A stretch of 64,000 bases of DNA from Bacteroidales bacterium. Lineage in GTDB: Bacteria; Bacteroidota; Bacteroidia; Bacteroidales; GCA-2748055. This document shows positions 1 to 64,000 of the stretch, piece by piece. Each line of letters begins with the position of its first letter. Position 1 is the first letter of the stretch. Where the stretch lies: assembly GCA_023138875.1 (NCBI GenBank), contig JAGLOO010000057.1:1-64000 (forward strand), written 5' to 3'. A model generated the notes under the pieces. That model saw only the letters and a list, made by a program, of their open reading frames with translations, made no database searches and was not told where the DNA came from. The position numbers and the translations under genes were made by a program.

Positions 1-24
1 CTGAACCAACTGAGCTAACACCCC
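1..24 (-). tRNA. partial tRNA (5' end only)
   Basis: Read on the minus strand, these bases give a 7-nt acceptor strand (GGGGTGT), then TA, then the D-arm motif GCTCAGTTGGTTCAG, the classic start of a bacterial tRNA. The anticodon and 3' half lie beyond the left edge, so the amino acid cannot be assigned. Confidence 0.8.
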
Positions 25-50
25 GTTCGAAGGACAAAGATAAAAAAAGA

Positions 51-794
51 TCAGAATTTGTAGGCGGTTCTTTCGTTGCCGCTTATCATCTTCTGAATCT
101 GCTTTTTGTTGATGAAGAACGCCACGGAGATATACCAGATTCCGGTGCTTTCAAATTGTGAATAATCCACATCCTCGCCAAAATCGATTCCAGTGAAGGA
201 AGGATTCAGGAAATCATCCAAATAGTATTTGAATTTCAGGTTAAATCCCTGTGGAAACTGGATCCCGGCAAATACGGATGGAATCCATGAATTAACGCGG
301 TCACTGGTCCACTCTGTGAATTTTCGTTTTTCGTCGTTGACAAATAGCTTTTGTTTAAAGTGGAACATCCATTCGTACTCAGCACCTCCGTAAAAAAAGA
401 AGTTTTTGTCGAATGAACCCAGTTTGAAGGCTATGGGAAATCCCAGAGAATAACTGCGGCGTTTATACTTAGTATTCTTATTGTAGTCAGGATGCGTTTC
501 GTCAATGTTCAGGAATCCCATATTCTGATAGAGATCTTCGGTGATTAAACCCACGTTCCTGATGGCGAGGCCGGTATAGAGACCGATGTTTTCAGTAAGG
601 TCCAGGTTGATCAGCTGCTGGGTATGGAAGAAAAGGGTGAAGCGTACGTTTGTGTTGACATCTACACCACTAAAATTTACATCGGCACCTGAAAAAATGA
701 CCTCACCACCGCTTGAATGGTAGACCCGTTGTGCATTTGTTTCGATGGAAACAATGGCAATGAAAAATGCCAGAAAAACAAAATATCTTTTCAT
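51..794 (-). CDS. outer-membrane beta-barrel protein, hypothetical
   Basis: A 247-residue protein with a clear signal peptide (hydrophobic residues about 5-18, cleavage near NAQ-RV). The mature part alternates short polar turns with aromatic-rich amphipathic strands and ends in a strand-like segment followed by a short basic tail. This is the pattern of small Bacteroidota porin-like/PorT-type barrels. I recognise no specific family. It is transcribed alone toward the tRNA at the left edge, with a 155-nt gap to the divergent sensor gene. Function is unknown; an outer-membrane location is inferred from the signal peptide and strand pattern. Confidence 0.6.
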   Translation of the reverse strand: MKRYFVFLAFFIAIVSIETNAQRVYHSSGGEVIFSGADVNFSGVDVNTNVRFTLFFHTQQLINLDLTENIGLYTGLAIRNVGLITEDLYQNMGFLNIDETHPDYNKNTKYKRRSYSLGFPIAFKLGSFDKNFFFYGGAEYEWMFHFKQKLFVNDEKRKFTEWTSDRVNSWIPSVFAGIQFPQGFNLKFKYYLDDFLNPSFTGIDFGEDVDYSQFESTGIWYISVAFFINKKQIQKMISGNERTAYKF

Positions 795-949
795 TATTTG
801 ATCTGGTATTAGGATTTCATTGTGAACTTAACATCTAAATTACACAATTTTTTCTCAGCCGACTGCAATTTAATAGTCTGTTTAATAGTTAGGCTGAGTT
901 GAATTTTTTTTAAATTGTTCTTTGATTGCTATTCGAAAAAAATTAAGCA

Positions 950-3448
950 ATGAATGCCAAGGACCTGCGGAAATTCTTTCTGGGTATTGTGTTACCGTCA
1001 ATACTGGCCATTACATTATTCATCCTTTCATTCTATGTAATTATTATTCCATCATTTGAGAAGAATATGATGGAAAGCAAGAAGGAGATGATAAGTGAAC
1101 TCACAAATTCAGCATGGAGCCTTGTTGATGAGTATTATAATGAATACCGGGCCGGTCATATTAGAAGGGAGGAGGCAATGCAACTTGCTGCTTCGAGGAT
1201 TGGAAAGATGAGGTATGGGGATGAAAAAAAGGACTATTTCTGGATTACCGATATGCGACCCTTCATGGTAATGCATCCTTACAGACAGGAGCTTAATGGT
1301 ACCGATCTCTCCGATTATAAGGATCCTCAGGGGAAGCGATTGTTTGTTGATGCTGCAGAAATAGTAAGCCTGAAAGGAGAAGGTTACATTGATTATATCT
1401 GGCAGTGGAAGGATGATACAACACTTATTGGCCCCAAATTATCGTATGTAAAAGGCTTTCCCCAGTGGGAATGGATCATAGGAACAGGGATATACCTTGA
1501 AGATGTAAAACAGGAAATCAAAATGCTGGAAAGGAACCTGTTCCGGATATCAATTATCATTGTCATTGTAATTGCCTCAACCCTTCTTTATATCATAAGG
1601 CAAAGTATGATCATAGAGAATAGAAGAAAGGAAGTTGCGCATAAACTGCGTCTATCGCGACAGAAATATTTGACCCTGGTGGAATCATCGACCATCGGTA
1701 CACTTATGATGGCGGAAAACAAGATCATTTATGCGAATCAAAAATTTCTGAATCTTTCAGGCTTTCTTCGGAATGACATGATTGATAGCAGAATCGAAGA
1801 CCTGTTTGACCTTGATTGGCATAGTATAACTGATGCTTTCAAGGATCCCGGGAAATCAGTTTCCATGGAAACCAGAATAAAATCCGAGGTTGATCATATT
1901 CAAGTATTATTGTCAGTTTCAAAAGTCATTTATAATAACGTTAATAGTTATATAATCGTGATTAATGAACTTTCACGTAGTGCTGTTATTGACAGACATA
2001 GCAGGGTATTACAGGATGACCTGCAATCGGCTCTGTTGCTTATGAACCAACCTATAGCCCCTCTTGTCAGGGATTACCTTAGCTGTGATCTGGATGGTAC
2101 AATATCAGAGGCAGCAAATCTATTGAAAAGGAAGAACAGAGAAGCATTGCTTATTAAACAGAAAGGACTGATTCTAGGCATAGTGACTGCTTCAGATTTT
2201 CTAAACAGGGCCATGTCTGAAGGAATTGAATTAAATGCTCCTGTTTCTACCATTATGTCAGCTCCTGTTGTATCAGTACCTGAAAATTGCCTCCTGCATG
2301 AAGCAATATATAGAAGCAGATTGCACGGAATATCATATTTGCAGGTAAATAACAGACAGGGAGAATGCATTGGCTTGCTTGAATATAAGAACCTTCTTGA
2401 GGTACAACAGAATTGTATTACTCAGTTATTTGATGAAACGGATAAAGCCGAGAGCGTGAGTGACCTCAGGGACATTTATCTCAGGATGAATGCAATGATC
2501 GAATTGCTTGTCTGTAGTGGATCAAAGCCCGGAAATATAACAAGATTGGTATCTGCTTTCTCTGATCAGGTAAATGTCAGGATTGTTAAGATGGCTATTG
2601 AAAAAGAGGGAACTGCTCCATGCGATTTTTGTTTTATTGCAATGGGAAGTCAGGGACGTATGGAACAAACTCTTTCCACAGACCAGGATAACGGGATCAT
2701 CATCAATGACAGTTTGGAAAATGATGAAACAGCAACCTTTTATTTCAGGAGACTGGGAGAGAGGATAGCTGCTGATCTGAACACTGTTGGCTATAGATTT
2801 TGTAAAGGCAATATTATGGCAAGTAATCCTCAGTGGATTAAATCGTTGAAGGAGTGGAAAAAACAATTCAGTTTTTGGATTAATAACAGCGATCCTCAAA
2901 GCCTTATGGAAGTAAATATTTTTTTCGATTTCAGAGCGATTTACGGCGACTCCAATTTATCAGACGAGTTAAGGACACATCTGAACAGAGCAGCAGATGG
3001 GAAAGCTGTATTCTTCTATCACTTTTCACAGGAAATTACCAGGTTTAAGCCACCGGTCGGTCTCTTTGGAAAGATACTTGGAGAGCATGAATCACCTGAC
3101 TCCAATCTTGTTGATATTAAGAAACTACTCATGCCGGTCGCCGGTTTTGCAAGATTATATGCATTAAGAGCTTTGATTACTGAAACAAACACATTAAACA
3201 GGTTTGAAGGACTAAGGGATTCCAGGGAGATGCCGGATGTTCTTATTGATGAAATCACAGAAGCATATAATATCCTGATGGGAGCCAGGCTCAGATCACA
3301 GGTCAACTGTATTGTTAAAGGAGAGGACCCGTCCAATATCCTTGATGTTAATCAGTTAACGAACATTGAGCAAACAACTATCAGGAAAGTGTTGTCAGTA
3401 TTAAGCGATTTAGTTACAAAGGTGAAGCTCGATTTTGAACAAATATAA
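950..3448 (+). CDS. membrane sensor: Cache-PAS-CBS-DUF294 nucleotidyltransferase
   Basis: An 832-residue multidomain signalling protein. A membrane helix (about 10-33) precedes a periplasmic single-Cache domain (about 40-195) with the family signature DYFWITDMRPFMVMHPY, and a second helix lies at about 198-218. In the cytoplasm follow a PAS domain (about 235-345), a CBS pair (about 375-490) and a GlnD/DUF294-type nucleotidyltransferase core (about 505-650) containing GSQGRMEQTLSTDQDN, so the catalytic G-S and acidic residues are present. A DUF294 C-terminal helical domain ends the protein. Soluble CBS-DUF294 proteins are known; here ligand sensing through Cache and PAS is fused to a putative nucleotidyltransferase. 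Substrate and target are unknown. The gene stands alone and converges on the aminotransferase gene. Confidence 0.85.
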   Translation: MNAKDLRKFFLGIVLPSILAITLFILSFYVIIIPSFEKNMMESKKEMISELTNSAWSLVDEYYNEYRAGHIRREEAMQLAASRIGKMRYGDEKKDYFWITDMRPFMVMHPYRQELNGTDLSDYKDPQGKRLFVDAAEIVSLKGEGYIDYIWQWKDDTTLIGPKLSYVKGFPQWEWIIGTGIYLEDVKQEIKMLERNLFRISIIIVIVIASTLLYIIRQSMIIENRRKEVAHKLRLSRQKYLTLVESSTIGTLMMAENKIIYANQKFLNLSGFLRNDMIDSRIEDLFDLDWHSITDAFKDPGKSVSMETRIKSEVDHIQVLLSVSKVIYNNVNSYIIVINELSRSAVIDRHSRVLQDDLQSALLLMNQPIAPLVRDYLSCDLDGTISEAANLLKRKNREALLIKQKGLILGIVTASDFLNRAMSEGIELNAPVSTIMSAPVVSVPENCLLHEAIYRSRLHGISYLQVNNRQGECIGLLEYKNLLEVQQNCITQLFDETDKAESVSDLRDIYLRMNAMIELLVCSGSKPGNITRLVSAFSDQVNVRIVKMAIEKEGTAPCDFCFIAMGSQGRMEQTLSTDQDNGIIINDSLENDETATFYFRRLGERIAADLNTVGYRFCKGNIMASNPQWIKSLKEWKKQFSFWINNSDPQSLMEVNIFFDFRAIYGDSNLSDELRTHLNRAADGKAVFFYHFSQEITRFKPPVGLFGKILGEHESPDSNLVDIKKLLMPVAGFARLYALRALITETNTLNRFEGLRDSREMPDVLIDEITEAYNILMGARLRSQVNCIVKGEDPSNILDVNQLTNIEQTTIRKVLSVLSDLVTKVKLDFEQI

Positions 3449-3457
3449 AAGCGCAAT

Positions 3458-4282
3458 CTAAATGAGGCTTTCCAGGTTTGCCTGAAGCAGTTCGTCAAAT
3501 TTTCTCATCATCAATGAAAGCACCGGGTGACTGGTAGAGAAAAAAGAATCATTTAACTGTTTTACCGGTAGTATTTTCGGGGATGTTCCGGATATAAAAC
3601 ATGTACTGACACTATTGATCTCATCCAGGGGAGTAGGTTTCTCAATAATTTCTATCTGTGCTTCGTGACAAATATCCAATACGTATTTTCTGGTAATACC
3701 CGGCAGCACGTCCTTCCCGGGTGCAGTAATTAGCTGGTCATGCCGGTTAATGAAAAAAATATTGGAACGGCTTCCTTCCGTAATCTGTTGCTTACTATTT
3801 AAAAGCACTGCTTCGTATATACTATTTTCCCTGATAAAAAGGCTAACGGAATTCCTGAAAATGTCATCCCACTTCTTTATACCCGGATTTAGTCTCACAT
3901 GCGGGAATGTCATCAACCGCACACCCTGAATATACATTTCCGGTTCCGGATAGAAATATGGAATAAAATAGCATGTCAATTTCTGACCATCTCCTGGTTT
4001 ATCCTGAATGCATATCCTGATATTTCCTGTGCTCAGATCGTTGTGGTGAAGAAGAATGGATAGATTTTTCTGAATGATAACCGATCCGGGGAAATTCATA
4101 CCCGAACCAGAAACTGAGCGGCTGAGTCTTGTCAGGTGATCCTCAAGAAAAAGCAATTTTCCATCAATCAGCCGTACGACTTCATAATAGATATCGGCAG
4201 ACATGTCAGGTAAGAATCCTGAACTATCTGCCGGTACCCCGTTGAGGACATATGTTGTACCTAATATCTTTCCGGTCATCAT
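3458..4282 (-). CDS. aminotransferase class IV (IlvE/PabC fold)
   Basis: A 274-residue PLP enzyme of fold type IV. The PLP-lysine region (GIKKWDDIFRNSV), the EGSRSNIFF stretch and the C-terminal FISGTSPKILPV segment are all typical of branched-chain aminotransferase, D-amino-acid aminotransferase and aminodeoxychorismate lyase. The length fits the family. Sequence alone does not settle among these; 4-amino-4-deoxychorismate lyase or a general class IV transaminase are the best options. Its start overlaps the end of the upstream permease gene by 4 nt, so the two are translationally coupled. Confidence 0.75.
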   Translation of the reverse strand: MMTGKILGTTYVLNGVPADSSGFLPDMSADIYYEVVRLIDGKLLFLEDHLTRLSRSVSGSGMNFPGSVIIQKNLSILLHHNDLSTGNIRICIQDKPGDGQKLTCYFIPYFYPEPEMYIQGVRLMTFPHVRLNPGIKKWDDIFRNSVSLFIRENSIYEAVLLNSKQQITEGSRSNIFFINRHDQLITAPGKDVLPGITRKYVLDICHEAQIEIIEKPTPLDEINSVSTCFISGTSPKILPVKQLNDSFFSTSHPVLSLMMRKFDELLQANLESLI

Positions 4283-6717
4283 TCTGCCCTGATGGAGGCA
4301 GCCGGATTCATCCGGGAGGCTTTAAGTGATTGCCAGCTCACGGTGATCACGGCTATGGTTAACGATACCAGCAAAGATATGATAAAGGTCCAGAATGGAA
4401 AGTCGATGCGGTAAGTGAAGTTTTGAAGCCAATTCTTCATGGCAAAAAATGAAACTGGCCAGGCAATGATGTTTGATATGATCACCCATCTTAAGAACTG
4501 GACCAGGAACAAATATAGGACCTGGTTCTGGGAGGCACCCATTACCCTTCTGATCCCGATTTCACGGGTTCGTTTCACCGTCATAAAGGATGAAAGACCC
4601 AACAGTCCCAGTGCGGCAATGAAAATGATTAGTAAGGTGAATGCAAGCACCAGCGAAAAGACAATCTTTTCCTCTTCATACAGCGTATCCAGTTCATCAC
4701 TGAGGTAGCTGTATTGCAGGGGGTAGGCCGGATTAAATGCTTTTCGCTGCTCTTCGGTCCAGCTTAACACATCATGCATATGATCCCCGGTAACCCGGAC
4801 CGAAAGTGTTCGCATGAACTGCGCATTGTCCCGGCATATGATCACCAGGGGTTCTACGGGGTTGTGAAGTGATCCGTAATTGAAGTCTTTTATCACACCG
4901 ATAATCTCTCCCACCGGATTGTTGGCATCCTGGATATTCACCCCGCGGATAAACTGTTTTCCCAGGGCCTCATCTCTCCATTGCATCTCCCTGACCAGGG
5001 CCTCATTGACCACAAAAGCATTGGTTTCATCGGATCCGTACTCTCTGTCATAATACCGTCCTTCCACCAGGGTCAGACCCATCACATTCATATATTCATA
5101 ATCGGCAAAGAGGTTATTAAATGCTTTTTCCCGCATTTCTCCGTTGATATCTTCGGCGGTCATCACCTGTTTCCCATAGAACCGGCCAGGGGCTGTAGTT
5201 GACAGGGTGGTTCCCTCCACTGAGGGATGCCTTTCGATCTCTTCCCTGAAGGCGTTTACGTTGTTGACAACGGAAGTATCATTCAAAGTGACCATCACGA
5301 TCTGGTCCTCTTCAAATCCCAGGTCCTTGTGCTGTATGAAGCCCATCTGGAGCGCCACTATGATCGATCCGATGATCATCACCGATGAGATCAGGAACTG
5401 CGCAATAACCAGTCCCCTTCTGAGCCAACCCCTGTCTTTCTCGCTGACTCCGTTTCCTTTCAGAATGGAGACCGGGTTGAATGAAGCCAGATACGTGGCA
5501 GGATAGATGCCAGATATCAGCCCTGTGAGGAGGGAGATTCCCAGTATGAATACCAGAATGGTAGGTTGGACAATGATATGCCAGTCGAATTGTTGGGATG
5601 TAAGGCTGTTAAACAGTGGGAGTGCCAGCATGGTCAGGAAGGTTGCTGCTAATCCTGCAACAATTGCCATGGCGACAGATTCTCCAAGGAACTGAGACCT
5701 GAGCTTATTCCTGCTGGCCCCGCCAACTTTTCGGATACCAATCTCTTTTCCCCTGTTGGTTGCCCGGGCCGTGGTCAGGTTGGTATAATTAATGCTGGCA
5801 ATCACAATGAGCAATACACCGATGATAGCCATGATAAAGACATAGTTCATGTTTCCTTTGGGCAGGTCCCATATCAGTTCATCTTTTTGAAAATGCACAT
5901 CCGCCAGCGGAGTAATTCTCAGGTTGAATGAGGCATTGATCTGGTCACCCAGCTCGGCCATATATCTGTCATAAAAGTCGGGGAACTTCGACAGGACCAT
6001 GTCCGGTGTCGTATTTTCAGCCATCAGAACATAGGCATAGGTAGTAACGTTCCAGAAAGAATTGGCACTGCGATCGTTAAACTGTTCGGAACCGATCTGT
6101 TCTTCAATGGTGGCAGTAGACAATAATCCGTTGAACCTGAGATGAACATTGTCAGGCAAATCCTCAAATACACCAGTGATGTTGTAATTGGAACCATCCA
6201 GGGTCTTCATGCTTTCTCCAATTACATCCCATGTACCAAAATATTTTCTGGCGAGGGATTCACTGACTACCATGGTGAATGGTTCATTTAATGCAGATTG
6301 AGGATCCCCGGCGATGAAGGGAATCGTGAATATTTTAAAAATGGTAGAATCAGCAAATGCAATGCTATCCTCCTTAAAAGTGTCTTCTTCCTTTTCGAAA
6401 TACAGACCAGGTTGACGCAATATTCTTGTATATTCCTCCACTTCCGGATATTCCTCCTTAAGTGTTGGACCGAGGGGAATCTGAACGATAGCTGTCAGTT
6501 CCTGTTTTTCGTTAATGGAAAAATCGCCTTCAAGCCTGTAAATACGGTCAAAATGCTCATTGTGTTTATCAAAGGTAACTTGGTTTTGAATGTATATGAA
6601 GATCAGAATGGAGGCAGTAATCCCCACAGCAAGTCCCAGAAGGTTAAGAATCGAAAAGAACTTATCCCTGACAGCATTCCGGGCCAGGGAAAGGAGGTAA
6701 TTTTTTATCAATGACAT
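4279..6717 (-). CDS. ABC transporter permease, MacB/FtsX family
   Basis: An 812-residue two-module permease. Each half has a MacB-type periplasmic domain and a FtsX core. Helix 1 is at about residues 18-42; three helices follow the first periplasmic domain (about 290-410); another lies near 430-455, and three more are near the C-terminus. The conserved FtsX phrases RGKEIGIRKVGGAS and RTREIGIRRVMGAS occur after each periplasmic domain. Such duplicated permeases are very common in Bacteroidota and usually pair with a LolD/MacB-type ATPase, which is not adjacent here. A role in lipoprotein, peptide or antibiotic export is possible; the substrate is unknown. Confidence 0.85.
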   Translation of the reverse strand: MSLIKNYLLSLARNAVRDKFFSILNLLGLAVGITASILIFIYIQNQVTFDKHNEHFDRIYRLEGDFSINEKQELTAIVQIPLGPTLKEEYPEVEEYTRILRQPGLYFEKEEDTFKEDSIAFADSTIFKIFTIPFIAGDPQSALNEPFTMVVSESLARKYFGTWDVIGESMKTLDGSNYNITGVFEDLPDNVHLRFNGLLSTATIEEQIGSEQFNDRSANSFWNVTTYAYVLMAENTTPDMVLSKFPDFYDRYMAELGDQINASFNLRITPLADVHFQKDELIWDLPKGNMNYVFIMAIIGVLLIVIASINYTNLTTARATNRGKEIGIRKVGGASRNKLRSQFLGESVAMAIVAGLAATFLTMLALPLFNSLTSQQFDWHIIVQPTILVFILGISLLTGLISGIYPATYLASFNPVSILKGNGVSEKDRGWLRRGLVIAQFLISSVMIIGSIIVALQMGFIQHKDLGFEEDQIVMVTLNDTSVVNNVNAFREEIERHPSVEGTTLSTTAPGRFYGKQVMTAEDINGEMREKAFNNLFADYEYMNVMGLTLVEGRYYDREYGSDETNAFVVNEALVREMQWRDEALGKQFIRGVNIQDANNPVGEIIGVIKDFNYGSLHNPVEPLVIICRDNAQFMRTLSVRVTGDHMHDVLSWTEEQRKAFNPAYPLQYSYLSDELDTLYEEEKIVFSLVLAFTLLIIFIAALGLLGLSSFMTVKRTREIGIRRVMGASQNQVLYLFLVQFLRWVIISNIIAWPVSFFAMKNWLQNFTYRIDFPFWTFIISLLVSLTIAVITVSWQSLKASRMNPAASIRAE

Positions 6718-6814
6718 CGGAGCAGAAGGTTATTGGTTAAGCAATATGTAAATGTTTCAATCTTAGTGCCAAAGGATTCAATTGGCATTCAATCAGCCGA
6801 ATAATCAATTTCAG

Positions 6815-6826
6815 CCTTCCGGAAGG
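6815..6826. repeat. 12-bp perfect palindrome in divergent intergenic region
   Basis: CCTTCCGGAAGG is a perfect palindrome in the 221-nt gap between the divergent permease and response-regulator genes. It could be an operator half-site pair. No known motif is recognised. Confidence 0.3.
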
Positions 6827-6938
6827 TGTTCATTATCGTAGAGATACTGTACGATTACGGACATATGGATTGTCATTTTATTGTACAAAATTATTTGCTA
6901 CTTTTACCAGTATCCTAAAATGGTGATCTGTAGCCTTT

Positions 6939-7319
6939 ATGAGTAGACCAATTTTCTTTATTGACGACGATAAAATGATTCTTAACCTCCTGGAATACAC
7001 ATTTCAGAGCCGGCAGGATTACCAGGTGATTACATACCAGACCGGAGAGGAATGCCTTGAAAACCTCTATCAGAACCCCAGATTAATCGTGCTTGACTAT
7101 ATACTCACCGGCAGTCAGGGTGAAAATCGTCTAAGCGGACTGGAAACACTCAAAGAGATCCGGAAAGTAAACAAAGATGTACCTGTTGTGATCCTTACAG
7201 GGCAGGGAGATGATACACTGCTCTCAGAATTTATGGATCATGGAGCCAACAGGTACCTTACCAAGGATGATTTTTTCATTGATTCTCTCATTGAGACCAT
7301 TCAACAGGTGATCCAATAA
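6939..7319 (+). CDS. single-domain response regulator (CheY-like)
   Basis: A 126-residue receiver domain with nothing attached. The acidic pocket is Asp9-Asp11, the phospho-acceptor is Asp53 in IVLDY, the conserved Thr is Thr87 (ILTG) and the Lys is Lys109 (LTKDD), so all switch residues are present. With no output domain it probably acts by protein-protein contact or as a phosphorelay intermediate. No histidine kinase is nearby. TACTTTTA (6899-6906), one mismatch from the TAnnTTTG -7 consensus, lies upstream. Confidence 0.85.
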   Translation: MSRPIFFIDDDKMILNLLEYTFQSRQDYQVITYQTGEECLENLYQNPRLIVLDYILTGSQGENRLSGLETLKEIRKVNKDVPVVILTGQGDDTLLSEFMDHGANRYLTKDDFFIDSLIETIQQVIQ

Positions 7320-7417
7320 TTTCCAGGAAATATCTATCCTTTCTTTTCTTAGTGTTTAATCCGCTATAAATCATCAATTAATGCCGGGGATCTGTTTTTT
7401 TATATGATATAAATTTA

Positions 7418-7425
7418 TACTTTTG
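7418..7425 (+). promoter_or_regulatory. -7 promoter element for DUF177-rpmF-plsX-fabH operon
   Basis: TACTTTTG matches the Bacteroidota -7 consensus TAnnTTTG exactly and lies 20 nt before the GTG start at 7446. The -33 position is T-rich without a clear TTTG. Confidence 0.55.
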
Positions 7426-7445
7426 CACACCCAAATTGAAGAATT

Positions 7446-7985
7446 GTGAAGAAGCGGGGTACATATGCAGTGCGCATTTCAGGATTAGGAGATGGGGATC
7501 ACGATTTTTCATTTGAACTGGACAAGAAGTTCTTTGATTCATTTGAGCAACCGGATATTGAAAACGGGAAAGTACAAGCCCGGGTTATCCTGGAAAAAAA
7601 GCATGGTGTGATTACGCTTCACTTCTCATTTACCGGGGAGGTAGAAGTTGTATGTGACCGCTGCCTGGAATCCTTTATGACTGGAATTAACACAGTGCAG
7701 AAGATTTTTGTAAAGCCGGGCGACGCTCCGGGAGAGATAGAAGATGATGTGGTAATGATCGGCAAAGATGATCATGAAATCGAAGTCGGGCAATTCATGT
7801 ATGAGTTCATTGTGCTGGCACTGCCCTTTAAAAGGATCCATCCACTGGATGAAGATGAAAACTCCACATGCAACGAGGAGATGCTGAAAAACCTGGATGC
7901 TCACAGGGCAAGGAGCCTGGATCAGAATGATCAAACAGATCCCAGATGGGATGCATTAAAAGGAATTATTGAAAAAAGCAAATAG
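7446..7985 (+). CDS. YceD/DUF177 family protein
   Basis: A 179-residue member of the DUF177 (YceD) family, which is typically encoded just before rpmF, as here (2-nt gap). Cys70 and Cys73 in CDRC form the family's usual CxxC. The family is linked to 23S rRNA/ribosome maturation in bacteria and plants, so a role in 50S assembly is the best inference. The start is GTG, because no in-frame ATG fits the conserved N-terminus. It is the first gene of a run that continues through ribosomal and fatty-acid genes toward the ATP synthase operon. Confidence 0.85.
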
Positions 7986-7987
7986 AT

Positions 7988-8182
7988 ATGGCACATCCGA
8001 AAAGAAAGATTTCTAAAACAAGAAGAGACAAGAGAAGGACCCATTATAAAGCTACACCTCCCACCCTGTCTACCTGTTCAACTACAGGAACTGTTCACGA
8101 GCGTCACCGTGCATATTATGTGGATGGAAACCTCTACTACAAGGGTAAGTTGGTCATCGATTCTGAAGCCGAGCTAGGTTAA
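7988..8182 (+). CDS. rpmF: 50S ribosomal protein bL32
   Basis: A 64-residue bL32 with the conserved basic start [21 protein letters not shown]. It retains a single cysteine (Cys30) and so lacks the four-cysteine zinc ribbon. Zinc-free bL32 of this kind (TCSTTG replacing CPNCG, extended YYKGK tail) is normal in parts of Bacteroidota. The rpmF-plsX-fabH order is the widely conserved arrangement coupling ribosome and phospholipid synthesis. Confidence 0.97.
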
Positions 8183-8217
8183 CAATCATAGCTGCCTGGG
8201 TGGCAAAAGAGATAACC

Positions 8218-9162
8218 ATGCGGATTGGAATCGACATGATGGGGGGTGATTTTGCACCTGGCTCCACAATACGTGGTTCAATTCTTGCCCGGGAAGCTTT
8301 ACCTGCAGATGTGGATATTGTATTGATCGGTGACCAGGAAATCCTATCCCGCTACACCGAAGAACATCAACTGGACGTTAGCGGAATATCCATAATTCAT
8401 ACTACAGACAAAGTTGGGATGGAAGACCATCCCCTGAAGGCATATAAAGAAAAACCAGGTGCCAGTATTTTTCTGGGACAAAGGTTCTTAACAGATGGTT
8501 CTATCGATGGCTTTTGCAGTGCAGGAAATACCGGTGCCATGCTGATTGGTGCCATTCAGATTGTTACTTCTATTCCCGGAATTATTCGACCTGCCATCGC
8601 AGCACAGATCCCTAACCTTGATGGAGATCACGCAATCATGCTGGATGTGGGTTTAAATCCGGATGCCCGCCCCGATGTTTTATACCAGTATGGCGTCATT
8701 GGTACCATTTATTCAAAACTGGTTAATGGAATTGAGAATCCAAATGTAGCTTTGCTCAATATTGGCCGGGAGGAGGGTAAAGGGAACATGGTGACAAGGA
8801 GTGCCTACCAGATGATGAAAGAATCCTCCGGATACAATTTTATCGGTAATTTTGAAGCCAATGAGCTTTTCGTTTCGAACAGGGCCGATGTAATTGTAAC
8901 GGATGGTTTTATAGGGAATATGCTCTTAAAAGAAGCAGAAGCCTTTTATCATGTTGTTTCAATGAAAGGGATTGGCAACGGATATTTCGAAATGTTTAAT
9001 TTTGAAAATATTGGGGGCACACCGGTCCTGGGCGTGAATGCTCCACTCATTCTCGGACATGGTATCTCCAATGAAAAAGCAATAAAAAACATGCTCCTCC
9101 ATACCTCTGAAGTGGTAGGGGCTGGATTGGTCAATAGATTAAAAGAAGAACTGAACAGATGA
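8218..9162 (+). CDS. plsX: phosphate acyltransferase PlsX
   Basis: PlsX converts acyl-ACP and phosphate to acyl-phosphate, the donor for PlsY in phosphatidic acid synthesis. The N-terminal [14 protein letters not shown] motif, a glycine-rich [10 protein letters not shown] segment and a VTDGFIGN motif near the C-terminus identify it. The ATG at 8218 puts the conserved motif at the N-terminus; a GTG at 8200 would add six residues. Its end overlaps fabH by 4 nt, implying coupled translation. Confidence 0.95.
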
Positions 9163-10163
9163 GTAAAATTGCGGCAGGAATTACAGGTATTCATGGCTGG
9201 ATTCCGGAGTACAGGCTCACGAACGATGAACTGAGCACCATGGTTGAGACCACCGATGAATGGATCATGCAACGGATTGGCATCAAGGAAAGAAGAATCC
9301 TGAAAGAAGGTGCCACTTCTGATATGGGAGCCGAATCGGTGAAGGGATTGCTGGAGAAGACCGGAACAAAACCCGAAGAAATTGAGGTAGTTATTTGTGC
9401 CACCATTACGGCGGATTATCATTTTCCATCCACAGCCAACCTGATCTGTGATAAGGCAGGGTTGAAACGTGCTTGGAGTTTTGACCTTTCAGCCGCCTGT
9501 TCAGGTTTTTTATTTGGACTCCAAACTGCAGTTCAATTCATTGAATCGGGTGCCTATAAAAAAGTCATTCTTGTTGGTGCGGATATGATGTCGTCCATTA
9601 CCAATTATACTGATCGAACCACGTGTCCGCTTTTTGGTGATGGTGCAGGGGCCGTACTGATTGAGCCGGTTGAGGAAGGCCTGGGGATCAAAGATGCTAT
9701 CCTGGAAGTTGATGGCAGTGGTGTGAATCACCTCCAAATGAAAGCCGGAGGTTCATTGAATCCGTCATCACATAAAACTGTGGAGGCCAGAGAACATTTT
9801 GTCTACCAGGATGGACAGGCAGTCTTTAAGGTAGCTGTTTCAAAAATGGCAGATGTGTCGGTGGAAATCATGAAGAAGAATGATTTGAAACCTGAAGAAC
9901 TTCATTGGCTGGTTCCTCACCAGGCCAATATGAGGATCATCGAGGCGGTTGCGCGCCGCATGGGTATCCCCAAAGAAAAAGTAATGATCAACATTGAAAA
10001 ATACGGCAATACCACTGCGGCCACCATTCCCCTCTGTCTCTGGGAATGGGAATCTAAGCTTAAAAAAGGAGATAACCTGGTCCTGGCTGCTTTTGGAGGA
10101 GGATTTACCTGGGGATCCATTTATCTCAGGTGGGCGTATGACGGTAATGGGAATAATGATTAA
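9159..10163 (+). CDS. fabH: beta-ketoacyl-ACP synthase III
   Basis: FabH condenses acetyl-CoA (or another short acyl-CoA) with malonyl-ACP to start fatty-acid synthesis. The catalytic triad is visible: Cys114 in SAACSG, His254 in PHQAN and Asn284 in YGNTTAA. The 334-residue length is normal. It is coupled to plsX by a 4-nt overlap. The primer (straight or branched) cannot be read from sequence alone. Confidence 0.96.
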
Positions 10164-10183
10164 TTTTGAAAAAAAAGCAGGTT

Positions 10184-10576
10184 ATGGTAAAAATTGCTGA
10201 ATCAGAAAACACCAACAAGATCAACATGATCGGTGTTGGAACGACTATTGAAGGCAGCATTACTTCCAGTGAAAACATCCGGTTTGATGGTAATTTGGTT
10301 GGAAACCTCAACACAAAGGGAAAGGTGTTTGTTGGTCAGTCCGGCAAAATTACCGGTGAAATCAGGTGTAAGAATTGTGAGATAGAAGGCATGGTTGACG
10401 GGAAGGTTGTGGTGGAAGAGTTACTATCACTCCGTTCTATGTCAAAGTTATTGGGAGAAATTAAAACTGGTAAACTGGCAATTGAGCCGGGGGCCACATT
10501 TACCGGTAAATGTGATATGGGTGGAAAAAAAGAATTCAATACCGAGCAAGTCTCAAAACCAGAAGAAGGCCAATAA
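10184..10576 (+). CDS. bactofilin (polymer-forming cytoskeletal protein)
   Basis: A small bactofilin with the hydrophobic, glycine-punctuated right-handed beta-helix repeats of the family (GTTIEGSIT, GNLVGNLNT, GKITGEI, GKVVVEE, GEIKTGKL). Bactofilins self-assemble into cytoskeletal filaments, often membrane-associated, that localise cell-wall enzymes or other machines. The ATG at 10184 is preferred; a TTG at 10166 would add six residues. It lies 20 nt after fabH and runs into the ATP synthase leader genes. It is unclear whether that position is functional or only shared transcription. Confidence 0.88.
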   Translation: MVKIAESENTNKINMIGVGTTIEGSITSSENIRFDGNLVGNLNTKGKVFVGQSGKITGEIRCKNCEIEGMVDGKVVVEELLSLRSMSKLLGEIKTGKLAIEPGATFTGKCDMGGKKEFNTEQVSKPEEGQ

Positions 10577-10787
10577 CAATACATCGGGATTGAAGTCCTT
10601 TGCCCGGTATTCCGGCATGGGTTTCCAGATGATTGTCATTATTCTTCTGTTTTATTGGGCCGGATCAAAGCTCGACGAGCGAACCTCTTCTGAAAAGCCG
10701 GTCTATACTGCCATTCTTACCGTCCTTGGCGTCTTTGCAGGACTTTACATTGTATTGAAGGATTTTATCGGCAGGAAGGATGATTAA
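10521..10787 (+). CDS. AtpZ/AtpI-like F-ATPase accessory protein
   Basis: A short two-helix membrane protein with the AtpZ family opening ARYSGMGFQM, a first helix (FQMIVIILLFYWAG), a polar KLDE turn and a second helix (TAILTVLGVFAGLYIVL). The family precedes atp operons and is thought to aid c-ring assembly or Mg2+/Ca2+ handling. The start is uncertain. The GTG at 10521 overlaps the bactofilin gene by 56 nt and gives 88 residues; the TTG at 10590 gives 65 residues with no overlap. No ATG fits. The end overlaps the next gene by 8 nt. Confidence 0.8.
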   Translation: MEKKNSIPSKSQNQKKANNNTSGLKSFARYSGMGFQMIVIILLFYWAGSKLDERTSSEKPVYTAILTVLGVFAGLYIVLKDFIGRKDD

Positions 10788-11160
10788 TCATATCCGTTTT
10801 ATCTGGCAACTTCTGGTTCTTACTTCTGTCCTGCTGATTCTGGGAATCCTGGTTGTACCCACCTCAGGAATTGAACTCTCCCTTCATGATTACATCGTTA
10901 CTCTTCTATCAGTTACCGGAATCAATCTGGTTGCTTATTTGGTCATGACCCGGGGATTCCTTAAAAGCAGTCGCGAGGAGGGTGTATTTTTGCTTGCTGG
11001 AATCGGGGTAAAATTCATGCTGTATCTGTTGTATATACTGGTTTACTGGGGAGTTACAAAAAATCTTACAAAACCATTTATCATTACATTTTTTGCATTA
11101 TATTTAGTTTTTACTTTTTTATTGGCAAGGCACCTTTTTAAGTTACTGGAGAATAAATAA
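10780..11160 (+). CDS. AtpI-like four-helix membrane protein of the atp operon
   Basis: A 126-residue protein with four predicted membrane helices (about 8-28, 34-55, 66-90 and 98-120) and few polar residues. Its position between the AtpZ-like gene and atpB matches the poorly conserved AtpI/hypothetical membrane protein found there in Bacteroidota. A chaperone role in F0 assembly is inferred from position, not motif. It overlaps the preceding gene by 8 nt. Confidence 0.65.
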   Translation: MINHIRFIWQLLVLTSVLLILGILVVPTSGIELSLHDYIVTLLSVTGINLVAYLVMTRGFLKSSREEGVFLLAGIGVKFMLYLLYILVYWGVTKNLTKPFIITFFALYLVFTFLLARHLFKLLENK

Positions 11161-11171
11161 TTACACTGATC

Positions 11172-12260
11172 GTGAGCGTAAGATTTTTAACCGTAGTAAC
11201 CACATTTTTGATTGGATATTTTTTTTTAGCTCCTGGAATTCAATTATTCGGACAGGATGAAGAGTTCAAAGCAAGTAAGTTTGTTCTGGAGCACATCAAG
11301 GATTCACACGACTGGCACATCTTGACAACCAAACAAGGAAAGCACGTTAGCGTTCCCCTCCCAATTATTGTATTTAGCAAGCATTCGGGTTTGAATATTT
11401 TTCTTTCTGGGAAAATTGCCCATGGGCATAATTACAAGGGCTTTGAAATGGGACATAGCACGATTATGAAGACGAATAAGAAAGGGGAAGAGGTTGAGAT
11501 GAGTCTTGAAGGAAAGGTTGTGGAAGTTGATGGACACGGGGATCTTGTCGCCGAAGGCTTGCCCCTCGATTTCTCAATTACCAAGAATGTCTTCATGATG
11601 TTTCTGTCAATTGTTACGCTTTTGGTGGTCTTCCTGGGACTGGCGAGGTCATACAAAAAAGCAGGCATTAAGGAACCAAGAGGATTGCAGGGTTTTCTTG
11701 AGCCCCTAATTGTATTTGTTGAAGACGACATTGCCAAACCCAATATAGGGGAGGGGAAGCATCTGAAGTTCATGCCCTATCTTCTTACCGTATTCTTTTT
11801 TATCCTGATTAATAACCTGATGGGATTGATTCCTTTCTTCCCGTTTGGGGCCAATGTTACAGGAAACATTGCGGTAACCATGGTACTTGCACTATGTACT
11901 TTGGTGATTACAACTTTCAGCGGTAACAAAGAGTATTGGAAACACATTTTTAACATGCCGGGTGTACCAATATGGTTGGCGCCAATCATGATCCCGGTTG
12001 AACTTCTGGGAGTCTTTACAAAGCCTTTTGCGTTGATGATTCGTTTGTTTGCAAATATTACCGCAGGGCACATTATTGTGATCAGCCTGGTATCAATGAT
12101 ATTTATTTTTAAGAGTGTGTTTATGGCCGCTCCAGCAATGGTAATGGTTGTTTTTATGGATATGATCGAATTGCTGGTAGCATTCCTTCAGGCATATATA
12201 TTCACACTACTATCAGCATTGTTTATCGGATTGGCGGTGCCTGAGCATCACCATGATTAA
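11172..12260 (+). CDS. atpB: F0F1 ATP synthase subunit a
   Basis: Subunit a provides the two half-channels that carry protons to the c-ring. The essential arginine is Arg291 in MIRLFANITAGH. At 362 residues it is longer than the E. coli protein, because of an N-terminal signal-like helix and about 130 residues of hydrophilic, His/Lys-rich sequence before the first conserved helix. Such an extension is usual in Bacteroidota. The start is GTG (11172), 11 nt after the previous stop. The C-terminus ends in the His-rich EHHHD. Confidence 0.95.
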   Translation: MSVRFLTVVTTFLIGYFFLAPGIQLFGQDEEFKASKFVLEHIKDSHDWHILTTKQGKHVSVPLPIIVFSKHSGLNIFLSGKIAHGHNYKGFEMGHSTIMKTNKKGEEVEMSLEGKVVEVDGHGDLVAEGLPLDFSITKNVFMMFLSIVTLLVVFLGLARSYKKAGIKEPRGLQGFLEPLIVFVEDDIAKPNIGEGKHLKFMPYLLTVFFFILINNLMGLIPFFPFGANVTGNIAVTMVLALCTLVITTFSGNKEYWKHIFNMPGVPIWLAPIMIPVELLGVFTKPFALMIRLFANITAGHIIVISLVSMIFIFKSVFMAAPAMVMVVFMDMIELLVAFLQAYIFTLLSALFIGLAVPEHHHD

Positions 12261-12285
12261 TTTTTCTAATTAATACTTAATTATT

Positions 12286-12489
12286 ATGACAGGTACATTA
12301 GCAGCAATTGGAGCAGCAATCGCAGTAATCGGAGCAGCACTTGGAATCGGACACATAGGTGGAAAGGCTATGGAAGCTATCGCACGCCAGCCAGAAGCTT
12401 CAGGTAAGATCCAGACCGCTATGATTATTTCAGCAGCTCTGATTGAAGGTGCCGCACTGTTTGCCATCGTGGTTGCTATGATGGGTTAA
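12286..12489 (+). CDS. atpE: F0F1 ATP synthase subunit c
   Basis: A 67-residue hairpin that oligomerises into the rotor ring. The loop ARQPEA and the ion-binding carboxylate Glu54 (LIEGAA) are present. The Na+-type partners (Gln in helix 1 and Ser/Thr after the Glu) are replaced by Ile21 and Gly55, so it reads as a proton-type ring. It is followed by a strong hairpin before atpF. Confidence 0.96.
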   Translation: MTGTLAAIGAAIAVIGAALGIGHIGGKAMEAIARQPEASGKIQTAMIISAALIEGAALFAIVVAMMG

Positions 12490-12507
12490 CAATTGTGAGA
12501 GAATTGA

Positions 12508-12538
12508 AAAGACCTGTAACGGTTGGTTGCAGGTCTTT
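12508..12538 (+). other. intercistronic hairpin between atpE and atpF
   Basis: AAAGACCTG (12508-12516) pairs perfectly with CAGGTCTTT (12530-12538) around a 13-nt loop. No U-tract follows, so it is not a standard terminator. It lies between the c-subunit gene, needed in many copies, and atpF, and may protect the atpE 3' end or attenuate transcription. Confidence 0.65.
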
Positions 12539-12566
12539 CATTGGAAACAATTAAACATCAAATATT

Positions 12567-13061
12567 ATGGATCTAGTAACACCGGGAATTGGACTGTTAT
12601 TCTGGTCAACCCTGTTCTTCCTAATCCTACTTTTTGTCCTGGGTAAATTTGCCTGGCCTTCCATACTGATTGCCATTAAGACAAGGAATGAGAGCATTCG
12701 GAGAGCCCTGGATGCCGCTGACAGGGCAAAAGAGAAAATGGCGATGCTGAAGGCTGACAATGAAAAGATACTGGCTGAAGCCAAAGCAGAAAGGGATGCA
12801 TTGTTGAGAGAGGCGAAACAGGTAAAGGATATGCTGATCGCTGATGCCAAAGAACAGGCCACCGAAGAAGCGAAAAAGCTGGTGCAAAGTGCCAGGGAAT
12901 CTATCCAGACGGAAAAAGCTGCTGCCATCAATGACATGAAAACGCAGATGGCCATCCTTTCTGTGGATATTGCAGAAAAGATCCTGAGGGCAAAGCTGGA
13001 GGACAGTAAAGTGCAGAAGGAACTGATCGATAAGCTCATTAATGAAACCGACCTGAACTAA
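12567..13061 (+). CDS. atpF: F0F1 ATP synthase subunit b
   Basis: A 164-residue peripheral-stalk subunit. One N-terminal membrane helix (about 8-30, LLFWSTLFFLILLFVLGKFAW) is followed by a long charged coiled coil rich in Ala/Lys/Glu, ending in the IAEKIL region. It connects F0 to the delta subunit. It lies in standard order between atpE and atpH, with 5 nt to atpH. Confidence 0.95.
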   Translation: MDLVTPGIGLLFWSTLFFLILLFVLGKFAWPSILIAIKTRNESIRRALDAADRAKEKMAMLKADNEKILAEAKAERDALLREAKQVKDMLIADAKEQATEEAKKLVQSARESIQTEKAAAINDMKTQMAILSVDIAEKILRAKLEDSKVQKELIDKLINETDLN

Positions 13062-13067
13062 GGTTTT

Positions 13068-13619
13068 ATGAACGAAAGTCAGATTTCAGTACGTTACGCG
13101 AAAGCACTGTTTCAAAGTGCTTCTGAAAAGCAGTTACTCGAAAGGGTATATGAGGATATGGAACTGCTTTCAAATACCTGCAAACGGGATGATTTCATGT
13201 ATATGCTTGTTTTACCATCGCTGCGGACAAGCCAGAAATACAAAATGGTGGATTCGATCTTTGCAGCGCATCTGTCAGAGATTTCACTCTCCATGATCAA
13301 CCTGGTAATCAAAAATGAAAGGGAAGAATATCTTCCTGGAATAGCCAGGAATTATAGGGATTTGTACCGCAAATCCATCGGGATACGGACAGCAACCCTG
13401 GTTACTGCCCAGCCGGTTGATGAATCAACCAGGAATAGGATCAAGGACCTGATCGGGAAAGCTGATGATTCAGAAGTGGAGCTTACATCTGCTGTTGATA
13501 AGGATGTGATCGGAGGTTTTATGCTGACCATTGAAAATATGCGGTACGATGCCAGTGTGGCCAGCAAACTCAAAAGAATCAAGAAACAATTACTTCAAAC
13601 CAGTATTGAAAATAAATAG
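13068..13619 (+). CDS. atpH: F0F1 ATP synthase subunit delta
   Basis: A 183-residue OSCP/delta subunit that joins the peripheral stalk to the alpha3beta3 head. It has the family start (ISVRYAKALFQSA) and the C-terminal IGGFMLTIENMRYDASV motif. It lies 6 nt after atpF and 3 nt before atpA. Confidence 0.95.
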   Translation: MNESQISVRYAKALFQSASEKQLLERVYEDMELLSNTCKRDDFMYMLVLPSLRTSQKYKMVDSIFAAHLSEISLSMINLVIKNEREEYLPGIARNYRDLYRKSIGIRTATLVTAQPVDESTRNRIKDLIGKADDSEVELTSAVDKDVIGGFMLTIENMRYDASVASKLKRIKKQLLQTSIENK

Positions 13620-13622
13620 GAT

Positions 13623-15200
13623 ATGTCTCAAATTAAACCTTCCGAAGTATCGGAAATACTCAAGAAACAGATTGAAGGATTCAAGAGTAGTGTTGAACTC
13701 GAAGAGGTGGGTACAGTCCTCCAGGTAGGAGATGGAATTGCCCGAATTTATGGATTGAACAACGTACAGGCCAATGAGCTGATCGAATTTTACAGCGGTG
13801 TAATGGGTATTGTCCTGAACCTGGAAGAAGACAACGTGGGAGCCGTATTGCTGGGTTCATCAGAATTGATCAAAGAAGGCGATTCTGTAAAGCGCACCAA
13901 AAGGATTGCCTCTATAAAAGTGGGAGAAAAACTACTGGGACGTGTCATCAATACACTGGGTGAACCCATTGACGGAAAAGAGCCCATTACCGGGGATATG
14001 ATTGAGATGCCGCTGGAAAGGAAGGCTCCGGGTGTGATCTATCGGCAGCCTGTAAGCGAACCCCTTCAGACCGGTCTGAAACCCATTGATGCTATGATCC
14101 CCATTGGCAGAGGACAGAGGGAGTTGATCATTGGTGATCGCCAGACTGGTAAGACTGCCATCGCTATTGATACCATCATCAATCAGAAAGAGTTTTACGA
14201 GAAAGGTGAACCAGTCTACTGTATTTATGTAGCAGTGGGACAAAAGGGTTCTACCGTTGCCAATATCCAGAAAACACTTGAGGAGGCAGGGGCTATGGAC
14301 TACACTGTCATTGTATCAGCTACCGCTTCGGATCCGGCTGCCCTTCAGTTTTATGCGCCATTCGCCGGCTGTTCCATCGGAGAGTACTTCAGGGATACGG
14401 GAAGGCCAGCGCTAATCATTTATGATGACCTCTCCAAGCAGGCTGTTTCATACCGTGAAGTTTCACTTCTTCTGAGGCGTCCTCCGGGAAGGGAAGCTTA
14501 CCCTGGTGATGTATTTTACCTGCATTCCCGGCTGCTTGAACGTGCTGCCAAGATCATTCAATCGGATGAAGTGGCAAAAAACATGAATGACCTGCCCGAA
14601 CAGTTAAAGCCCATGGTTAAAGGAGGAGGTTCTTTAACCGCCCTGCCCATTATTGAAACACAGGCCGGTGATGTATCTGCATATATTCCGACCAACGTGA
14701 TATCCATTACTGATGGACAGATCTTCCTTGAGTTGAATCTTTTTAATGCAGGTGTACGTCCTGCCATAAACGTAGGTATCTCGGTATCCAGGGTTGGAGG
14801 GAACGCCCAGATCAAGTCCATGAAGAAGATCGCAGGTACCCTTAAGCTTGACCAGGCACAGTTCAGGGAACTGGAAGCTTTTTCCAAGTTTGGTTCTGAC
14901 CTGGATGCAGCCACCAAGGCTGTGCTGGACAAGGGTCGCAAAAATGTAGAAATCCTGAAGCAGAACCAGTATGCTCCCATGTCTGTTGAAAAGCAAATTG
15001 CTATTATCTACTGCGGGACTCAGGGTTTACTGAGTGATATACCTGTAGAGAAAGTGAAAGAGTTTGAAAGCGAGTTTCTGGATTATTTGGAACTGAAACA
15101 TAAGGATACACTGGCTGCACTGGCACAGGGAAAACTGTCTGATGAGATCATCGGCATTATTGAGAATACAGCCAAAGAAATTATCGAGAAAATTAAGTAA
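13623..15200 (+). CDS. atpA: F0F1 ATP synthase subunit alpha
   Basis: The non-catalytic nucleotide-binding subunit of F1, 525 residues. Walker A is GDRQTGKTA (about residues 169-177). The conserved arginine loop SVSRVGG carries the arginine finger that reaches into the beta active site. N-terminal beta-barrel, central nucleotide domain and C-terminal helical domain are all present. It is followed by atpG after 6 nt. Confidence 0.98.
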
Positions 15201-15206
15201 TCCCAC

Positions 15207-16106
15207 ATGGCAAATTTGAAGGAGATACGGGAAAGAAAGGCCTCTGTGGCTTCTACCATGCAGATCACCAATGCCATGAAGATGGTTTCTGCAGCCAAGC
15301 TTAAGAAGGCACAGAATGCCATTGTACAGTTCAGGCCGTATGTAGATAAACTGAAGGAGATCCTTGCAAGTGTGGGTGAAAGTTTAGTGGGTGACGAAGA
15401 CAACCAGTTTGCCTTGCAAAGGGATAAAGAGAGGATTCTGCTGGTCCTGATTACCTCTAACCGTGGATTGTGTGGAGCGTTTAATTCAAATGCCATAAAG
15501 GCTACCATTCAAAGGGCTCTTTCCCAGTATGGGAACCAGATGATGGCAAAACAGTTAGATTTTCTTGCCATTGGAAAGAAAGGGAGCGAATTCCTTCGTA
15601 AGAGAGGTTATAGCATGATCTTTGATGGAAGTGAAGTATTCGACGACCTGACATTTGACCGGGTGGCTTTGATGGCTGAAATGATCATGAAGCTATTCAC
15701 TGAGATGGAGTATGATCATGTGGATATGGTGTATAACCGCTTCAAAAATGCCGGAACCCAGATCCTTACCGAAGAGCAATTTCTTCCCACCCAGGTTGAA
15801 GACCTGACTGAAGACTTGACTGAAGAACCGGTTGTCTATTCCAACGTAGATTATATCTTTGAACCCTCAAAGGAGTATATTGTAAAGGAACTGATACCCA
15901 GGTCTCTGAAGCTTCAGTTATACAAGGCGATCCTGGATTCTCATGCGTCCGAGCACGGAGCCCGTATGATCGCCATGCACAAGGCTACTGATAATGCCAC
16001 GGAACTTCTGAAAGAACTGAACCTGCAATTTAACAAGGCACGTCAGGCATCCATCACCACAGAGATCCTGGAGATTGTGAGTGGTGCTGAGGCACTGAAA
16101 GGCTAG
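15207..16106 (+). CDS. atpG: F0F1 ATP synthase subunit gamma
   Basis: The 299-residue rotor shaft of F1. The N-terminal helix (LKEIRERKASVASTMQITNAMKMV, split here as LKEIRERK and QITNAMKMVSAAKL) and the C-terminal SEHGARMIAMHKATDNA helix are both family signatures. Residues about 195-215 contain an acidic insertion (EDLTEDLTEE). It is the last gene of this atp run: atpD and atpC are absent here and lie near 40.5-42.2 kb on the other strand. It ends 3 nt from the convergent carB stop. Confidence 0.97.
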   Translation: MANLKEIRERKASVASTMQITNAMKMVSAAKLKKAQNAIVQFRPYVDKLKEILASVGESLVGDEDNQFALQRDKERILLVLITSNRGLCGAFNSNAIKATIQRALSQYGNQMMAKQLDFLAIGKKGSEFLRKRGYSMIFDGSEVFDDLTFDRVALMAEMIMKLFTEMEYDHVDMVYNRFKNAGTQILTEEQFLPTQVEDLTEDLTEEPVVYSNVDYIFEPSKEYIVKELIPRSLKLQLYKAILDSHASEHGARMIAMHKATDNATELLKELNLQFNKARQASITTEILEIVSGAEALKG

Positions 16107-16109
16107 GCA

Positions 16110-19100
16110 CTAATATTCATCCCAGCTCTTGATGGAGATATCATTGATATCCATCTTGCATATGGCATATATGAATGCGGATGCCAGCCGGGCATTGGTG
16201 ATGAGCGGAATATTGAAATCGACTGCACCGCGCCTGATGCTGTAATCGTTGGATAACTCATGTGATGAAAGATCTTTTGGAATGTTTATCACAAGGTCTA
16301 TCTTTTTGGCTTTCAGGTAATCCGATACATTGGGTTTCCGGTCTTCATCGGGCCAGGCAAGATCGATAGAATCGATCCCGTTCAGCTGCAGGAACTCATG
16401 TGTACCGTGAGTAGCAAAAAGCTGATAACCCTTATCAACAAGCATTTTGCAGGAATTCACAAGTTCGACTTTTGAGCGCATATCTCCTGTGGAAAGCAGA
16501 ATGTTCTTTTCAGGAATGGTATAGCCCACCGACAGCATGGCCTTCAGGATGGCTTCATAATAGTTATCCCCGATACAACCCACCTCACCGGTGGAGGACA
16601 TGTCGACACCGAGGACAGGATCGGCCATTTTCAAACGGGAGAAAGAAAATTGTGGTGCTTTGCATCCAATGTAGTCCAGGTCGAAAATTGATTTATGTGG
16701 TTTTTCGACTGGAACCTTCAGCATGATTTTGGTGGCCTGGTCTATGAGATTTGATTTCAGGACTTTGGAGACAAAAGGCATGCTTCGGGAAGCCCTCAAA
16801 TTACATTCGATTACCTTGATATCATTGTCTTTCGCCAGGAATTGCATATTGAAAGGTCCGGAAATTTCCAGTGCTTCGGCCAGTTGCCTGGCAATTTTTT
16901 TAATCCTTCGCACCGTTTCAAAATAGATCTTCTGTGGTGGGAAGACTATGGTAGCATCACCGGAGTGTACCCCTGCAAACTCCACATGTTCGGAAATGGC
17001 ATAGGAGAAGAGTTCTCCATCACGGGCCACCGCATCTATTTCAATTTCCTTGGCCTGTTCGATGAATTCTGAGACCACAACCGGGTATTGTTTGGATACC
17101 CTGGCGGCCAGGGTCAGGAATCCTTCAAGTTCTTCCCGGTTGGATACCACATTCATTGCAGCGCCGGATAGTACGTAAGATGGCCTCACCAGCAACGGAA
17201 ATCCAACCTCATCTACAAAACCATAGATTTCATCCATGCTGGAGAGTTCTTTCCATCGCGGTTGATCAATTCCGAGGTTGTCAAGCATCATGGAAAATTT
17301 ATGCCTGTTTTCTGCATTGTCAATGGATTCGGGTGAAGTTCCGAGTATATGTACCCCACAGTAATGCAACCTCATGGCCAGGTTATTGGGGATCTGGCCA
17401 CCCATGGAAACGATAACCCCCCTGGGTTGTTCCAGGTCATAAATGTCCATAACCCTTTCGAAGGAGAGCTCATCAAAATAGAGCCTGTCACACACATCAT
17501 AATCGGTCGATACCGTTTCCGGATTATAATTAATCATGATGGATCTGTATCCCTCTTCATTCACGGTTTTCAACGCATTTACACTGCACCAGTCAAATTC
17601 CACACTTGACCCTATGCGGTAGGCTCCCGAACCCAATACGATTACCGAATGCTGGTCAGGACTGAATTCAATATCATGTTCATTTCCACTGTAAGTGAGG
17701 TAGAGATAGTTGGTCTGGGCAGGGTATTCGGCAGCCAGTGTGTCAATCTGTTTAACACTGGGGAGAATGTTGCGTTTTTTGCGGTGTTCCCTTACCGCCA
17801 GCAGGTCTTTGCTTACATCCCCTTTTATAACCAGGCGTGCTATCTGGAAATCACTGAAGCCCGCCTTTTTGGATTGAAGCAACAGTTCGTCATTCAGATT
17901 TTCGAGGGAATTGATTTGCTCAAGCTTGATCTTCAGGTTAAAGATATTCTTGAGTTTAACAAGGAACCATTTGTCGATCCGTGTAAGTTCATGGATCCGG
18001 TCGATGGAGTAGCCTTCATTGAATGCCTTTTCAATCACAAGTATCCGCATATCGGTGGGTTCCGAAAGCTCTCTGTCAATATTGCCGATGTTCACCTCGT
18101 GGTTCCCTACAAAACCATGCATCCCCTGTCCGATCATACGGATGCCTTTCTGGATTGCCTCTTCGAAAGTACGGCCTATGGCCATCACTTCACCCACCGA
18201 TTTCATGCTCGAATCAATCAATCTGGAAACACCCTGGAACTTATTGAGGTCCCAGCGGGGGATCTTACAGACAATATAATCGAGTGAAGGTTCGAAAAAA
18301 GCGGAGGTGGTTTTGGTGATGGAATTACGCAGCTGGTGAAGTCCAAAACCCAGCGCCAGTTTTGCGGCTACAAAGGCTAGCGGATATCCGGTGGCCTTGC
18401 TGGCCAGGGCTGAAGAACGGGAAAGTCTTGCATTCACCTCAATGACCATGTAATCTTCCGAATGCGGGTCCAGCGCATATTGCACATTGCATTCTCCGAT
18501 GATCCCGATGTGCCTGATGATATCGATGGATAATTTCCGGAGCTTATGGTATTCACTGTTGGTCAAGGTCTGGGAAGGAGCCACCACAATACTCTCGCCT
18601 GTATGGATCCCCAGAGGATCGAAATTTTCCATATTACAGACTGTAATGCAGTTGTCAAACCGGTCCCTCACCACTTCATATTCTACCTCTTTCCATCCTT
18701 TCAGGGACTTTTCTACGAGGATCTGGGGAGAATATGAAAATGCTTTTTTTGCCAGTTTATCCAGGTCATCCTCATTGTAGCAAAATCCACTTCCCTGTCC
18801 TCCAAGGGTATATGCTGCCCTGATGATGATTGGGAAACCGAGTTCACCTGCGGCCTTAAGGGCATTTTCAACCGAGGTTACAGCAATGCTACTGGGTGTT
18901 TTCACATTGATCTCGTCCAGTTTGTCCACAAAAAGCTTCCTGTCCTCTGTATTCATGATGGCCTCGACAGGGGTTCCCAGGACCTGTACATTGTGTTTTT
19001 TCAGCACCCCTGATTCATGCAGTGCCACACCACAGTTGAGTGCAGTCTGTCCGCCAAAAGCGAGCAGGATTCCATCCGGTTTCTCTTTCTCAATGACTTT

Positions 19101-19319
19101 TTCAACGAAAACAGGCGTTATCGGCAGGAAGTAAATTTTATTAGCTACCTCTTCAGAAGTCTGGACTGTGGCTATGTTTGGATTGACCAATACCGTAAAT
19201 ACCCCCTCTTCCCGAAGGGCCTTAAGGGCCTGCGATCCTGAATAGTCAAATTCACCGGCTTCACCGATTTTCAGAGCTCCTGATCCGAGGATTATCACTT
19301 TCTTGATCTGGTCGTTCAT
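16110..19319 (-). CDS. carB: carbamoyl-phosphate synthase large subunit
   Basis: CarB makes carbamoyl phosphate from bicarbonate, ammonia and two ATP for arginine and pyrimidine synthesis. The 1069-residue protein has the two homologous halves, each with an ATP-grasp domain (GSGALKIGEAGEFDYSG in the first, GSGAYRIGSSVEFDWC in the second), and a C-terminal MGS-like allosteric domain from about 935. It is separated from carA by about 8 kb of arginine/proline genes. Its upstream region is shared with argR, so ArgR could control it too. Confidence 0.97.
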   Translation of the reverse strand: MNDQIKKVIILGSGALKIGEAGEFDYSGSQALKALREEGVFTVLVNPNIATVQTSEEVANKIYFLPITPVFVEKVIEKEKPDGILLAFGGQTALNCGVALHESGVLKKHNVQVLGTPVEAIMNTEDRKLFVDKLDEINVKTPSSIAVTSVENALKAAGELGFPIIIRAAYTLGGQGSGFCYNEDDLDKLAKKAFSYSPQILVEKSLKGWKEVEYEVVRDRFDNCITVCNMENFDPLGIHTGESIVVAPSQTLTNSEYHKLRKLSIDIIRHIGIIGECNVQYALDPHSEDYMVIEVNARLSRSSALASKATGYPLAFVAAKLALGFGLHQLRNSITKTTSAFFEPSLDYIVCKIPRWDLNKFQGVSRLIDSSMKSVGEVMAIGRTFEEAIQKGIRMIGQGMHGFVGNHEVNIGNIDRELSEPTDMRILVIEKAFNEGYSIDRIHELTRIDKWFLVKLKNIFNLKIKLEQINSLENLNDELLLQSKKAGFSDFQIARLVIKGDVSKDLLAVREHRKKRNILPSVKQIDTLAAEYPAQTNYLYLTYSGNEHDIEFSPDQHSVIVLGSGAYRIGSSVEFDWCSVNALKTVNEEGYRSIMINYNPETVSTDYDVCDRLYFDELSFERVMDIYDLEQPRGVIVSMGGQIPNNLAMRLHYCGVHILGTSPESIDNAENRHKFSMMLDNLGIDQPRWKELSSMDEIYGFVDEVGFPLLVRPSYVLSGAAMNVVSNREELEGFLTLAARVSKQYPVVVSEFIEQAKEIEIDAVARDGELFSYAISEHVEFAGVHSGDATIVFPPQKIYFETVRRIKKIARQLAEALEISGPFNMQFLAKDNDIKVIECNLRASRSMPFVSKVLKSNLIDQATKIMLKVPVEKPHKSIFDLDYIGCKAPQFSFSRLKMADPVLGVDMSSTGEVGCIGDNYYEAILKAMLSVGYTIPEKNILLSTGDMRSKVELVNSCKMLVDKGYQLFATHGTHEFLQLNGIDSIDLAWPDEDRKPNVSDYLKAKKIDLVINIPKDLSSHELSNDYSIRRGAVDFNIPLITNARLASAFIYAICKMDINDISIKSWDEY

Positions 19320-19425
19320 ATTGATGGCCTAAATATCTGTTACAATGTGGATCGGGGTGACGCTGGTGGGAGGTTCCGGAGTCTATTTAATCCGGGATGT
19401 AAAAGTAAAAAAAAAAGCTGAGAAA

Positions 19426-19458
19426 TTTGCTCAGAATCGAGAAAAATGTATAAATTTG
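19426..19458 (+). promoter_or_regulatory. argR promoter (-33/-7)
   Basis: TTTG (19426-19429), 21 nt, then TAAATTTG (19451-19458), an exact match to the Bacteroidota TTTG/TAnnTTTG promoter. It lies 24 nt before the argR ATG. The -7 element sits inside the first ARG-box-like palindrome. Confidence 0.65.
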
Positions 19459-19483
19459 CATTCATAATGTATAAATATACAAA
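19446..19483. promoter_or_regulatory. pair of ARG-box-like operators
   Basis: Two imperfect palindromes, ATGTATAAATTTGCAT (19446-19461) and ATGTATAAATATACAA (19468-19483), share the left half ATGTATAAAT. Their centres are 22 bp apart, matching the two-turn spacing of tandem ARG boxes bound by one ArgR hexamer. They overlap the argR -7 element and start codon and face carB on the other side. Confidence 0.6.
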
Positions 19484-19962
19484 TGAACAACAGGAATGAA
19501 CGATTGATGGAGACGCGGCGGCTGATCGGCAATCAGAACATTTCAAGCCAGGAGGAGCTGATGAAGCTTCTTGAGAAGCTGGGCTATACGTTGACTCAGG
19601 CCACATTGTCAAGGGATCTGAAATACCTGAAAGTTGCAAAGATGCCCGATGACAGGGCCGGTTATGTTTATATCCTTCCCGATAAGGAACAGTCAGTGGA
19701 GGATGCGAACCTTTCAGGATCAAGTTTCAGTGGATTAATCTCTATTGATTTTGCACAGAGAATGGCCATTTTAAGGACGCTCCCGGGACATGCGAACAGC
19801 ATTGCATACACCATTGACAACCTGGATGCATATGAGATTGCAGGAACCATTGCCGGTGATGATACGATCCTCCTCATTCCACGGGATGGCGTTTCCAGGT
19901 CCGATGTGATCAATTTGCTGAAATTGAGAATGCCGGGTTTGATCAATGAACCTTTAAACTGA
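19483..19962 (+). CDS. argR: arginine repressor ArgR
   Basis: A 159-residue ArgR/AhrC. The N-terminal winged helix (about 1-65) contains the family's TQATLSRDLKYLKV recognition helix, and the C-terminal hexamerisation/arginine-binding domain has the signature GTIAGDDTILLIP. With arginine bound it represses arginine genes. It heads a plus-strand cluster of arginine and proline genes, and its own promoter carries two ARG-box-like sites, indicating autoregulation. The arrangement argR-GNAT-argG is familiar from Bacteroidota. Confidence 0.96.
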   Translation: MNNRNERLMETRRLIGNQNISSQEELMKLLEKLGYTLTQATLSRDLKYLKVAKMPDDRAGYVYILPDKEQSVEDANLSGSSFSGLISIDFAQRMAILRTLPGHANSIAYTIDNLDAYEIAGTIAGDDTILLIPRDGVSRSDVINLLKLRMPGLINEPLN

Positions 19963-19986
19963 TTCCGAAACCTTATTTGAACGATC

Positions 19987-20586
19987 ATGACACAGGATAT
20001 ACAAATCACAATAGCAGCTGCATCGCATATGAATTATGTGCCTGAAATTGAAAAGGCATTGCTTGAAGCGTCCTTTCAGAAAGGGACGGGAATTGCTGTC
20101 CGGAACAATGAGTATCTTACTCAGAAGATACTGGAAGGGAAATCTGTTATCGCATACAGCAAAGGTGGGAAATGGGCAGGGTTCTGTTATATTGAATCCT
20201 GGGGCCACAATAAATATGTAGCCAACAGTGGTTTGATTGTCTCCTCCGAATTCCGGGGAGTCGGACTTGCAAACGAGATAAAAAAGCGGGCACTTGAACT
20301 ATCCACTGAACTGTTCCCGGGAGCAAAACTTTTCGGCCTTACCACAAGCCTTGCTGTGATGAAAATAAACAGCGGACTGGGATATAAACCTGTCACATTC
20401 TCAGAGCTCACCGATGATGACCAATTCTGGAAAGGATGTGAGACATGTCCCTATTATGACATCCTGGTAAGAACCAAGCGGGATGATTGTCTCTGTACTG
20501 CAATGATTATGGACCCGGCGGAAAATCAAAAAGTGAACGGAAAAGTGCATCCAGCCAGGATGAAAGTAAATATTAACCACACCTGA
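19987..20586 (+). CDS. GNAT acetyltransferase, probable N-acetylglutamate synthase-like
   Basis: A 199-residue GNAT protein with the acetyl-CoA loop FRGVGLA (residues 90-96) and following helix. A C-terminal extension carries Cys151/Cys154 (CETC) and Cys168/Cys170 (CLC), which could bind a metal. Its position between argR and argG suggests it makes the N-acyl-glutamate that starts arginine synthesis, since no argA/argJ gene is seen here. That role is inferred from context. It is separated from argR by 24 nt and from argG by 14 nt. Confidence 0.75.
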   Translation: MTQDIQITIAAASHMNYVPEIEKALLEASFQKGTGIAVRNNEYLTQKILEGKSVIAYSKGGKWAGFCYIESWGHNKYVANSGLIVSSEFRGVGLANEIKKRALELSTELFPGAKLFGLTTSLAVMKINSGLGYKPVTFSELTDDDQFWKGCETCPYYDILVRTKRDDCLCTAMIMDPAENQKVNGKVHPARMKVNINHT

Positions 20587-20600
20587 TTAGCAATCTATAT

Positions 20601-21797
20601 ATGGAAAAAAAGATAGTATTATTGGCCTTCAGCGGGGGCCTGGACACAACGTTTTGTGCCATTTATATGGCAAAGGAGAAGCAGATGGAAGTGCATTCTG
20701 CCACTATAAATACAGGTGGTTTCCAATCAGAGGAGTTGGAACAGATTAAAGGGCATGCAAAACGTCTGGGTATTGTTTCCCATGAAGTACTGGATGTTAC
20801 AGCTGACTACTATAACCGGTGCGTACGTTTTATGATCTTTGGCAACGTGCTGAGGAACAGAAGCTACCCATTATCAGTAAGCTCCGAAAGGATCTTCCAG
20901 GCCATTGCCATTGTAAACTATGCAAAGAAAAACGGCTTCAGTTATATTGCCCATGGTTCTACCGCTGCAGGCAATGACCAGGTACGGTTCGACCTGGTGA
21001 TCCAGGTACTGGCTCCCGATATTAAGATTATTACACCCATCAGGGATCTGAAGATATCCCGGGAGGATGAAATCGAATACCTTAGAAAGGAAGGGATTGA
21101 AATGAACTGGAGTAAGGTTAAGTATTCCATTAATCAGGGTATCTGGGGTACAAGTGTGGGGGGAAAGGAGACGCTGACTTCCACAGACGAGCTTCCCGAA
21201 GAGGCATATCCTACCCCGATGAAGGAAAATGGCTCAAAGAGGATTACCATTGGATTTGAAGAGGGTGAACCGGTGAGTCTGAATGGCCAGCTATTTGAAC
21301 CCCTGGTGGTGATCCGGGAGCTTGGGCAACTGGCTTCTCCCTGGGGAATTGGCAGGGATGTCCATGTGGGCGACACCATCATCGGGATCAAAGGACGGGT
21401 TGGATTCGAAGCTGCTGCAGCACGGATCATCATCGACGCACATCTTGCACTTGAAAAACATGTCCTCACACGCTGGCAGCTTCACTGGAAAGAACAGATA
21501 GGAAACTGGTATGGAATGTTTGTCCATGAGGCACAGTACCTGGAACCGGTCATGCGCGACCTGGAGAAGTTTCTGGAATCATCCCAGAAGAATGTGACCG
21601 GTGAAGTGACTATCCGTCTCAGGCCTTATAGTTTCACAGTGACCGGAGTGGATAGTTCGTTTGACCTGATGAATTCATCATTTGCATCATACGGAGAGAT
21701 GAACAGGGCATGGACTGCCGATGAAGTGAATGGGTTTACCAGGATACTGGGCAACCAGCAACGCATATGGTATGCAGTAAATGGAATGGAAGAATAA
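20601..21797 (+). CDS. argG: argininosuccinate synthase
   Basis: ArgG joins citrulline and aspartate with ATP to give argininosuccinate. The ATP-binding loop AFSGGLDTTF lies at the N-terminus and the 398-residue length is standard. It is third in the argR-led cluster. The protein resembles the Bacteroidota ArgG type; substrate-binding residues were not checked one by one. Confidence 0.95.
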   Translation: MEKKIVLLAFSGGLDTTFCAIYMAKEKQMEVHSATINTGGFQSEELEQIKGHAKRLGIVSHEVLDVTADYYNRCVRFMIFGNVLRNRSYPLSVSSERIFQAIAIVNYAKKNGFSYIAHGSTAAGNDQVRFDLVIQVLAPDIKIITPIRDLKISREDEIEYLRKEGIEMNWSKVKYSINQGIWGTSVGGKETLTSTDELPEEAYPTPMKENGSKRITIGFEEGEPVSLNGQLFEPLVVIRELGQLASPWGIGRDVHVGDTIIGIKGRVGFEAAAARIIIDAHLALEKHVLTRWQLHWKEQIGNWYGMFVHEAQYLEPVMRDLEKFLESSQKNVTGEVTIRLRPYSFTVTGVDSSFDLMNSSFASYGEMNRAWTADEVNGFTRILGNQQRIWYAVNGMEE

Positions 21798-21831
21798 ATT
21801 ATATATCAGGAATTTATAAAATTTTAAAGGG

Positions 21832-22617
21832 ATGAAAGTAGGAATCATAGGTGCCGGAAACATTGGTTGTGCTATTGCGAAGGGCCTTGTCGAGTATAAA
21901 AAATTAGCGCCTTCGGATGTGTATCTGTCACGAAAGAAGAATGGCTTATTATCCGATCATAAAAAGGTTGGATTCACTGTGTCGGACAATAAAACAGTTG
22001 CTTCGGAATGTGATATAATCATTCTGGCAGTCCTTCCGGGCCAGGCAAAAGAGGTCATTCTGGAGATAAAATCCGTGCTTAAAAAAGGAGACAAAATTCT
22101 TGTGAGTGTGGTGGCTGCTATCTCCATTAAGGAAATTGCAACATGGAGCGAAAATTCGGTACCGGTGGTAAGGGTCATGCCCAATACGGCGGCTGAGTAT
22201 GGCGCGAGCATGACCTGCATTGCGGGTTTGAACAATGAAACCATCGAAGTGGTAAAAGAGCTGTTTGAACCACTCGGACAGACCATGGTGATCAAGGAAC
22301 AGCTGATGCCGGCTGCTACTATAATGGCCGCATGTGGTATCGCATTTTTTCTGCGTTTTATTCGGGCGGTATCTCAGGGTGGGATCCAGATCGGTTTTCA
22401 TGCAGATGAAGCCGGAAAGATTGCAGCTCAGACAGCACGTGGGGCTGCAGAACTGTTGATGAGAACCGAACATCATCCGGAGACTGAGATTGACAGGGTT
22501 ACAACGCCCATGGGCTGCACCATTGCCGGACTCAATGAGATGGAGCATTTCGGATTGAGTTCGGCAATGATTAAGGGAATTGTGAAATCCTATTCGGGGA
22601 TCAGTGATCTGAAATGA
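21832..22617 (+). CDS. proC: pyrroline-5-carboxylate reductase
   Basis: The last step of proline synthesis, NAD(P)H-dependent. The Rossmann motif GIIGAGNIGCAIAKGL opens the protein, VRVMPNTAAEYG is the family's central motif, and the C-terminal helical dimerisation domain contains the VTTPMGCTIAGL segment (usual form TSPGGTT). At 261 residues it is normal length. It overlaps the following deacylase gene by 4 nt (ATGA). Confidence 0.92.
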   Translation: MKVGIIGAGNIGCAIAKGLVEYKKLAPSDVYLSRKKNGLLSDHKKVGFTVSDNKTVASECDIIILAVLPGQAKEVILEIKSVLKKGDKILVSVVAAISIKEIATWSENSVPVVRVMPNTAAEYGASMTCIAGLNNETIEVVKELFEPLGQTMVIKEQLMPAATIMAACGIAFFLRFIRAVSQGGIQIGFHADEAGKIAAQTARGAAELLMRTEHHPETEIDRVTTPMGCTIAGLNEMEHFGLSSAMIKGIVKSYSGISDLK

Positions 22618-23684
22618 CATGCGGAATAAAACATATTGATCTATTATTGGAGATGCTTTCCATACCTGCTATCAGCAGGAAGGAGCATCAACGGTCAGAT
22701 TTCCTTGAAGGAACCCTGAAGGGCCTTGGTTTTCAGGTTACTAGGATCCACAACAACCTGCTGGTCGGAGATCCGGACCTGGAAGATGCCGGACCGCGAG
22801 TCCTGTTGAATTCACATATGGATACAGTTTCTCCGGCTGAGGGCTGGGTAAGTGATCCTTTTGAACCCCTGGTCGACGGGGACAGGATCGTTGGACTGGG
22901 CAGCAATGATGCAGGAGCCTCGGTGGTGACCATGATGGCTACCTATCAGAACATGTATACAGAAATGAAGGGGCAGATGAACCTGATGCTGTTGATCAGT
23001 GCTGAAGAGGAAATATCCGGATCCAATGGCATCTCGTCCGTTCTTGACCGGATGGGCAATCTGGATGCGGTTATAGTTGGTGAACCAACCGGGATGCAAC
23101 CAGCTGTAGCTGAACGTGGATTGATGGTACTTGATGGGGAGGTAAAAGGGAAGGCAGGTCATGCCGCCCTGAATGAGGGTGAAAATGCCATTTACAGAGC
23201 AATGAAGGATATTGAATCCATTGCAGGCCTGGACTTTCGAAACCAATCAGCATGGCTTCCGCAACCCGGGGCCCAGGTTACCATGATCTCTGCAGGGACC
23301 GGCCATAATGTGGTTCCGGATGTGTGCAGGTATGTGGTGGATGTGAGGAGCAATGACAGGTACGGAAATGAGGCCATGCTGGAGCGGATCCGTTCGGTCT
23401 GTATGGCCGATCTAAAACCACGTTCCACACGGTTGAAACCATCTTCTCTCAATGAGGATCACTTTCTCATGGAAGCCATCATTGCATGTAAATTTCATCC
23501 ATTTGGTTCTTCAACACTGTCGGATATGGCCCTGATCCCTTTCCCTGCTATAAAAATAGGACCGGGCGACTCGGCGCGATCTCATACAGCAGGAGAATAC
23601 ATACTGATGAGTGAACTGGAAGATGCGGTTGGGATCTATTGCCGGCTCCTGGAAGCTCTGAAAACAAATATGAAGCAAAATTAA
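22614..23684 (+). CDS. M20-family deacylase, ArgE-like (acylornithine or acylcitrulline)
   Basis: A 356-residue M20 metallopeptidase-fold enzyme. The zinc and catalytic positions are visible: His and Asp in SHMDTV, Asp in SNDAG, the Glu-Glu pair in SAEEEISG, a Glu in VGEPTG and a C-terminal His in RSHTAGE. A dimerisation domain is inserted at about 170-280. In Bacteroidota the acyl group is often carried as far as citrulline (N-acetyl/N-succinyl-ornithine transcarbamylase route), so this may deacylate citrulline rather than ornithine. No transcarbamylase lies in the window to decide. Confidence 0.82.
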   Translation: MTCGIKHIDLLLEMLSIPAISRKEHQRSDFLEGTLKGLGFQVTRIHNNLLVGDPDLEDAGPRVLLNSHMDTVSPAEGWVSDPFEPLVDGDRIVGLGSNDAGASVVTMMATYQNMYTEMKGQMNLMLLISAEEEISGSNGISSVLDRMGNLDAVIVGEPTGMQPAVAERGLMVLDGEVKGKAGHAALNEGENAIYRAMKDIESIAGLDFRNQSAWLPQPGAQVTMISAGTGHNVVPDVCRYVVDVRSNDRYGNEAMLERIRSVCMADLKPRSTRLKPSSLNEDHFLMEAIIACKFHPFGSSTLSDMALIPFPAIKIGPGDSARSHTAGEYILMSELEDAVGIYCRLLEALKTNMKQN

Positions 23685-23696
23685 AGAGAGGTGCTT

Positions 23697-25043
23697 ATGA
23701 ACATGTGGGACAAGAACATTTCAACAGAAGAGAGGATCCTGGTATTTACTACAGGAAAAGATCCCATGTATGATTTGCAACTGGCACCATATGATGTGCT
23801 GGGATCCATGGCGCATGCCATCATGCTGGCAGAGGTTGGATTGATTGAAAAGGATGAGGCCGGCAGGCTGATCGGTGAACTTGTTCATATATATGAAAAA
23901 GCAGAAAAGGGAGAACTGGAACTGGAACCCGGCATGGAAGACATTCATTCACAGGTGGAGATGATGCTCACGTCCACGCTTGGAGATCTTGGTAAAAGAA
24001 TACACACAGGCCGGTCAAGGAACGACCAGGTCATGGTGGATATCAAGCTTTTTTTGCGCGACCAGATCGGGGAACTGGCGAAAGAGGTATTGTCCCTTGG
24101 AAAAGCACTTGGCCAGCAGGCCGAGTCGAACCGGGAGGTCTTGATCCCGGGGTATACACACATGCAGGTGGCCATGCCCTCATCTTTTGGATTGTGGTTT
24201 GGCGCTTACGCCGAAGCACTGGCTGATGACCTGAAATTTCTGCTTGGGATCCATTCGGTGGTTAATCAGAACCCATTGGGATCTGCAGCTGGTTTTGGAT
24301 CATCCTTTCCGGTGGACCGGGAGCTGACCACGCGGCTGCTTTCGTTTGAAGACATTCATGTTAGTTCGGTCAATGCACAGATGAACCGTGGAAAAACGGA
24401 ATGGTATGTGGCAACCGGGATCAGCGCTGTTGCTTCAACCATTGCCCGCCTGGCCATGGATGCAGTATTGTTCATGGGCCAGAATTTTAATTTTCTTTCC
24501 CTGCCGGAAGAACTTACTACGGGATCAAGCATTATGCCCCATAAGAAAAACCCGGATGTTCTGGAACTGCTCAGGGCCAGGTGCAACCGGCTATCACAGA
24601 TTCCCTCAGAAATTACAGCTGTTACTGGGAATCTTATATCAGGGTACCACAGAGATTTTCAGATCCTGAAGGAGATTCTTCACCCCGCCCTTGAGGAATT
24701 AAAGAACTGCCTGTTGATGATGCAATACGTCGTTGAGAGAATCATAGTAAAAAAGGATATCCTTGAGGATCCGGCCTATCAGTATATCTACTCTGTTGAG
24801 GAAGTTAATAAGAAGGTGAAAGAAGGAATTCCCTTCAGGGATGCGTACAGGGAAGTGGCAGAGGAGATAGACAAGGACCGTTACAGGCCCGGCCGGGACC
24901 ACTCCTATACCCACCTTGGAAGTATAGGAAATCCCGGTATAGCGGAAATTATGACAAAACTTGAACTGGCATATGGTGCGTTTCGATTTGTCGATACTTC
25001 AGAGGTAGTAGATTCATTGAGTAATTATTACATGAAATCATGA
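23697..25043 (+). CDS. argH: argininosuccinate lyase
   Basis: ArgH splits argininosuccinate to arginine and fumarate. The fumarase/aspartase-superfamily signature GSSIMPHKKNPD is intact, as is the N-terminal HTGRSRNDQ substrate loop. The ATG at 23697 is preferred; a GTG at 23691 would add two residues. Its end overlaps proB by 4 nt, coupling arginine and proline genes in one transcript. Confidence 0.96.
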   Translation: MNMWDKNISTEERILVFTTGKDPMYDLQLAPYDVLGSMAHAIMLAEVGLIEKDEAGRLIGELVHIYEKAEKGELELEPGMEDIHSQVEMMLTSTLGDLGKRIHTGRSRNDQVMVDIKLFLRDQIGELAKEVLSLGKALGQQAESNREVLIPGYTHMQVAMPSSFGLWFGAYAEALADDLKFLLGIHSVVNQNPLGSAAGFGSSFPVDRELTTRLLSFEDIHVSSVNAQMNRGKTEWYVATGISAVASTIARLAMDAVLFMGQNFNFLSLPEELTTGSSIMPHKKNPDVLELLRARCNRLSQIPSEITAVTGNLISGYHRDFQILKEILHPALEELKNCLLMMQYVVERIIVKKDILEDPAYQYIYSVEEVNKKVKEGIPFRDAYREVAEEIDKDRYRPGRDHSYTHLGSIGNPGIAEIMTKLELAYGAFRFVDTSEVVDSLSNYYMKS

Positions 25044-25879
25044 CACACAGAAAATATTTAAAAGAGAAAAAAAAGATCGTGGTCAAGGTGGGAACCAGCC
25101 TGCTGGCCTATGATAACGGGAAGATAAATCTTCAGCGCATGGAAAAACTGGTCAGGGTACTCGCTGATTTGCATAACAGCGGGAAAGAAGTAATCCTGGT
25201 CTCATCGGGAGCAGTGGGAGTTGGAGTAGGGATGCTTGGGCTGGATAAAAAACCAGAGGACCTGGTGAAGAAACAGGCACTGGCTGCCATTGGCCAGGCG
25301 GGTCTGATCAGGTTGTATCAGAAGTTTTTCGATGAGTATAACACTACGGTGGCCCAGCTGTTGCTGACCCGCGATGGTATTGAGAATAGTTTGCGCCGGA
25401 AGAATGCAAGAAATACTTTACTTGAACTTATCAGGATGGGGATTATCCCTGTGGTGAACGAGAATGATACGGTCATTACCGATGAGATTGAGTTTGGAGA
25501 CAACGATACCCTTTCGGCTGCGGTGGCCACACTGGTTCACGCGGATCTGCTGCTTATCCTGACCGATACCGACGGAGTGTTTACTTCTGATCCACATATC
25601 AATCATTCGGCCCGGAAAGTTCCCAAAGTAATGAAAGCCAGTGATGATCTGAAAGATGTGGATGTGAATGGCTCTTCAAAATTGGGATCGGGCGGAATGG
25701 GTTCCAAAATTGCAGCTGCCGAGCTGTGTCGCGAACACAATGTGGACGTGGTCATTGCAAACGGATCGGATCCCGCCACCATTCTGGATGTGCTTGAAGG
25801 CAAGGATCTGGGAACGTTTTTCGTAAGCGATGCCACTGATAGGTTGAAAGTGAAAAGTCAAAAATTGAAAGCAGGATGA
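25040..25879 (+). CDS. proB: glutamate 5-kinase (short form, no PUA domain)
   Basis: ProB phosphorylates glutamate for proline synthesis. The amino-acid-kinase core is complete: KVGTSLL near the N-terminus, SSGAVGVG, NENDTV, FGDNDTLSA and GSGGMGSKI. At 279 residues it lacks the C-terminal PUA domain of E. coli ProB (367 residues). Such short forms are known. It overlaps argH and proA by 4 nt each. Confidence 0.94.
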   Translation: MTHRKYLKEKKKIVVKVGTSLLAYDNGKINLQRMEKLVRVLADLHNSGKEVILVSSGAVGVGVGMLGLDKKPEDLVKKQALAAIGQAGLIRLYQKFFDEYNTTVAQLLLTRDGIENSLRRKNARNTLLELIRMGIIPVVNENDTVITDEIEFGDNDTLSAAVATLVHADLLLILTDTDGVFTSDPHINHSARKVPKVMKASDDLKDVDVNGSSKLGSGGMGSKIAAAELCREHNVDVVIANGSDPATILDVLEGKDLGTFFVSDATDRLKVKSQKLKAG

Positions 25880-27120
25880 ATGAATTAATTGAGATGGGGA
25901 AGAGGGCCAGGAAAGCATCGGGCCAGCTGGCGAATTTGAATACAGACCAGAAGAACGAAGTGCTGTTGTTGGTTGCAGTCCTGCTGGAAAAGCATGCGGA
26001 TCTAATACTGGATGCCAATGCAAAGGACCTGGAACTGGGAAAGGGAATGGGACTGAAAGGAGCCATAGTTGACAGGCTGACCCTTTCCGGGGATCGAATT
26101 ACCGGTATTGCCGAAGGGTTAAGGGAGATCGTTCAGTTGGAGGATCCCATCGGGGAGATTGTGGAGATGAAGAAGCGCCCAAATGGGCTGCTTATAGGGA
26201 AAAAGCGGGTCCCGTTGGGAGTTGTGGGTGTGATCTATGAGTCGAGGCCCAATGTGACCGCAGATGTGGCCGGTCTCTGCATAAAAACGGGCAATGTGTG
26301 TCTGCTCAGGGGTGGGAAGGAAGCTTTTCAATCCAATAATGCCATCGTAAGTATTTTTCATGAAGCCATTGAACATTGCGGACTTGATCCAAATATGGTA
26401 CAATTGGTGCAGAATACGACCCGGGAAAGCGCTGTGGCCATGATGAAACTGAATGCATACCTGGATATCCTGATCCCAAGGGGCGGAGCCGGATTGATCC
26501 GGACGGTGGTCCAGAACAGTACGGTTCCAGTAATTGAAACAGGAGTGGGAAACTGCCATGTGTATGTAGATGAATTTGCTGACCTGGCTAAAGCAGTATC
26601 CATTGTATACAATGCCAAGACCCATCGTCCGGGTGTTTGCAATGCAGCTGAGAGTCTCCTGGTGCATGAAAAAGTGGCTGATATAGCTTTACCTGCTATC
26701 GGGAAAGCTCTTTCAGAAGGAGGTGTAGAGATCCGGGGAGACGAAATCACCTGCAGGCTGATTCCGGAAGCAAAGATAGCCGTGGAAAAGGATTGGGCAA
26801 CAGAATACCTGGACCTGATCATCAGCTCGAAGGTGGTGGAATCCGTTGAAGCAGCTGTGGACCACATAAATACTTATGGATCTATGCATTCGGAGAGCAT
26901 TATCACCGAGAACTACAGCCATGCACAGTACTTTCTCGACAGGGTGGATGCCGCTGCTGTCTATGTGAACGCTTCCACCAGGTTTACAGATGGTTTTGAA
27001 TTCGGATATGGAGCTGAAATCGGAATCAGCACACAAAAACTGCATGCCCGTGGTCCCATGGGATTGAAAGAACTTACCACAAATAAATATGTGATCTACG
27101 GAAGCGGACAAACGCGCTAG
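25876..27120 (+). CDS. proA: gamma-glutamyl phosphate reductase
   Basis: NADPH-dependent reduction of glutamyl phosphate to glutamate semialdehyde. An aldehyde-dehydrogenase-fold protein with the catalytic cysteine in HRPGVCNAAES and the family motif VIYESRPNVT. The 414-residue length is standard. It is the last gene of the argR-led cluster and converges on carA with a 20-nt gap in which I see no clear terminator. Confidence 0.96.
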   Translation: MNELIEMGKRARKASGQLANLNTDQKNEVLLLVAVLLEKHADLILDANAKDLELGKGMGLKGAIVDRLTLSGDRITGIAEGLREIVQLEDPIGEIVEMKKRPNGLLIGKKRVPLGVVGVIYESRPNVTADVAGLCIKTGNVCLLRGGKEAFQSNNAIVSIFHEAIEHCGLDPNMVQLVQNTTRESAVAMMKLNAYLDILIPRGGAGLIRTVVQNSTVPVIETGVGNCHVYVDEFADLAKAVSIVYNAKTHRPGVCNAAESLLVHEKVADIALPAIGKALSEGGVEIRGDEITCRLIPEAKIAVEKDWATEYLDLIISSKVVESVEAAVDHINTYGSMHSESIITENYSHAQYFLDRVDAAAVYVNASTRFTDGFEFGYGAEIGISTQKLHARGPMGLKELTTNKYVIYGSGQTR

Positions 27121-27140
27121 AGCGCATGTGAATCAACCTT

Positions 27141-28229
27141 TCAGCTTTGTGCTTTTTGACTCTCTTTGATGCTTTCCAGGAAAACATCAAAAAGGTGTGC
27201 TGTATCGGTAGGGCCACCGGAGGCTTCCGGGTGGAACTGGGTGGAAAAGAATGGTTTTTCCAGGTGTTTCATCCCTTCGTTGGTATTGTCATTGAGATTG
27301 ATAAACAGGGGTTCCCATTCTGCAGGCAGGGTTTCGTTGTTGATGGCAAAACCATGGTTTTGCGAAGTGATGTACGCTTTGTCCGATCCAACCTCAAGCA
27401 CCGGCTGGTTGTGGCTCCGGTGTCCATACTTCAGTTTATAGGTGTCGGCGCCTGCGGCCAGGGCCATCAGCTGGTTGCCCAGGCATATCCCGAATATGGG
27501 GGTATCCGATTGAAAGGATTTAGAAAGGGTCTGGATGGTTGCATTGCACTGCTTGGGGTCGCCCGGACCATTTGAAATAAATAAACCGTCGTACTGTTCC
27601 TGACTGATGTCATAGTCCCAGGGTACCCTGATCACCGTGGTATCCCTTTCAAGGAGAAAGCGGATGATGTTGTATTTCACCCCGCAATCCAGCAGGAGGA
27701 TCCTGTACTTTCCAGTGCCATATACCTTCTTTTCGCCGATGCTTACCTGTGCCACAAGGTTCTCCTGATTCGGATTGTAGGATGCTGGTTCCTGTTGATC
27801 AAATACAACTTTCCCCAGCAAGGATCCTTTCTCCCGTAAAAGTTTTGTAATCATACGGGTATCCACATCGAAGAGGCCCGGAATTCGGTTTTGCTTCAGC
27901 CAGTCGCCCAGGCTGCGTTCAGCATTCCAGTGGGAGTATTCTGTCGAGTAATCAGAAATCACCAGGGCTGAAATATGCAGTTTATCGGATTCGAAAAACT
28001 TGTAGAGATCATTTTCCGAGTCTTCCCGGGGGACTCCGTAATTGCCCACAAGTGGATAGGTAAGGACCAGGATCTGGCCTTTATAAGATGGATCGGTAAG
28101 GCTTTCAGGGTATCCGGTCATGGCCGTGTTGAATACAACTTCACCGGCAATGCTTTCCTCATATCCAAAAGATTTTCCCTTGAATGTAGATCCGTCTTCC
28201 AGGATCAGTGTGATGGGGTTAAAATCCAT
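27141..28229 (-). CDS. carA: carbamoyl-phosphate synthase small subunit
   Basis: The glutaminase subunit that feeds ammonia to CarB. The class I amidotransferase nucleophile is Cys249 in GICLGNQ, with the His/Glu pair in FHPEASGGP near the C-terminus. Its N-terminal domain contains the typical FNTAMTGYPESLTDPSYKGQ segment. It follows the thioredoxin-like gene by 16 nt on the same strand and is about 8 kb from carB. Confidence 0.96.
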   Translation of the reverse strand: MDFNPITLILEDGSTFKGKSFGYEESIAGEVVFNTAMTGYPESLTDPSYKGQILVLTYPLVGNYGVPREDSENDLYKFFESDKLHISALVISDYSTEYSHWNAERSLGDWLKQNRIPGLFDVDTRMITKLLREKGSLLGKVVFDQQEPASYNPNQENLVAQVSIGEKKVYGTGKYRILLLDCGVKYNIIRFLLERDTTVIRVPWDYDISQEQYDGLFISNGPGDPKQCNATIQTLSKSFQSDTPIFGICLGNQLMALAAGADTYKLKYGHRSHNQPVLEVGSDKAYITSQNHGFAINNETLPAEWEPLFINLNDNTNEGMKHLEKPFFSTQFHPEASGGPTDTAHLFDVFLESIKESQKAQS

Positions 28230-28245
28230 ATAATTTGTAAAAGTT

Positions 28246-29745
28246 TCAGGGATTGATATTGATCAGGTTGTTGATAATTTGCTCAGCCTGCTCGGGCGTG
28301 ATTCGTTTGGCGACAATTTTTTTATCCTGATCCAGGATAAAAAGCTGCGGATAACTCTGCAGGTTGTATAACTTGCGGAAATCATTGCTATAGGGACTCC
28401 AGCAATTGATCCAGTCATACAATCCATGTTTGTTCACAAAATCTACCCATTTTTCTTTTCCTTCGATGGTATTGATCACATGGATGCTGATTACCTCAAC
28501 ACCTTTCTCTTTCAGCCTGGAATGTACCTCATACAGCGCCGGGGTTGATTCCTTACAATGTCCGCAATCTGCTTCCCAGAAATAGAGAATGGTGTACCTG
28601 GCATCTGTCTCATGGATAAAGAAGTCCTCACCGATGTGCGGATCTTTTTTGATTGTTGTATCCTGCGAAGCCATTTGAAAATGATCCGGGGGGACCATTC
28701 GCATGATCAGGTTGGGGGACTTCTGGCCGATCAGCGAGGGTTTGTTCTTATCCAGGTTATCCTTCAGTTTGCTGAGGAATTCCGGGTTGCTCCAGGTTGC
28801 ATCGGGGATGTAATAATGTTCGGCGATATGGAAATAAACCACATCCATGCCCATGAACTTGCTCTCGGCAAAATGATTAAAAAGGGTGATGAGCAAGTAT
28901 CGGTAGAGCTCCTCTTCCGCGCGGGAACCCCCTAACAGGTAATCCACTCCCACGATCAATGAATCGGGGTGCTGTGGAACCACGCGGGCAAGGTAACTTT
29001 TGATCTTTCCTTCATATAACGGGGAGTGCAACAATCGAACATCAAATGGATCAAACCGGTCAAAGTAGTGATCCCTGTAATAAAAATACCTGACAGAATC
29101 ATCATGTCTTCGTTCTCCGGTTAACAGCGCTTCAGGCGGAAGCGGTTCCCGCGTCGCACCTATGAATTTACTTACAAACAGGGAGGCATTTTCCGATTCG
29201 ATCCTGTTCATATATTCCTCCATCTCCCCGTTGATTCGTTTTTGTTGCTCTTTGATATCAGAGGAATCAGCTTTTGTGGCAGCATTAGCAAGAAGGGACT
29301 GCTGCTTCTCCAGTTCACCTCTTTTCTCCTGGAGATAGTTTTTATACTCATAGAAAATCCGGTTGTCTTCCGAGCCTTTGAACCCGATGCTCCCGTTTAA
29401 ATCACTGGTGTCAGCATTGATAAAGAGTTCCTGGTCATTTCCAAGCAAGAGGTCAAAGTAATGGCTGGGGCTGAAATAGATCAGGTAGAGTCCACCCTGG
29501 AAAGCATCCTCTCCTTCAAACACTCCCTTCCCCTTCCTGTCAAGGATCATTGTGTCTTTAGGGATCATACGTGAAGTAAAATACTCTCCAAGGATCAGGG
29601 TGTCGCCGGACAGGCCTTCCATGGTGATCTCGATCCGGTATCCCTGTCCGGACAGGCTGGTAGAAAACATAAAAAGTAATCCGGCTATTCCGGCTAATAA
29701 TCCCCTCAAAACCTTCATTAAAATCTTCCTTTTTGAAACGGTCAA
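28246..29745 (-). CDS. secreted thioredoxin-like (TlpA/DUF4369-DUF5106 type) protein
   Basis: A 499-residue exported protein with an N-terminal hydrophobic signal (about 12-30, ending near LSGQ). The N-terminal third resembles the DUF4369 beta-domain, a long helical middle follows, and the C-terminal thioredoxin fold carries Cys394-x2-Cys397 in ADCGHCKE. Such Bacteroidota proteins are periplasmic or outer-membrane-facing thiol oxidoreductases; the substrate is unknown. It is probably co-transcribed with carA. A TAACTTTG -7 element lies upstream on the minus strand. Confidence 0.82.
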   Translation of the reverse strand: MTVSKRKILMKVLRGLLAGIAGLLFMFSTSLSGQGYRIEITMEGLSGDTLILGEYFTSRMIPKDTMILDRKGKGVFEGEDAFQGGLYLIYFSPSHYFDLLLGNDQELFINADTSDLNGSIGFKGSEDNRIFYEYKNYLQEKRGELEKQQSLLANAATKADSSDIKEQQKRINGEMEEYMNRIESENASLFVSKFIGATREPLPPEALLTGERRHDDSVRYFYYRDHYFDRFDPFDVRLLHSPLYEGKIKSYLARVVPQHPDSLIVGVDYLLGGSRAEEELYRYLLITLFNHFAESKFMGMDVVYFHIAEHYYIPDATWSNPEFLSKLKDNLDKNKPSLIGQKSPNLIMRMVPPDHFQMASQDTTIKKDPHIGEDFFIHETDARYTILYFWEADCGHCKESTPALYEVHSRLKEKGVEVISIHVINTIEGKEKWVDFVNKHGLYDWINCWSPYSNDFRKLYNLQSYPQLFILDQDKKIVAKRITPEQAEQIINNLININP

Positions 29746-29750
29746 AGTTA
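29743..29750 (-). promoter_or_regulatory. -7 promoter element upstream of thioredoxin-like gene
   Basis: On the minus strand this reads TAACTTTG, an exact TAnnTTTG match. It touches the predicted ATG at 29745, so either transcription is nearly leaderless or the protein starts at an internal ATG such as the one about ten codons downstream (MKVLRG). Confidence 0.4.
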
Positions 29751-29850
29751 ACGATTCTATTTTAATACATATTGTTCAATCACCATGCCATTCTTGATCC
29801 AAAATCACTAACTTGTTCTGTAGAATGCTGGATATTGATTCTGAAAACAG

Positions 29851-30825
29851 ATGTATTCATTGCTTGAAGCACAAAACCTGATAGAGAAACATTTACAAAC
29901 GTTTTCCATTCCGGATACTCCACCGGAGTTGTATGAGCCGGTAAAATATATTCTTTCGCTGGGGGGTAAACGGATCAGGCCCGCTCTTGTCCTGCTGGCA
30001 TGCGATCTGTTCTCGGGAGGTGTGGAGTCTGCACTCTTACCTGCTGTAGCCATTGAGATCTTTCATAATTTTACCCTGTTGCATGACGATCTCATGGACC
30101 GTTCTGAGTTAAGAAGGGGCAGTCCCACCGTTCATGTGAAGTACAATGAAAATGTGGCCATCCTTTCAGGCGATGTGATGTCCATTCTGGCAAACCGGTT
30201 AATGAATCAGTCGCCGGGGGTCGTTTTGAACACCGTTCATGATATCTTTACCCGGACGGCCATGCAGGTATGTGAGGGACAGCAGTTTGATATGAATTTT
30301 GAGGAGAGGCTGACCGTGTCGGAAGAGGAATACCTGACCATGATTGAATTAAAAACAGCTGTCCTTATCGCGGCCAGCTTAAAGATAGGGGCCATCCTTG
30401 GCGGGTCTTCCCAAAAAGATGCGGATGATCTCTATGAATTTGGCCGGAACCTGGGTATTGCTTTTCAGCTTCAGGACGATCTGCTGGATACCTACGGTGA
30501 TCCTTCCATCATCGGGAAGAAGCTGGGGACCGATATTGTGGATAATAAGAAAACTTTTTTAATGATTGAAGCCCTTGAAAAGGCTTCATCCTCCCAGGAC
30601 AGAGAGCTAACCGGTTGGCTTACAAAAAAAGATTTTGACAGGGAAGAAAAAATCAGTGCCGTAGTTTCAATCTTCGATGCATTGAAAATCAAGGAACTTA
30701 CAGAAAGCCGGATCAGGGATTTTTATAACGCTTCCCTCTTAAACCTCAAGCAATTGAACAGGCCTGAAGAACGAAAGGCCGAATTGTACAACTTTGCATC
30801 CTTCCTGATGAACCGCAACAGATAG
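29851..30825 (+). CDS. polyprenyl diphosphate synthase (trans-isoprenyl)
   Basis: A 324-residue class I isoprenyl diphosphate synthase. The first aspartate-rich motif DDLMD is residues 79-83, and the second, DDLLD, is near residue 210. GGKRIRP and LKTAVLI-type segments also fit. It probably makes the side chain of menaquinone or a shorter C15-C20 product; chain length cannot be assigned here. It stands alone and converges on the DUF2723 gene with a 3-nt gap. Confidence 0.9.
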   Translation: MYSLLEAQNLIEKHLQTFSIPDTPPELYEPVKYILSLGGKRIRPALVLLACDLFSGGVESALLPAVAIEIFHNFTLLHDDLMDRSELRRGSPTVHVKYNENVAILSGDVMSILANRLMNQSPGVVLNTVHDIFTRTAMQVCEGQQFDMNFEERLTVSEEEYLTMIELKTAVLIAASLKIGAILGGSSQKDADDLYEFGRNLGIAFQLQDDLLDTYGDPSIIGKKLGTDIVDNKKTFLMIEALEKASSSQDRELTGWLTKKDFDREEKISAVVSIFDALKIKELTESRIRDFYNASLLNLKQLNRPEERKAELYNFASFLMNRNR

Positions 30826-30828
30826 GGA

Positions 30829-33800
30829 TTATCCCGGAAGAGACAACATGCTTTCACCCGTGATTCCAAGTTCCAGCATCAATTCATTCTGGTTGAACCT
30901 TTGAAGCAATAATTTCATCTCCTCTATCTGGAACAGGACTTCATTGATTTCCCGTGGTATGGATGATTTATGCCGGGACTTCATGGAATTATAATAATTA
31001 TACTCCCGGACCAGAGTTTTATAATGTTCAGACAGGATCCTGTTGCCTTTTTCCATTTCGCCGCAAAGATAGTACACTTCAATGATCCCCTCATGATGAA
31101 TAATGCCACCTTCCCGGTCGGGCATGGTGATCCCGGTAATGTACTGGTCGAATGGTAGTACATTGGCCGGAGCAAGCTCCATACAATGATCAAGTACTTC
31201 AAGGGCTTTCTCCTTCTCACCCTCTTCAAGCAGCCTGAGAGCCAGGCGGGTATGGAGGCTTCTGAACCGTATAACCGACAGTGTCCTGATGGTATAGTAA
31301 TCCAGCTGGACATCCTCCTGGTTCATCCTCCCCCATTCAAAGGTATTGATCAGCCTGTGATAAAGTGTATCGGTATCAACATCCCCCATCGCGAGGATGC
31401 TTTCATAGGGAGTCTTTACCGGAACAACCCTGTAGGCCAATCCTTCGACACGGTAAAACTGTTCCAGACCAAGTGATCCGTCAAATCCACCCGAAGTGTA
31501 GTAAATGGGTCGCTTCCATTTGTTGGATGCAAGAATGTCCAGTTGGGCCAGATTGCCTTTCAGGATTTGTTCATTGGGTGTTAGCTGGAACCGAATCTCC
31601 TTCAACAATCTGTCAGCATCCCGGGGTTGAATGGTTCCGTTGGAAATGACCGTGGCAGAATCAACAGGAAGGATCATTTTATGGGTGGGGATATAATTCA
31701 CCTTATCACCGGTCCTCAGTGGCAGTTTGGTTCGGGGGTCATCACTCTGCACAAAGTTGAGAATATAATCCAGGGTCGCCCATCGTTCATTTTCCCTGAC
31801 ATAAATGGAATTGTTAGTACCTACTCTGTATTGGGATTGAGGCAAAGAAAAGGCCAATGGTTCCGAATCATAATTCTTCCACCTCATCTGGTCGATGTAC
31901 CATTCCATATTGAACAGCATCATATTCACAATGCGCACATCTTCCCTCACACCTTCCACATCCTGGACATACCATAAGGGGAATGTATCATTGTCACCCA
32001 CGGTGAACAATATGGCATCTTTATCGCATGAATTGAGATAATTGCGTGCTATATCCCTTGCCGTATATCTGCCCGAGCGGTCGTGGTCGTCCCAGTTTTC
32101 AAATGCCATTAACATGGGGACGGCTAAGAAGGTGATTCCCACCGAAAGAATGGCCGGCAGGTTGCCCTTTAGCTTCGATTGCAATAGCTGGGCAATGCCG
32201 GCAACACCAATACCAATCCAGATACTGAATGCATAAAAGGAACCGGCGTAGGCATAATCCCTTTCCCTGGGCTGGTAGGGGGTCTGGTTAAGATAGATCA
32301 CTATGGCAATACCTGTTAGAATGAAAAGGCTCATTACCACCCAGAAATCACGCGGTTTTTTGTCCAGATGGAAGAACAATCCCAGCAATCCCAGGAGTAA
32401 TGGCAGAAAATAGTAAGTATTCCTGGAAGGATGATCTTTTATTCGATCAGGGAGGTTCCTCTGTGGGCCGATTCTTGCAGCGTCGATCATTGGGATCCCG
32501 CTGATCCAGTTGCCATGGAGCACATTGCCGTGCCCCTGAATATCATTCTGGCGACCTGCAAAATTCCACATGAAATACCTGAGGTACAGATGACCCACCT
32601 GGTATCTGAATAAGAATTCAAGGTTGTCGAGGTAAGTTGGATTGTTGGGATCCCGAATGGAAGCAAATTCCATATAGGCCTGCTTGTGGTTCGCATCCCG
32701 GCTGTAAATGCGCGGAAGCAACACCTTGCTGCCCTTCATGATAAGTTCGGGCTTCCTGTAAGCAATTTCATACTTGTTTTTTTCCTTGTTCAGGACATAT
32801 ACGGGTTTTTTGTACTCTATCTCCTCCACTTCTGCATTATAGAGGTGACCCCTGATCAGCGGCCGGTCTCCATACTGTTCCCTGTTCAGGTACGAGAGCA
32901 GTGCAAACACATTTTCGGGACGGTTCTCATTCATGGGCGGACCGGCCAGTGACCGTATAACGATAAGCGCATAGGAGGAATATCCTATGATGATCACCGT
33001 AATAGAGACAAGGATTGTATTCCAGAGTACGTTTTTCTTGATGAAATGGGTCCTGTAGATCCCATAGATAAGGGCACCCAGCAACAGGGCTACATAGATA
33101 ACAACTCCTCTGTTATAATGGAATCCAAAGGAATTGGTAAAAGTCTTTTCTACCACGGTGGCTACCTTCACAATGCCGGGAATGACCCCGTACATGATCA
33201 CCACCAAAATAAACAGAGAGATCCCCAGCGCATAAATGACACCCTTTCTTGTCACCTGGTACTTCCTGAAATAGTAAACCAGCACAATGGCAGGTATGGC
33301 CAGCAAATTAAGCAGATGTACACCTATTGAAAGGCCGATCAGGTAGGCAATGAGGATCAGCCACCTGTTGGCGCCAGGCTCATCAGCAATGTTTTCCCAC
33401 TTGAGAATGGCCCAGAAGACCACTGCAGTAAACAACGATGAAGTGGCATATACTTCTCCCTCCACGGCAGAAAACCAGAATGTATCTGAAAAGGTATAGG
33501 CCATGGCTCCGACAAATGATCCTCCCAGTATCAGGATCATGTTGAATGAGGATTTTTCCCCGGAGGGAAGGATCAACATTTTCCTTAACAAATGAGAGAT
33601 GGTCCAGAAGAGGAACATGATGGTGAAGGCGCTTGCAAATGCAGAGACTGCATTGATCATCTTGGCCACACTCGCGGGATCTGATGTAAACAGAGAGAAA
33701 ACACGGCCAATGATTATGAATAGGGGTGCTCCGGGAGGGTGGCACACCTGCAGTTTGTAGGAACTTGCTATAAACTCACCACAATCCCAGAGACTGATTG

Positions 33801-33885
33801 TTGGTTCGAGGGTGAGCAGGTAAACGATAAGGGCAATAACAAAACTCAGCCAACCCAGGAAGACATTTATTTTTTTAAAATGCAT
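30829..33885 (-). CDS. DUF2723 multi-spanning membrane protein (GT-C-like)
   Basis: A 1018-residue protein. The N-terminal half has about a dozen membrane helices, and the first periplasmic loop has the conserved LWDCGEFIAS motif, resembling the acidic active-site loop of GT-C/protein O-mannosyltransferase-like enzymes. A large soluble region follows from about 560, with a helical TPR-like segment near the C-terminus. DUF2723 proteins are nearly universal in Bacteroidota, and a role in protein or lipid glycosylation at the outer face of the membrane is an inference. It is transcribed alone. Confidence 0.85.
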   Translation of the reverse strand: MHFKKINVFLGWLSFVIALIVYLLTLEPTISLWDCGEFIASSYKLQVCHPPGAPLFIIIGRVFSLFTSDPASVAKMINAVSAFASAFTIMFLFWTISHLLRKMLILPSGEKSSFNMILILGGSFVGAMAYTFSDTFWFSAVEGEVYATSSLFTAVVFWAILKWENIADEPGANRWLILIAYLIGLSIGVHLLNLLAIPAIVLVYYFRKYQVTRKGVIYALGISLFILVVIMYGVIPGIVKVATVVEKTFTNSFGFHYNRGVVIYVALLLGALIYGIYRTHFIKKNVLWNTILVSITVIIIGYSSYALIVIRSLAGPPMNENRPENVFALLSYLNREQYGDRPLIRGHLYNAEVEEIEYKKPVYVLNKEKNKYEIAYRKPELIMKGSKVLLPRIYSRDANHKQAYMEFASIRDPNNPTYLDNLEFLFRYQVGHLYLRYFMWNFAGRQNDIQGHGNVLHGNWISGIPMIDAARIGPQRNLPDRIKDHPSRNTYYFLPLLLGLLGLFFHLDKKPRDFWVVMSLFILTGIAIVIYLNQTPYQPRERDYAYAGSFYAFSIWIGIGVAGIAQLLQSKLKGNLPAILSVGITFLAVPMLMAFENWDDHDRSGRYTARDIARNYLNSCDKDAILFTVGDNDTFPLWYVQDVEGVREDVRIVNMMLFNMEWYIDQMRWKNYDSEPLAFSLPQSQYRVGTNNSIYVRENERWATLDYILNFVQSDDPRTKLPLRTGDKVNYIPTHKMILPVDSATVISNGTIQPRDADRLLKEIRFQLTPNEQILKGNLAQLDILASNKWKRPIYYTSGGFDGSLGLEQFYRVEGLAYRVVPVKTPYESILAMGDVDTDTLYHRLINTFEWGRMNQEDVQLDYYTIRTLSVIRFRSLHTRLALRLLEEGEKEKALEVLDHCMELAPANVLPFDQYITGITMPDREGGIIHHEGIIEVYYLCGEMEKGNRILSEHYKTLVREYNYYNSMKSRHKSSIPREINEVLFQIEEMKLLLQRFNQNELMLELGITGESMLSLPG

Positions 33886-33973
33886 AGGATTCTAATGATC
33901 TCTCAGTGTTATAATTGGCACGAATTTAATGCTTTTTTCGTGATGGTCACTATAAAAAAATTAATTTGAAAAT

Positions 33974-34005
33974 ATTGACAGATTCAAAAATGGAACATAT
34001 ATTTG
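33974..34005 (+). promoter_or_regulatory. promoter for SUI1 gene
   Basis: ATTG (33974-33977), a 20-nt spacer, then TATATTTG (33998-34005), an exact TAnnTTTG match. It lies 24 nt before the ATG at 34030 and excludes a TTG start at 34003, which would sit inside the promoter. Confidence 0.6.
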
Positions 34006-34029
34006 GGGTTCACTAAAAATCCAAATGTC

Positions 34030-34377
34030 ATGACAGTAAATGGTATGAACGATCTGGATCAAACCCTCTACACGGACTACCCCGAATTCGAGCACGAATA
34101 CGCTAACATCAAAGAACCAAACACTTTACCTCCTGAAAAACAAATACTGATTGTGGGACTTGATAAAAGAAAGATGGATGGTGCCCCCATCACCTGTATC
34201 TCAGGTTTTGTTGGCAGACGCATTGATTTGAGAAAAATCGAAGAAGAACTTCAGGATGTTTGCCGCACCTGCGGTTCATCAAAGATGCATGATATTGTAT
34301 TGAAAGGCGATGTTCGAAAACGCGCCTATGTCTATTTACGTTCCAATAGTTACAGGGTTAAATTTGCAGAAAACTAA
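34030..34377 (+). CDS. SUI1/eIF1-like translation initiation factor (YciH family)
   Basis: A 115-residue protein. The C-terminal 75 residues match the SUI1 fold shared by eukaryotic/archaeal eIF1 and bacterial YciH: VGLDKRKMDGAPITCISGF, an RIDLRKIEEELQDVC helix, CGSSK, and the VLKGDVRKRAYVYL segment. In eIF1 this fold monitors start-codon choice on the small subunit; the bacterial role is less clear. The first 40 residues are acidic and probably disordered. It has its own promoter. Confidence 0.85.
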   Translation: MTVNGMNDLDQTLYTDYPEFEHEYANIKEPNTLPPEKQILIVGLDKRKMDGAPITCISGFVGRRIDLRKIEEELQDVCRTCGSSKMHDIVLKGDVRKRAYVYLRSNSYRVKFAEN

Positions 34378-37273
34378 CCTCCTCACATATAATCTATCGG
34401 GGAAAGGCAGGGTGGTCATCATCCTGCTTTTGTTCATTTCTGCAGGCCTGAATGCGCAGTTTTATGAATATGGCCAGGACGCGGGAACGTTGAAATGGTA
34501 CCAGTTCAAAACCCCCAATTACAAAGTGATCTATCCGAAGGGGGTGGATAGCCTGGCACAGGCCTTTGCCGACCGCCTGGAGTATTTTTACCCCTACCTG
34601 GGCAAACCACTGGATCATCAGCACAGCCCCATCCCGGTGATCATTCACAATGAATCAAGTTTTTCAAATGGAGTATTTGTCTGGGCGCCAAAAAGGCTGG
34701 AAATCTTTACCAATCCGGATCCGAACGGATATCAACAGGATTGGCTAACGCAGCTGGCCCTCCATGAAGGCCGGCATGCGGTACAGATTGACAAACTGAA
34801 CCAGGGGATCACCAGGGTGCTCTCTTTTGCCGGAGGGGAGCAGGTGGTGGGAGCCATGGCTGCATTTCTTCCCTACTGGTACCTGGAGGGAGATGCTGTG
34901 GATGCTGAAACACGACTGTCAAAAACGGGCCGTGGAAGACAACCATCTTTTGAAATGGAGCTAAAAGCCCAGTTGATGGAAAGTAACCGTTTATACACTT
35001 TCTCCAAAGCTACCATGGGATCATACAAGGACTATATTCCTAACCATTACAGGCTGGGTTACCTGATGGTACGGTATGGACGCTTAGTTTATGGGGATAA
35101 ATTTTGGGTTGACTTTCAACAATATGCTGCACGGAAACCCTACCTGTTCAATCCGACCTTCTTCAGTGTGAGGCAGTACGGGTTGAAATCAAAAAAACAA
35201 TTCTACCAGGAAGCGCTGAATGGCTACAAACAACATTGGTCCGATATGGCTTCCCGGCGTGAGATTACTCCATTCCTTGATTGGACCAACGACCCGGGGC
35301 GTCATTACACCAGTTACACTTTCCCCCAGTATATTTCAGGTTCACTGCTATTTGCATACAAAACCGGAATGGATCAGATACCCGAGTTCATCTTACTGGG
35401 AAAGAGTGGCGATCAGCAGCGCATCTTTCGTCCCGGATTCCTGAGTTCGGGACGAATCAGCTTTTCAGGGAGCCACGTGGTATGGGATGAATTTGTTTCT
35501 GATACACGTTGGAGCAACAGGAATTATTCAGTGATAAGGACCTATGAGATCGCAACGGGAAAAGTTAAGAACCTGGGACGTAAAACCAGGTTCTATTCAC
35601 CTGCCGTTTCAAATGACGGATCGCGTATAGCAGCCATTGAACAATCGGAAAAGCAGCAATTCAACCTGGTCCTTCTTCAGCTTGACGGGACCGTAATTCA
35701 GACCATTCCATCACCCGGAAATCAATTTATCCAGCATCCGGCCTGGATGGAGGCAGACTCCGCACTGCTGGTGATCCTGTCCGGTGAATCGGGGAAATCC
35801 CTTTACAGTTATAACCCCGGATCAAAAAAGTGGGTTAAACTTTTTGATGCAGGTTTTGATGACATCTCGTTTCCTGTGGTGTATGGTGACAGAATCTTTT
35901 TCAGTGGAACATTCTCGGGAATTGATAATATCTATTGCCTGGTTATGACAGAAAATGAAACCTATCAGATTACTTCAACCCGGTTTGGTGCTTTTTATCC
36001 ACAGGTCTCAAATGATGGAAGGGATCTGGTCTATTCCAACTATACCTCAAACGGATATGCCATAGCCAGTCTAACTTTGGAAGAGGGATTATGGAAACCT
36101 CTGGATGAAGCACGGGATCACTCAGAACAACTGGGTTACAAACAAACTGACGAAGAAAGGGAAATAACAGCTGGGGTTTTAGGGCCTGATACGGTTGAAT
36201 ACACTACACGGAAATACAATAAAGCACTTCACCTTTTTAATTTTCATTCCTGGTTGCCCCTCTATTTCGATTATCTGAACCCGGAGTTCAATCTGGATCC
36301 TGAGAACCTGCCTGTGAGCCCGGGTGTTTCACTCATCTCACAAAACCGGTTGAGCACTGCTGTGAGCCAACTGGGTTACGAGTACAGGGATGGAAACCAT
36401 ATGTTTCACTCGGGCATCCAATTGAAGGGCCGTTACCCGGTAATGAACCTGTTGTTTGATTATGGAGGAGAACCCGATGTTCTTTTACTGGATGAAGGCG
36501 ATTCCCTGACCGCTCTTCCCAATGATTTGCGATTTACAGTGCAGACCTATGTTCCCCTTCGTTTTAACACCGGTAAATATCTTTCTATCATTCAGCCCCG
36601 GATCGATTACAGTTACAGAAGAGACATCCAGTATGTTGAAAATGAGGATAGTTACAGGACTGGGGCCCATTATCTTTACTACAGTCTGTATGCATCAGCG
36701 TATCTTAGAACTGGAAAGAAAGACATCCTTCCAAGATTGGGCCTGACAACTTCATTAGGCTATTATCATGCACCGTTTGATAACCAGGTCTATGGTTCAG
36801 TGGCCAGGGCAGGTGTAACCGGGTACCTGCCGGGGGTCTTAAAACACCAGACCATAAGGTTGGCCATTAACCATCAGAAGCAGTATCCATTGAGTATGTC
36901 CCGTCCGGCTTTTATTAACCTCATGAGTTTACCCAGGGGATTGCACGGCATATTCGGGGAAATAATGACCAGGTACAGCATCGACTATGTGTTCCCACTC
37001 CTCCTGCCCGACCTGGAGCTCAGTTCCGTATTGTATCTGAAAAGGATCAGGGGGGCCCTTTGGGCCGATCACATGACAGGTACCAATATAGTCATCCGGG
37101 ACCCGGAACCCTATTATACCAATAAGAACTACACTACCTATGGAGCAGATCTGGTGGTAGATATGAATTTGTTGAGGATCTCCTTTCCACTGTCGGTTGG
37201 CGGCCGTGTAACGTATGAACCAGAAACCGGGAGAACCGGTTTTGAATGGATCTATACCATTGATATCAACTGA
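34364..37273 (+). CDS. exported HEGRH metalloprotease-like / beta-propeller / barrel protein
   Basis: About 970 residues. A signal peptide (VVIILLLFISAGLNAQ) leads into an alpha-helical domain with HEGRH at residues 134-138 and a downstream WYLEGDAVDAE helix, which together resemble a gluzincin zinc site (HExxH plus Glu). A central region has PD40/TolB-like propeller blades (for example PAVSNDGSRIA and PQVSNDGRDLVYS). The last 300 residues alternate aromatic strands as in an outer-membrane barrel. The TTG at 34364 gives the best signal peptide; the ATGs at 34310 and 34328 overlap the SUI1 gene. Activity and substrate are unknown. Confidence 0.7.
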   Translation: MQKTNLLTYNLSGKGRVVIILLLFISAGLNAQFYEYGQDAGTLKWYQFKTPNYKVIYPKGVDSLAQAFADRLEYFYPYLGKPLDHQHSPIPVIIHNESSFSNGVFVWAPKRLEIFTNPDPNGYQQDWLTQLALHEGRHAVQIDKLNQGITRVLSFAGGEQVVGAMAAFLPYWYLEGDAVDAETRLSKTGRGRQPSFEMELKAQLMESNRLYTFSKATMGSYKDYIPNHYRLGYLMVRYGRLVYGDKFWVDFQQYAARKPYLFNPTFFSVRQYGLKSKKQFYQEALNGYKQHWSDMASRREITPFLDWTNDPGRHYTSYTFPQYISGSLLFAYKTGMDQIPEFILLGKSGDQQRIFRPGFLSSGRISFSGSHVVWDEFVSDTRWSNRNYSVIRTYEIATGKVKNLGRKTRFYSPAVSNDGSRIAAIEQSEKQQFNLVLLQLDGTVIQTIPSPGNQFIQHPAWMEADSALLVILSGESGKSLYSYNPGSKKWVKLFDAGFDDISFPVVYGDRIFFSGTFSGIDNIYCLVMTENETYQITSTRFGAFYPQVSNDGRDLVYSNYTSNGYAIASLTLEEGLWKPLDEARDHSEQLGYKQTDEEREITAGVLGPDTVEYTTRKYNKALHLFNFHSWLPLYFDYLNPEFNLDPENLPVSPGVSLISQNRLSTAVSQLGYEYRDGNHMFHSGIQLKGRYPVMNLLFDYGGEPDVLLLDEGDSLTALPNDLRFTVQTYVPLRFNTGKYLSIIQPRIDYSYRRDIQYVENEDSYRTGAHYLYYSLYASAYLRTGKKDILPRLGLTTSLGYYHAPFDNQVYGSVARAGVTGYLPGVLKHQTIRLAINHQKQYPLSMSRPAFINLMSLPRGLHGIFGEIMTRYSIDYVFPLLLPDLELSSVLYLKRIRGALWADHMTGTNIVIRDPEPYYTNKNYTTYGADLVVDMNLLRISFPLSVGGRVTYEPETGRTGFEWIYTIDIN

Positions 37274-37284
37274 GGCCCTCAGAA

Positions 37285-37869
37285 TTAATTGCCCGAGCTG
37301 AATTCTTTACTGATGGTGAAGAAACCCGGATAATTCAGGCTCTGTCCACCAATGAGTACACTGGGTTTTATCTTCATGCTTAAACGTGTAGGTTGTCCGC
37401 CGGCATCCATTAAATTCAATGCGAAATTGAGCATGGTGCGGGGTGTATCACCTTCCAGGTAGTTGAACAGATCGGTTCGGATACCAATGGGGATCATAGA
37501 GCGACCTCCACCCGGAGCCACTTCGATCCTTTCACTTACAACACCCGTAGCTACCTGGATATCATCAATGAAAGCGATCCATTCAATGGAGTTTACCGCT
37601 GCGGTAACTGCTCCCGGATTTGTTACCTCCACATTGACTGTGATGGCAAAGGGCAGCGTCCCTTTCAGGATATTTGATGCGATAATCTGTCCATCCAGGA
37701 ATTTGAAATCTGAGTAGGAGCGCTTGCTGCTGATGTCAATTCCGCAGACGGAAGGATTCTGTGCAGAATGAAAACTGAATTCACACTTTGTAAGGGCCGT
37801 AAGTTCAGAGAGGATGGCACAGCCGGAAATCAGCAGGATTATTGAGGCAAAGAGAAATAGCTTTTTCAT
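37285..37869 (-). CDS. lipoprotein, LEA/WHy-like
   Basis: A 194-residue lipoprotein with a signal peptide and lipobox ISGC (Cys17). The mature part is beta-rich with alternating hydrophobics (FAITVNVEVTNPGAVTAAVN), resembling WHy/LEA-14-like immunoglobulin-fold domains found in Bacteroidota lipoproteins. Three further cysteines (TKCEF, SVCGI) are near the N-terminus. Function is unknown. It lies between two convergent or divergent single genes and is not in an operon. Confidence 0.6.
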   Translation of the reverse strand: MKKLFLFASIILLISGCAILSELTALTKCEFSFHSAQNPSVCGIDISSKRSYSDFKFLDGQIIASNILKGTLPFAITVNVEVTNPGAVTAAVNSIEWIAFIDDIQVATGVVSERIEVAPGGGRSMIPIGIRTDLFNYLEGDTPRTMLNFALNLMDAGGQPTRLSMKIKPSVLIGGQSLNYPGFFTISKEFSSGN

Positions 37870-37939
37870 ATGTAAATGTATTAATTTTCACATTAAATAA
37901 AATCATGGTCGTTTTATGTGTGGTTTTAACCGAACATCG

Positions 37940-37947
37940 TAATTTTG
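37940..37947 (+). promoter_or_regulatory. -7 promoter element for TonB-like gene
   Basis: TAATTTTG, an exact TAnnTTTG match, with TGTG 19 nt upstream as a weak -33. It lies only 8 nt before the predicted GTG start at 37955, implying a leaderless message or a start at GTG 38000. Confidence 0.5.
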
Positions 37948-37954
37948 TATCCGC

Positions 37955-38722
37955 GTGGATGATATATTTTCATATGGATGGACCGGAATCAAAAGGTTTG
38001 TGAAGGTAAACCTGGTGGCGATCCTTTACACCCTCATTTTCCACCTGGTGGTTTTAATCATTCTTGTTTTTATGAGGGTTGAAGGATTAAAGAGAGACCA
38101 GGAACTGGGAATAAAACTGGAATTTGAAGAGAAAACCATAGAGGAGATCCTGGCCGGTGAGGAGGTGGACATACCTGCCGAATGGATTGAACTGATCATG
38201 CAGCAGAGGGAGCTTTCCAGCAACCGGGCTGTAAATCTGAATGCCGAAAACCAGTTCAGTGAAGAGATCTCTACAGATGATTATGTACAGGACCTGATCG
38301 ATCAGATTGAGTTGGCCAGGAACCAGGAGGACCGGGAAAAGCTTGAGGAGTTACAGTCCATACTGGCCTCCGCCGATTATCTGCCACCTGAAAAAGAGTC
38401 GACCGATGAAAATCCCGGTGATTATACCGGGCCGACCACCATCACCTATGAGTTTCTTGATGAACCCACCCAACGGGGTAAAGTGCTTCTGACCGTTCCG
38501 GTATACCGGTGTCAGGGATCGGGTCTGGTCAGGGTGGAAATCATTGTCGCGCGTGACGGCAGTGTGCTCAGTGCAAAGGTAAAAGAGCCCATTGAGGGGG
38601 CTGACAGGGTATGTTTCGCAGATGCGGCCCTTGCTGCTGCCCGTTCATCCCGATTCAGGATCGAGATCAGTGCTCCGGAAAAGCAGCGTGCAATGATTAA
38701 CTACACTTTTATCGCGCAGTAG
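37955..38722 (+). CDS. TonB-like energy transducer with C-terminal TonB domain
   Basis: A 255-residue protein with one membrane helix (about 17-40), a charged helical periplasmic linker (about 45-150) and a C-terminal TonB/TolA-like domain (GKVLLTVPVYRCQGSGLVRV, DGSVLSAKV, FADAALAAARSSRF). In Bacteroidota such proteins pass proton-motive force to outer-membrane receptors. Neither ExbB nor ExbD is adjacent. The start is GTG; a second GTG at 38000 would give a shorter N-terminus starting just before the helix. It converges on the GT9 gene with a 14-nt overlap. Confidence 0.72.
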   Translation: MDDIFSYGWTGIKRFVKVNLVAILYTLIFHLVVLIILVFMRVEGLKRDQELGIKLEFEEKTIEEILAGEEVDIPAEWIELIMQQRELSSNRAVNLNAENQFSEEISTDDYVQDLIDQIELARNQEDREKLEELQSILASADYLPPEKESTDENPGDYTGPTTITYEFLDEPTQRGKVLLTVPVYRCQGSGLVRVEIIVARDGSVLSAKVKEPIEGADRVCFADAALAAARSSRFRIEISAPEKQRAMINYTFIAQ

Positions 38723-39707
38723 TGAGAAACAGGCGGTTGGCTGTGTTGGCTATAGCGTCAATGTCCTGTTCAAGCATGCATCTGAAATGTTTTTTAGGAC
38801 AGCGCTGGTAACCAATCTTTGAACATGGCCTGCATTTCAGTCCGGAAACCTCAAATTGGACAGAGGAAGGATCGGCCCTGAACGGGAACATGCCGAATGC
38901 AGGAACAGTATTTCCCCAGATGGTGATGATTTTTTTATTGAAAGCAGCCCCGATGTGCATTAATCCCGTATCGTGCGTGATCAGCACCCCGGCCTGTTGA
39001 ACAGCGGAAGCCGATTGATGGATAGTATACATTCCGCAGGTGTTCAGGAGTGTTTTTCCCGGGAGATTATCAATAATAGCAACGCCGGTTTCTTTATCTG
39101 TGGGCCCCCCTAAAATGATGACTGGGAATGAAAGCTTCCGGCACAGCTCAACAAGTGATTCTACCGGTAGTTTTTTGGTCTGATGTTGCGCTCCGATGGC
39201 CAGAGCGATGTAACCGTTTTGAAATGCTTCCGGAAGGGATGACACATCGATCCTCTCCTGTTCAGGTATGAAATAGTCAAGCCCCCCTTTATCTTTTTCA
39301 GAAATAAAGGTTCGTATGGTTTCCAGGTTCCTGTCCACCATATGTACATCAGGCAATCGATTCAGTTTGAAATTTACATAGAGCCATTTCTGTCTATTCA
39401 ACTTATTTACTGAAAAGTCCATCCGTTTCAAACTAAATTTGATACGTGCAGATCGGGTATTGTGATGCAAATCGATGATGTAATCAATCCCTTCGTTTTT
39501 AAGATCGCTGATACACGCTTTTATATCCCCGTCAAAGGAATGGATCCGGTCAATATACGGATTGGCTTCCAGCAGGGGTACAAAAGCAGATTTTGTCAGG
39601 AAATGCACCTGTGCATCTTCAACCTGCTGTTTCAGATGGCGCACCACAGGTGTGGTGAGTATGATATCACCTATGGAACTAAAACGGACAACAAGGAATT
39701 TAACCAT
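38709..39707 (-). CDS. glycosyltransferase family 9 (heptosyltransferase-like)
   Basis: A 332-residue GT9 enzyme. The FSSIGDIILTTPVVRHLK start and the C-terminal LITHDTGLMHIGAAFNKKIITIWG donor-site segment are typical of ADP-heptose:LPS heptosyltransferases. Several cysteines cluster near the end (GLKCRPCSKIGYQRCPKKHFRCM). A role in LPS core assembly is inferred. It is the last gene of the atpD-atpC-hydrolase-GT9 run. Confidence 0.85.
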   Translation of the reverse strand: MVKFLVVRFSSIGDIILTTPVVRHLKQQVEDAQVHFLTKSAFVPLLEANPYIDRIHSFDGDIKACISDLKNEGIDYIIDLHHNTRSARIKFSLKRMDFSVNKLNRQKWLYVNFKLNRLPDVHMVDRNLETIRTFISEKDKGGLDYFIPEQERIDVSSLPEAFQNGYIALAIGAQHQTKKLPVESLVELCRKLSFPVIILGGPTDKETGVAIIDNLPGKTLLNTCGMYTIHQSASAVQQAGVLITHDTGLMHIGAAFNKKIITIWGNTVPAFGMFPFRADPSSVQFEVSGLKCRPCSKIGYQRCPKKHFRCMLEQDIDAIANTANRLFLTTAR

Positions 39708-40487
39708 CTATACCAGGTCCTTGAAGAAGAGTAGCAGCGCAAGCCAGTATTCTGAATTGTTGTCGTTTTCAGCAGAAAGGGCAACGGTGCCTCTGCCACC
39801 TTCTCCGAGCTGAGGTTCAAAAAGGGTTATATACTGTTCCTCCACACCTGATGCCAGCTGGGATACATATGAAAATTCTGAAAGGCTGGAAGTAATAAAG
39901 ACAGGCTTTTTTAAACCGGTGATTGTATCCTTGACATTGATGTCAGGAAGAAAGTACTCACCCGGACTCAATGCCACCACGGCCCTGACGTTGTTATTCT
40001 CTTTGGCTACTTTCAAGCTCAAAGATCCATTGGCTCCACTGCCCAACAGGATCACCGGATGGTTGGATTTATTGAATGCATATTCGATGGCTGCTACCAT
40101 ATCCAGCTCGATGTCATTCACCGCAGCTGGACATTTGCTTTCCCGGCAACGCTTGGCTGTTTCATTGGATACAAAACACTTGTTTCCACCATTACGCAAG
40201 TCAACAGCAAGGCAGCTATAATTCATTTTACATAACCGGCGGGCGATGGTCTCAAATTCTCCCCGGCTGGATTCCTGTTCATGAAACAGGAGAATGTAAG
40301 GATTGTCGTTGTCAATGATATACTGGTCGGCTGTAACTTCAAGGCCGTCAGCTGAAGCAAATGTAATCGTATTCTTTTTGATCACATTAAAGGAGCTCAG
40401 TACCAGGGTTAAAACAAAGACACTTGCTGTTATAAAAACCTGCAGTGAAATACTCCTTAGAAAACTATTTCTTTGCTTATTTTGCAA
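39708..40487 (-). CDS. membrane-anchored alpha/beta-hydrolase-like protein
   Basis: A 259-residue protein with one N-terminal helix (about 13-33) and an alpha/beta-hydrolase-like core (YILLFHEQESSRGEF, CLAVDLRNGG, VILLGSGANGSLSL, RAVVALSPGEYF). The nucleophile-elbow region reads LGSGANG, so the usual GxSxG is degenerate: Ser150 is followed by Gly-Ala-Asn, with Leu before the first Gly. Catalysis is uncertain. A cysteine-rich loop (residues about 104-119) is present. It overlaps the end of atpC by 11 nt. Confidence 0.55.
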   Translation of the reverse strand: MQNKQRNSFLRSISLQVFITASVFVLTLVLSSFNVIKKNTITFASADGLEVTADQYIIDNDNPYILLFHEQESSRGEFETIARRLCKMNYSCLAVDLRNGGNKCFVSNETAKRCRESKCPAAVNDIELDMVAAIEYAFNKSNHPVILLGSGANGSLSLKVAKENNNVRAVVALSPGEYFLPDINVKDTITGLKKPVFITSSLSEFSYVSQLASGVEEQYITLFEPQLGEGGRGTVALSAENDNNSEYWLALLLFFKDLV

Positions 40488-40713
40488 GGACTATGATTTT
40501 GTTGTTTTTTACTTCGATGACTCCTCCATCCACATCAAAAAAAGAGGTCGTTCCATTCTGATCGACAATTCTTATCTTTCCCTGATTCAGGACAGAGATT
40601 ATAGGGGCATGATTTTTTAGAATCTGAAATGAACCCTTGGAATCGGGAACCTGGACAAGATCCACTTCTCCTGAGTACAATTGATGATCCGGTGCAATAA
40701 TTTCAAGAAACAT
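40477..40713 (-). CDS. atpC: F0F1 ATP synthase subunit epsilon (short)
   Basis: A 78-residue epsilon containing only the N-terminal beta-sandwich (IIAPDHQLYSGEV, GSFQILKNHAPIISVL, DVDGGVIEVKNNKI). The C-terminal two-helix domain that inhibits ATP hydrolysis in many bacteria is absent. Short epsilons are seen in other Bacteroidota. It is 6 nt downstream of atpD. Confidence 0.92.
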   Translation of the reverse strand: MFLEIIAPDHQLYSGEVDLVQVPDSKGSFQILKNHAPIISVLNQGKIRIVDQNGTTSFFDVDGGVIEVKNNKIIVLAK

Positions 40714-40719
40714 ACCTCA

Positions 40720-42261
<1,542 letters not shown>

Positions 42262-42276
42262 TTAATTTCAGTTGCA

Positions 42277-42284
42277 CAAATTTA
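42277..42284 (-). promoter_or_regulatory. -7 promoter element for atpD-atpC operon
   Basis: On the minus strand this reads TAAATTTG, an exact TAnnTTTG match 43 nt upstream of the atpD ATG. The nearest ATTG -33 candidate (42310-42313) is slightly far at 25 nt. Confidence 0.45.
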
Positions 42285-42395
42285 GCACTTTTTTGACGGG
42301 AATAGTGGTCAATAGAGTAAAAAGTTAATAGACCAGAGTTATACGGTAAAAAGCTGAAAGTTGAAAAGTTAAGAAGGATGAAAGCTGATTTGTTA

Positions 42396-42403
42396 TAAGT
42401 TTG
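42396..42403 (+). promoter_or_regulatory. -7 promoter element for barrel protein gene
   Basis: TAAGTTTG, an exact TAnnTTTG match. It overlaps a possible TTG start at 42401 and so favours the ATG at 42458 or 42470. Confidence 0.45.
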
Positions 42404-42457
42404 AAACAATATTTACTACTGATCGTAGAATCAATAATCTATTCAACCAAATATAGA

Positions 42458-43042
42458 ATGTCTGTATCCATGAGATATTTCTGTACGATAGTTTTTCTTG
42501 CATGGCTGCTCATAACGAATACCTCTGCTCAGGTTCACAGGATTGGCGGGGGTTTATCGTTTGCCTCCGGAGCTGAATTCAACTCAGGTGAGACTGGTAA
42601 TCCGGGACTTACATTGAAGACATGGCTTGCGCTCAATAAGCAAAGTACCATCCATATTGTCCCATCCATTACCCTCTATAACCGTTACAAGCTTGAAACC
42701 GGATATATGATCCTGACCAACTATATGTTTCACGGCGATGTGAATGCCCAGTATGCATTTTTTCAGGAGGGTACCGTAAGGGCTGTTGCTTTCGGGGGTG
42801 CAAACTTCCTCTATCTGCTCTCTAACTATGAGCCATTGTATCCGACAGGTAATGAAACCCTCACAAATGCCCGGGATTATGCCATTGGCGGAAATGTTGG
42901 TGGGGGTCTTGAATTGCGCATGGCTCCCAAATGGGACTTCAATGTTTCAGGAAAATATCTGTTTTCGAAATACCCTCAATTCATTATTTCAGTTCAGTCA
43001 GTTTACTATTTTAAAAGTAGAAGAAGGGCTTACAGGAGATGA
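42458..43042 (+). CDS. outer-membrane beta-barrel protein, hypothetical
   Basis: About 194 residues from the ATG at 42458 (or 190 from 42470), with a signal peptide (MRYFCTIVFLAWLL, cleavage near TSAQ). The mature part has alternating aromatic/hydrophobic strands separated by Gly/Asn turns, and it ends with a basic tail after a strand. This is typical of small Bacteroidota porin-family proteins. I recognise no specific family. It precedes the GH16-like gene by 66 nt. Confidence 0.6.
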   Translation: MSVSMRYFCTIVFLAWLLITNTSAQVHRIGGGLSFASGAEFNSGETGNPGLTLKTWLALNKQSTIHIVPSITLYNRYKLETGYMILTNYMFHGDVNAQYAFFQEGTVRAVAFGGANFLYLLSNYEPLYPTGNETLTNARDYAIGGNVGGGLELRMAPKWDFNVSGKYLFSKYPQFIISVQSVYYFKSRRRAYRR

Positions 43043-43108
43043 TTTTTTTTTATCTTTAGTCATTATAATTGAGTGTTAACAAGTTTCAGAATTAGATAAG
43101 ACATTGTT

Positions 43109-44290
43109 ATGGCTAGCTTAAGTTTTTTACTGGGGATGGTGCCCGGTACCGAGAAGGTGGAAACAGCAGATGATCAGTTAAGGGCTGATCTTCAGACATA
43201 TAAGGACTATGAAAAATCAGATGAGTTGAAGCATTATCTGGAGCTTGAAAAAGAGGTGACCTCCAGTGGCTTTGTTCTGAAGAAGAAAAAAATAAAAAAG
43301 GAAAAGTATAAGGCTTCTGAAGCCTTCAGGAAAGAGGAGCGATATAATAAGCTCACAAAACGCTCCAAAGGTGAGGAAAAATCAGCAGAACTGACGGAGC
43401 TTGAGGAGTATATAAATTCAGAGGAGTTCATTAAGCAGAAGCAATACCTGATAATGAAGCCTGCTGAAAGATATGAGACCACTGAGGAATATCAGAAAGA
43501 GATAGAATACCAAACACTCAAAAAATCAGAAGAGGTTATTTGGTATTATAAGACAAAAAAGAAATATCCCTTTAAAGAGATCGAAAGGTGGGATCTTACT
43601 TTTGATGAAAAGTTCAATGGCAGCAAGCTTGATACTTCCAAATGGATGACCCGTTATTTCTGGGGAGATAAGACCATGGACAGCTCATTCGTGCTTCCGG
43701 ATGATATGAGTTTTATTACCGATGGTGATAACATTGAGTTTTACGATAACAAGGCGAGAATTGTAACAAAAGCCGGAAGTGTTGAAGGAATCGTCTGGAG
43801 GGCTGGACAGGGTTTTGTAAGTGAGGATTTTGATTATACATCGGGTTTGATCAGTACTGCTAAGAGTTTCAGGCAGAAGTATGGAGTATTCAAAGCCAAG
43901 ATAAAAATGGCCGGAGGATCGGTAGCCCAGGCTTTCTGGATGGTGTCCGAAACCATGTTACCCCATATTGATATTGCCAGGTTTGAAAACGGAAAACTGC
44001 ATTCAGACTTCTTCTGGGGAAAAGGAAACACACCGCAAAAATCTGTTTCAAAGACAGGCGGTGCTAAATATGCGGACGAGTATTATATCTTTACCCTTGA
44101 ATGGTCTCCCAATAAGCTGGTCTGGAAGATCAATGACAAAGTCTTTAAAACACAGATCTCGGGTGTGCCCCAGGAAGAAATGTATATCAACTTTTCATCC
44201 AACCTTAAGAAAGGTGCCTCTGAAAGCGGACTTCCCTCAGCCATGGAGATTGATTGGGTAAGGGTGTATAAGTTGAAAGAAAAGGGTTAG
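43109..44290 (+). CDS. GH16-fold protein without catalytic glutamates, repeat-rich N-terminus
   Basis: A 393-residue protein with no evident signal peptide. Residues about 30-155 are charged and helical, with a recurring 13-residue motif: SEAFRKEERYNKL (70-82), SEEFIKQKQYLIM (104-116), TEEYQKEIEYQTL (125-137), and weaker copies near 37 and 140. Residues about 160-390 form a GH16/laminarinase-like beta-jellyroll (WDLTFDEKFNGSKLDTSKW, YGVFKAKIKM, EIDWVRVYKL). At the catalytic ExDxxE site it reads HIDIARFE (286-293): His replaces the nucleophile Glu and Arg291 the acid/base Glu. Carbohydrate binding rather than hydrolysis is likely. Confidence 0.7.
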   Translation: MASLSFLLGMVPGTEKVETADDQLRADLQTYKDYEKSDELKHYLELEKEVTSSGFVLKKKKIKKEKYKASEAFRKEERYNKLTKRSKGEEKSAELTELEEYINSEEFIKQKQYLIMKPAERYETTEEYQKEIEYQTLKKSEEVIWYYKTKKKYPFKEIERWDLTFDEKFNGSKLDTSKWMTRYFWGDKTMDSSFVLPDDMSFITDGDNIEFYDNKARIVTKAGSVEGIVWRAGQGFVSEDFDYTSGLISTAKSFRQKYGVFKAKIKMAGGSVAQAFWMVSETMLPHIDIARFENGKLHSDFFWGKGNTPQKSVSKTGGAKYADEYYIFTLEWSPNKLVWKINDKVFKTQISGVPQEEMYINFSSNLKKGASESGLPSAMEIDWVRVYKLKEKG

Positions 44291-44322
44291 AAAGTCAGGA
44301 AATTCACAAACAGATAAAGGTA

Positions 44323-44355
44323 AAGCCCTGTCCGAAGTAAGGATGGGGTTTTTTT
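44323..44355 (+). terminator. rho-independent terminator after GH16-like gene
   Basis: An imperfect GC-rich stem (AAGCCCTGTCC, 7-nt loop, GGATGGGGTT) runs into seven T residues, about 35 nt past the stop codon. Confidence 0.6.
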
Positions 44356-44410
44356 ATAGTACCTTTTTGTATTTTTCGTGTGATAAATACTATACAAATT
44401 AGCAAATGAT

Positions 44411-46099
44411 ATGAAGAATTTAGTGTTGAGTCTGAGCCTGGTTGTTTTGTTCGGTCAGGTATTTGCACAGGACCGGATTACCGGTGAAACATTTGCCACA
44501 AGGTCGGAAGTAATCGCGCAGCATGGCATGGCCTGTACAAGTCAGCCATTGGCCACACAGGTCGCTCTGGATATATTGAAAGCCGGGGGTAACGCTGTGG
44601 ATGCAGCCATCGCTGCTAACGCGGTTCTGGGTCTTGTTGAACCCACCGGGAATGGCATGGGTGGAGATCTTTTTGCCATTGTCTGGGATGCAGAGACCAA
44701 AGAATTGTATGGACTGAATGCCAGTGGCAGGTCACCCCGGTCCCTGACCCTGGATTATTTCAAAGAGAATGAATTTGAGAAGATACCCTCATATGGACCC
44801 CTGCCGGTTTCGGTTCCCGGGTGTGTGGATGGATGGTTTGAGTTGCATGGCAGGTTTGGATCCATGGAAATGAAACAGATACTAAAACCTGCGATTGAAT
44901 ATGCAAGGGGGGGATTTCCGGTGACAGAACTTATTGCCTATTACTGGGCAAGCGGAGCGAGTGAGCTGAGTCGCTACCCCAATGTGGCCGAGGTATACAT
45001 GCCCGGAGGAAAAGCACCTGCCAAAGGAGAAATATTTAAAAATCCTTACCTGGCCGGCACCCTTGAGAAAATCGCAAAGAAAGGACGTGATGCGTTCTAT
45101 AAAGGAGATATCGCCAGGACGATTGATAAATTCATGAAGGAACAGGGAGGGTTTCTTTCCTACGAAGATCTGGCCGGACATACCTCTGAATGGGTAGAAC
45201 CAGTGAGTACCAATTACCGTGGTTACGATGTGTGGGAGCTTCCTCCAAATGGTCAGGGTATTGCTGCCCTTCAGATCCTGAACATCCTTGAAGGGTATGA
45301 TATCGCCGCCATGGGATTTGGAAGTGCCGCGTACATTCACAATTTTGTGGAAGCCAAGAAACTGGCATTTGAAGACCGGGCCAAATATTATGCCGATCCG
45401 GAATTCAACGAGATCCCGGTGGATGCATTGATTTCCAAAGAATATGCAGCAGGCCGAAGAGAACTGATCAATCCCCGAAGAGCTTCCTGTATCCTGGATG
45501 CAGGTCAGATAGAGCATGGGAATACCATATACTTGACAGTAGCAGACAGCAAGGGGAATATGGTGTCCCTGATCCAGAGCAATTACCGGGGATTGGGATC
45601 GGGAATGTGTCCCCCGGGACTGGGATTCATACTGCAGGACCGTGGTGAGTTATTTACCCTCGATGAGGGACATTACAATGTATATGAACCGGGCAAGAGG
45701 CCTTTTCATACCATTATTCCGGCATTTGTTACTATGGATGGAAAACCCTGGATGAGTTTTGGCGTGATGGGTGGATCGATGCAGCCACAGGGTCATGCCC
45801 AGATCGTGATCAACATGATAGATTTTGGCATGAATCTGCAGGAAGCAGGTGATGCGCCCAGGATCCGTCATGGAGGGTCCTCCCAGCCGACGGGGACAAA
45901 AATGACAGATGGCGGGATGGTTTATCTTGAATCAGGAATTCCTCACGAGAGTATTCGGGAACTGGTCCGGCGCGGCCATAAGGTTCAGTTCACCCTGGGG
46001 GGTTATGGTGGTTACCAGGCCATCTTGTGGGATGAGGAAAAGGGTGTCTATTTTGGCGCATCTGAATCCAGGAAAGACGGACAGGCAGCGGGGTATTGA
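44411..46099 (+). CDS. ggt: gamma-glutamyltransferase
   Basis: A 562-residue exported Ntn-hydrolase that transfers or hydrolyses gamma-glutamyl groups (glutathione and related). The signal peptide ends near VFAQ. The large-subunit signature VDAAIAANAVLGLVEP is present. The autocatalytic nucleophile is Thr372 in HGNTIYL, aligned with the conserved Thr of E. coli Ggt. The C-terminal subunit has the SLIQSNYRGLGSGM and GVMGGSMQPQGH segments. It has its own transcription unit after a terminator. Periplasmic location is inferred. Confidence 0.93.
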   Translation: MKNLVLSLSLVVLFGQVFAQDRITGETFATRSEVIAQHGMACTSQPLATQVALDILKAGGNAVDAAIAANAVLGLVEPTGNGMGGDLFAIVWDAETKELYGLNASGRSPRSLTLDYFKENEFEKIPSYGPLPVSVPGCVDGWFELHGRFGSMEMKQILKPAIEYARGGFPVTELIAYYWASGASELSRYPNVAEVYMPGGKAPAKGEIFKNPYLAGTLEKIAKKGRDAFYKGDIARTIDKFMKEQGGFLSYEDLAGHTSEWVEPVSTNYRGYDVWELPPNGQGIAALQILNILEGYDIAAMGFGSAAYIHNFVEAKKLAFEDRAKYYADPEFNEIPVDALISKEYAAGRRELINPRRASCILDAGQIEHGNTIYLTVADSKGNMVSLIQSNYRGLGSGMCPPGLGFILQDRGELFTLDEGHYNVYEPGKRPFHTIIPAFVTMDGKPWMSFGVMGGSMQPQGHAQIVINMIDFGMNLQEAGDAPRIRHGGSSQPTGTKMTDGGMVYLESGIPHESIRELVRRGHKVQFTLGGYGGYQAILWDEEKGVYFGASESRKDGQAAGY

Positions 46100-46113
46100 G
46101 TTTGGATTTCTGA

Positions 46114-47919
46114 CTAGAATGGCCAAAACCAGGGTATTACTAGTAGGGATATGATAAGGGCCATGATGTTGAGGGGGAGACCGATTTTCCAGTAATCACT
46201 GAATTTGTAATTGCCGATGCTCTGGACGATAAGGTTGGTTTGGTAGCCGATGGGGGTGGAGAAGCTGGCTGATGCGGCTATGCATATGGTAATGAAAAAT
46301 GGTTTTGGATCCACCCCCAGCTGGGTGGCAGCGGCGTAGGCAATGGGAAAGGTGATGGCGGCGGCGGCGTTGTTGGTAATGATCTCAGTGAAGATGTTGG
46401 TGATAATGAAAATGGCGGCCAATACCCCGATGGGTCCGAAGTCTTTGGAGAGGTTAATGGTGTTTCGGGCAATGAAATCTGCAGCCCCTGAGTTCTGCAG
46501 GGCCCGGCTGATACCGATGGCACAGGCGATGGTGATCAGTACGTCCCAGTTGATGGGTTTGGTGTATTTTTTTGGAGTGAAGATTTTCATCATGGCCATC
46601 AATACAACGGTTACCGCCGCAAAGAAGAACATATCATATTCGTTCTTTCCATGAGCCGGGATAAACCTGCCGGCAGTGGCTCCTGCAATCATAAAAAAGA
46701 CGAGACCCAAGGAAATCCACCTGCGTCGGCGGTCCTTGGAATCGTCCATTTCACCGATCTCTGAAGCCATATAAAAAACCCTGGATTCGCCCCAGTACCT
46801 GGTGAAATGATCAGTAGTCAGCAGCATCAGGTTATCACCTGTCTTTAACTCAAGGTTTTCAAGGTTGGTGGTAATACGTTCACCATTGCGGTGGACAGCC
46901 ATTACCACAGCATTATAGTGACCAAAAAAATCGAATTCACCCAGTGTTCGCTGGATCCCGGGAAAACGGGGAGCGATGACCACCTCCACCTGTTTCAGGG
47001 ACTTCTTTAAGAAATTGGGATCCGCATTGTCCAGGGCAAGCAGTTTTACGTTCGAGGATTGGGTCAGGTATCCCACATCTTCTGAACTTCCGGCAACAAT
47101 CAATTTGTCGTCGGCCTCAATAGCAAACGGTGAATTGGAGATACGGATGTGTTTACCCTCCCTGATTACGGTTCTGACTGTGAATTCTTTCAGTCCCGGT
47201 AAACGTCTTCTCTCAATTACTTTTCCAATTAAATTGCTGTTGACAGGAAGGTACAGGTCAAAATAGTACTCCCGGATATCATTGGGAAAACTGAACCTGG
47301 GGATTTTCTCGCCCGGTAAGAGCCTGTTGGAGAATATGTTCATATATATGAAGCCAAAGAAAACGATGAACAAACCCACCTTGGCAAGCTCAAACATGCC
47401 CAGTCCTGCCATTCCCCTGTCCAGCATCATCCCATGAACAAGCAGGTTGGTTGAAGTTCCGATCAGGGTACAGGTTCCACCGAAAATCGTCGCATATGAA
47501 AGCGGGATAAGGAATTTCTGTGACGGGAGACTCAACTTATCGGCCCATTTTTTGAGCATGGGACCAAAGATGATCACCACAGGCGTGTTGTTCAGGAAGG
47601 CAGATATTGCTGCTACGGGGACCATAATCTGCATGAGGAGCCGGGGAATGGGTTTTCTCTTTTTCGGGAGAATGATTGCCCCTACTTTTTTCAGAACCCC
47701 TGATTCTCTTACCCCTTCACTGACAAGAAAAAGCAGTGCGACAGTGATCATTCCCTTGTTGGAAAAACCCGAAAGGGCATCTTCTGAAGAGATGATGTCT
47801 GTCACCATGAAAACCACCAGGGCAGCAAACAGGATGAGACCGGGCCGCATGATTTCCTTCACGAGGGCAATGATCATGAGCAGAATGACGCCAAGGGCTA
47901 TATAACCTGAGATTGTCAT
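46114..47919 (-). CDS. SLC13-family permease with two RCK_C domains
   Basis: A 601-residue divalent anion:Na+ symporter-like protein. About 11 membrane helices are split by two cytoplasmic TrkA-C (RCK_C) domains at about 205-380 (DDKLIVAGSSEDV and GDNLMLLTTDHF are typical). The inner repeats show the family's ITNN-type motifs (FLNNTPVVIIFGP, EIITNNAAAAITFP). Substrates in the family include sulfate, dicarboxylates and others; none can be assigned. Its start overlaps the end of the reductive-dehalogenase-like gene by 4 nt, so they are co-expressed. Confidence 0.9.
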   Translation of the reverse strand: MTISGYIALGVILLMIIALVKEIMRPGLILFAALVVFMVTDIISSEDALSGFSNKGMITVALLFLVSEGVRESGVLKKVGAIILPKKRKPIPRLLMQIMVPVAAISAFLNNTPVVIIFGPMLKKWADKLSLPSQKFLIPLSYATIFGGTCTLIGTSTNLLVHGMMLDRGMAGLGMFELAKVGLFIVFFGFIYMNIFSNRLLPGEKIPRFSFPNDIREYYFDLYLPVNSNLIGKVIERRRLPGLKEFTVRTVIREGKHIRISNSPFAIEADDKLIVAGSSEDVGYLTQSSNVKLLALDNADPNFLKKSLKQVEVVIAPRFPGIQRTLGEFDFFGHYNAVVMAVHRNGERITTNLENLELKTGDNLMLLTTDHFTRYWGESRVFYMASEIGEMDDSKDRRRRWISLGLVFFMIAGATAGRFIPAHGKNEYDMFFFAAVTVVLMAMMKIFTPKKYTKPINWDVLITIACAIGISRALQNSGAADFIARNTINLSKDFGPIGVLAAIFIITNIFTEIITNNAAAAITFPIAYAAATQLGVDPKPFFITICIAASASFSTPIGYQTNLIVQSIGNYKFSDYWKIGLPLNIMALIISLLVIPWFWPF

Positions 47920-49187
47920 AGTTCATCCATAATGTCTGTCCAGTCAGGCAGCGGCCGCATTGGAGGCTTTCGACCGTAAAAAAGATTGTCCAATTTAATG
48001 GCAAGAGTCCGAAAAACCAAATTATTTTTGATTCCCCGCCTAATAAACCGGTGGAACCAGTCATTGGGATGGCTATAAGGACAGGCGGTAATACACATGC
48101 CACAATCGGTACCGGAGAGGGTCCAGTAATGGTAACATTTTTCAGAATTGATCTGCCACCTTTCTACTCCATCCACCTGTTTACGAGGCCCTTCCGATAT
48201 TGCAGCAGCCGGACATACATGGGCACATTTCTTACAATTGTGGCAGAAGTGGAGGGTGGTTCGATCGGGATTGGATTTGGAATATGCAAGGGGCATGTTG
48301 GTTGTTACCACAGAGATCCTGACACGCGGACCGAGATCGGGTGTCATCAGCAGACCCATCCGGCCAATGACCCCGAGTCCTGCATCTACGGCAACCAGGG
48401 GACAGATCACTTCATAGTTGCCATCAATATGGGCAGTAGCCTCATAACCCAGCTCCCTGATATATGACGCAACTTTTAAGGCGAGCACTCCTGAACGAAG
48501 GTACTGTTCTGAAGATTCCATGACAGTGGTACCTGCAGGTGCCGATTGCATCATCCGGTGATCCATTTCGACGATAATGGCTATGGCATTCCGGTGGGTT
48601 TGTTCAATGCGATCACCCGAACGTGAACCCCTGCCTTTGTGTGAGTAGAGGTGATAATCCTTCAATGGGGTAACTCCCACACTATGGGCTCCGGTCTGTT
48701 TAAGCCACCGGGTTATGAAACGGGTAACCTTAAGGAGATTTACTTTGATTTTTTTTACCGCCGTGGGTTCAAGGGGCATTGCTCCAGGTGTTCCATGTGT
48801 TTTGCTTCCAAGGAAATCAATAATTTCGAAATTGGCTTTAGAAGCTGCAAAAGTTCCTGGATGGAAATAGCGTGAATCGGCTGATAACAGGCCCGGTGCA
48901 CTGCGGGACCGGTCATCCCATTCCCTGGATTCCGGATGATGGTCATAATAGGATTTATATGATTCTGTACCAGGGTTAAGCAGACGGCGGGACAATACCG
49001 CATCAGCTTCATGAAACCTCTGTGTAGGGGGCTGGTGTTTAAATGCCCTGGCACCTTTAATGGGTAAGAAAAGGATCAGTCCGGTCACCGCAAAAATGCA
49101 GATGAAAACAATTACCAGTTCCATCAGGAGAATCAATATGCTGCAATAGTAAGAAAAATCTCTCAGATCATTTTTAAGGTTCAGCAT
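47916..49187 (-). CDS. reductive-dehalogenase-like membrane iron-sulfur protein
   Basis: A 423-residue RdhA-family protein. One helix (about 22-42) is followed by the RdhA-like HPESREWDDRSR-APGLLS region, a corrinoid-domain-like core with VDAGLGVIGRMGLLMTPDLG, and two 4Fe-4S motifs: Cys315-x2-Cys318-x2-Cys321-x3-Cys325-Pro and Cys351-x10-Cys362-x2-Cys365-x3-Cys369-Pro. No Tat twin-arginine is seen, so the iron-sulfur domain is probably cytoplasmic or exported another way. Epoxyqueuosine reductase is a relative, but the N-terminal anchor and HPE...DD region favour RdhA. Organohalide use is unproven. An internal ATG at 49124 is an alternative start. Confidence 0.8.
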   Translation of the reverse strand: MLNLKNDLRDFSYYCSILILLMELVIVFICIFAVTGLILFLPIKGARAFKHQPPTQRFHEADAVLSRRLLNPGTESYKSYYDHHPESREWDDRSRSAPGLLSADSRYFHPGTFAASKANFEIIDFLGSKTHGTPGAMPLEPTAVKKIKVNLLKVTRFITRWLKQTGAHSVGVTPLKDYHLYSHKGRGSRSGDRIEQTHRNAIAIIVEMDHRMMQSAPAGTTVMESSEQYLRSGVLALKVASYIRELGYEATAHIDGNYEVICPLVAVDAGLGVIGRMGLLMTPDLGPRVRISVVTTNMPLAYSKSNPDRTTLHFCHNCKKCAHVCPAAAISEGPRKQVDGVERWQINSEKCYHYWTLSGTDCGMCITACPYSHPNDWFHRFIRRGIKNNLVFRTLAIKLDNLFYGRKPPMRPLPDWTDIMDEL

Positions 49188-49226
49188 TATTCATTATTTT
49201 AAAGATCTGACCATTGGACCTGATCC

Positions 49227-51041
49227 ATGACTCGATTTCTGTACCTGTTTGCTGTGTTGTTGTTGACGCTAAGTAGTACCTGGTCATCGGCCCAGGAAGG
49301 ATTCAGCGACAAAACCAGGGCGTTATATATCCTGGATATTTCCAAATACATTGAGTTTGATGAATCCTTTCATCAACAGGATGAGTTCATTATATCCATT
49401 CTGGATAAGGATGATCAACTATACTGGGAACTTGAGAGAATGTCCCGAACCAGGAAATTTGTTCAGGAGAAGCCTATAAAGATCATGCTCTATTCTAATA
49501 TTGATCTTCTGGGGCCAGCCAATGTGGTTTTTGTCAACAGCGAGGATAATTACCATATTGGTAATCTGCTGAAGAAACTCAATGGGAAGAATACACTGCT
49601 TATCTCGGAAGGCTATCCATTCAGGACATCCATGATCAATTTTGTGGCCATAGATGGCCAGCCCAGGTTTGAAGCCAATGAGGAATTGATGAATCAGGAG
49701 GGCTTATTCGTGAATGAGCTTTTCCTGTCACAGGCAGTAAAAACACGGGAAGACTGGGAGGCCCTTTACGAAGTAACCGAGGATGAGTTGAAGATGGAGA
49801 AAATCATTACCGAACAGCAATATATCCTTATTGAAAGACAGCTTGGAGAGATCAGCAAGCAGGAGGCAATGATCAATGAGAATAATGAGATCCTTTCAAG
49901 ACTGAGGGGTAAGATCCTGGAACGTGAGGCGGAGATCGATCAGAAATCATTTGTCCTGCAGCAGCAGGAAGGGGAGATTGATAATCAGAAGAGAATCATT
50001 GTTGAGCAGGTGCAGGAAGTAGAAGCACAGCGTGAGATCCTGGTTCTCCAGGAACAGAGCATCAGCCTGAAAGAAGAAACCATTACACTTAGGGAAGAGG
50101 AGATCAAGGAGCAGGATGAAAAAATTGTACTGCAGGCGGAGGCCATACAGAAACAAAAAATCATCATCGCAGCTGCAGCCATTGCACTGATACTGGTATT
50201 CGGATTGGTTTATTTTATCTGGATCAATTACAGGAACAAGAAAAAAGCCAATGTACTGCTAATGGCTCAGAGGGATCAGATCGCCTATCAGAAAAAGCAT
50301 ATAACCGACAGCATTCAGTATGCCAAAAGGATCCAGACGGCCATCCTGCCTTCTATGGAACTGTTTTCTGATAAACTGGAACACTTTGTGCTTTTCAAAC
50401 CAAGGGACATTGTCAGCGGAGATTTTTACTGGGCCGAAAAAATAGAGAACAAGCATCTGATCATTGCGGCCGATTGTACAGGTCACGGGGTTCCCGGCGC
50501 CTTTATGAGTATGCTGGGTGTGAGCCTGTTGAATGAAATCGTTCTTACAAAAGGGATCATCCGGCCAGATGAAATACTAAATACCCTGCGGGTAAAAATT
50601 GTCGAAGCATTGAAGCAGGATACAGATAGTGTTATAAAGGATGGGATGGACATGGCAGTCTGCCTGATCGACTATGAAAATGACAAGCTGTTATTCAGCG
50701 GATCCAATAATCCCTTATATCACATTCGCAATGGAGAGCTGACACAGGTGAAAGGTGATAAAATGCCGGTGGCCATCCATGAGGTGATGGATCGGTTTAC
50801 CCTCCATGAACTGGATCTTGTCAGTGGCGATACCTTTTATACATTCTCTGATGGGTATGCAGATCAGTTTGGCGGGCCCTTGGGAAAAAAGTACCTGGTT
50901 AAGAATTTCAGAAATCTGCTAACCTCAATCCAGGACCTGTCATTGATCGACCAGGGCATTCGTCTTGACGAAGTATTTGAAGATTATCGCAATGATGTGG
51001 AACAGGTGGACGATGTGGTGGTCATCGGTGTAAAATACTAA
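49227..51041 (+). CDS. YfiR-like periplasmic domain fused to PP2C (SpoIIE) phosphatase
   Basis: A 604-residue membrane protein. A signal peptide (cleavage near SSAQ) and a YfiR/DUF4154-like periplasmic domain (about 25-180) are followed by a coiled coil (about 185-305, repeated ILxQEx and RExEI patterns), a membrane helix (about 311-331) and a C-terminal SpoIIE-type PP2C phosphatase (about 360-604). The metal-binding aspartates are in SGDFYW, ADCTGHG, DGMDMAV and the terminal DDVVVIG. Such PP2Cs typically act on anti-sigma antagonists or Hanks-kinase targets. The gene is divergent from the RdhA-like gene with only 39 nt between. Confidence 0.85.
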   Translation: MTRFLYLFAVLLLTLSSTWSSAQEGFSDKTRALYILDISKYIEFDESFHQQDEFIISILDKDDQLYWELERMSRTRKFVQEKPIKIMLYSNIDLLGPANVVFVNSEDNYHIGNLLKKLNGKNTLLISEGYPFRTSMINFVAIDGQPRFEANEELMNQEGLFVNELFLSQAVKTREDWEALYEVTEDELKMEKIITEQQYILIERQLGEISKQEAMINENNEILSRLRGKILEREAEIDQKSFVLQQQEGEIDNQKRIIVEQVQEVEAQREILVLQEQSISLKEETITLREEEIKEQDEKIVLQAEAIQKQKIIIAAAAIALILVFGLVYFIWINYRNKKKANVLLMAQRDQIAYQKKHITDSIQYAKRIQTAILPSMELFSDKLEHFVLFKPRDIVSGDFYWAEKIENKHLIIAADCTGHGVPGAFMSMLGVSLLNEIVLTKGIIRPDEILNTLRVKIVEALKQDTDSVIKDGMDMAVCLIDYENDKLLFSGSNNPLYHIRNGELTQVKGDKMPVAIHEVMDRFTLHELDLVSGDTFYTFSDGYADQFGGPLGKKYLVKNFRNLLTSIQDLSLIDQGIRLDEVFEDYRNDVEQVDDVVVIGVKY

Positions 51042-51268
51042 TAGCAATCCCAGTAGGTGGTAATCCCACCAACGGTAACGGGACTGGAGTTTTGTTTTTC
51101 TTCTAGGTTGTCTCCACAGAATGGAAGCGGAGTACCAAAGGTTTTATTCCCATCAGCATCGATGGTTACCAGTTCACAGGTTCCACATTCTTCAATTAAT
51201 TCGCAGGCTGGAAGCATTCCCAGTACGAAAACAAATAAAGCCGAAATAAGTAAATTTCTTTTTTTCAT
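51038..51268 (-). CDS. small cysteine-rich lipoprotein
   Basis: About 76 residues, starting from the ATG at 51268 (an ATG at 51280 adds four). The signal peptide ends in the lipobox LPAC (Cys22). The mature peptide has four more cysteines (ECGTC, PFCGD and the terminal WDCY) and looks like a small disulfide-bonded surface lipoprotein. No family is recognised. It overlaps the convergent PP2C gene by 4 nt. Confidence 0.55.
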   Translation of the reverse strand: MKKRNLLISALFVFVLGMLPACELIEECGTCELVTIDADGNKTFGTPLPFCGDNLEEKQNSSPVTVGGITTYWDCY

Positions 51269-51454
51269 GAGGATTCTCACAATTACCCTGCTAAAGTATA
51301 ATATGCTGCAGGTATTATCAATAATTGTATACGAGGCTTATTAACAAAAGTTCCATTTGAAGGTTTTTTTCATTTGACAATCATTTATTGTGATTCTACT
51401 GAAAACATTGAGGGCTTATTACTAAATTCGAAGCAAGAATTCCTTTGACCAAAG

Positions 51455-54400
51455 ATGTCCCGACGTAAACGCAGAATATTTCGACTATTGGGTTGGATTG
51501 TATTCGGTTTTATTTCGCTGATCCTGCTGATTACGCTGACTTTTTACCTGAGCAGGGGATGGATCATGAACCGGGCGGTGGTCTATCTCAATAAAAATCA
51601 ACCGGGAGAGGTGCAAATGGGACAAATGAACCTAATCCCATTCATGGGTTTCCCGGACGTGGCCCTCCAGCTTCGCAATGTGAGTTATTATGAGAGAGCA
51701 ATAGTCCGGGACTCACTCTACCAGGAACCCATCCTGTCGTTCAATGAAATGTATGTTTCACTGGATGTGATTGATTTAATCAGGGGAGATATTCAGGTAT
51801 CCCAGGCAAGACTTGAAGACGGTTTCATAAGAATCGAGATTTATGAAGATTCTGTTATAAATCTTGAAAAAGCACTTGGAATAAGATTTGGTGAGAAGAC
51901 AGAAAACGATAGTGTGCAAGGCTTACCTTCTCTGAGGATTGCCCTGGACAAAATACAAATCTCAAATATCCTGGTCATGATGCAGGATCGGACCAGGGAT
52001 GATCATGTCAATTTAACGATAAACCGCCTGGAAAGCAGATTCAGTTATCTGCCAGAGCTTGTTGAAGCAGGAGTTGAACTAGATATTGATGTAAATGATC
52101 TAAAGTACCTGACATATAAGGCAGAAACGAGTAGAAATATTCAGATCGAGAGCGATGTTTCCCTGGATCTTGTGCATAAGCAAATTGAGATCGCCCCCAG
52201 TTCTCTGAAGGTCTCAGGACTGGAGCTGGAAACATGGGGTTCATATGGGTTCCTTGATGAGCCGCAGGTGGATATTGCTTTCAGGGCTAGGAACACCGGA
52301 TTGGATGTGTTGAATTATCTGTTTCGGGGCATACTTGATCTTGATGAAATAGAACAGATAGGGTCGGGAAGTATAAACTTGAATGGGAATATCAATGGCA
52401 GAGTGGGGAAACAACTGCCTGTAATCCGCCTCAATGGAACAGCCGATCAGATTGGATTCAGGATTAAATCCATTCAGAAGGATGTTACCGATATCTCTTT
52501 CAACCTGTACGCCACCAATGGGAATAAACTTGATCTCAGCGAGGGAATAATAGAAGTTGAGGGATTCAAAGCTACTTTCCCTGAGGGAACCATTAGTGGC
52601 AATATATCAGTAAAAAACATGATATCACCTGAAGTAAATATTGAGATAAATGGAGAAGTGAACCTGGCCGGACTGGAGCAAATGGTCCAATCTGATGCCC
52701 TTGCTGACCTGGAAGGTATTGTCAGGCTGGATTGCCGGATTGACGGAGTGGTGAACAGGAACACAGGAGAATTCCTTAATGATGCTGGATCATTGAAAGC
52801 CATACTGAGCGATGTGGGTTTTGTGCTCAACCAGGATACTGTGAGCAGGATCAACGGAGAAGTATTTATTCAGGAGAGCATTATAAGTACAGATGGACTG
52901 GACTTTGCATTCAATGGAAATCGAATTACGCTGGGTGCGAAGATTGAGAATCTGTTGCACTATTTGCTGGATTATGAATGCGATGTGAATGCAGAAATCT
53001 CAATTGCCTCAGAAGTGCTTTATCCGGCTACACTGATCAGGGACACTTCAGTGGCCAGGATGCTGGGTGAAGAGTTAAGGGGACTGAATTTCAGTGCGGG
53101 CGCAATAATAGCGAAAAACGATCTGGATGCCTTTTTACAGAATGGCTCCATTCCTGAAGTACAGCTTTCTCTGGATAGTTTTGAAATTGAACTGCCGGTA
53201 TATGCTGATATTTCAAATATGAATGCATTCCTTACCTTTAGTTCGGATACCCTTGCATTACACCATCTGAACGGAATGATCGGTGAGAGTGGATTCAGTT
53301 TTTCCGGTCTGGTTGCAAATTTTGGAACTCTTAAAGGCCAGGATTCGGGTGCAGTTGTAAATATTGAATATGATCTGTCGTCTGATTTGATGAGGGCAGA
53401 GGACTTCTTCACATTCAATGACGACTTCATGCTTCCTGAGACATACCAGACAGAATATCTGGAAGATTTCCGGCTTTCAGGCACTCTGGAGGTGCCGGTG
53501 TCAGGATTAATGATTGATAGTTCATCATTGGATTTTAGTTTGAATATAGTGGATCTTGGCTGGAATTTCAGGTATTATCCCCTCACTTTTGATCAGTTCC
53601 TGGTAAAGATCAGAAGGGAGGGCAACAAGTTATTTATTGATGATTTTAGCGGAAAGATCGGTGAAAGCAACCTGAAAATGTCAGCCACCCTGGAAAATTT
53701 CACAGATTCACTCATAGAAAACATTTATGGAAGTCTTGTTCTGGAATCGGATCTCCTGGATTTCAATGAGCTGTTGAATTACCAATTGCCGGAAGAGTTA
53801 AGAGATACTGCCGGAGTGGATTCGACCGGGGTGCGTGAACCACCAAGGCTCGACCAGATTAATTATCCGGAGTTCAGTTTTGAAGTGGACATTGAAGAAT
53901 TGCGTTATGGGGAGTATAATATATATGGATTGAACGGGAGGCTGAGGGCTTCCAAAGACAAGATTTTCTACCTGGACCGCCTGGTCACTTCGGGCAAGAG
54001 TGCAGGACAGATTGAATTCAACGGCCAGTTTAATGTATCCAATCCATTGTTTTATACTTTTAGCGCTGAACTTGACATGGAAGACATGAATATCAATGAC
54101 CTGGATTTTGAAATGCAATCGGGTGAAGAAACCTATACCCTGAAGGAGAATTTTGCAGGTTTGGTAAGCGCGAATGGCCTTGCCGAGATTTTTATCACCC
54201 CGGATCTGAAAGTTGATATGTCCAGCACCACGGCTGTTTTTAACGTGGGTATAGTGGATGGGGCGTTGATCAATTTTGCCCCCCTGCAGGCCGCTGGAAA
54301 GTACCTGGATAACAAAGATCTGAACCATGTGAAGTTTGCCACGTTCCGAAACAGTTTTCCTCTTACTCTTATGGATTCCAGGATCATTATTCCACTGACA

Positions 54401-54655
54401 ATTGTGGAATCCACAATTGGTCAGCTGCTGATCGAAGGTGAACAGGGCCTGGATAACAGTTATCTGTACCTGCTGCGTGTCCCCACATGGCTCGTGAAAG
54501 GAGCCGTAAAAAGTGTACTGACAAATGCCGGGGATGAGGAAGAGGAAGACCAGATCCATGAGATGAAAATGGGTAAGTTTTTAATGATGACTGCCTGGAG
54601 TGATGGAGAAGAATCGGAGGTAAAACTAAAGGATAGAAGAGAGGATTATCAGTGA
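51455..54655 (+). CDS. AsmA-family protein
   Basis: A 1066-residue protein with one N-terminal membrane helix (about 13-35) and a long beta-rich periplasmic region of the AsmA/TamB/YhdP type. It includes the typical membrane-proximal segment with its NRAVVYLNKNQPGEV start, and a C-terminal AsmA_2-like region near 860-1010 (DLKVDMSSTTAVFNVGIVDG, LDNSYLYLL). The family is proposed to bridge inner and outer membranes for lipid transport. Its stop overlaps the start of the SNF2 gene (TGATG), so they are co-translated, though no functional link is evident. Confidence 0.85.
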   Translation: MSRRKRRIFRLLGWIVFGFISLILLITLTFYLSRGWIMNRAVVYLNKNQPGEVQMGQMNLIPFMGFPDVALQLRNVSYYERAIVRDSLYQEPILSFNEMYVSLDVIDLIRGDIQVSQARLEDGFIRIEIYEDSVINLEKALGIRFGEKTENDSVQGLPSLRIALDKIQISNILVMMQDRTRDDHVNLTINRLESRFSYLPELVEAGVELDIDVNDLKYLTYKAETSRNIQIESDVSLDLVHKQIEIAPSSLKVSGLELETWGSYGFLDEPQVDIAFRARNTGLDVLNYLFRGILDLDEIEQIGSGSINLNGNINGRVGKQLPVIRLNGTADQIGFRIKSIQKDVTDISFNLYATNGNKLDLSEGIIEVEGFKATFPEGTISGNISVKNMISPEVNIEINGEVNLAGLEQMVQSDALADLEGIVRLDCRIDGVVNRNTGEFLNDAGSLKAILSDVGFVLNQDTVSRINGEVFIQESIISTDGLDFAFNGNRITLGAKIENLLHYLLDYECDVNAEISIASEVLYPATLIRDTSVARMLGEELRGLNFSAGAIIAKNDLDAFLQNGSIPEVQLSLDSFEIELPVYADISNMNAFLTFSSDTLALHHLNGMIGESGFSFSGLVANFGTLKGQDSGAVVNIEYDLSSDLMRAEDFFTFNDDFMLPETYQTEYLEDFRLSGTLEVPVSGLMIDSSSLDFSLNIVDLGWNFRYYPLTFDQFLVKIRREGNKLFIDDFSGKIGESNLKMSATLENFTDSLIENIYGSLVLESDLLDFNELLNYQLPEELRDTAGVDSTGVREPPRLDQINYPEFSFEVDIEELRYGEYNIYGLNGRLRASKDKIFYLDRLVTSGKSAGQIEFNGQFNVSNPLFYTFSAELDMEDMNINDLDFEMQSGEETYTLKENFAGLVSANGLAEIFITPDLKVDMSSTTAVFNVGIVDGALINFAPLQAAGKYLDNKDLNHVKFATFRNSFPLTLMDSRIIIPLTIVESTIGQLLIEGEQGLDNSYLYLLRVPTWLVKGAVKSVLTNAGDEEEEDQIHEMKMGKFLMMTAWSDGEESEVKLKDRREDYQ

Positions 54656-57597
54656 TGAGAGAAATTCGCTTTGCGTTGGGCTACACGCCACACAGGCTAT
54701 GGGGAAATATCTTGCAAGCCCGGTTTCTTGAAAAAGAACACGGGAAAGAGTTTTTTATCCCCAGGGAGTATATTCAGAATGATGAATCCACACAGGCCTA
54801 TAATCGCCTGACTCCCATGCAGCAGGAGGTTGTCCGGATTATCGATGCCTATAGTGACAGGAACCTTTTCCGTGCATTTTCCAAAAAGAAAACTGTGAAG
54901 GAGTTTCAGGACAGTGTCGACAAGGAAACCATCAATAACCATATCCGGCCATACATTGAAAGACACTTATACACGGCACTGGAGATTGCCCGTGATAACC
55001 GGATCAGCATTTTCGTGAAGGACAAAGGCGACGGAAATGTCTTTCCGGAGGATTTCCTGAGGGTTGAAAAGTATCCGGCCGATCCTGTCTTCAGTTTTAA
55101 ATATGGAGAGGTATTGTCCTATTCTTTGAGTTTGATCCATGGAAAAAACAAATTGATACTTCATGATGGATTTGTGGAAATTGTGAGTAATTCTCCCACC
55201 TCCATTATCCTGGAGAAGTCCTTGTATTTTATCAATGAGATCGATGGAAAGAAACTAAAACCGTTCCTTGATAAAGAGCAGGTCCTCATTCCCCGGAAGT
55301 TTGAAAAGGAATATTTTTCCACGTTTGTAAGGAACACCCTCCGTGATTTCAATACGATCACGGAAGGATTCAACGTGAATGAACTGCGACCAGCAACACA
55401 GGCTGAACTGGTGCTGGAGGAGGGGATGAACAACCTGCCGGTCTGGATACTTACTTTTTACTATAACAACAAGATGATTTATCCCGACAGCAGGTTGAAA
55501 CGATTTGTCAATTATACAGGGGACGGAAAGTCACATGGATTTGAAAGATTTCATCGGGATAAAAGCTGGGAGGAAAGCATTGTTACGGTACTGAATGAAC
55601 TTGGGTTAAGATCGCGTGACCAGAAGATATTTCGGTTGAATCAAAGGTTTAATAAAGAGAACGAAAACGACTTATTTGCAGCAATTAATTTCTTGAATGA
55701 GTCTGGCCCGATACTGGCTGATTCTGAGATCCGGGTAAGGCACAGGTTGCAAAACAACTATTACCTGGGGAAAATTGATCTGGAGCTTGAATCAAGGGAG
55801 CAGGAAGACTGGTTTGATGTATACGCTGTGGTGAGGTTCGGGGATCATAAGGTGCCGTTTCTGTTCCTGCGAAAACATATTCTCCGGGGAACAAGGGAGT
55901 ATGCTTTGCCGGGCGGTGAGATTGCTATTTTGCCTGAAGAGTGGTTTGCCCGATACAGGTCCATATTTGAATTCGGAAGAGCTGAAGGTGACCGGATCAT
56001 GATCCATAAGCAACACTTCTCCATGGTGGAGGGTACCATGCGGGAGTTTCATGCCGAGACCCTCGCCCGTCTGGAGAGACTCAATGAGGTGGAGTTGCTT
56101 CCATCTCAGGATTTGCCAGAAGGTCTGAATGCAGACCTTCGCACTTATCAGAAGGAGGGCTATGAATGGTTGTGTTTTCTGCAGCAAAACGGATTCGGGG
56201 GTTGCCTGGCGGATGACATGGGACTGGGCAAGACACTCCAGGCCATCGCAGTCCTGTTGAGATCAAAGGAGGAGGGTCCGGTTATCGAGGAGGGGCCTGC
56301 CAGTGAAGTCAAACCTGTTGCAGATGGACAGCTTTCCATGTTTGGCGGGAAGGGGGGCAAGCACACCTCTTTGATCGTTTTACCCGCATCATTGCTTCAT
56401 AACTGGTTGAGTGAATGCATGCGGTTTGCACCCGGATTAGAGGTCTATTCTTACGTGGGAAACCAGCGCAACAGAGAACTGACCAATTTTTCCTGTTATG
56501 ACATTGTATTGTCCACTTACCATACTGTTCGCCAGGACATAGAGCAGCTTTCCACATTTCAGTTCCACTACATTATTCTGGATGAGAGCCAGATGATCAA
56601 AAATCCTTCCTCCAAGCTCTACCAGTCCATGATTGAACTTCGTTCGGAATATAAAATAGTGCTTACGGGTACTCCCATTGAGAACTCCCTTACCGATCTC
56701 TGGTCTCAGATTAACTTTGTTAATCCGGGTTTGCTGGGTACGCTGAATTTCTTTAAGAGAAGCTTTGTACACCCAATAGAGAAAAAGAAAGACGAACAAA
56801 GGGAAGAAAAACTCAGGGAGTTGATCAATCCATTTATCCTGAGGCGGACCAAGCAAGAGGTGGCACAGGAACTGCCCCCGGTGTATGAACAGGTCCGATA
56901 CTGTAACATGACCGAGGCGCAACGAAGACTCTATGATGAAGAAAAATCGCTGGCCAGGAATTCGATCCTTGAAAACATGGATGAGGTTGGATTGGATAAA
57001 TGCGCTTTCATGGTACTCCAGGCTTTAACCCGGCTCAGGCAAATTGCCAATCATCCAGCTATGTTAGAGGACATAAACAACATCGATTCAGGCAAGTTCG
57101 CTGAAGTATACCGGGACATTGAAAGCGTTCTCTCCGAAGGGCACAAGGTGCTGATATTCTCCTCGTTTGTGAAGCACCTGAATCTGTTCAGGACGCGATT
57201 GGATGAGGATGGGATAAACTATGCCTACCTGACAGGGTCCCAGAATCTGCCTCAGCGTGAGAAGGCAGTTAAAGATTTTCAGAAGAATAAAAACTGCCAG
57301 CTGTTCTTAATATCTCTCAAAGCCGGTGGGGTGGGACTGAATCTGACCTCGGCAGACTATGTATTCATTCTTGATCCCTGGTGGAATCCGGCGGCCGAAT
57401 TACAGGCACTCAGCCGTGCACACCGGATCGGTCAGGAGAAGAACGTATTTGTATACCGGTTCATTTCAAATGATACCATTGAAGAGAAGATCCAGCGGTT
57501 ACAGGCAAGAAAGCGGGAACTGGCTGAAGCTTTTGTCACTTCAAACAATCCCCTTAAGAGCCTTTCGCAGAAAGAACTCCTGGAATTATTCAGCTGA
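54655..57597 (+). CDS. SNF2-family DEAD/DEAH helicase
   Basis: About 980 residues. A long N-terminal region (about 1-490) is of unknown fold and typical of Bacteroidota SNF2 proteins. Two RecA-like ATPase lobes follow: motif I DDMGLGKTLQAIA, motif II LDESQMIKNP (DESQ for the usual DEAH), the TGTPIENSL motif III, and the C-terminal lobe with SLKAGGVGLNLT and AHRIGQ. It is a dsDNA translocase or nucleoprotein remodeller; its target is unknown. The start is the ATG at 54655 or the GTG just before it. Confidence 0.92.
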   Translation: MREIRFALGYTPHRLWGNILQARFLEKEHGKEFFIPREYIQNDESTQAYNRLTPMQQEVVRIIDAYSDRNLFRAFSKKKTVKEFQDSVDKETINNHIRPYIERHLYTALEIARDNRISIFVKDKGDGNVFPEDFLRVEKYPADPVFSFKYGEVLSYSLSLIHGKNKLILHDGFVEIVSNSPTSIILEKSLYFINEIDGKKLKPFLDKEQVLIPRKFEKEYFSTFVRNTLRDFNTITEGFNVNELRPATQAELVLEEGMNNLPVWILTFYYNNKMIYPDSRLKRFVNYTGDGKSHGFERFHRDKSWEESIVTVLNELGLRSRDQKIFRLNQRFNKENENDLFAAINFLNESGPILADSEIRVRHRLQNNYYLGKIDLELESREQEDWFDVYAVVRFGDHKVPFLFLRKHILRGTREYALPGGEIAILPEEWFARYRSIFEFGRAEGDRIMIHKQHFSMVEGTMREFHAETLARLERLNEVELLPSQDLPEGLNADLRTYQKEGYEWLCFLQQNGFGGCLADDMGLGKTLQAIAVLLRSKEEGPVIEEGPASEVKPVADGQLSMFGGKGGKHTSLIVLPASLLHNWLSECMRFAPGLEVYSYVGNQRNRELTNFSCYDIVLSTYHTVRQDIEQLSTFQFHYIILDESQMIKNPSSKLYQSMIELRSEYKIVLTGTPIENSLTDLWSQINFVNPGLLGTLNFFKRSFVHPIEKKKDEQREEKLRELINPFILRRTKQEVAQELPPVYEQVRYCNMTEAQRRLYDEEKSLARNSILENMDEVGLDKCAFMVLQALTRLRQIANHPAMLEDINNIDSGKFAEVYRDIESVLSEGHKVLIFSSFVKHLNLFRTRLDEDGINYAYLTGSQNLPQREKAVKDFQKNKNCQLFLISLKAGGVGLNLTSADYVFILDPWWNPAAELQALSRAHRIGQEKNVFVYRFISNDTIEEKIQRLQARKRELAEAFVTSNNPLKSLSQKELLELFS

Positions 57598-57601
57598 TTC
57601 T

Positions 57602-58207
57602 TTAAAAGCGATAGATGACAGTAGCCATCGCTCCTCCTTTCATGGGAGAGATCCCAATATTCCAGGAGGTAGATGCATTTTGCATATTACGGGCAGTCTC
57701 GGCCCTGGAATAGGCATAGGTGGTCATGGCAATGATACTTGCCGAACCCAGGATGCCGCTGGTAATGGTAAGCGGGATGGTAGAGCCCCAATCGGTGGTG
57801 AATCCATACAGAGCCAGGCTGGTTGGGATGATGGAAAGTGCGTAGAGTGTCCAGCCCAGACGTGCCCGGGGTTGTGATATTACATCGAGGATATTAACCG
57901 ATCGTCCCCCGGCATAGATGAGTGGCGGAGCAGCAAAGATCATGACCGAGGCAGGGATTCCCACATATCCGGCATTCCATTCATTTACCAGTGCAGAAAC
58001 GAACATTAAAACCAGCACCGAAGGAGCAGTGACATAACCGATGGATACTGCCTCATTAGCCCAGCCCGTGGATATAACTATTTGTTGGACCGAATCTTTT
58101 TCCTGCAGAAGTTGGCCTTCCAGGGGAATGCTGAGCAGAAAAATCACAAGAATGGCGGTACTCAGGCGGGTATACCTCCCTATAGCCGGATTGCTATTCA
58201 TAATCAC
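57602..58207 (-). CDS. hypothetical membrane protein
   Basis: A 201-residue protein with an N-terminal signal-like helix (about 15-31), three or four further hydrophobic segments (about 58-75, 82-100, 117-138, 145-165) and a C-terminal strand-like end (GGAMATVIYRF). I recognise no family. A second in-frame ATG at 58201 is possible. It converges on the SNF2 gene with a 4-nt gap. Confidence 0.5.
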   Translation of the reverse strand: MIMNSNPAIGRYTRLSTAILVIFLLSIPLEGQLLQEKDSVQQIVISTGWANEAVSIGYVTAPSVLVLMFVSALVNEWNAGYVGIPASVMIFAAPPLIYAGGRSVNILDVISQPRARLGWTLYALSIIPTSLALYGFTTDWGSTIPLTITSGILGSASIIAMTTYAYSRAETARNMQNASTSWNIGISPMKGGAMATVIYRF

Positions 58208-58272
58208 AAGGGATTTGCATACAAGTTATGATTTTCCTTAAAGAAATCATGGACGTTTTCTACCTTTATCCA

Positions 58273-58674
58273 ATGCGCGAATGTCTGAAGAAAGAAGTGA
58301 GCTATAAAACAAGCCGTTCTTCGGGACCGGGCGGACAGCACGTGAACAAAACCGAATCGCGTGTGGAACTGTACTGGAATCTCACAGACTCAGTCTGTTT
58401 GAACGATTTCCAGAAGCATATGATCAGAAAGCGATTGGTCTCAAGGTTAACAGAAAAAAGTGTTCTTATTCTGACATCTGATAAACACCGCTCACAACAT
58501 CAGAATAAGGAGGATGTTACAGAAAGATTCCTGAAATTGATCGCTGCATCGCTGGTGCCTGTCAGGAAGCGTTATCCCACAAAGCCCACCCGTTCAAGCG
58601 TTGAAAAAAGGATTAGTAATAAAAAGATCCGGGGTGATCTCAAACGGTCAAGAAGGAACAGACCTGAGGAATAA
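58273..58674 (+). CDS. arfB: ArfB-like peptidyl-tRNA hydrolase (GGQ release factor domain)
   Basis: A short release-factor-like protein with the catalytic GGQ in SSGPGGQHVNKTESRVEL and a basic C-terminal tail (RSSVEKRISNKKIRGDLKRS) that in ArfB enters the empty mRNA channel of stalled ribosomes. It frees ribosomes stalled on non-stop mRNA. From the ATG at 58273 the protein has 133 residues and the family's usual short lead before GGQ; upstream ATGs at 58228 and 58249 are possible. It converges on the heme-copper operon. Confidence 0.88.
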   Translation: MRECLKKEVSYKTSRSSGPGGQHVNKTESRVELYWNLTDSVCLNDFQKHMIRKRLVSRLTEKSVLILTSDKHRSQHQNKEDVTERFLKLIAASLVPVRKRYPTKPTRSSVEKRISNKKIRGDLKRSRRNRPEE

Positions 58675-58680
58675 CCATTG

Positions 58681-58713
58681 AAAAAGGGCACCACCATCAA
58701 ATGGCAGTGCCCT
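58681..58713 (-). terminator. rho-independent terminator of heme-copper operon
   Basis: AGGGCAC (58685-58691) pairs perfectly with GTGCCCT (58707-58713), with an inner CCAT/ATGG stem. On the minus strand the hairpin is followed by TTTTT, so it ends the operon coming from 61 kb. On the plus strand it may also slow arfB transcripts. Confidence 0.75.
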
Positions 58714-58744
58714 GCATAATTAATTCAATCCAAAAGCCTGTTTC

Positions 58745-60373
58745 CTAAGCTGACTCAGGTAACAAGTCTTTGTTCCTGTTCTTCACGGGTTTGAAGATCC
58801 CGATGACTCCGTTCACCCCTACACTCATCACAATATTAATAAAGAAGGCAAGGAATCCGATGAGTAACAGGCCACCGCAGATAAGGGCCAGGATCATATA
58901 AAGGTCATACTCCCCATTGAAATAGAGGGTTCTTCTCAGCATTCCCTTCAATCCGGCCATGCCCATAAAGGCCCCCATACCGATACCCCCCACCAGGTGG
59001 GCCCAGAAATGGAGATTGGCCAGTTTCTGACTGTACAGTTTGGCTCCATTGGTAAGGATCGGCAGCAACAGATAAATGGCAGCATGGAGGGTCATGGTCA
59101 GTCCCACCAGTATTGCCACATGAACGTGTGGTCCTACGATCCACTGGGTGTTGTGAAGGATCCGGTTCAATCCAACATCGGCCTGCATGATCCCTGCGGG
59201 GACGGCCAGAGCAAATCCCAGGAGTCCGCCCAGAAGGAATTTCAATTCGTTGGTCATTTTTAACGGTCGGGCCGCCCATAGAGTAGCCAGGGTGACGAAA
59301 AACGCCAGTCCCTGGGTAATTAATTCAAAGGCGGTCACCATTTCGCCCGATAACACTTTCAGAAATCCCGGCTGGGCCTGATCAGACAGGAGGTGATGCG
59401 ACCATACCGTCCAGGAAACTACAAGCTCCACCAGCAGGGCAGCACGTGCTATGTTCTGCATGAAGAGTCTTTTTCCGGTGATCATGGTGGCCAGGAGGTA
59501 CCACGTTCCGGCTACAAAGATCAGTACCAGGCCATCTGCGATCAGGTCGAGTCCCCACCAGAACCAGTTTTTATACAGCAGGGCGTCAATAGCTGTCTCC
59601 TTCAGGTCGAACCCGAGGATGGCACCTACCATAAATACGAGGATCAGTAGCCCTGTGAAAAGGAGGATCCCTGCATTCAGGGCCATGTCAACCGAACCTC
59701 TGGCTATGGCTGCCACCGGGAGGGATACCAGGTGCTCTTTTTGTTTCACTCTCTTTCTGAACAGGTTCCTGATTCCTGTAGTACCGAGGGCAGAACCCAG
59801 CAATTTGCCTCCAGGCTGTTTCTCCCAGCCCTCCGGGGTGTAGGAGATGGTCTTAAAGACATTGATAACGAAGAAAGCGGAACCTACCATTACCATGGCT
59901 ATTCCCAGTATAAAAATAGCTCCTCCAACCGGATTGAATTGGCTGAAGTCAGCAGGCAGCGGCCAGTACAGGGTATAGAGCGGAGCATAGTGGGAAATAA
60001 ATCCTGCCAGCCAGAAAATAAATGTTCCGGCAGTGATCAGAAAAAAGTTCCAGTGAGCCAGTTTCATGCTGTACAGAGGTTTCTTCATCAGGTAGGGGAC
60101 AAGAAACAGGAATGCCCCAATTACAATAGAGTATGTTGATCCGAAGATACCCACCAGCGGATGGGCTGTCAGGATGGCAAAGAACTGTTCATTGGATATC
60201 ATGGCGATCTGTTCCACCTCGACAATCCGCATGATCATTCCTTCGATCAGCACAATTAGGTAATAGACCAGACCCACCACAACAAACCGCAGGGAGAGTT
60301 TTTGCATGGCAGTCAGGGATTCTGCTTTGAATAATCCCTGTTCGCCTTTCATCAGTGTATTTACAAATGACAT
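58745..60373 (-). CDS. heme-copper oxidase/NO-reductase-like subunit I with altered CuB site
   Basis: A 542-residue integral membrane protein with 12 or more helices. Heme and metal positions are readable: His71 (low-spin heme, TAHPLVG), His326-His327 (SHHLL), and His416 and His418 (GPHVHVA). The helix-VI CuB histidine (HPE in oxidases, HxxxE in cNOR) is replaced: WWGLDLIADG has Asp276 at the histidine position and Asp280 at the cNOR glutamate. No oxidase-type cross-linked tyrosine motif is seen. This fits an unconventional nitric oxide reductase (the proposed gNOR group is the closest I recall) rather than an oxidase. Electron donor and product are untested. Confidence 0.75.
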   Translation of the reverse strand: MSFVNTLMKGEQGLFKAESLTAMQKLSLRFVVVGLVYYLIVLIEGMIMRIVEVEQIAMISNEQFFAILTAHPLVGIFGSTYSIVIGAFLFLVPYLMKKPLYSMKLAHWNFFLITAGTFIFWLAGFISHYAPLYTLYWPLPADFSQFNPVGGAIFILGIAMVMVGSAFFVINVFKTISYTPEGWEKQPGGKLLGSALGTTGIRNLFRKRVKQKEHLVSLPVAAIARGSVDMALNAGILLFTGLLILVFMVGAILGFDLKETAIDALLYKNWFWWGLDLIADGLVLIFVAGTWYLLATMITGKRLFMQNIARAALLVELVVSWTVWSHHLLSDQAQPGFLKVLSGEMVTAFELITQGLAFFVTLATLWAARPLKMTNELKFLLGGLLGFALAVPAGIMQADVGLNRILHNTQWIVGPHVHVAILVGLTMTLHAAIYLLLPILTNGAKLYSQKLANLHFWAHLVGGIGMGAFMGMAGLKGMLRRTLYFNGEYDLYMILALICGGLLLIGFLAFFINIVMSVGVNGVIGIFKPVKNRNKDLLPESA

Positions 60374-60405
60374 AATGACAATTTTTTAAAGGTTAACAAT
60401 CGGGA

Positions 60406-60969
60406 TTATTCTGAGGAGGAATCGGATGCTAGGACCTCAACAGCATTTTCTTCAACCATGGCTATCCCTTTTGGTCCGGAGTATTCCGTTGAGCGAATGG
60501 AATAGGTTCCCGGTTTCAGGAATTGCCAGAGGATATCGTTGCGATGCCCGGGAACAACCTGCATCTGGAAAAGCATGGTGTTATCCTCACGGAATAGTCC
60601 AAATCCGTACGTGAGATCCAGGGATGTTACATCAAATTCAACAATCTCACCCACCTCGACCACCATTTTATCTTCGGGAAGGAAGAACTGGTGATTGGCA
60701 ACTTCGATGGCAAATGATTTGTCCGGAGTAATCTTGTCACGTTTTAAGTCCATCTCCGACCAGGGAATGGTATTGTAGGTGATGATGTGCAATGAAACAC
60801 CTAGCAGCGTCAGGAATCCTACAAATGTGTAAAACAACACAGGATTCACCTTGCTTTTACCCTTTTTGGTTACCCTTAATGCGAACCAGGCCATGACCAG
60901 CATGATTGCGATGGTATAACAGGTATAAGCAATTGTTTGTCCTTTCAGGACGAGGGCGGAATCAACCAT
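60406..60969 (-). CDS. cupredoxin subunit II lacking CuA ligands
   Basis: A 187-residue partner of the subunit above. Two membrane helices (about 11-32 and 44-64) precede a COX2-type cupredoxin domain. At the CuA site the ligands are changed: Tyr121 for His, Ser160 and Ser164 for the two Cys, and Gly168 for His; only Met171 remains. It therefore cannot bind a binuclear CuA centre and probably accepts electrons from quinol, or serves structurally, as CyoA does. Thirty-two nt separate it from subunit I. Confidence 0.8.
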   Translation of the reverse strand: MVDSALVLKGQTIAYTCYTIAIMLVMAWFALRVTKKGKSKVNPVLFYTFVGFLTLLGVSLHIITYNTIPWSEMDLKRDKITPDKSFAIEVANHQFFLPEDKMVVEVGEIVEFDVTSLDLTYGFGLFREDNTMLFQMQVVPGHRNDILWQFLKPGTYSIRSTEYSGPKGIAMVEENAVEVLASDSSSE

Positions 60970-61001
60970 ACGATCTCTTTTTTAGGTTAGACATTTGAAA
61001 C

Positions 61002-61045
61002 AAAATGCTACCCAAAGATAGCATATTATAAGAAAAAAATTCAAT
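61002..61045 (-). promoter_or_regulatory. heme-copper operon promoter with overlapping palindromic operator
   Basis: On the minus strand ATTG (61045-61042), 21 nt, then TATCTTTG (61020-61013) is a full promoter match. ATGCTA (61005-61010) and TAGCAT (61019-61024) form a perfect inverted repeat, extended by flanking A/T bases (61002-61027), that straddles the -7 element. It is a candidate operator for the Rrf2 regulator. Confidence 0.6.
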
Positions 61046-61451
61046 GGTTATTGTCAGATTTTTTTAGCTGGTCTAATGTTGTGTTACTGAGAATATTAAC
61101 TATACTTTTCCTGGTTGTTTCCCAGGTTTCGTGCATGGCACAGGTATGGTTGAAGGGGCATTTATTGAATCCCATGATGCAGGTACCAAGTATATCCAGA
61201 CCCTCAACCGCATCAACAATTTCGGCCAGGGTGATCTGATCGGCGGATCTTTGTAACAGGAATCCCCCATTGCGTCCTTGTACGCTTTTGATGAAACCAC
61301 TCTTTGAAAGACTGGTAAGCAGCTGTCTCAGGTAGGGCCAGGGAATCTTCAGTTTCTTGTGCAATAGTTTTGCTGAGAATTTCCCACCTTCATGGTCCGC
61401 CATAAAGCTAAGGGTTGAAAGGGCATAAGAGGTTGTTTTACTGAAATTCAT
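61041..61451 (-). CDS. Rrf2-family transcriptional regulator (NsrR/IscR-like)
   Basis: A 136-residue winged-helix regulator with the family start (TTSYALSTLSFMA) and wing (VQGRNGGFLL). Three cysteines, Cys91, Cys98 and Cys104 (spacing x6, x5), lie where NsrR and IscR bind a [2Fe-2S] or [4Fe-4S] cluster. It is immediately upstream of, and co-directional with, the heme-copper operon, so it probably controls it in response to NO or redox state. It is likely transcribed separately, because the operon has its own promoter inside the gap. Confidence 0.85.
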   Translation of the reverse strand: MNFSKTTSYALSTLSFMADHEGGKFSAKLLHKKLKIPWPYLRQLLTSLSKSGFIKSVQGRNGGFLLQRSADQITLAEIVDAVEGLDILGTCIMGFNKCPFNHTCAMHETWETTRKSIVNILSNTTLDQLKKSDNNH

Positions 61452-61516
61452 ACATAGGGTTTTTCACAAGTTGAAATTAGCAATTATTGTATTAAACGGG
61501 AAATACGGAACCTTCT

Positions 61517-61524
61517 TATCTTTG
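61517..61524 (+). promoter_or_regulatory. -7 promoter element for GT2 gene
   Basis: TATCTTTG, an exact TAnnTTTG match, 22 nt before the GT2 ATG at 61547. No good -33 is seen at 19-21 nt. Confidence 0.45.
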
Positions 61525-61546
61525 AATCGGATTATTACTTCAATCA

Positions 61547-62557
61547 ATGAACATCAGCCCAAAAATATCCGTCGTCCTGCCATTTTACAATGCTGAGCAA
61601 ACCCTGGATCGGGCCATCACCAGCATCCTAAAACAGGACCTGGAAGATTTCGAATGTATCCTGGTGAATAACAATTCTAAGGATGGAAGCATGAAAATAG
61701 CCCTTGACCGGGAGCAAAAAGACAACCGTTTCAGGGTAGTAAGTGAAACGGAACAGGGCGTGATGTTTGCATCCAACAAAGGATCAGAGCTTGCCCGCGG
61801 AGAATACATTGCCCGGATGGATGCGGATGACAGGGCATACCCTGAGCGCCTCAGGCTGCAGGCCAAATTCCTGGATAATCACCCGGAGTATGGAGCAGTG
61901 GCCGGATTGGTGGAACATGTGGGAGATCCTGATCTTACTGGAGGATTTCGGAGGTTCGTGGAATGGAGCAATTCGGTTCGTAGTTACAATGAAATCTATA
62001 ACCGCCGGTTTATTGAAGCTCCCATCGTCAATCCTTCGGCCATGTGGAGGAGAAAAACCATGGAGGATCATGGATTGTATCTCAGTGGTGATTTTCCGGA
62101 AGACTATGAGATGTGGCTGCGCTGGCTGGACCGGGGTGTGAAAATTGCCAAAGTACCTGAGGTTATCCTGGAATGGTACGATTCCGAGACCCGACTTACA
62201 AGGACAGACAAAATTTACAGCGACAGGGCTTTCTATGAAATCAAAAGCAGGTATCTGGCGAAATGGTTGTCCGAACACAATCCCTTTCACCCTGAAGTGG
62301 CCATATGGGGAGCCAGCAGGATTTCACGCCGCCGGGCAAGGATCCTTGAACAGCATGGGATTAAGATCAATACCTATATTGATACAAAAAGAAGTCGACA
62401 GATTGAAAAGGAGGTGATCTATTTTGAGGATCTTCCTTCATCGGGTGCTTGTTTTGTGCTGACTTACATCAGGCAGATGGACAACCGGGAGAAGATCCAG
62501 GCATTTCTCGAAAGCAGGGGTTATACTGAAGGAGTCAACTATCTGCTGGTTTCCTGA
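61547..62557 (+). CDS. glycosyltransferase family 2 with Rossmann-like C-terminal domain
   Basis: A 336-residue protein. The GT-A domain (about 1-220) has VVLPFYNAEQTLDRAI and the metal-binding DADD (RMDADDRAYPERL). The last 90 residues contain VAIWGASRISRRRA, a dinucleotide- or sugar-nucleotide-like loop, and read as a small Rossmann domain of unknown role. A polysaccharide or LPS glycosyltransferase is the best guess; the substrate is unknown. It converges on the LamG gene with a 2-nt gap. Confidence 0.82.
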   Translation: MNISPKISVVLPFYNAEQTLDRAITSILKQDLEDFECILVNNNSKDGSMKIALDREQKDNRFRVVSETEQGVMFASNKGSELARGEYIARMDADDRAYPERLRLQAKFLDNHPEYGAVAGLVEHVGDPDLTGGFRRFVEWSNSVRSYNEIYNRRFIEAPIVNPSAMWRRKTMEDHGLYLSGDFPEDYEMWLRWLDRGVKIAKVPEVILEWYDSETRLTRTDKIYSDRAFYEIKSRYLAKWLSEHNPFHPEVAIWGASRISRRRARILEQHGIKINTYIDTKRSRQIEKEVIYFEDLPSSGACFVLTYIRQMDNREKIQAFLESRGYTEGVNYLLVS

Positions 62558-62559
62558 TC

Positions 62560-63297
62560 TTAACGTGGGCCAAAGGTTTCACCGGTAAACAGTACTTCAA
62601 TTTCACAGGCGTTGAGTGCTCTTTTATAAATCAGGACCTCATCAACAAACCCTTTGTAATAACGGTGGTCACCGTTGTCTCCGTTATAATACATACCTAT
62701 GGTCAACGGGGTTGTACAGTGGATATCTGTTTTTCTGTACCCGGTTTCGATCTGGTTTTCCAGGACGCCGTCTAAGTAAACAGACCAGGTACTACCATCA
62801 ATCATAGCGATTACATGGTGCCAATGATCATCATCAACCCTGGATTTTGAAGTCATTCTTATATATTGACCTGAACCGATCCGTCCGGCCCAAATAACAA
62901 GTCCGTCCTGGGTTCCAAGTGCAAATCCTCCATCAGCGCTGAAATCATATTTCGAAATAATATGGCTGTAACTATCAGTATCCTCTGTCCTGATCCAGCA
63001 CGAAACAGCCACAGCAGAATGAATGGGTTCAATGTTGTTCCCGCAGTGAATATGGTTATCCACACCATTAAAATAATATGCCTGATCGGGATTTCCCATG
63101 CGGTCTGCCGTATGGGTGGCCCCAACAACCGTTCCATGGTTTTCAAAATCCGAGATATCAACTGCATCATCAATGAATGGATAGTGCGCAATGCGATCCC
63201 ATAGCAGGTCAACGTATTGTGCATCAAGATAAACAGGCAGTACCGGAAGTATACCGATAATTACATATGCCAATAGCTTAACCAGCTTTTTCATCAA
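62560..63297 (-). CDS. secreted LamG/concanavalin-like domain protein
   Basis: A 245-residue exported protein (signal peptide, cleavage near LDAQ) consisting of one LamG-type jellyroll: AHYPFIDDAVDISDFENHG, YYFNGVDNHIHC, HHVIAMIDGSTWSVYLDG, GFVDEVLIYKRALN. These domains usually bind carbohydrates or act in adhesion. There is no T9SS C-terminal domain. Its start overlaps the end of the T9SS-type cargo gene by 4 nt, so the two are co-expressed. Confidence 0.82.
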   Translation of the reverse strand: MMKKLVKLLAYVIIGILPVLPVYLDAQYVDLLWDRIAHYPFIDDAVDISDFENHGTVVGATHTADRMGNPDQAYYFNGVDNHIHCGNNIEPIHSAVAVSCWIRTEDTDSYSHIISKYDFSADGGFALGTQDGLVIWAGRIGSGQYIRMTSKSRVDDDHWHHVIAMIDGSTWSVYLDGVLENQIETGYRKTDIHCTTPLTIGMYYNGDNGDHRYYKGFVDEVLIYKRALNACEIEVLFTGETFGPR

Positions 63298-64000
63298 TTT
63301 ATTTTCAGGTAAACAAATCCTTTCACTACTTCAGTCATATCAGAAGGAAACAATAGATACCAGTATGTATCCGGAGGAAGCTTCCTCCCGTTCATATCTG
63401 CCCCATCCCAGTCATTCTCGTAATTGTCGCTTTTAAAAACCTCTCTGCCCGTCCTGTCATATACCATCAGGCAACTCCCCCTGGTCAGACCTCTGATCAC
63501 GAATTCATCATTTGACCCGTCCCCGTTTGGCGTAAACACATTGGGAATGACCAGATCACCAAACTCCAGTGGAGGTTCATCAATTTCTACAATATCAATC
63601 TGGTCAAGCAACAGATTGGCCGAACCGGTGAATTCTTGGGCCAATCCTGCCTCAAGGACCAGGTGCCGGATGGTCAGTTGAGGAAACAATATGAAACTAT
63701 AATTACCCCATGCCTGGTTGGTTATGGCACTTGACTCCGACATCAGTTCACCTTTATCCAATCCGGTTTCAGTGCCAAAGATTTTCAACTTTGCAGGGGA
63801 AGTATAGGCCACAAAACCTTCTTCCCAGCTGAAATGTCCCACGTCATCCCTGGAGGCGAGGTCGATGGTTAACTGGTAGTACTTTCCCGCTTCCAGGGGT
63901 TGTAGAAGGGTGGTAATAACGGTTTCAAATGAGTTCGGATGCTGTTGATCCGGTCCCCGGGTCACAAGTGTCAGGTAAGTGTCACCGTGGGAGGCATGGT
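63294..64000 (-). CDS. T9SS type B (gliding motility-associated) cargo protein, C-terminal part
   Basis: The reading frame is open to the right edge, so this is the end of a larger gene. The visible 230 or so residues include a jellyroll-like part (about 1-130), then the CHU_C/type B sorting domain with VIPNVFTPNGDGSNDEF, VYDRTGREVF, WDGADMNGRKLPPDTYWY and a terminal KGFVYLKI. This directs export and surface attachment through the type IX system. The cargo's main domain lies outside the window. Confidence 0.85.
   Translation of the reverse strand, partial: HASHGDTYLTLVTRGPDQQHPNSFETVITTLLQPLEAGKYYQLTIDLASRDDVGHFSWEEGFVAYTSPAKLKIFGTETGLDKGELMSESSAITNQAWGNYSFILFPQLTIRHLVLEAGLAQEFTGSANLLLDQIDIVEIDEPPLEFGDLVIPNVFTPNGDGSNDEFVIRGLTRGSCLMVYDRTGREVFKSDNYENDWDGADMNGRKLPPDTYWYLLFPSDMTEVVKGFVYLKIN

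Follow-up and report, generated by a model that had tools for sequence, protein, structure and literature searches.

The half-site of the ARG box in Escherichia coli is TGAAT, and in Bacillus the regulator AhrC doubles as an activator of catabolic genes. The E. coli ArgR operator, as described in the available part of one account (PMC6640053), comprises two 18-bp semi-palindromes that lie 3 bp apart and overlap the promoter of the ArgR-controlled operon. For B. fragilis, the accessible portion of a further paper (PMC7366714) gives a promoter consensus of TTTG at -33 and TAnnTTTG at -7. Bacteroidetes ArgR sites were not described in any paper found by our literature search, which covered open-licence papers.

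The argR gene described here (19483-19962, + strand, 159 aa) lies in a window, by which we mean the whole 64-kb stretch of DNA that was analysed, within contig C53 of a Bacteroidales genome of 4.79 Mb in 87 contigs. A gap of 163 bp separates it from the divergent carB (16110-19319, - strand; named by eye from its sequence), and at the argR-proximal end of this gap are two 18-bp imperfect palindromes, ARG box 1 (19445-19462, + strand, AATGTATAAATTTGCATT) and ARG box 2 (19466-19483, + strand, AATGTATAAATATACAAA), each with six of its nine base pairs symmetric and separated from one another by the 3-bp gap CAT. An initial annotation had proposed two ARG-box-like palindromes overlapping the argR promoter, and both are present; their centres, however, are 21 bp apart, equal to two helical turns, and not 22 bp as it had stated. 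The sequence ATGTATAAAT, which it gave as the start of both palindromes, does occur in each, but when the boxes are delimited as 18-mers it begins at the second base (19446 and 19467).

The predicted promoter of the argR-argG-argH operon is overlapped by this pair. Its -7 element, TAAATTTG (19451-19458, + strand), fits TAnnTTTG and is embedded in box 1, while box 2 ends at 19483, the A of the argR ATG, both as previously claimed. A candidate -33 element, TTTG (19426-19429, + strand), is separated from the -7 element by a 21-bp spacer, although it is not kept in all relatives. Transcription probably starts near 19464-19466, in which case box 2 would cover the start and the short 5' leader.

Other features were sought in the same region. 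An RNA element in the leader was rejected, Rfam giving no match within 19200-20100 even at E values up to 1, as was a structured carB leader, whose folding is no better than that of shuffles (z 0.00); a terminator-like hairpin at 19418-19434 (- strand) was not seen by eye in the relatives compared and was treated as chance. Nothing resembling a promoter was reported at the boxes by a sigma-70 scan, which is what one expects in this phylum.

Scored with a matrix built only from nine family loci of other genera, the box pair reaches 43.5. The next best pair in the window scores 7.2, and the maximum was 15.1 in 200 dinucleotide shuffles of the window and 16.8 in 5000 shuffles of the intergenic stretch with any spacing from 18 to 26 bp. 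It is the pair that is remarkable and not the lone box, since the single-box pattern TGYATAAATATRCA, allowing up to one mismatch, has 11 matches genome-wide and its reversed form 8. A 39-position sequence profile trained on the 25 family sites (R1) found one strong full pair in this genome (E 2e-10), the next match being partial (E 0.065), among the 150 of 3947 first-look candidates that were scored.

The pair is closely associated with argR across the family. An argR match is found in 25 of 28 family genomes, and the pair, at its 21-bp pitch, lies upstream of argR in all 25 family loci, a count that leaves out L027, a contig-edge fragment. Over these loci the mean column identity is 0.93 for box 1 and 0.88 for box 2. 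It drops to 0.52 across the 3 bp between them and to 0.54 over the 12 bases that follow, and lies at 0.60-0.78 over the 60 bases that precede. Between box 2 and the first matched argR codon the spacing differs among loci, the extremes being an overlap of 3 bp and a distance of 19 bp. Scans of the family genomes with R1 (150 first-look candidates scored per genome) detected a single strong site, at argR, in every one of these 25 genomes, and no strong site in G004, G016 and G022, the three in which no argR match was found. High scores at the 25 family sites are expected, since R1 was trained on them; the informative findings are that no second full site turned up and that three genomes lack both the pair and an argR match. 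In G018 and G019 this site is matched on the opposite strand too, as a palindrome would be.

The conservation of box 1 is explained in part by the promoter, a point that weighs against an operator: TAnnTTTG lies inside this box, and its bases T, A, T, T, T and G are invariant in all 30 sequences of the upstream alignment (A2). The repeats might then represent an AT-rich Bacteroidetes promoter without a regulator, conserved through its contacts with sigma factor, but we regard this as improbable in the extreme. Box 2 lies downstream of the -7 element and yet is conserved at the level given above, those conserved bases of box 1 that do not belong to the -7 element (ATG on the left, CA on the right) recur in box 2, and the 21-bp pitch is fixed.

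The pair could also be the operator of another regulator that controls the cluster. In favour of this, the half-sites keep TG-N-AT but read TGYAT and not the TGAAT of E. coli: counting both strands of 50 boxes, 99 of the 100 half-sites have T or C at position 5. Co-occurrence of the pair with argR in 25 of 28 family genomes, and their joint absence from the other three, nevertheless makes it very unlikely that a different protein is involved, as does the layout of the boxes, which together with positions G4, A6, T7, A12 and T13 matches the E. coli description in the available part of PMC6640053, except for T12 in box 1.

The protein encoded by argR has both domains of an arginine repressor (Arg_repressor and Arg_repressor_C), with its N-terminal DNA-binding domain (PF01316, 64.2 bits) and C-terminal arginine-binding domain (PF02863, 79 bits) both above cut-off; its score against TIGR01529, 124 bits, falls 6 bits below the cut-off of 130.45. 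It matches the solved ArgR/AhrC structure 1f9n (E 2.1e-27) and carries the conserved TQATxSRD stretch and a GTIxGDDT motif. The TQATxSRD and GDDT motifs have roles in DNA and arginine binding.

Downstream of argR, and on the same strand, seven further genes follow with gaps of -4 to 35 bp: a GNAT-like N-acetyltransferase gene (19987-20586, 199 aa; a weak match to NF005840, E 7.6e-4, and no Pfam match at 0.001), argG (argininosuccinate synthase, 20601-21797), proC (pyrroline-5-carboxylate reductase, 21832-22617), a gene for an M20-family deacylase (ArgE/DapE-like, 22614-23684; best NCBIfam models shown below their cut-offs), argH (argininosuccinate lyase, 23691-25043, with a GTG start as listed), proB (glutamate 5-kinase, 25040-25879) and proA (glutamate-5-semialdehyde dehydrogenase, 25876-27120). 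The named enzymes score above cut-off against TIGR00032 (argG), TIGR00112 (proC), TIGR00838 (argH), TIGR01027 (proB) and TIGR00407 (proA). Convergent with this operon is carA (27141-28229, - strand), named by eye from its sequence. The arg/pro cluster is the same in eight other family regions, save for single genes missing from the open-frame listing in three of them (the GNAT gene in L157, argR in L152 and proB in L150), and carA lies away from the cluster in L153, L154 and L157.

We conclude, with high confidence, that the argR promoter carries its ArgR operator in these two palindromes, through which arginine-loaded ArgR would repress argR and the co-directional genes. The basis for this is what the sequences show: both boxes and the distance between them, the conservation of the pair together with argR, the domains of ArgR and the tight gene order. 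Binding, arginine dependence, repression, the transcription start and co-transcription are what we infer from them. When arginine is plentiful, an arginine-loaded ArgR hexamer would bind both boxes, covering the -7 element in box 1 and the transcription start in box 2, and would so block RNA polymerase; the genes repressed would be argR, the GNAT gene, argG, proC, the M20 gene, argH, proB and proA. Autorepression of the arg/pro cluster, which the initial annotation had predicted, is thus strongly supported by the layout, the phylogenetic footprint, the co-occurrence and the two-domain ArgR.

The same arrangement extends beyond the family. ArgR matches are found in 43 of 118 genomes of the order, and the family matrix was applied to 28 new argR loci from the order, spacings of 18-26 bp being allowed. 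The best pair is spaced at 21 bp in 23 of these loci, several of which score low, against a shuffled expectation of ∼12%; the shuffled controls are flat over spacings, at about 0.10-0.12 each, and the remaining five loci have a best spacing of 20, 23 or 26 bp. The score is reached by none of 300 shuffles in 21 of the 28 loci, and by three or fewer in 24. TGAAT half-sites occur in some members of the order, for example at L072, L073 and L094.

These order-level loci also bear on the divergent gene. It had been suggested that the same boxes may repress carB; such control would extend to the supply of carbamoyl phosphate. In its favour, carB sits divergently beside argR in every one of the 25 family loci, and ArgR targets the carP2 promoter of E. 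coli according to the available part of PMC6640053. The box pair, however, begins upstream of carB, at a distance of ∼50 bp from its inferred start, and does not overlap the candidate carB -7 element TACTTTTA (19400-19407, - strand), which reads TATTTTTG in L018, L020, L021 and L022. Neither carB nor carA is present in the fetched locus in 20 of the 28 order loci, yet 11 of these 20 keep a 21-bp argR pair scoring above 20; the boxes stay with argR where its upstream neighbour is not carB, and therefore belong to argR. There is no further box within the window, and so none at carA. Control of carB by these boxes thus seems unlikely to us. We also observe that a TGTAAAAATA-like sequence and an A-tract at 19400-19420 are kept in most of the 25 family loci, and read on the minus strand as the candidate carB -7 element.

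The motif had further been expected at other arginine promoters of the same genome. No boxes were found there at carA, the OTC-carbamate kinase genes, the ornithine aminotransferase gene or the argD-like aminotransferase gene, although with most arginine genes within one operon this comparison is nearly empty. Near the OTC-carbamate kinase genes, pyrB, the asd-like gene and four class-III aminotransferase genes the maximum score is 8.9, against 23.7 and 21.9 for the window boxes. Among the promoters compared, strong predicted ArgR sites are limited to this operon in this genome. The lack of boxes at other arginine genes reads as a consolidated regulon, since most of the arginine genes found are in the operon, and we do not treat additional sites of this kind as a defining feature; the absence of a second full operator among the candidates scored means that the genome has no independent regulon member, and is counted against identifying the pair as an operator.

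No argB, argC or acyl-ornithine transcarbamylase gene (argF') was found in this genome. None of its six AA_kinase matches resembles argB: they are proB, a carbamate kinase and four others, which we read from their length as aspartokinases and pyrH. The sole match to the argC model is below cut-off and resembles asd, and the two transcarbamylases are an OTC adjoining the carbamate kinase and, by eye, pyrB. The genome does encode an ornithine aminotransferase (TIGR01885, 687 bits); it also has an argD-like gene, which scores below the TIGR00707 cut-off. The OTC-carbamate kinase and ornithine aminotransferase genes sit elsewhere in the genome (C54:69520-71496 and C4:67818-68972, respectively, of G000). 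Loss of the acylated route is likely in this genome; elsewhere in the family it is the cluster regions that were compared. The GNAT-like and M20 deacylase genes remain in the arg operon (19987-27120) with proB-proA, despite the absence of argB, argC and argF'. A more distant member of the order, G199, has argC, argD, argF' and argB inside the same argR cluster; in that cluster an open frame between argD and proC (L155:8707-9372) has a weak match to NUMOD4, a motif usual in homing endonucleases.

One possibility, which we put forward tentatively, is that throughout the family ArgR controls an arg-pro operon that lacks the acylated route. It would then gate the formation of ornithine through proB-proA and a reversed ornithine aminotransferase, followed by OTC, ArgG and ArgH, with the whole regulon served by a single operator. 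The missing acyl-route genes beside an operon predicted to be ArgR-controlled raise a testable metabolic question.

We also searched 42 genomes with a broader profile, R2, for which 13 sequences came from the family and 17 from the order. Its top match is directly upstream of argR in only eight of the 24 ArgR-bearing order genomes outside the training set (G183, G193, G230, G241, G256, G265, G271 and G274). G249 has two ArgR genes (C57:24142 and C12:53214); within the 200 bp upstream of the C57 copy there is no good box pair. Away from argR, 12 stretches were examined from ∼55 non-argR matches. In G207 a 21-bp pair (28.1) precedes proB by 20 bp, some 17 kb away from argR, and in G284 a 21-bp pair (32.0; L194:5197-5235) lies 51 bp before a citrate synthase gene, itself placed after proB and before an apparent glutamate synthase gene; the argR pair of that genome scores 30.5. 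Both would fit the glutamate-arginine branch, and in G284 ArgR may reach into glutamate supply; having been chosen from the best matches, the two sites are suggestive only. Other non-argR matches fall inside genes or before seemingly unrelated ones, namely ATPase-like, TonB-like and cysteine-synthase-like genes (named by eye). R2 matches near E 0.01 are thus mixed with ordinary promoters.

Set beside the known systems, the predicted operator has two 18-bp boxes, a 3-bp gap and promoter overlap in common with that of E. coli, as described in the available part of PMC6640053. The promoter, in contrast, is of the Bacteroidetes type, and box 1, which doubles as the -7 element TAnnTTTG, accordingly has T at position 12. 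The half-site differs too, positions 5 and 14 being mostly Y and R instead of A and T. The closest solved proteins are the Bacillus AhrC/ArgR structures 1f9n, 5cj9 and 1b4a, with the TQATxSRD stretch common to both; unlike AhrC, with its activation of catabolic genes, the ArgR described here has no box that we could find at the OTC-carbamate kinase genes. The order-wide Bacteroidales ARG-box motif, a half-site AATGYATAW paired at 21 bp and fused to the -7 element, is usable for mapping ArgR regulons in the phylum. This is the textbook ArgR operator arrangement in a bacterial group where it has hardly been described; its variant features are the TGYAT half-sites and a -7 element inside box 1, and the layout is otherwise of the E. 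coli type.

Follow-up and report, generated by a model that had tools for sequence, protein, structure and literature searches.

What does a heme-copper enzyme reduce when the first histidine ligand of its CuB site has become an aspartate? Such an enzyme is encoded by a three-gene operon in the window (the whole stretch of 64,000 nucleotides of Bacteroidales DNA analyzed here), which a preliminary description took to be a heme-copper operon under Rrf2 control and probably an unconventional NO reductase resembling the gNOR group. The operon is quite likely to encode a two-subunit, quinol-fed NO reductase of the gNOR type that serves to remove NO. This reading is supported by the sequence tests, all of which point from O2 reduction toward NO reduction.

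Operon Organization

The three open reading frames recognized earlier are all present on the minus strand, where the order of transcription is rrf2, su2, nor.

58745 to 60373, minus strand: nor, gNOR-like subunit I of 542 amino acids (PF00115, E=2e-52)
60406 to 60969, minus strand: su2, gNOR-like subunit II, a membrane-anchored cupredoxin of 187 amino acids (CoxB TIGR02866, E=5e-7)
61041 to 61451, minus strand: rrf2, Rrf2-family regulator (PF02082, E=2e-31)

Both the PF00115 match of nor and its AlphaFold model bear out the assignment of the operon to the heme-copper enzymes. The model (pLDDT 81, pTM 0.86) superposes on cytochrome oxidases with a VIA Z of about 34 over about 460 residues, and its pLDDT is low (about 58 to 72) in parts of residues 251 to 290 and 321 to 350. 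As for membership in the superfamily, the fold matches and five of the six histidines are retained, the sixth being Asp276. Among NCBIfam models, nor matches those of oxidases alone, all far below cut-off.

Two neighboring regions were read by eye. Directly past the 3' end of the operon, on the opposite strand, lies a small open reading frame with a GGQ motif (58228 to 58674, plus strand) that has the look of a class I release-factor-like hydrolase of the ArfB type. At 62560 to 63965 on the minus strand are open reading frames similar to a LamG-like protein and to a gliding-motility/T9SS C-terminal-domain protein (NGDGSNDEFVI).

Active Site of Subunit I

The residues on which the argument turns are encoded as follows, all on the minus strand.

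60161 to 60163, minus strand: His71, a low-spin heme ligand, from alignments
59546 to 59548, minus strand: Asp276, at the position of the first CuB/FeB histidine ligand in helix VI, from alignments
59534 to 59536, minus strand: Asp280, at the position of the cross-linked Tyr and of cNOR Glu211, from alignments
59393 to 59398, minus strand: His326 and His327, the two kept B-site metal ligands, invariant in 89 of 89 sequences
59324 to 59326, minus strand: Glu350 of helix VIII, at the position of cNOR Glu280, invariant in 89 of 89 sequences, from MAFFT and hhalign
59120 to 59128, minus strand: His416 (high-spin heme), Val417, and His418 (the other low-spin heme ligand), from alignments

The seven residues named in the preliminary description (H71, D276, D280, H326, H327, H416, and H418) were all correctly identified, and its WWGLDLIADG motif is present in nor. 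Does an aspartate truly stand at the first metal ligand? Reference sequences of the A-, B-, and C-family (cbb3) oxidases, cNOR, qNOR, and one sNOR-like protein were aligned, and D276 falls in the histidine column of every one of these families. No other histidine aligns at the helix VI ligand position, an outcome that would have counted against the NO reductase reading; D276 itself takes the column. Two independent profile-profile alignments, one with cNOR and one with A-type oxidases, likewise set D276 on the histidine. In one multiple alignment, in which helix VI was gapped, L275 stood opposite the ligand histidine, a placement overruled by the larger family set and the profile alignments.

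D280, one helix turn past D276, lies in the column occupied elsewhere by Tyr, Glu, or Asn, which agrees with its earlier placement at the cNOR glutamate position. The motifs that span the two columns are HLWVE in both cNOR and qNOR, HPAVY in A-type, HPLVY in B-type, and HNAVA in cbb3 oxidases, and HMYIN in the sNOR-like protein. In some MAFFT rows a one-residue gap falls at D280, and in hhalign a gap follows D276 directly, so the match of D280 rests on the ungapped alignment together with a continuous predicted helix at residues 262 to 299. Both aspartates are invariant in the 89 aligned sequences (window plus relatives) and unchanged at loci from another phylum, and they are therefore neither chance nor sequencing error.

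What of the remaining pocket? The HH of all heme-copper references aligns with His326-His327. The helix VII tyrosine position of cbb3 is occupied by S320 and that of helix VI by D280, so that nor has neither of the known oxidase cross-linked tyrosines. MAFFT aligns E350 with the helix VIII glutamate of cNOR and qNOR, as does hhalign for cNOR, the numbering of the cNOR reference (Smel E258) being converted to that of P. aeruginosa (Glu280) by a constant offset of 22. In the oxygen-reductase and sNOR-like references, this column is filled by residues that are hydrophobic or small. As the predicted counterpart of the second catalytic cNOR glutamate, E350 is new beyond the preliminary description. 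Three residues before it, Thr347 aligns with cNOR Ser277. In the reference alignment, no counterpart of cNOR Glu215 is found in nor, which has L284 there, and in helix VIII, the only helix compared for this purpose, the Lys/Thr positions of the K channel are not conserved. cNOR itself depends critically on Glu211 and Glu280 for its activity and for the uptake of protons (PMC3431322).

A separate feature of the family is GPHVH, with an extra Pro415 before the high-spin heme ligand where all other aligned families have G-HxH; this insertion is possibly a family signature.

Subunit II and the Electron Donor

The resemblance of su2 to CoxB is weak, the TIGR02866 match being far below cut-off. In alignment with true CuA proteins, the CuA ligand columns of su2 hold Y121, S160, S164, and G168, and these replacements are invariant in all 88 subunit II sequences. 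Judged from these residues, su2 is expected to have lost the capacity to bind CuA. In this superfamily, loss of the CuA ligands points to quinol as the likely donor. The two subunits travel together, with su2 found alongside nor at 87 of the 89 loci.

Comparison with Known Enzymes

How does this pair compare with gNOR? Murali et al. reportedly described in 2024 that gNOR, too, replaces one CuB histidine, the first, by aspartate. The gNOR enzymes (NorGH) are related to B-family enzymes (PMC8756737, PMC8906906, PMC11388526), have an aspartate as active-site residue and a cupredoxin subunit II (PMC8756737 Table A4), and are described as quinone-oxidizing and non-electrogenic (PMC8906906). They were proposed from phylogenomics without biochemical characterization (PMC11388526). 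The nor-su2 pair shares with them the aspartate at the Tyr/Glu position (D280), the adjacent cupredoxin subunit II, and the lack of CuA. The resemblance to gNOR suggested in the preliminary description fits in every trait that can be checked by published description, and nor-su2 is, to judge by such descriptions, probably a member of this predicted kind. The hosts differ. The gNOR hosts described in the cited papers are the Campylobacterota and Aquificota, with Sulfurimonas, Sulfurovum, and Persephonella (PMC8756737), and Methylomirabilis, which has a two-gene gNOR (PMC6094997), whereas the nor family is found in Bacteroidota and Ignavibacteria.

With cNOR and qNOR, nor has in common the carboxylates at the Glu211 and Glu280 positions (D280 and E350) and Thr347 at the Ser277 position. 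Unlike them, it has an aspartate as first FeB ligand, so that the HxxxE of helix VI is replaced by DxxxD although the helix VIII glutamate is present; it also lacks Glu215, has a cupredoxin subunit II in place of either a cytochrome c subunit or an N-terminal domain fused to subunit I, and is distant in the tree. The sNOR-like protein (L016, 1432 to 2931) comes from another genome of the same phylum, where an HxxxN subunit I is accompanied by a subunit II with intact CuA. It shares with nor the HHLMxDxAQP and HNTQW motifs, a place in the B-like branch, and a cupredoxin subunit II, but it has His and Asn in the D276 and D280 columns and is only 25% identical. The B-family (ba3-type) oxygen reductases share its fold and HH pair and have a similar subunit II scaffold; they differ in having HPLVY with its tyrosine, an intact CuA, and no counterpart of Glu350. 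Against the features of A-, B-, and C-family oxygen reductases generally, nor departs in having D276 for His and, in the two places where a Tyr may stand, D280 and S320.

Relatives and Distribution

A genome scan returned 369 relatives of nor. The best 80 of these are 75 to 90% identical and nearly all from Bacteroidota; they come from Bacteroidales, Marinilabiliales, and Ignavibacteria, apart from one each labeled Acidobacteriota, Chlorobiota, Chloroflexota, and Fidelibacterota. The family occurs in 15 of 247 genomes of the order and in 4 of 396 genomes of another phylum; the single genome sampled from the same genus and the two from the same family lack it. Such patchy spread combined with high identity suggests that the family has moved by horizontal transfer. 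No close relatives were found in plasmid and viral collections. Matches of the Chlorobia type, at about 30% identity, look like cbb3 oxidases and were not counted as members of the family.

In the tree, the nor family forms a single clade inside the branch that holds the A, B, and sNOR-like enzymes (99/99), apart from the C family, cNOR, and qNOR; the tree assigns it no exact sister group. Might it then be a distinct lineage of NO reductases outside gNOR, whose acidic site arose independently in the B-like branch? The family is tight (68 to 90% identity), Bacteroidota and one other phylum yielded no homologs intermediate to it, and both the tree and the hosts described for gNOR (PMC8756737, PMC6094997) would allow it. 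Since each checkable gNOR trait nevertheless fits, namely the aspartate of the active site, the cupredoxin subunit II, and the lack of CuA, we regard an independent origin as quite improbable. A fuller version holds that a separate, non-gNOR lineage converged on an iron held by His326, His327, and Asp276 with Asp280 and Glu350 beside it, was fed by menaquinol, was switched by Rrf2 at its dyad, and spread by horizontal transfer among anaerobic Bacteroidota; this, too, seems unlikely.

The neighbors of the relatives' loci are mostly unrelated genes. Hemerythrin or Crp-type genes lie near a few nor copies, and at L105 (1346 to 2407) and related loci a DUF6448-hemerythrin fusion is found upstream of subunit II. 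Hemerythrins of the RIC/YtfE type belong to the response to nitrosative stress. At L009 (3793 to 4257) and five similar loci of the Ignavibacteria type, a 153-amino-acid protein like a COX1/DUF2871 fragment (HTHIILIG...) is encoded directly upstream of the operon.

Genome Setting

The genome that carries the window (4.8 Mb, 99.6% complete) encodes one cytochrome bd, available for O2, and one NrfA. Searches of it gave no second PF00115 protein beyond nor, no match to heme a synthase (CtaA) or to a NorQ-type chaperone, and no NosZ above cut-off. No heme a is thus expected, and without NosZ or a NorQ-type chaperone nor stands outside any full denitrification set. Among 395 genomes sampled from the phylum, strong NrfA matches (E below 1e-100) were present in 8 of the 12 with a nor-type gene versus 52 of the 383 without (Fisher p=6e-5, kinship ignored). 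NrfA and its co-occurrence with nor, like the cytochrome bd, count in favor of the NO reductase reading; the lack of a full denitrification set, the absence of nor from the sampled close relatives, and the missing Glu215 counterpart count against it.

Could the enzyme instead be a quinol oxidase that reduces O2 at an unusual B site when oxygen is low? Its fold is that of an oxygen reductase and it is the sole PF00115 protein of its genome. Against this, it has no Tyr at either cross-link position, the first CuB histidine is replaced, carboxylates occupy both NOR positions, heme a synthase is missing while cytochrome bd is at hand, and several relatives hold a nor-type gene alongside other, ordinary COX1 proteins. 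Reduction of O2 is therefore very unlikely to be its role. Least credible of all is a role in the turnover of another substrate or in redox or NO sensing, for although its site is unlike that of all characterized enzymes, its distribution is patchy, and its regulator could answer other stresses, catalysis is favored by the full set of heme ligands and by the conservation of the acidic pocket, no signaling domain is present, and the two-subunit gene pair is conserved.

Proposed Mechanism and Significance

The NO reductase reading put forward in the preliminary description is strengthened by D276, D280, S320, E350, and the lack of both CuA and heme a synthase. How might a gNOR-type enzyme of this kind work? 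The low-spin heme would be held by His71 and His418 and the high-spin heme by His416. A non-heme metal would be held by His326, His327, and Asp276, with Asp280 and the helix VIII Glu350 completing an acidic pocket. Sites of two histidines and one carboxylate are typical of non-heme Fe(II), and this set would suit Fe(II) as FeB. The heme/FeB pair may bind two NO and yield N2O, with Asp280 and Glu350 in the roles of cNOR Glu211 and Glu280. Electrons would come from (mena)quinol, subunit II having kept the cupredoxin scaffold without CuA. The NO itself would most likely be released as a side product when NrfA-type enzymes reduce nitrite, or come from neighbors. We infer the iron of the B site, the quinol donor, NO as substrate, and the sensing of NO by Rrf2, whereas the genes, their order, the residues and their conservation, the fold, the lost CuA ligands, the dyad, and the lack of heme a synthase and of any NosZ above cut-off in the genome come directly from the analysis.

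What would such an enzyme mean? The operon has a patchy distribution in Bacteroidota, with a few further phyla, and most likely detoxifies NO to N2O under its own Rrf2 switch. For the predicted gNOR family it offers a target that is compact and, with 369 relatives in one genome scan, widespread. Its carriers would be scored as lacking a NOR by standard annotation, given that only sub-cut-off NCBIfam oxidase matches are obtained. If NO is reduced, (i) Bacteroidota with NrfA and without NosZ are a possible source of N2O, and (ii) the site tests whether, in this superfamily, a metal bound by two His and one carboxylate, here Asp, can stand in for the three-His B site. The invariant Glu350 at the cNOR Glu280 position suggests that different enzymes may have arrived at the same chemistry.

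Regulation

The gene for the regulator adjoins su2 at 49 of 89 loci, some contigs ending too early to tell. The earlier argument that an Rrf2 regulator next door suggests NO is weak when taken by itself, since among solved Rrf2 proteins a BadM/Rrf2 protein and IscR, and not NsrR, come closest. The score is also below the NsrR family cut-off, and members of the Rrf2 family respond to many signals other than NO. C91, C98, and C104, spaced X6/X5, and H107 are invariant in all 49 aligned sequences, and this triad with its histidine would suit an Fe-S cluster, as expected.

Two features lie in the promoter between rrf2 and su2.

61005 to 61024, no strand assigned: perfect inverted repeat ATGCTA-N8-TAGCAT, a putative Rrf2 operator and the one perfect match in the 4.8-Mb genome
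61013 to 61020, minus strand: TATCTTTG, a Bacteroidota-type -7 promoter element inside the dyad, read from the sequence

The element fits TAnnTTTG, the Bacteroidota -7 consensus. The looser form of the dyad, TGnTA-N8-TAnCA, occurs in 9 of 50 rrf2-su2 gaps, where shuffles predict 0.09, and in none of the 35 loci without a detected rrf2. Its place on the promoter, its enrichment in these gaps, and its absence from the other loci make Rrf2 a likely local repressor of su2-nor. The protein, probably with an Fe-S cluster, would sit on the dyad and come off once its cluster is damaged by NO or by a related stress. A search for a wider regulon found none, one-mismatch copies in the genome lying mostly within open reading frames. 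One such copy (L149, 1501), read by eye, lies between two open reading frames, just upstream of one resembling polyphosphate kinase 2. An Rrf2 gene also adjoins cNOR on a Thermus plasmid.
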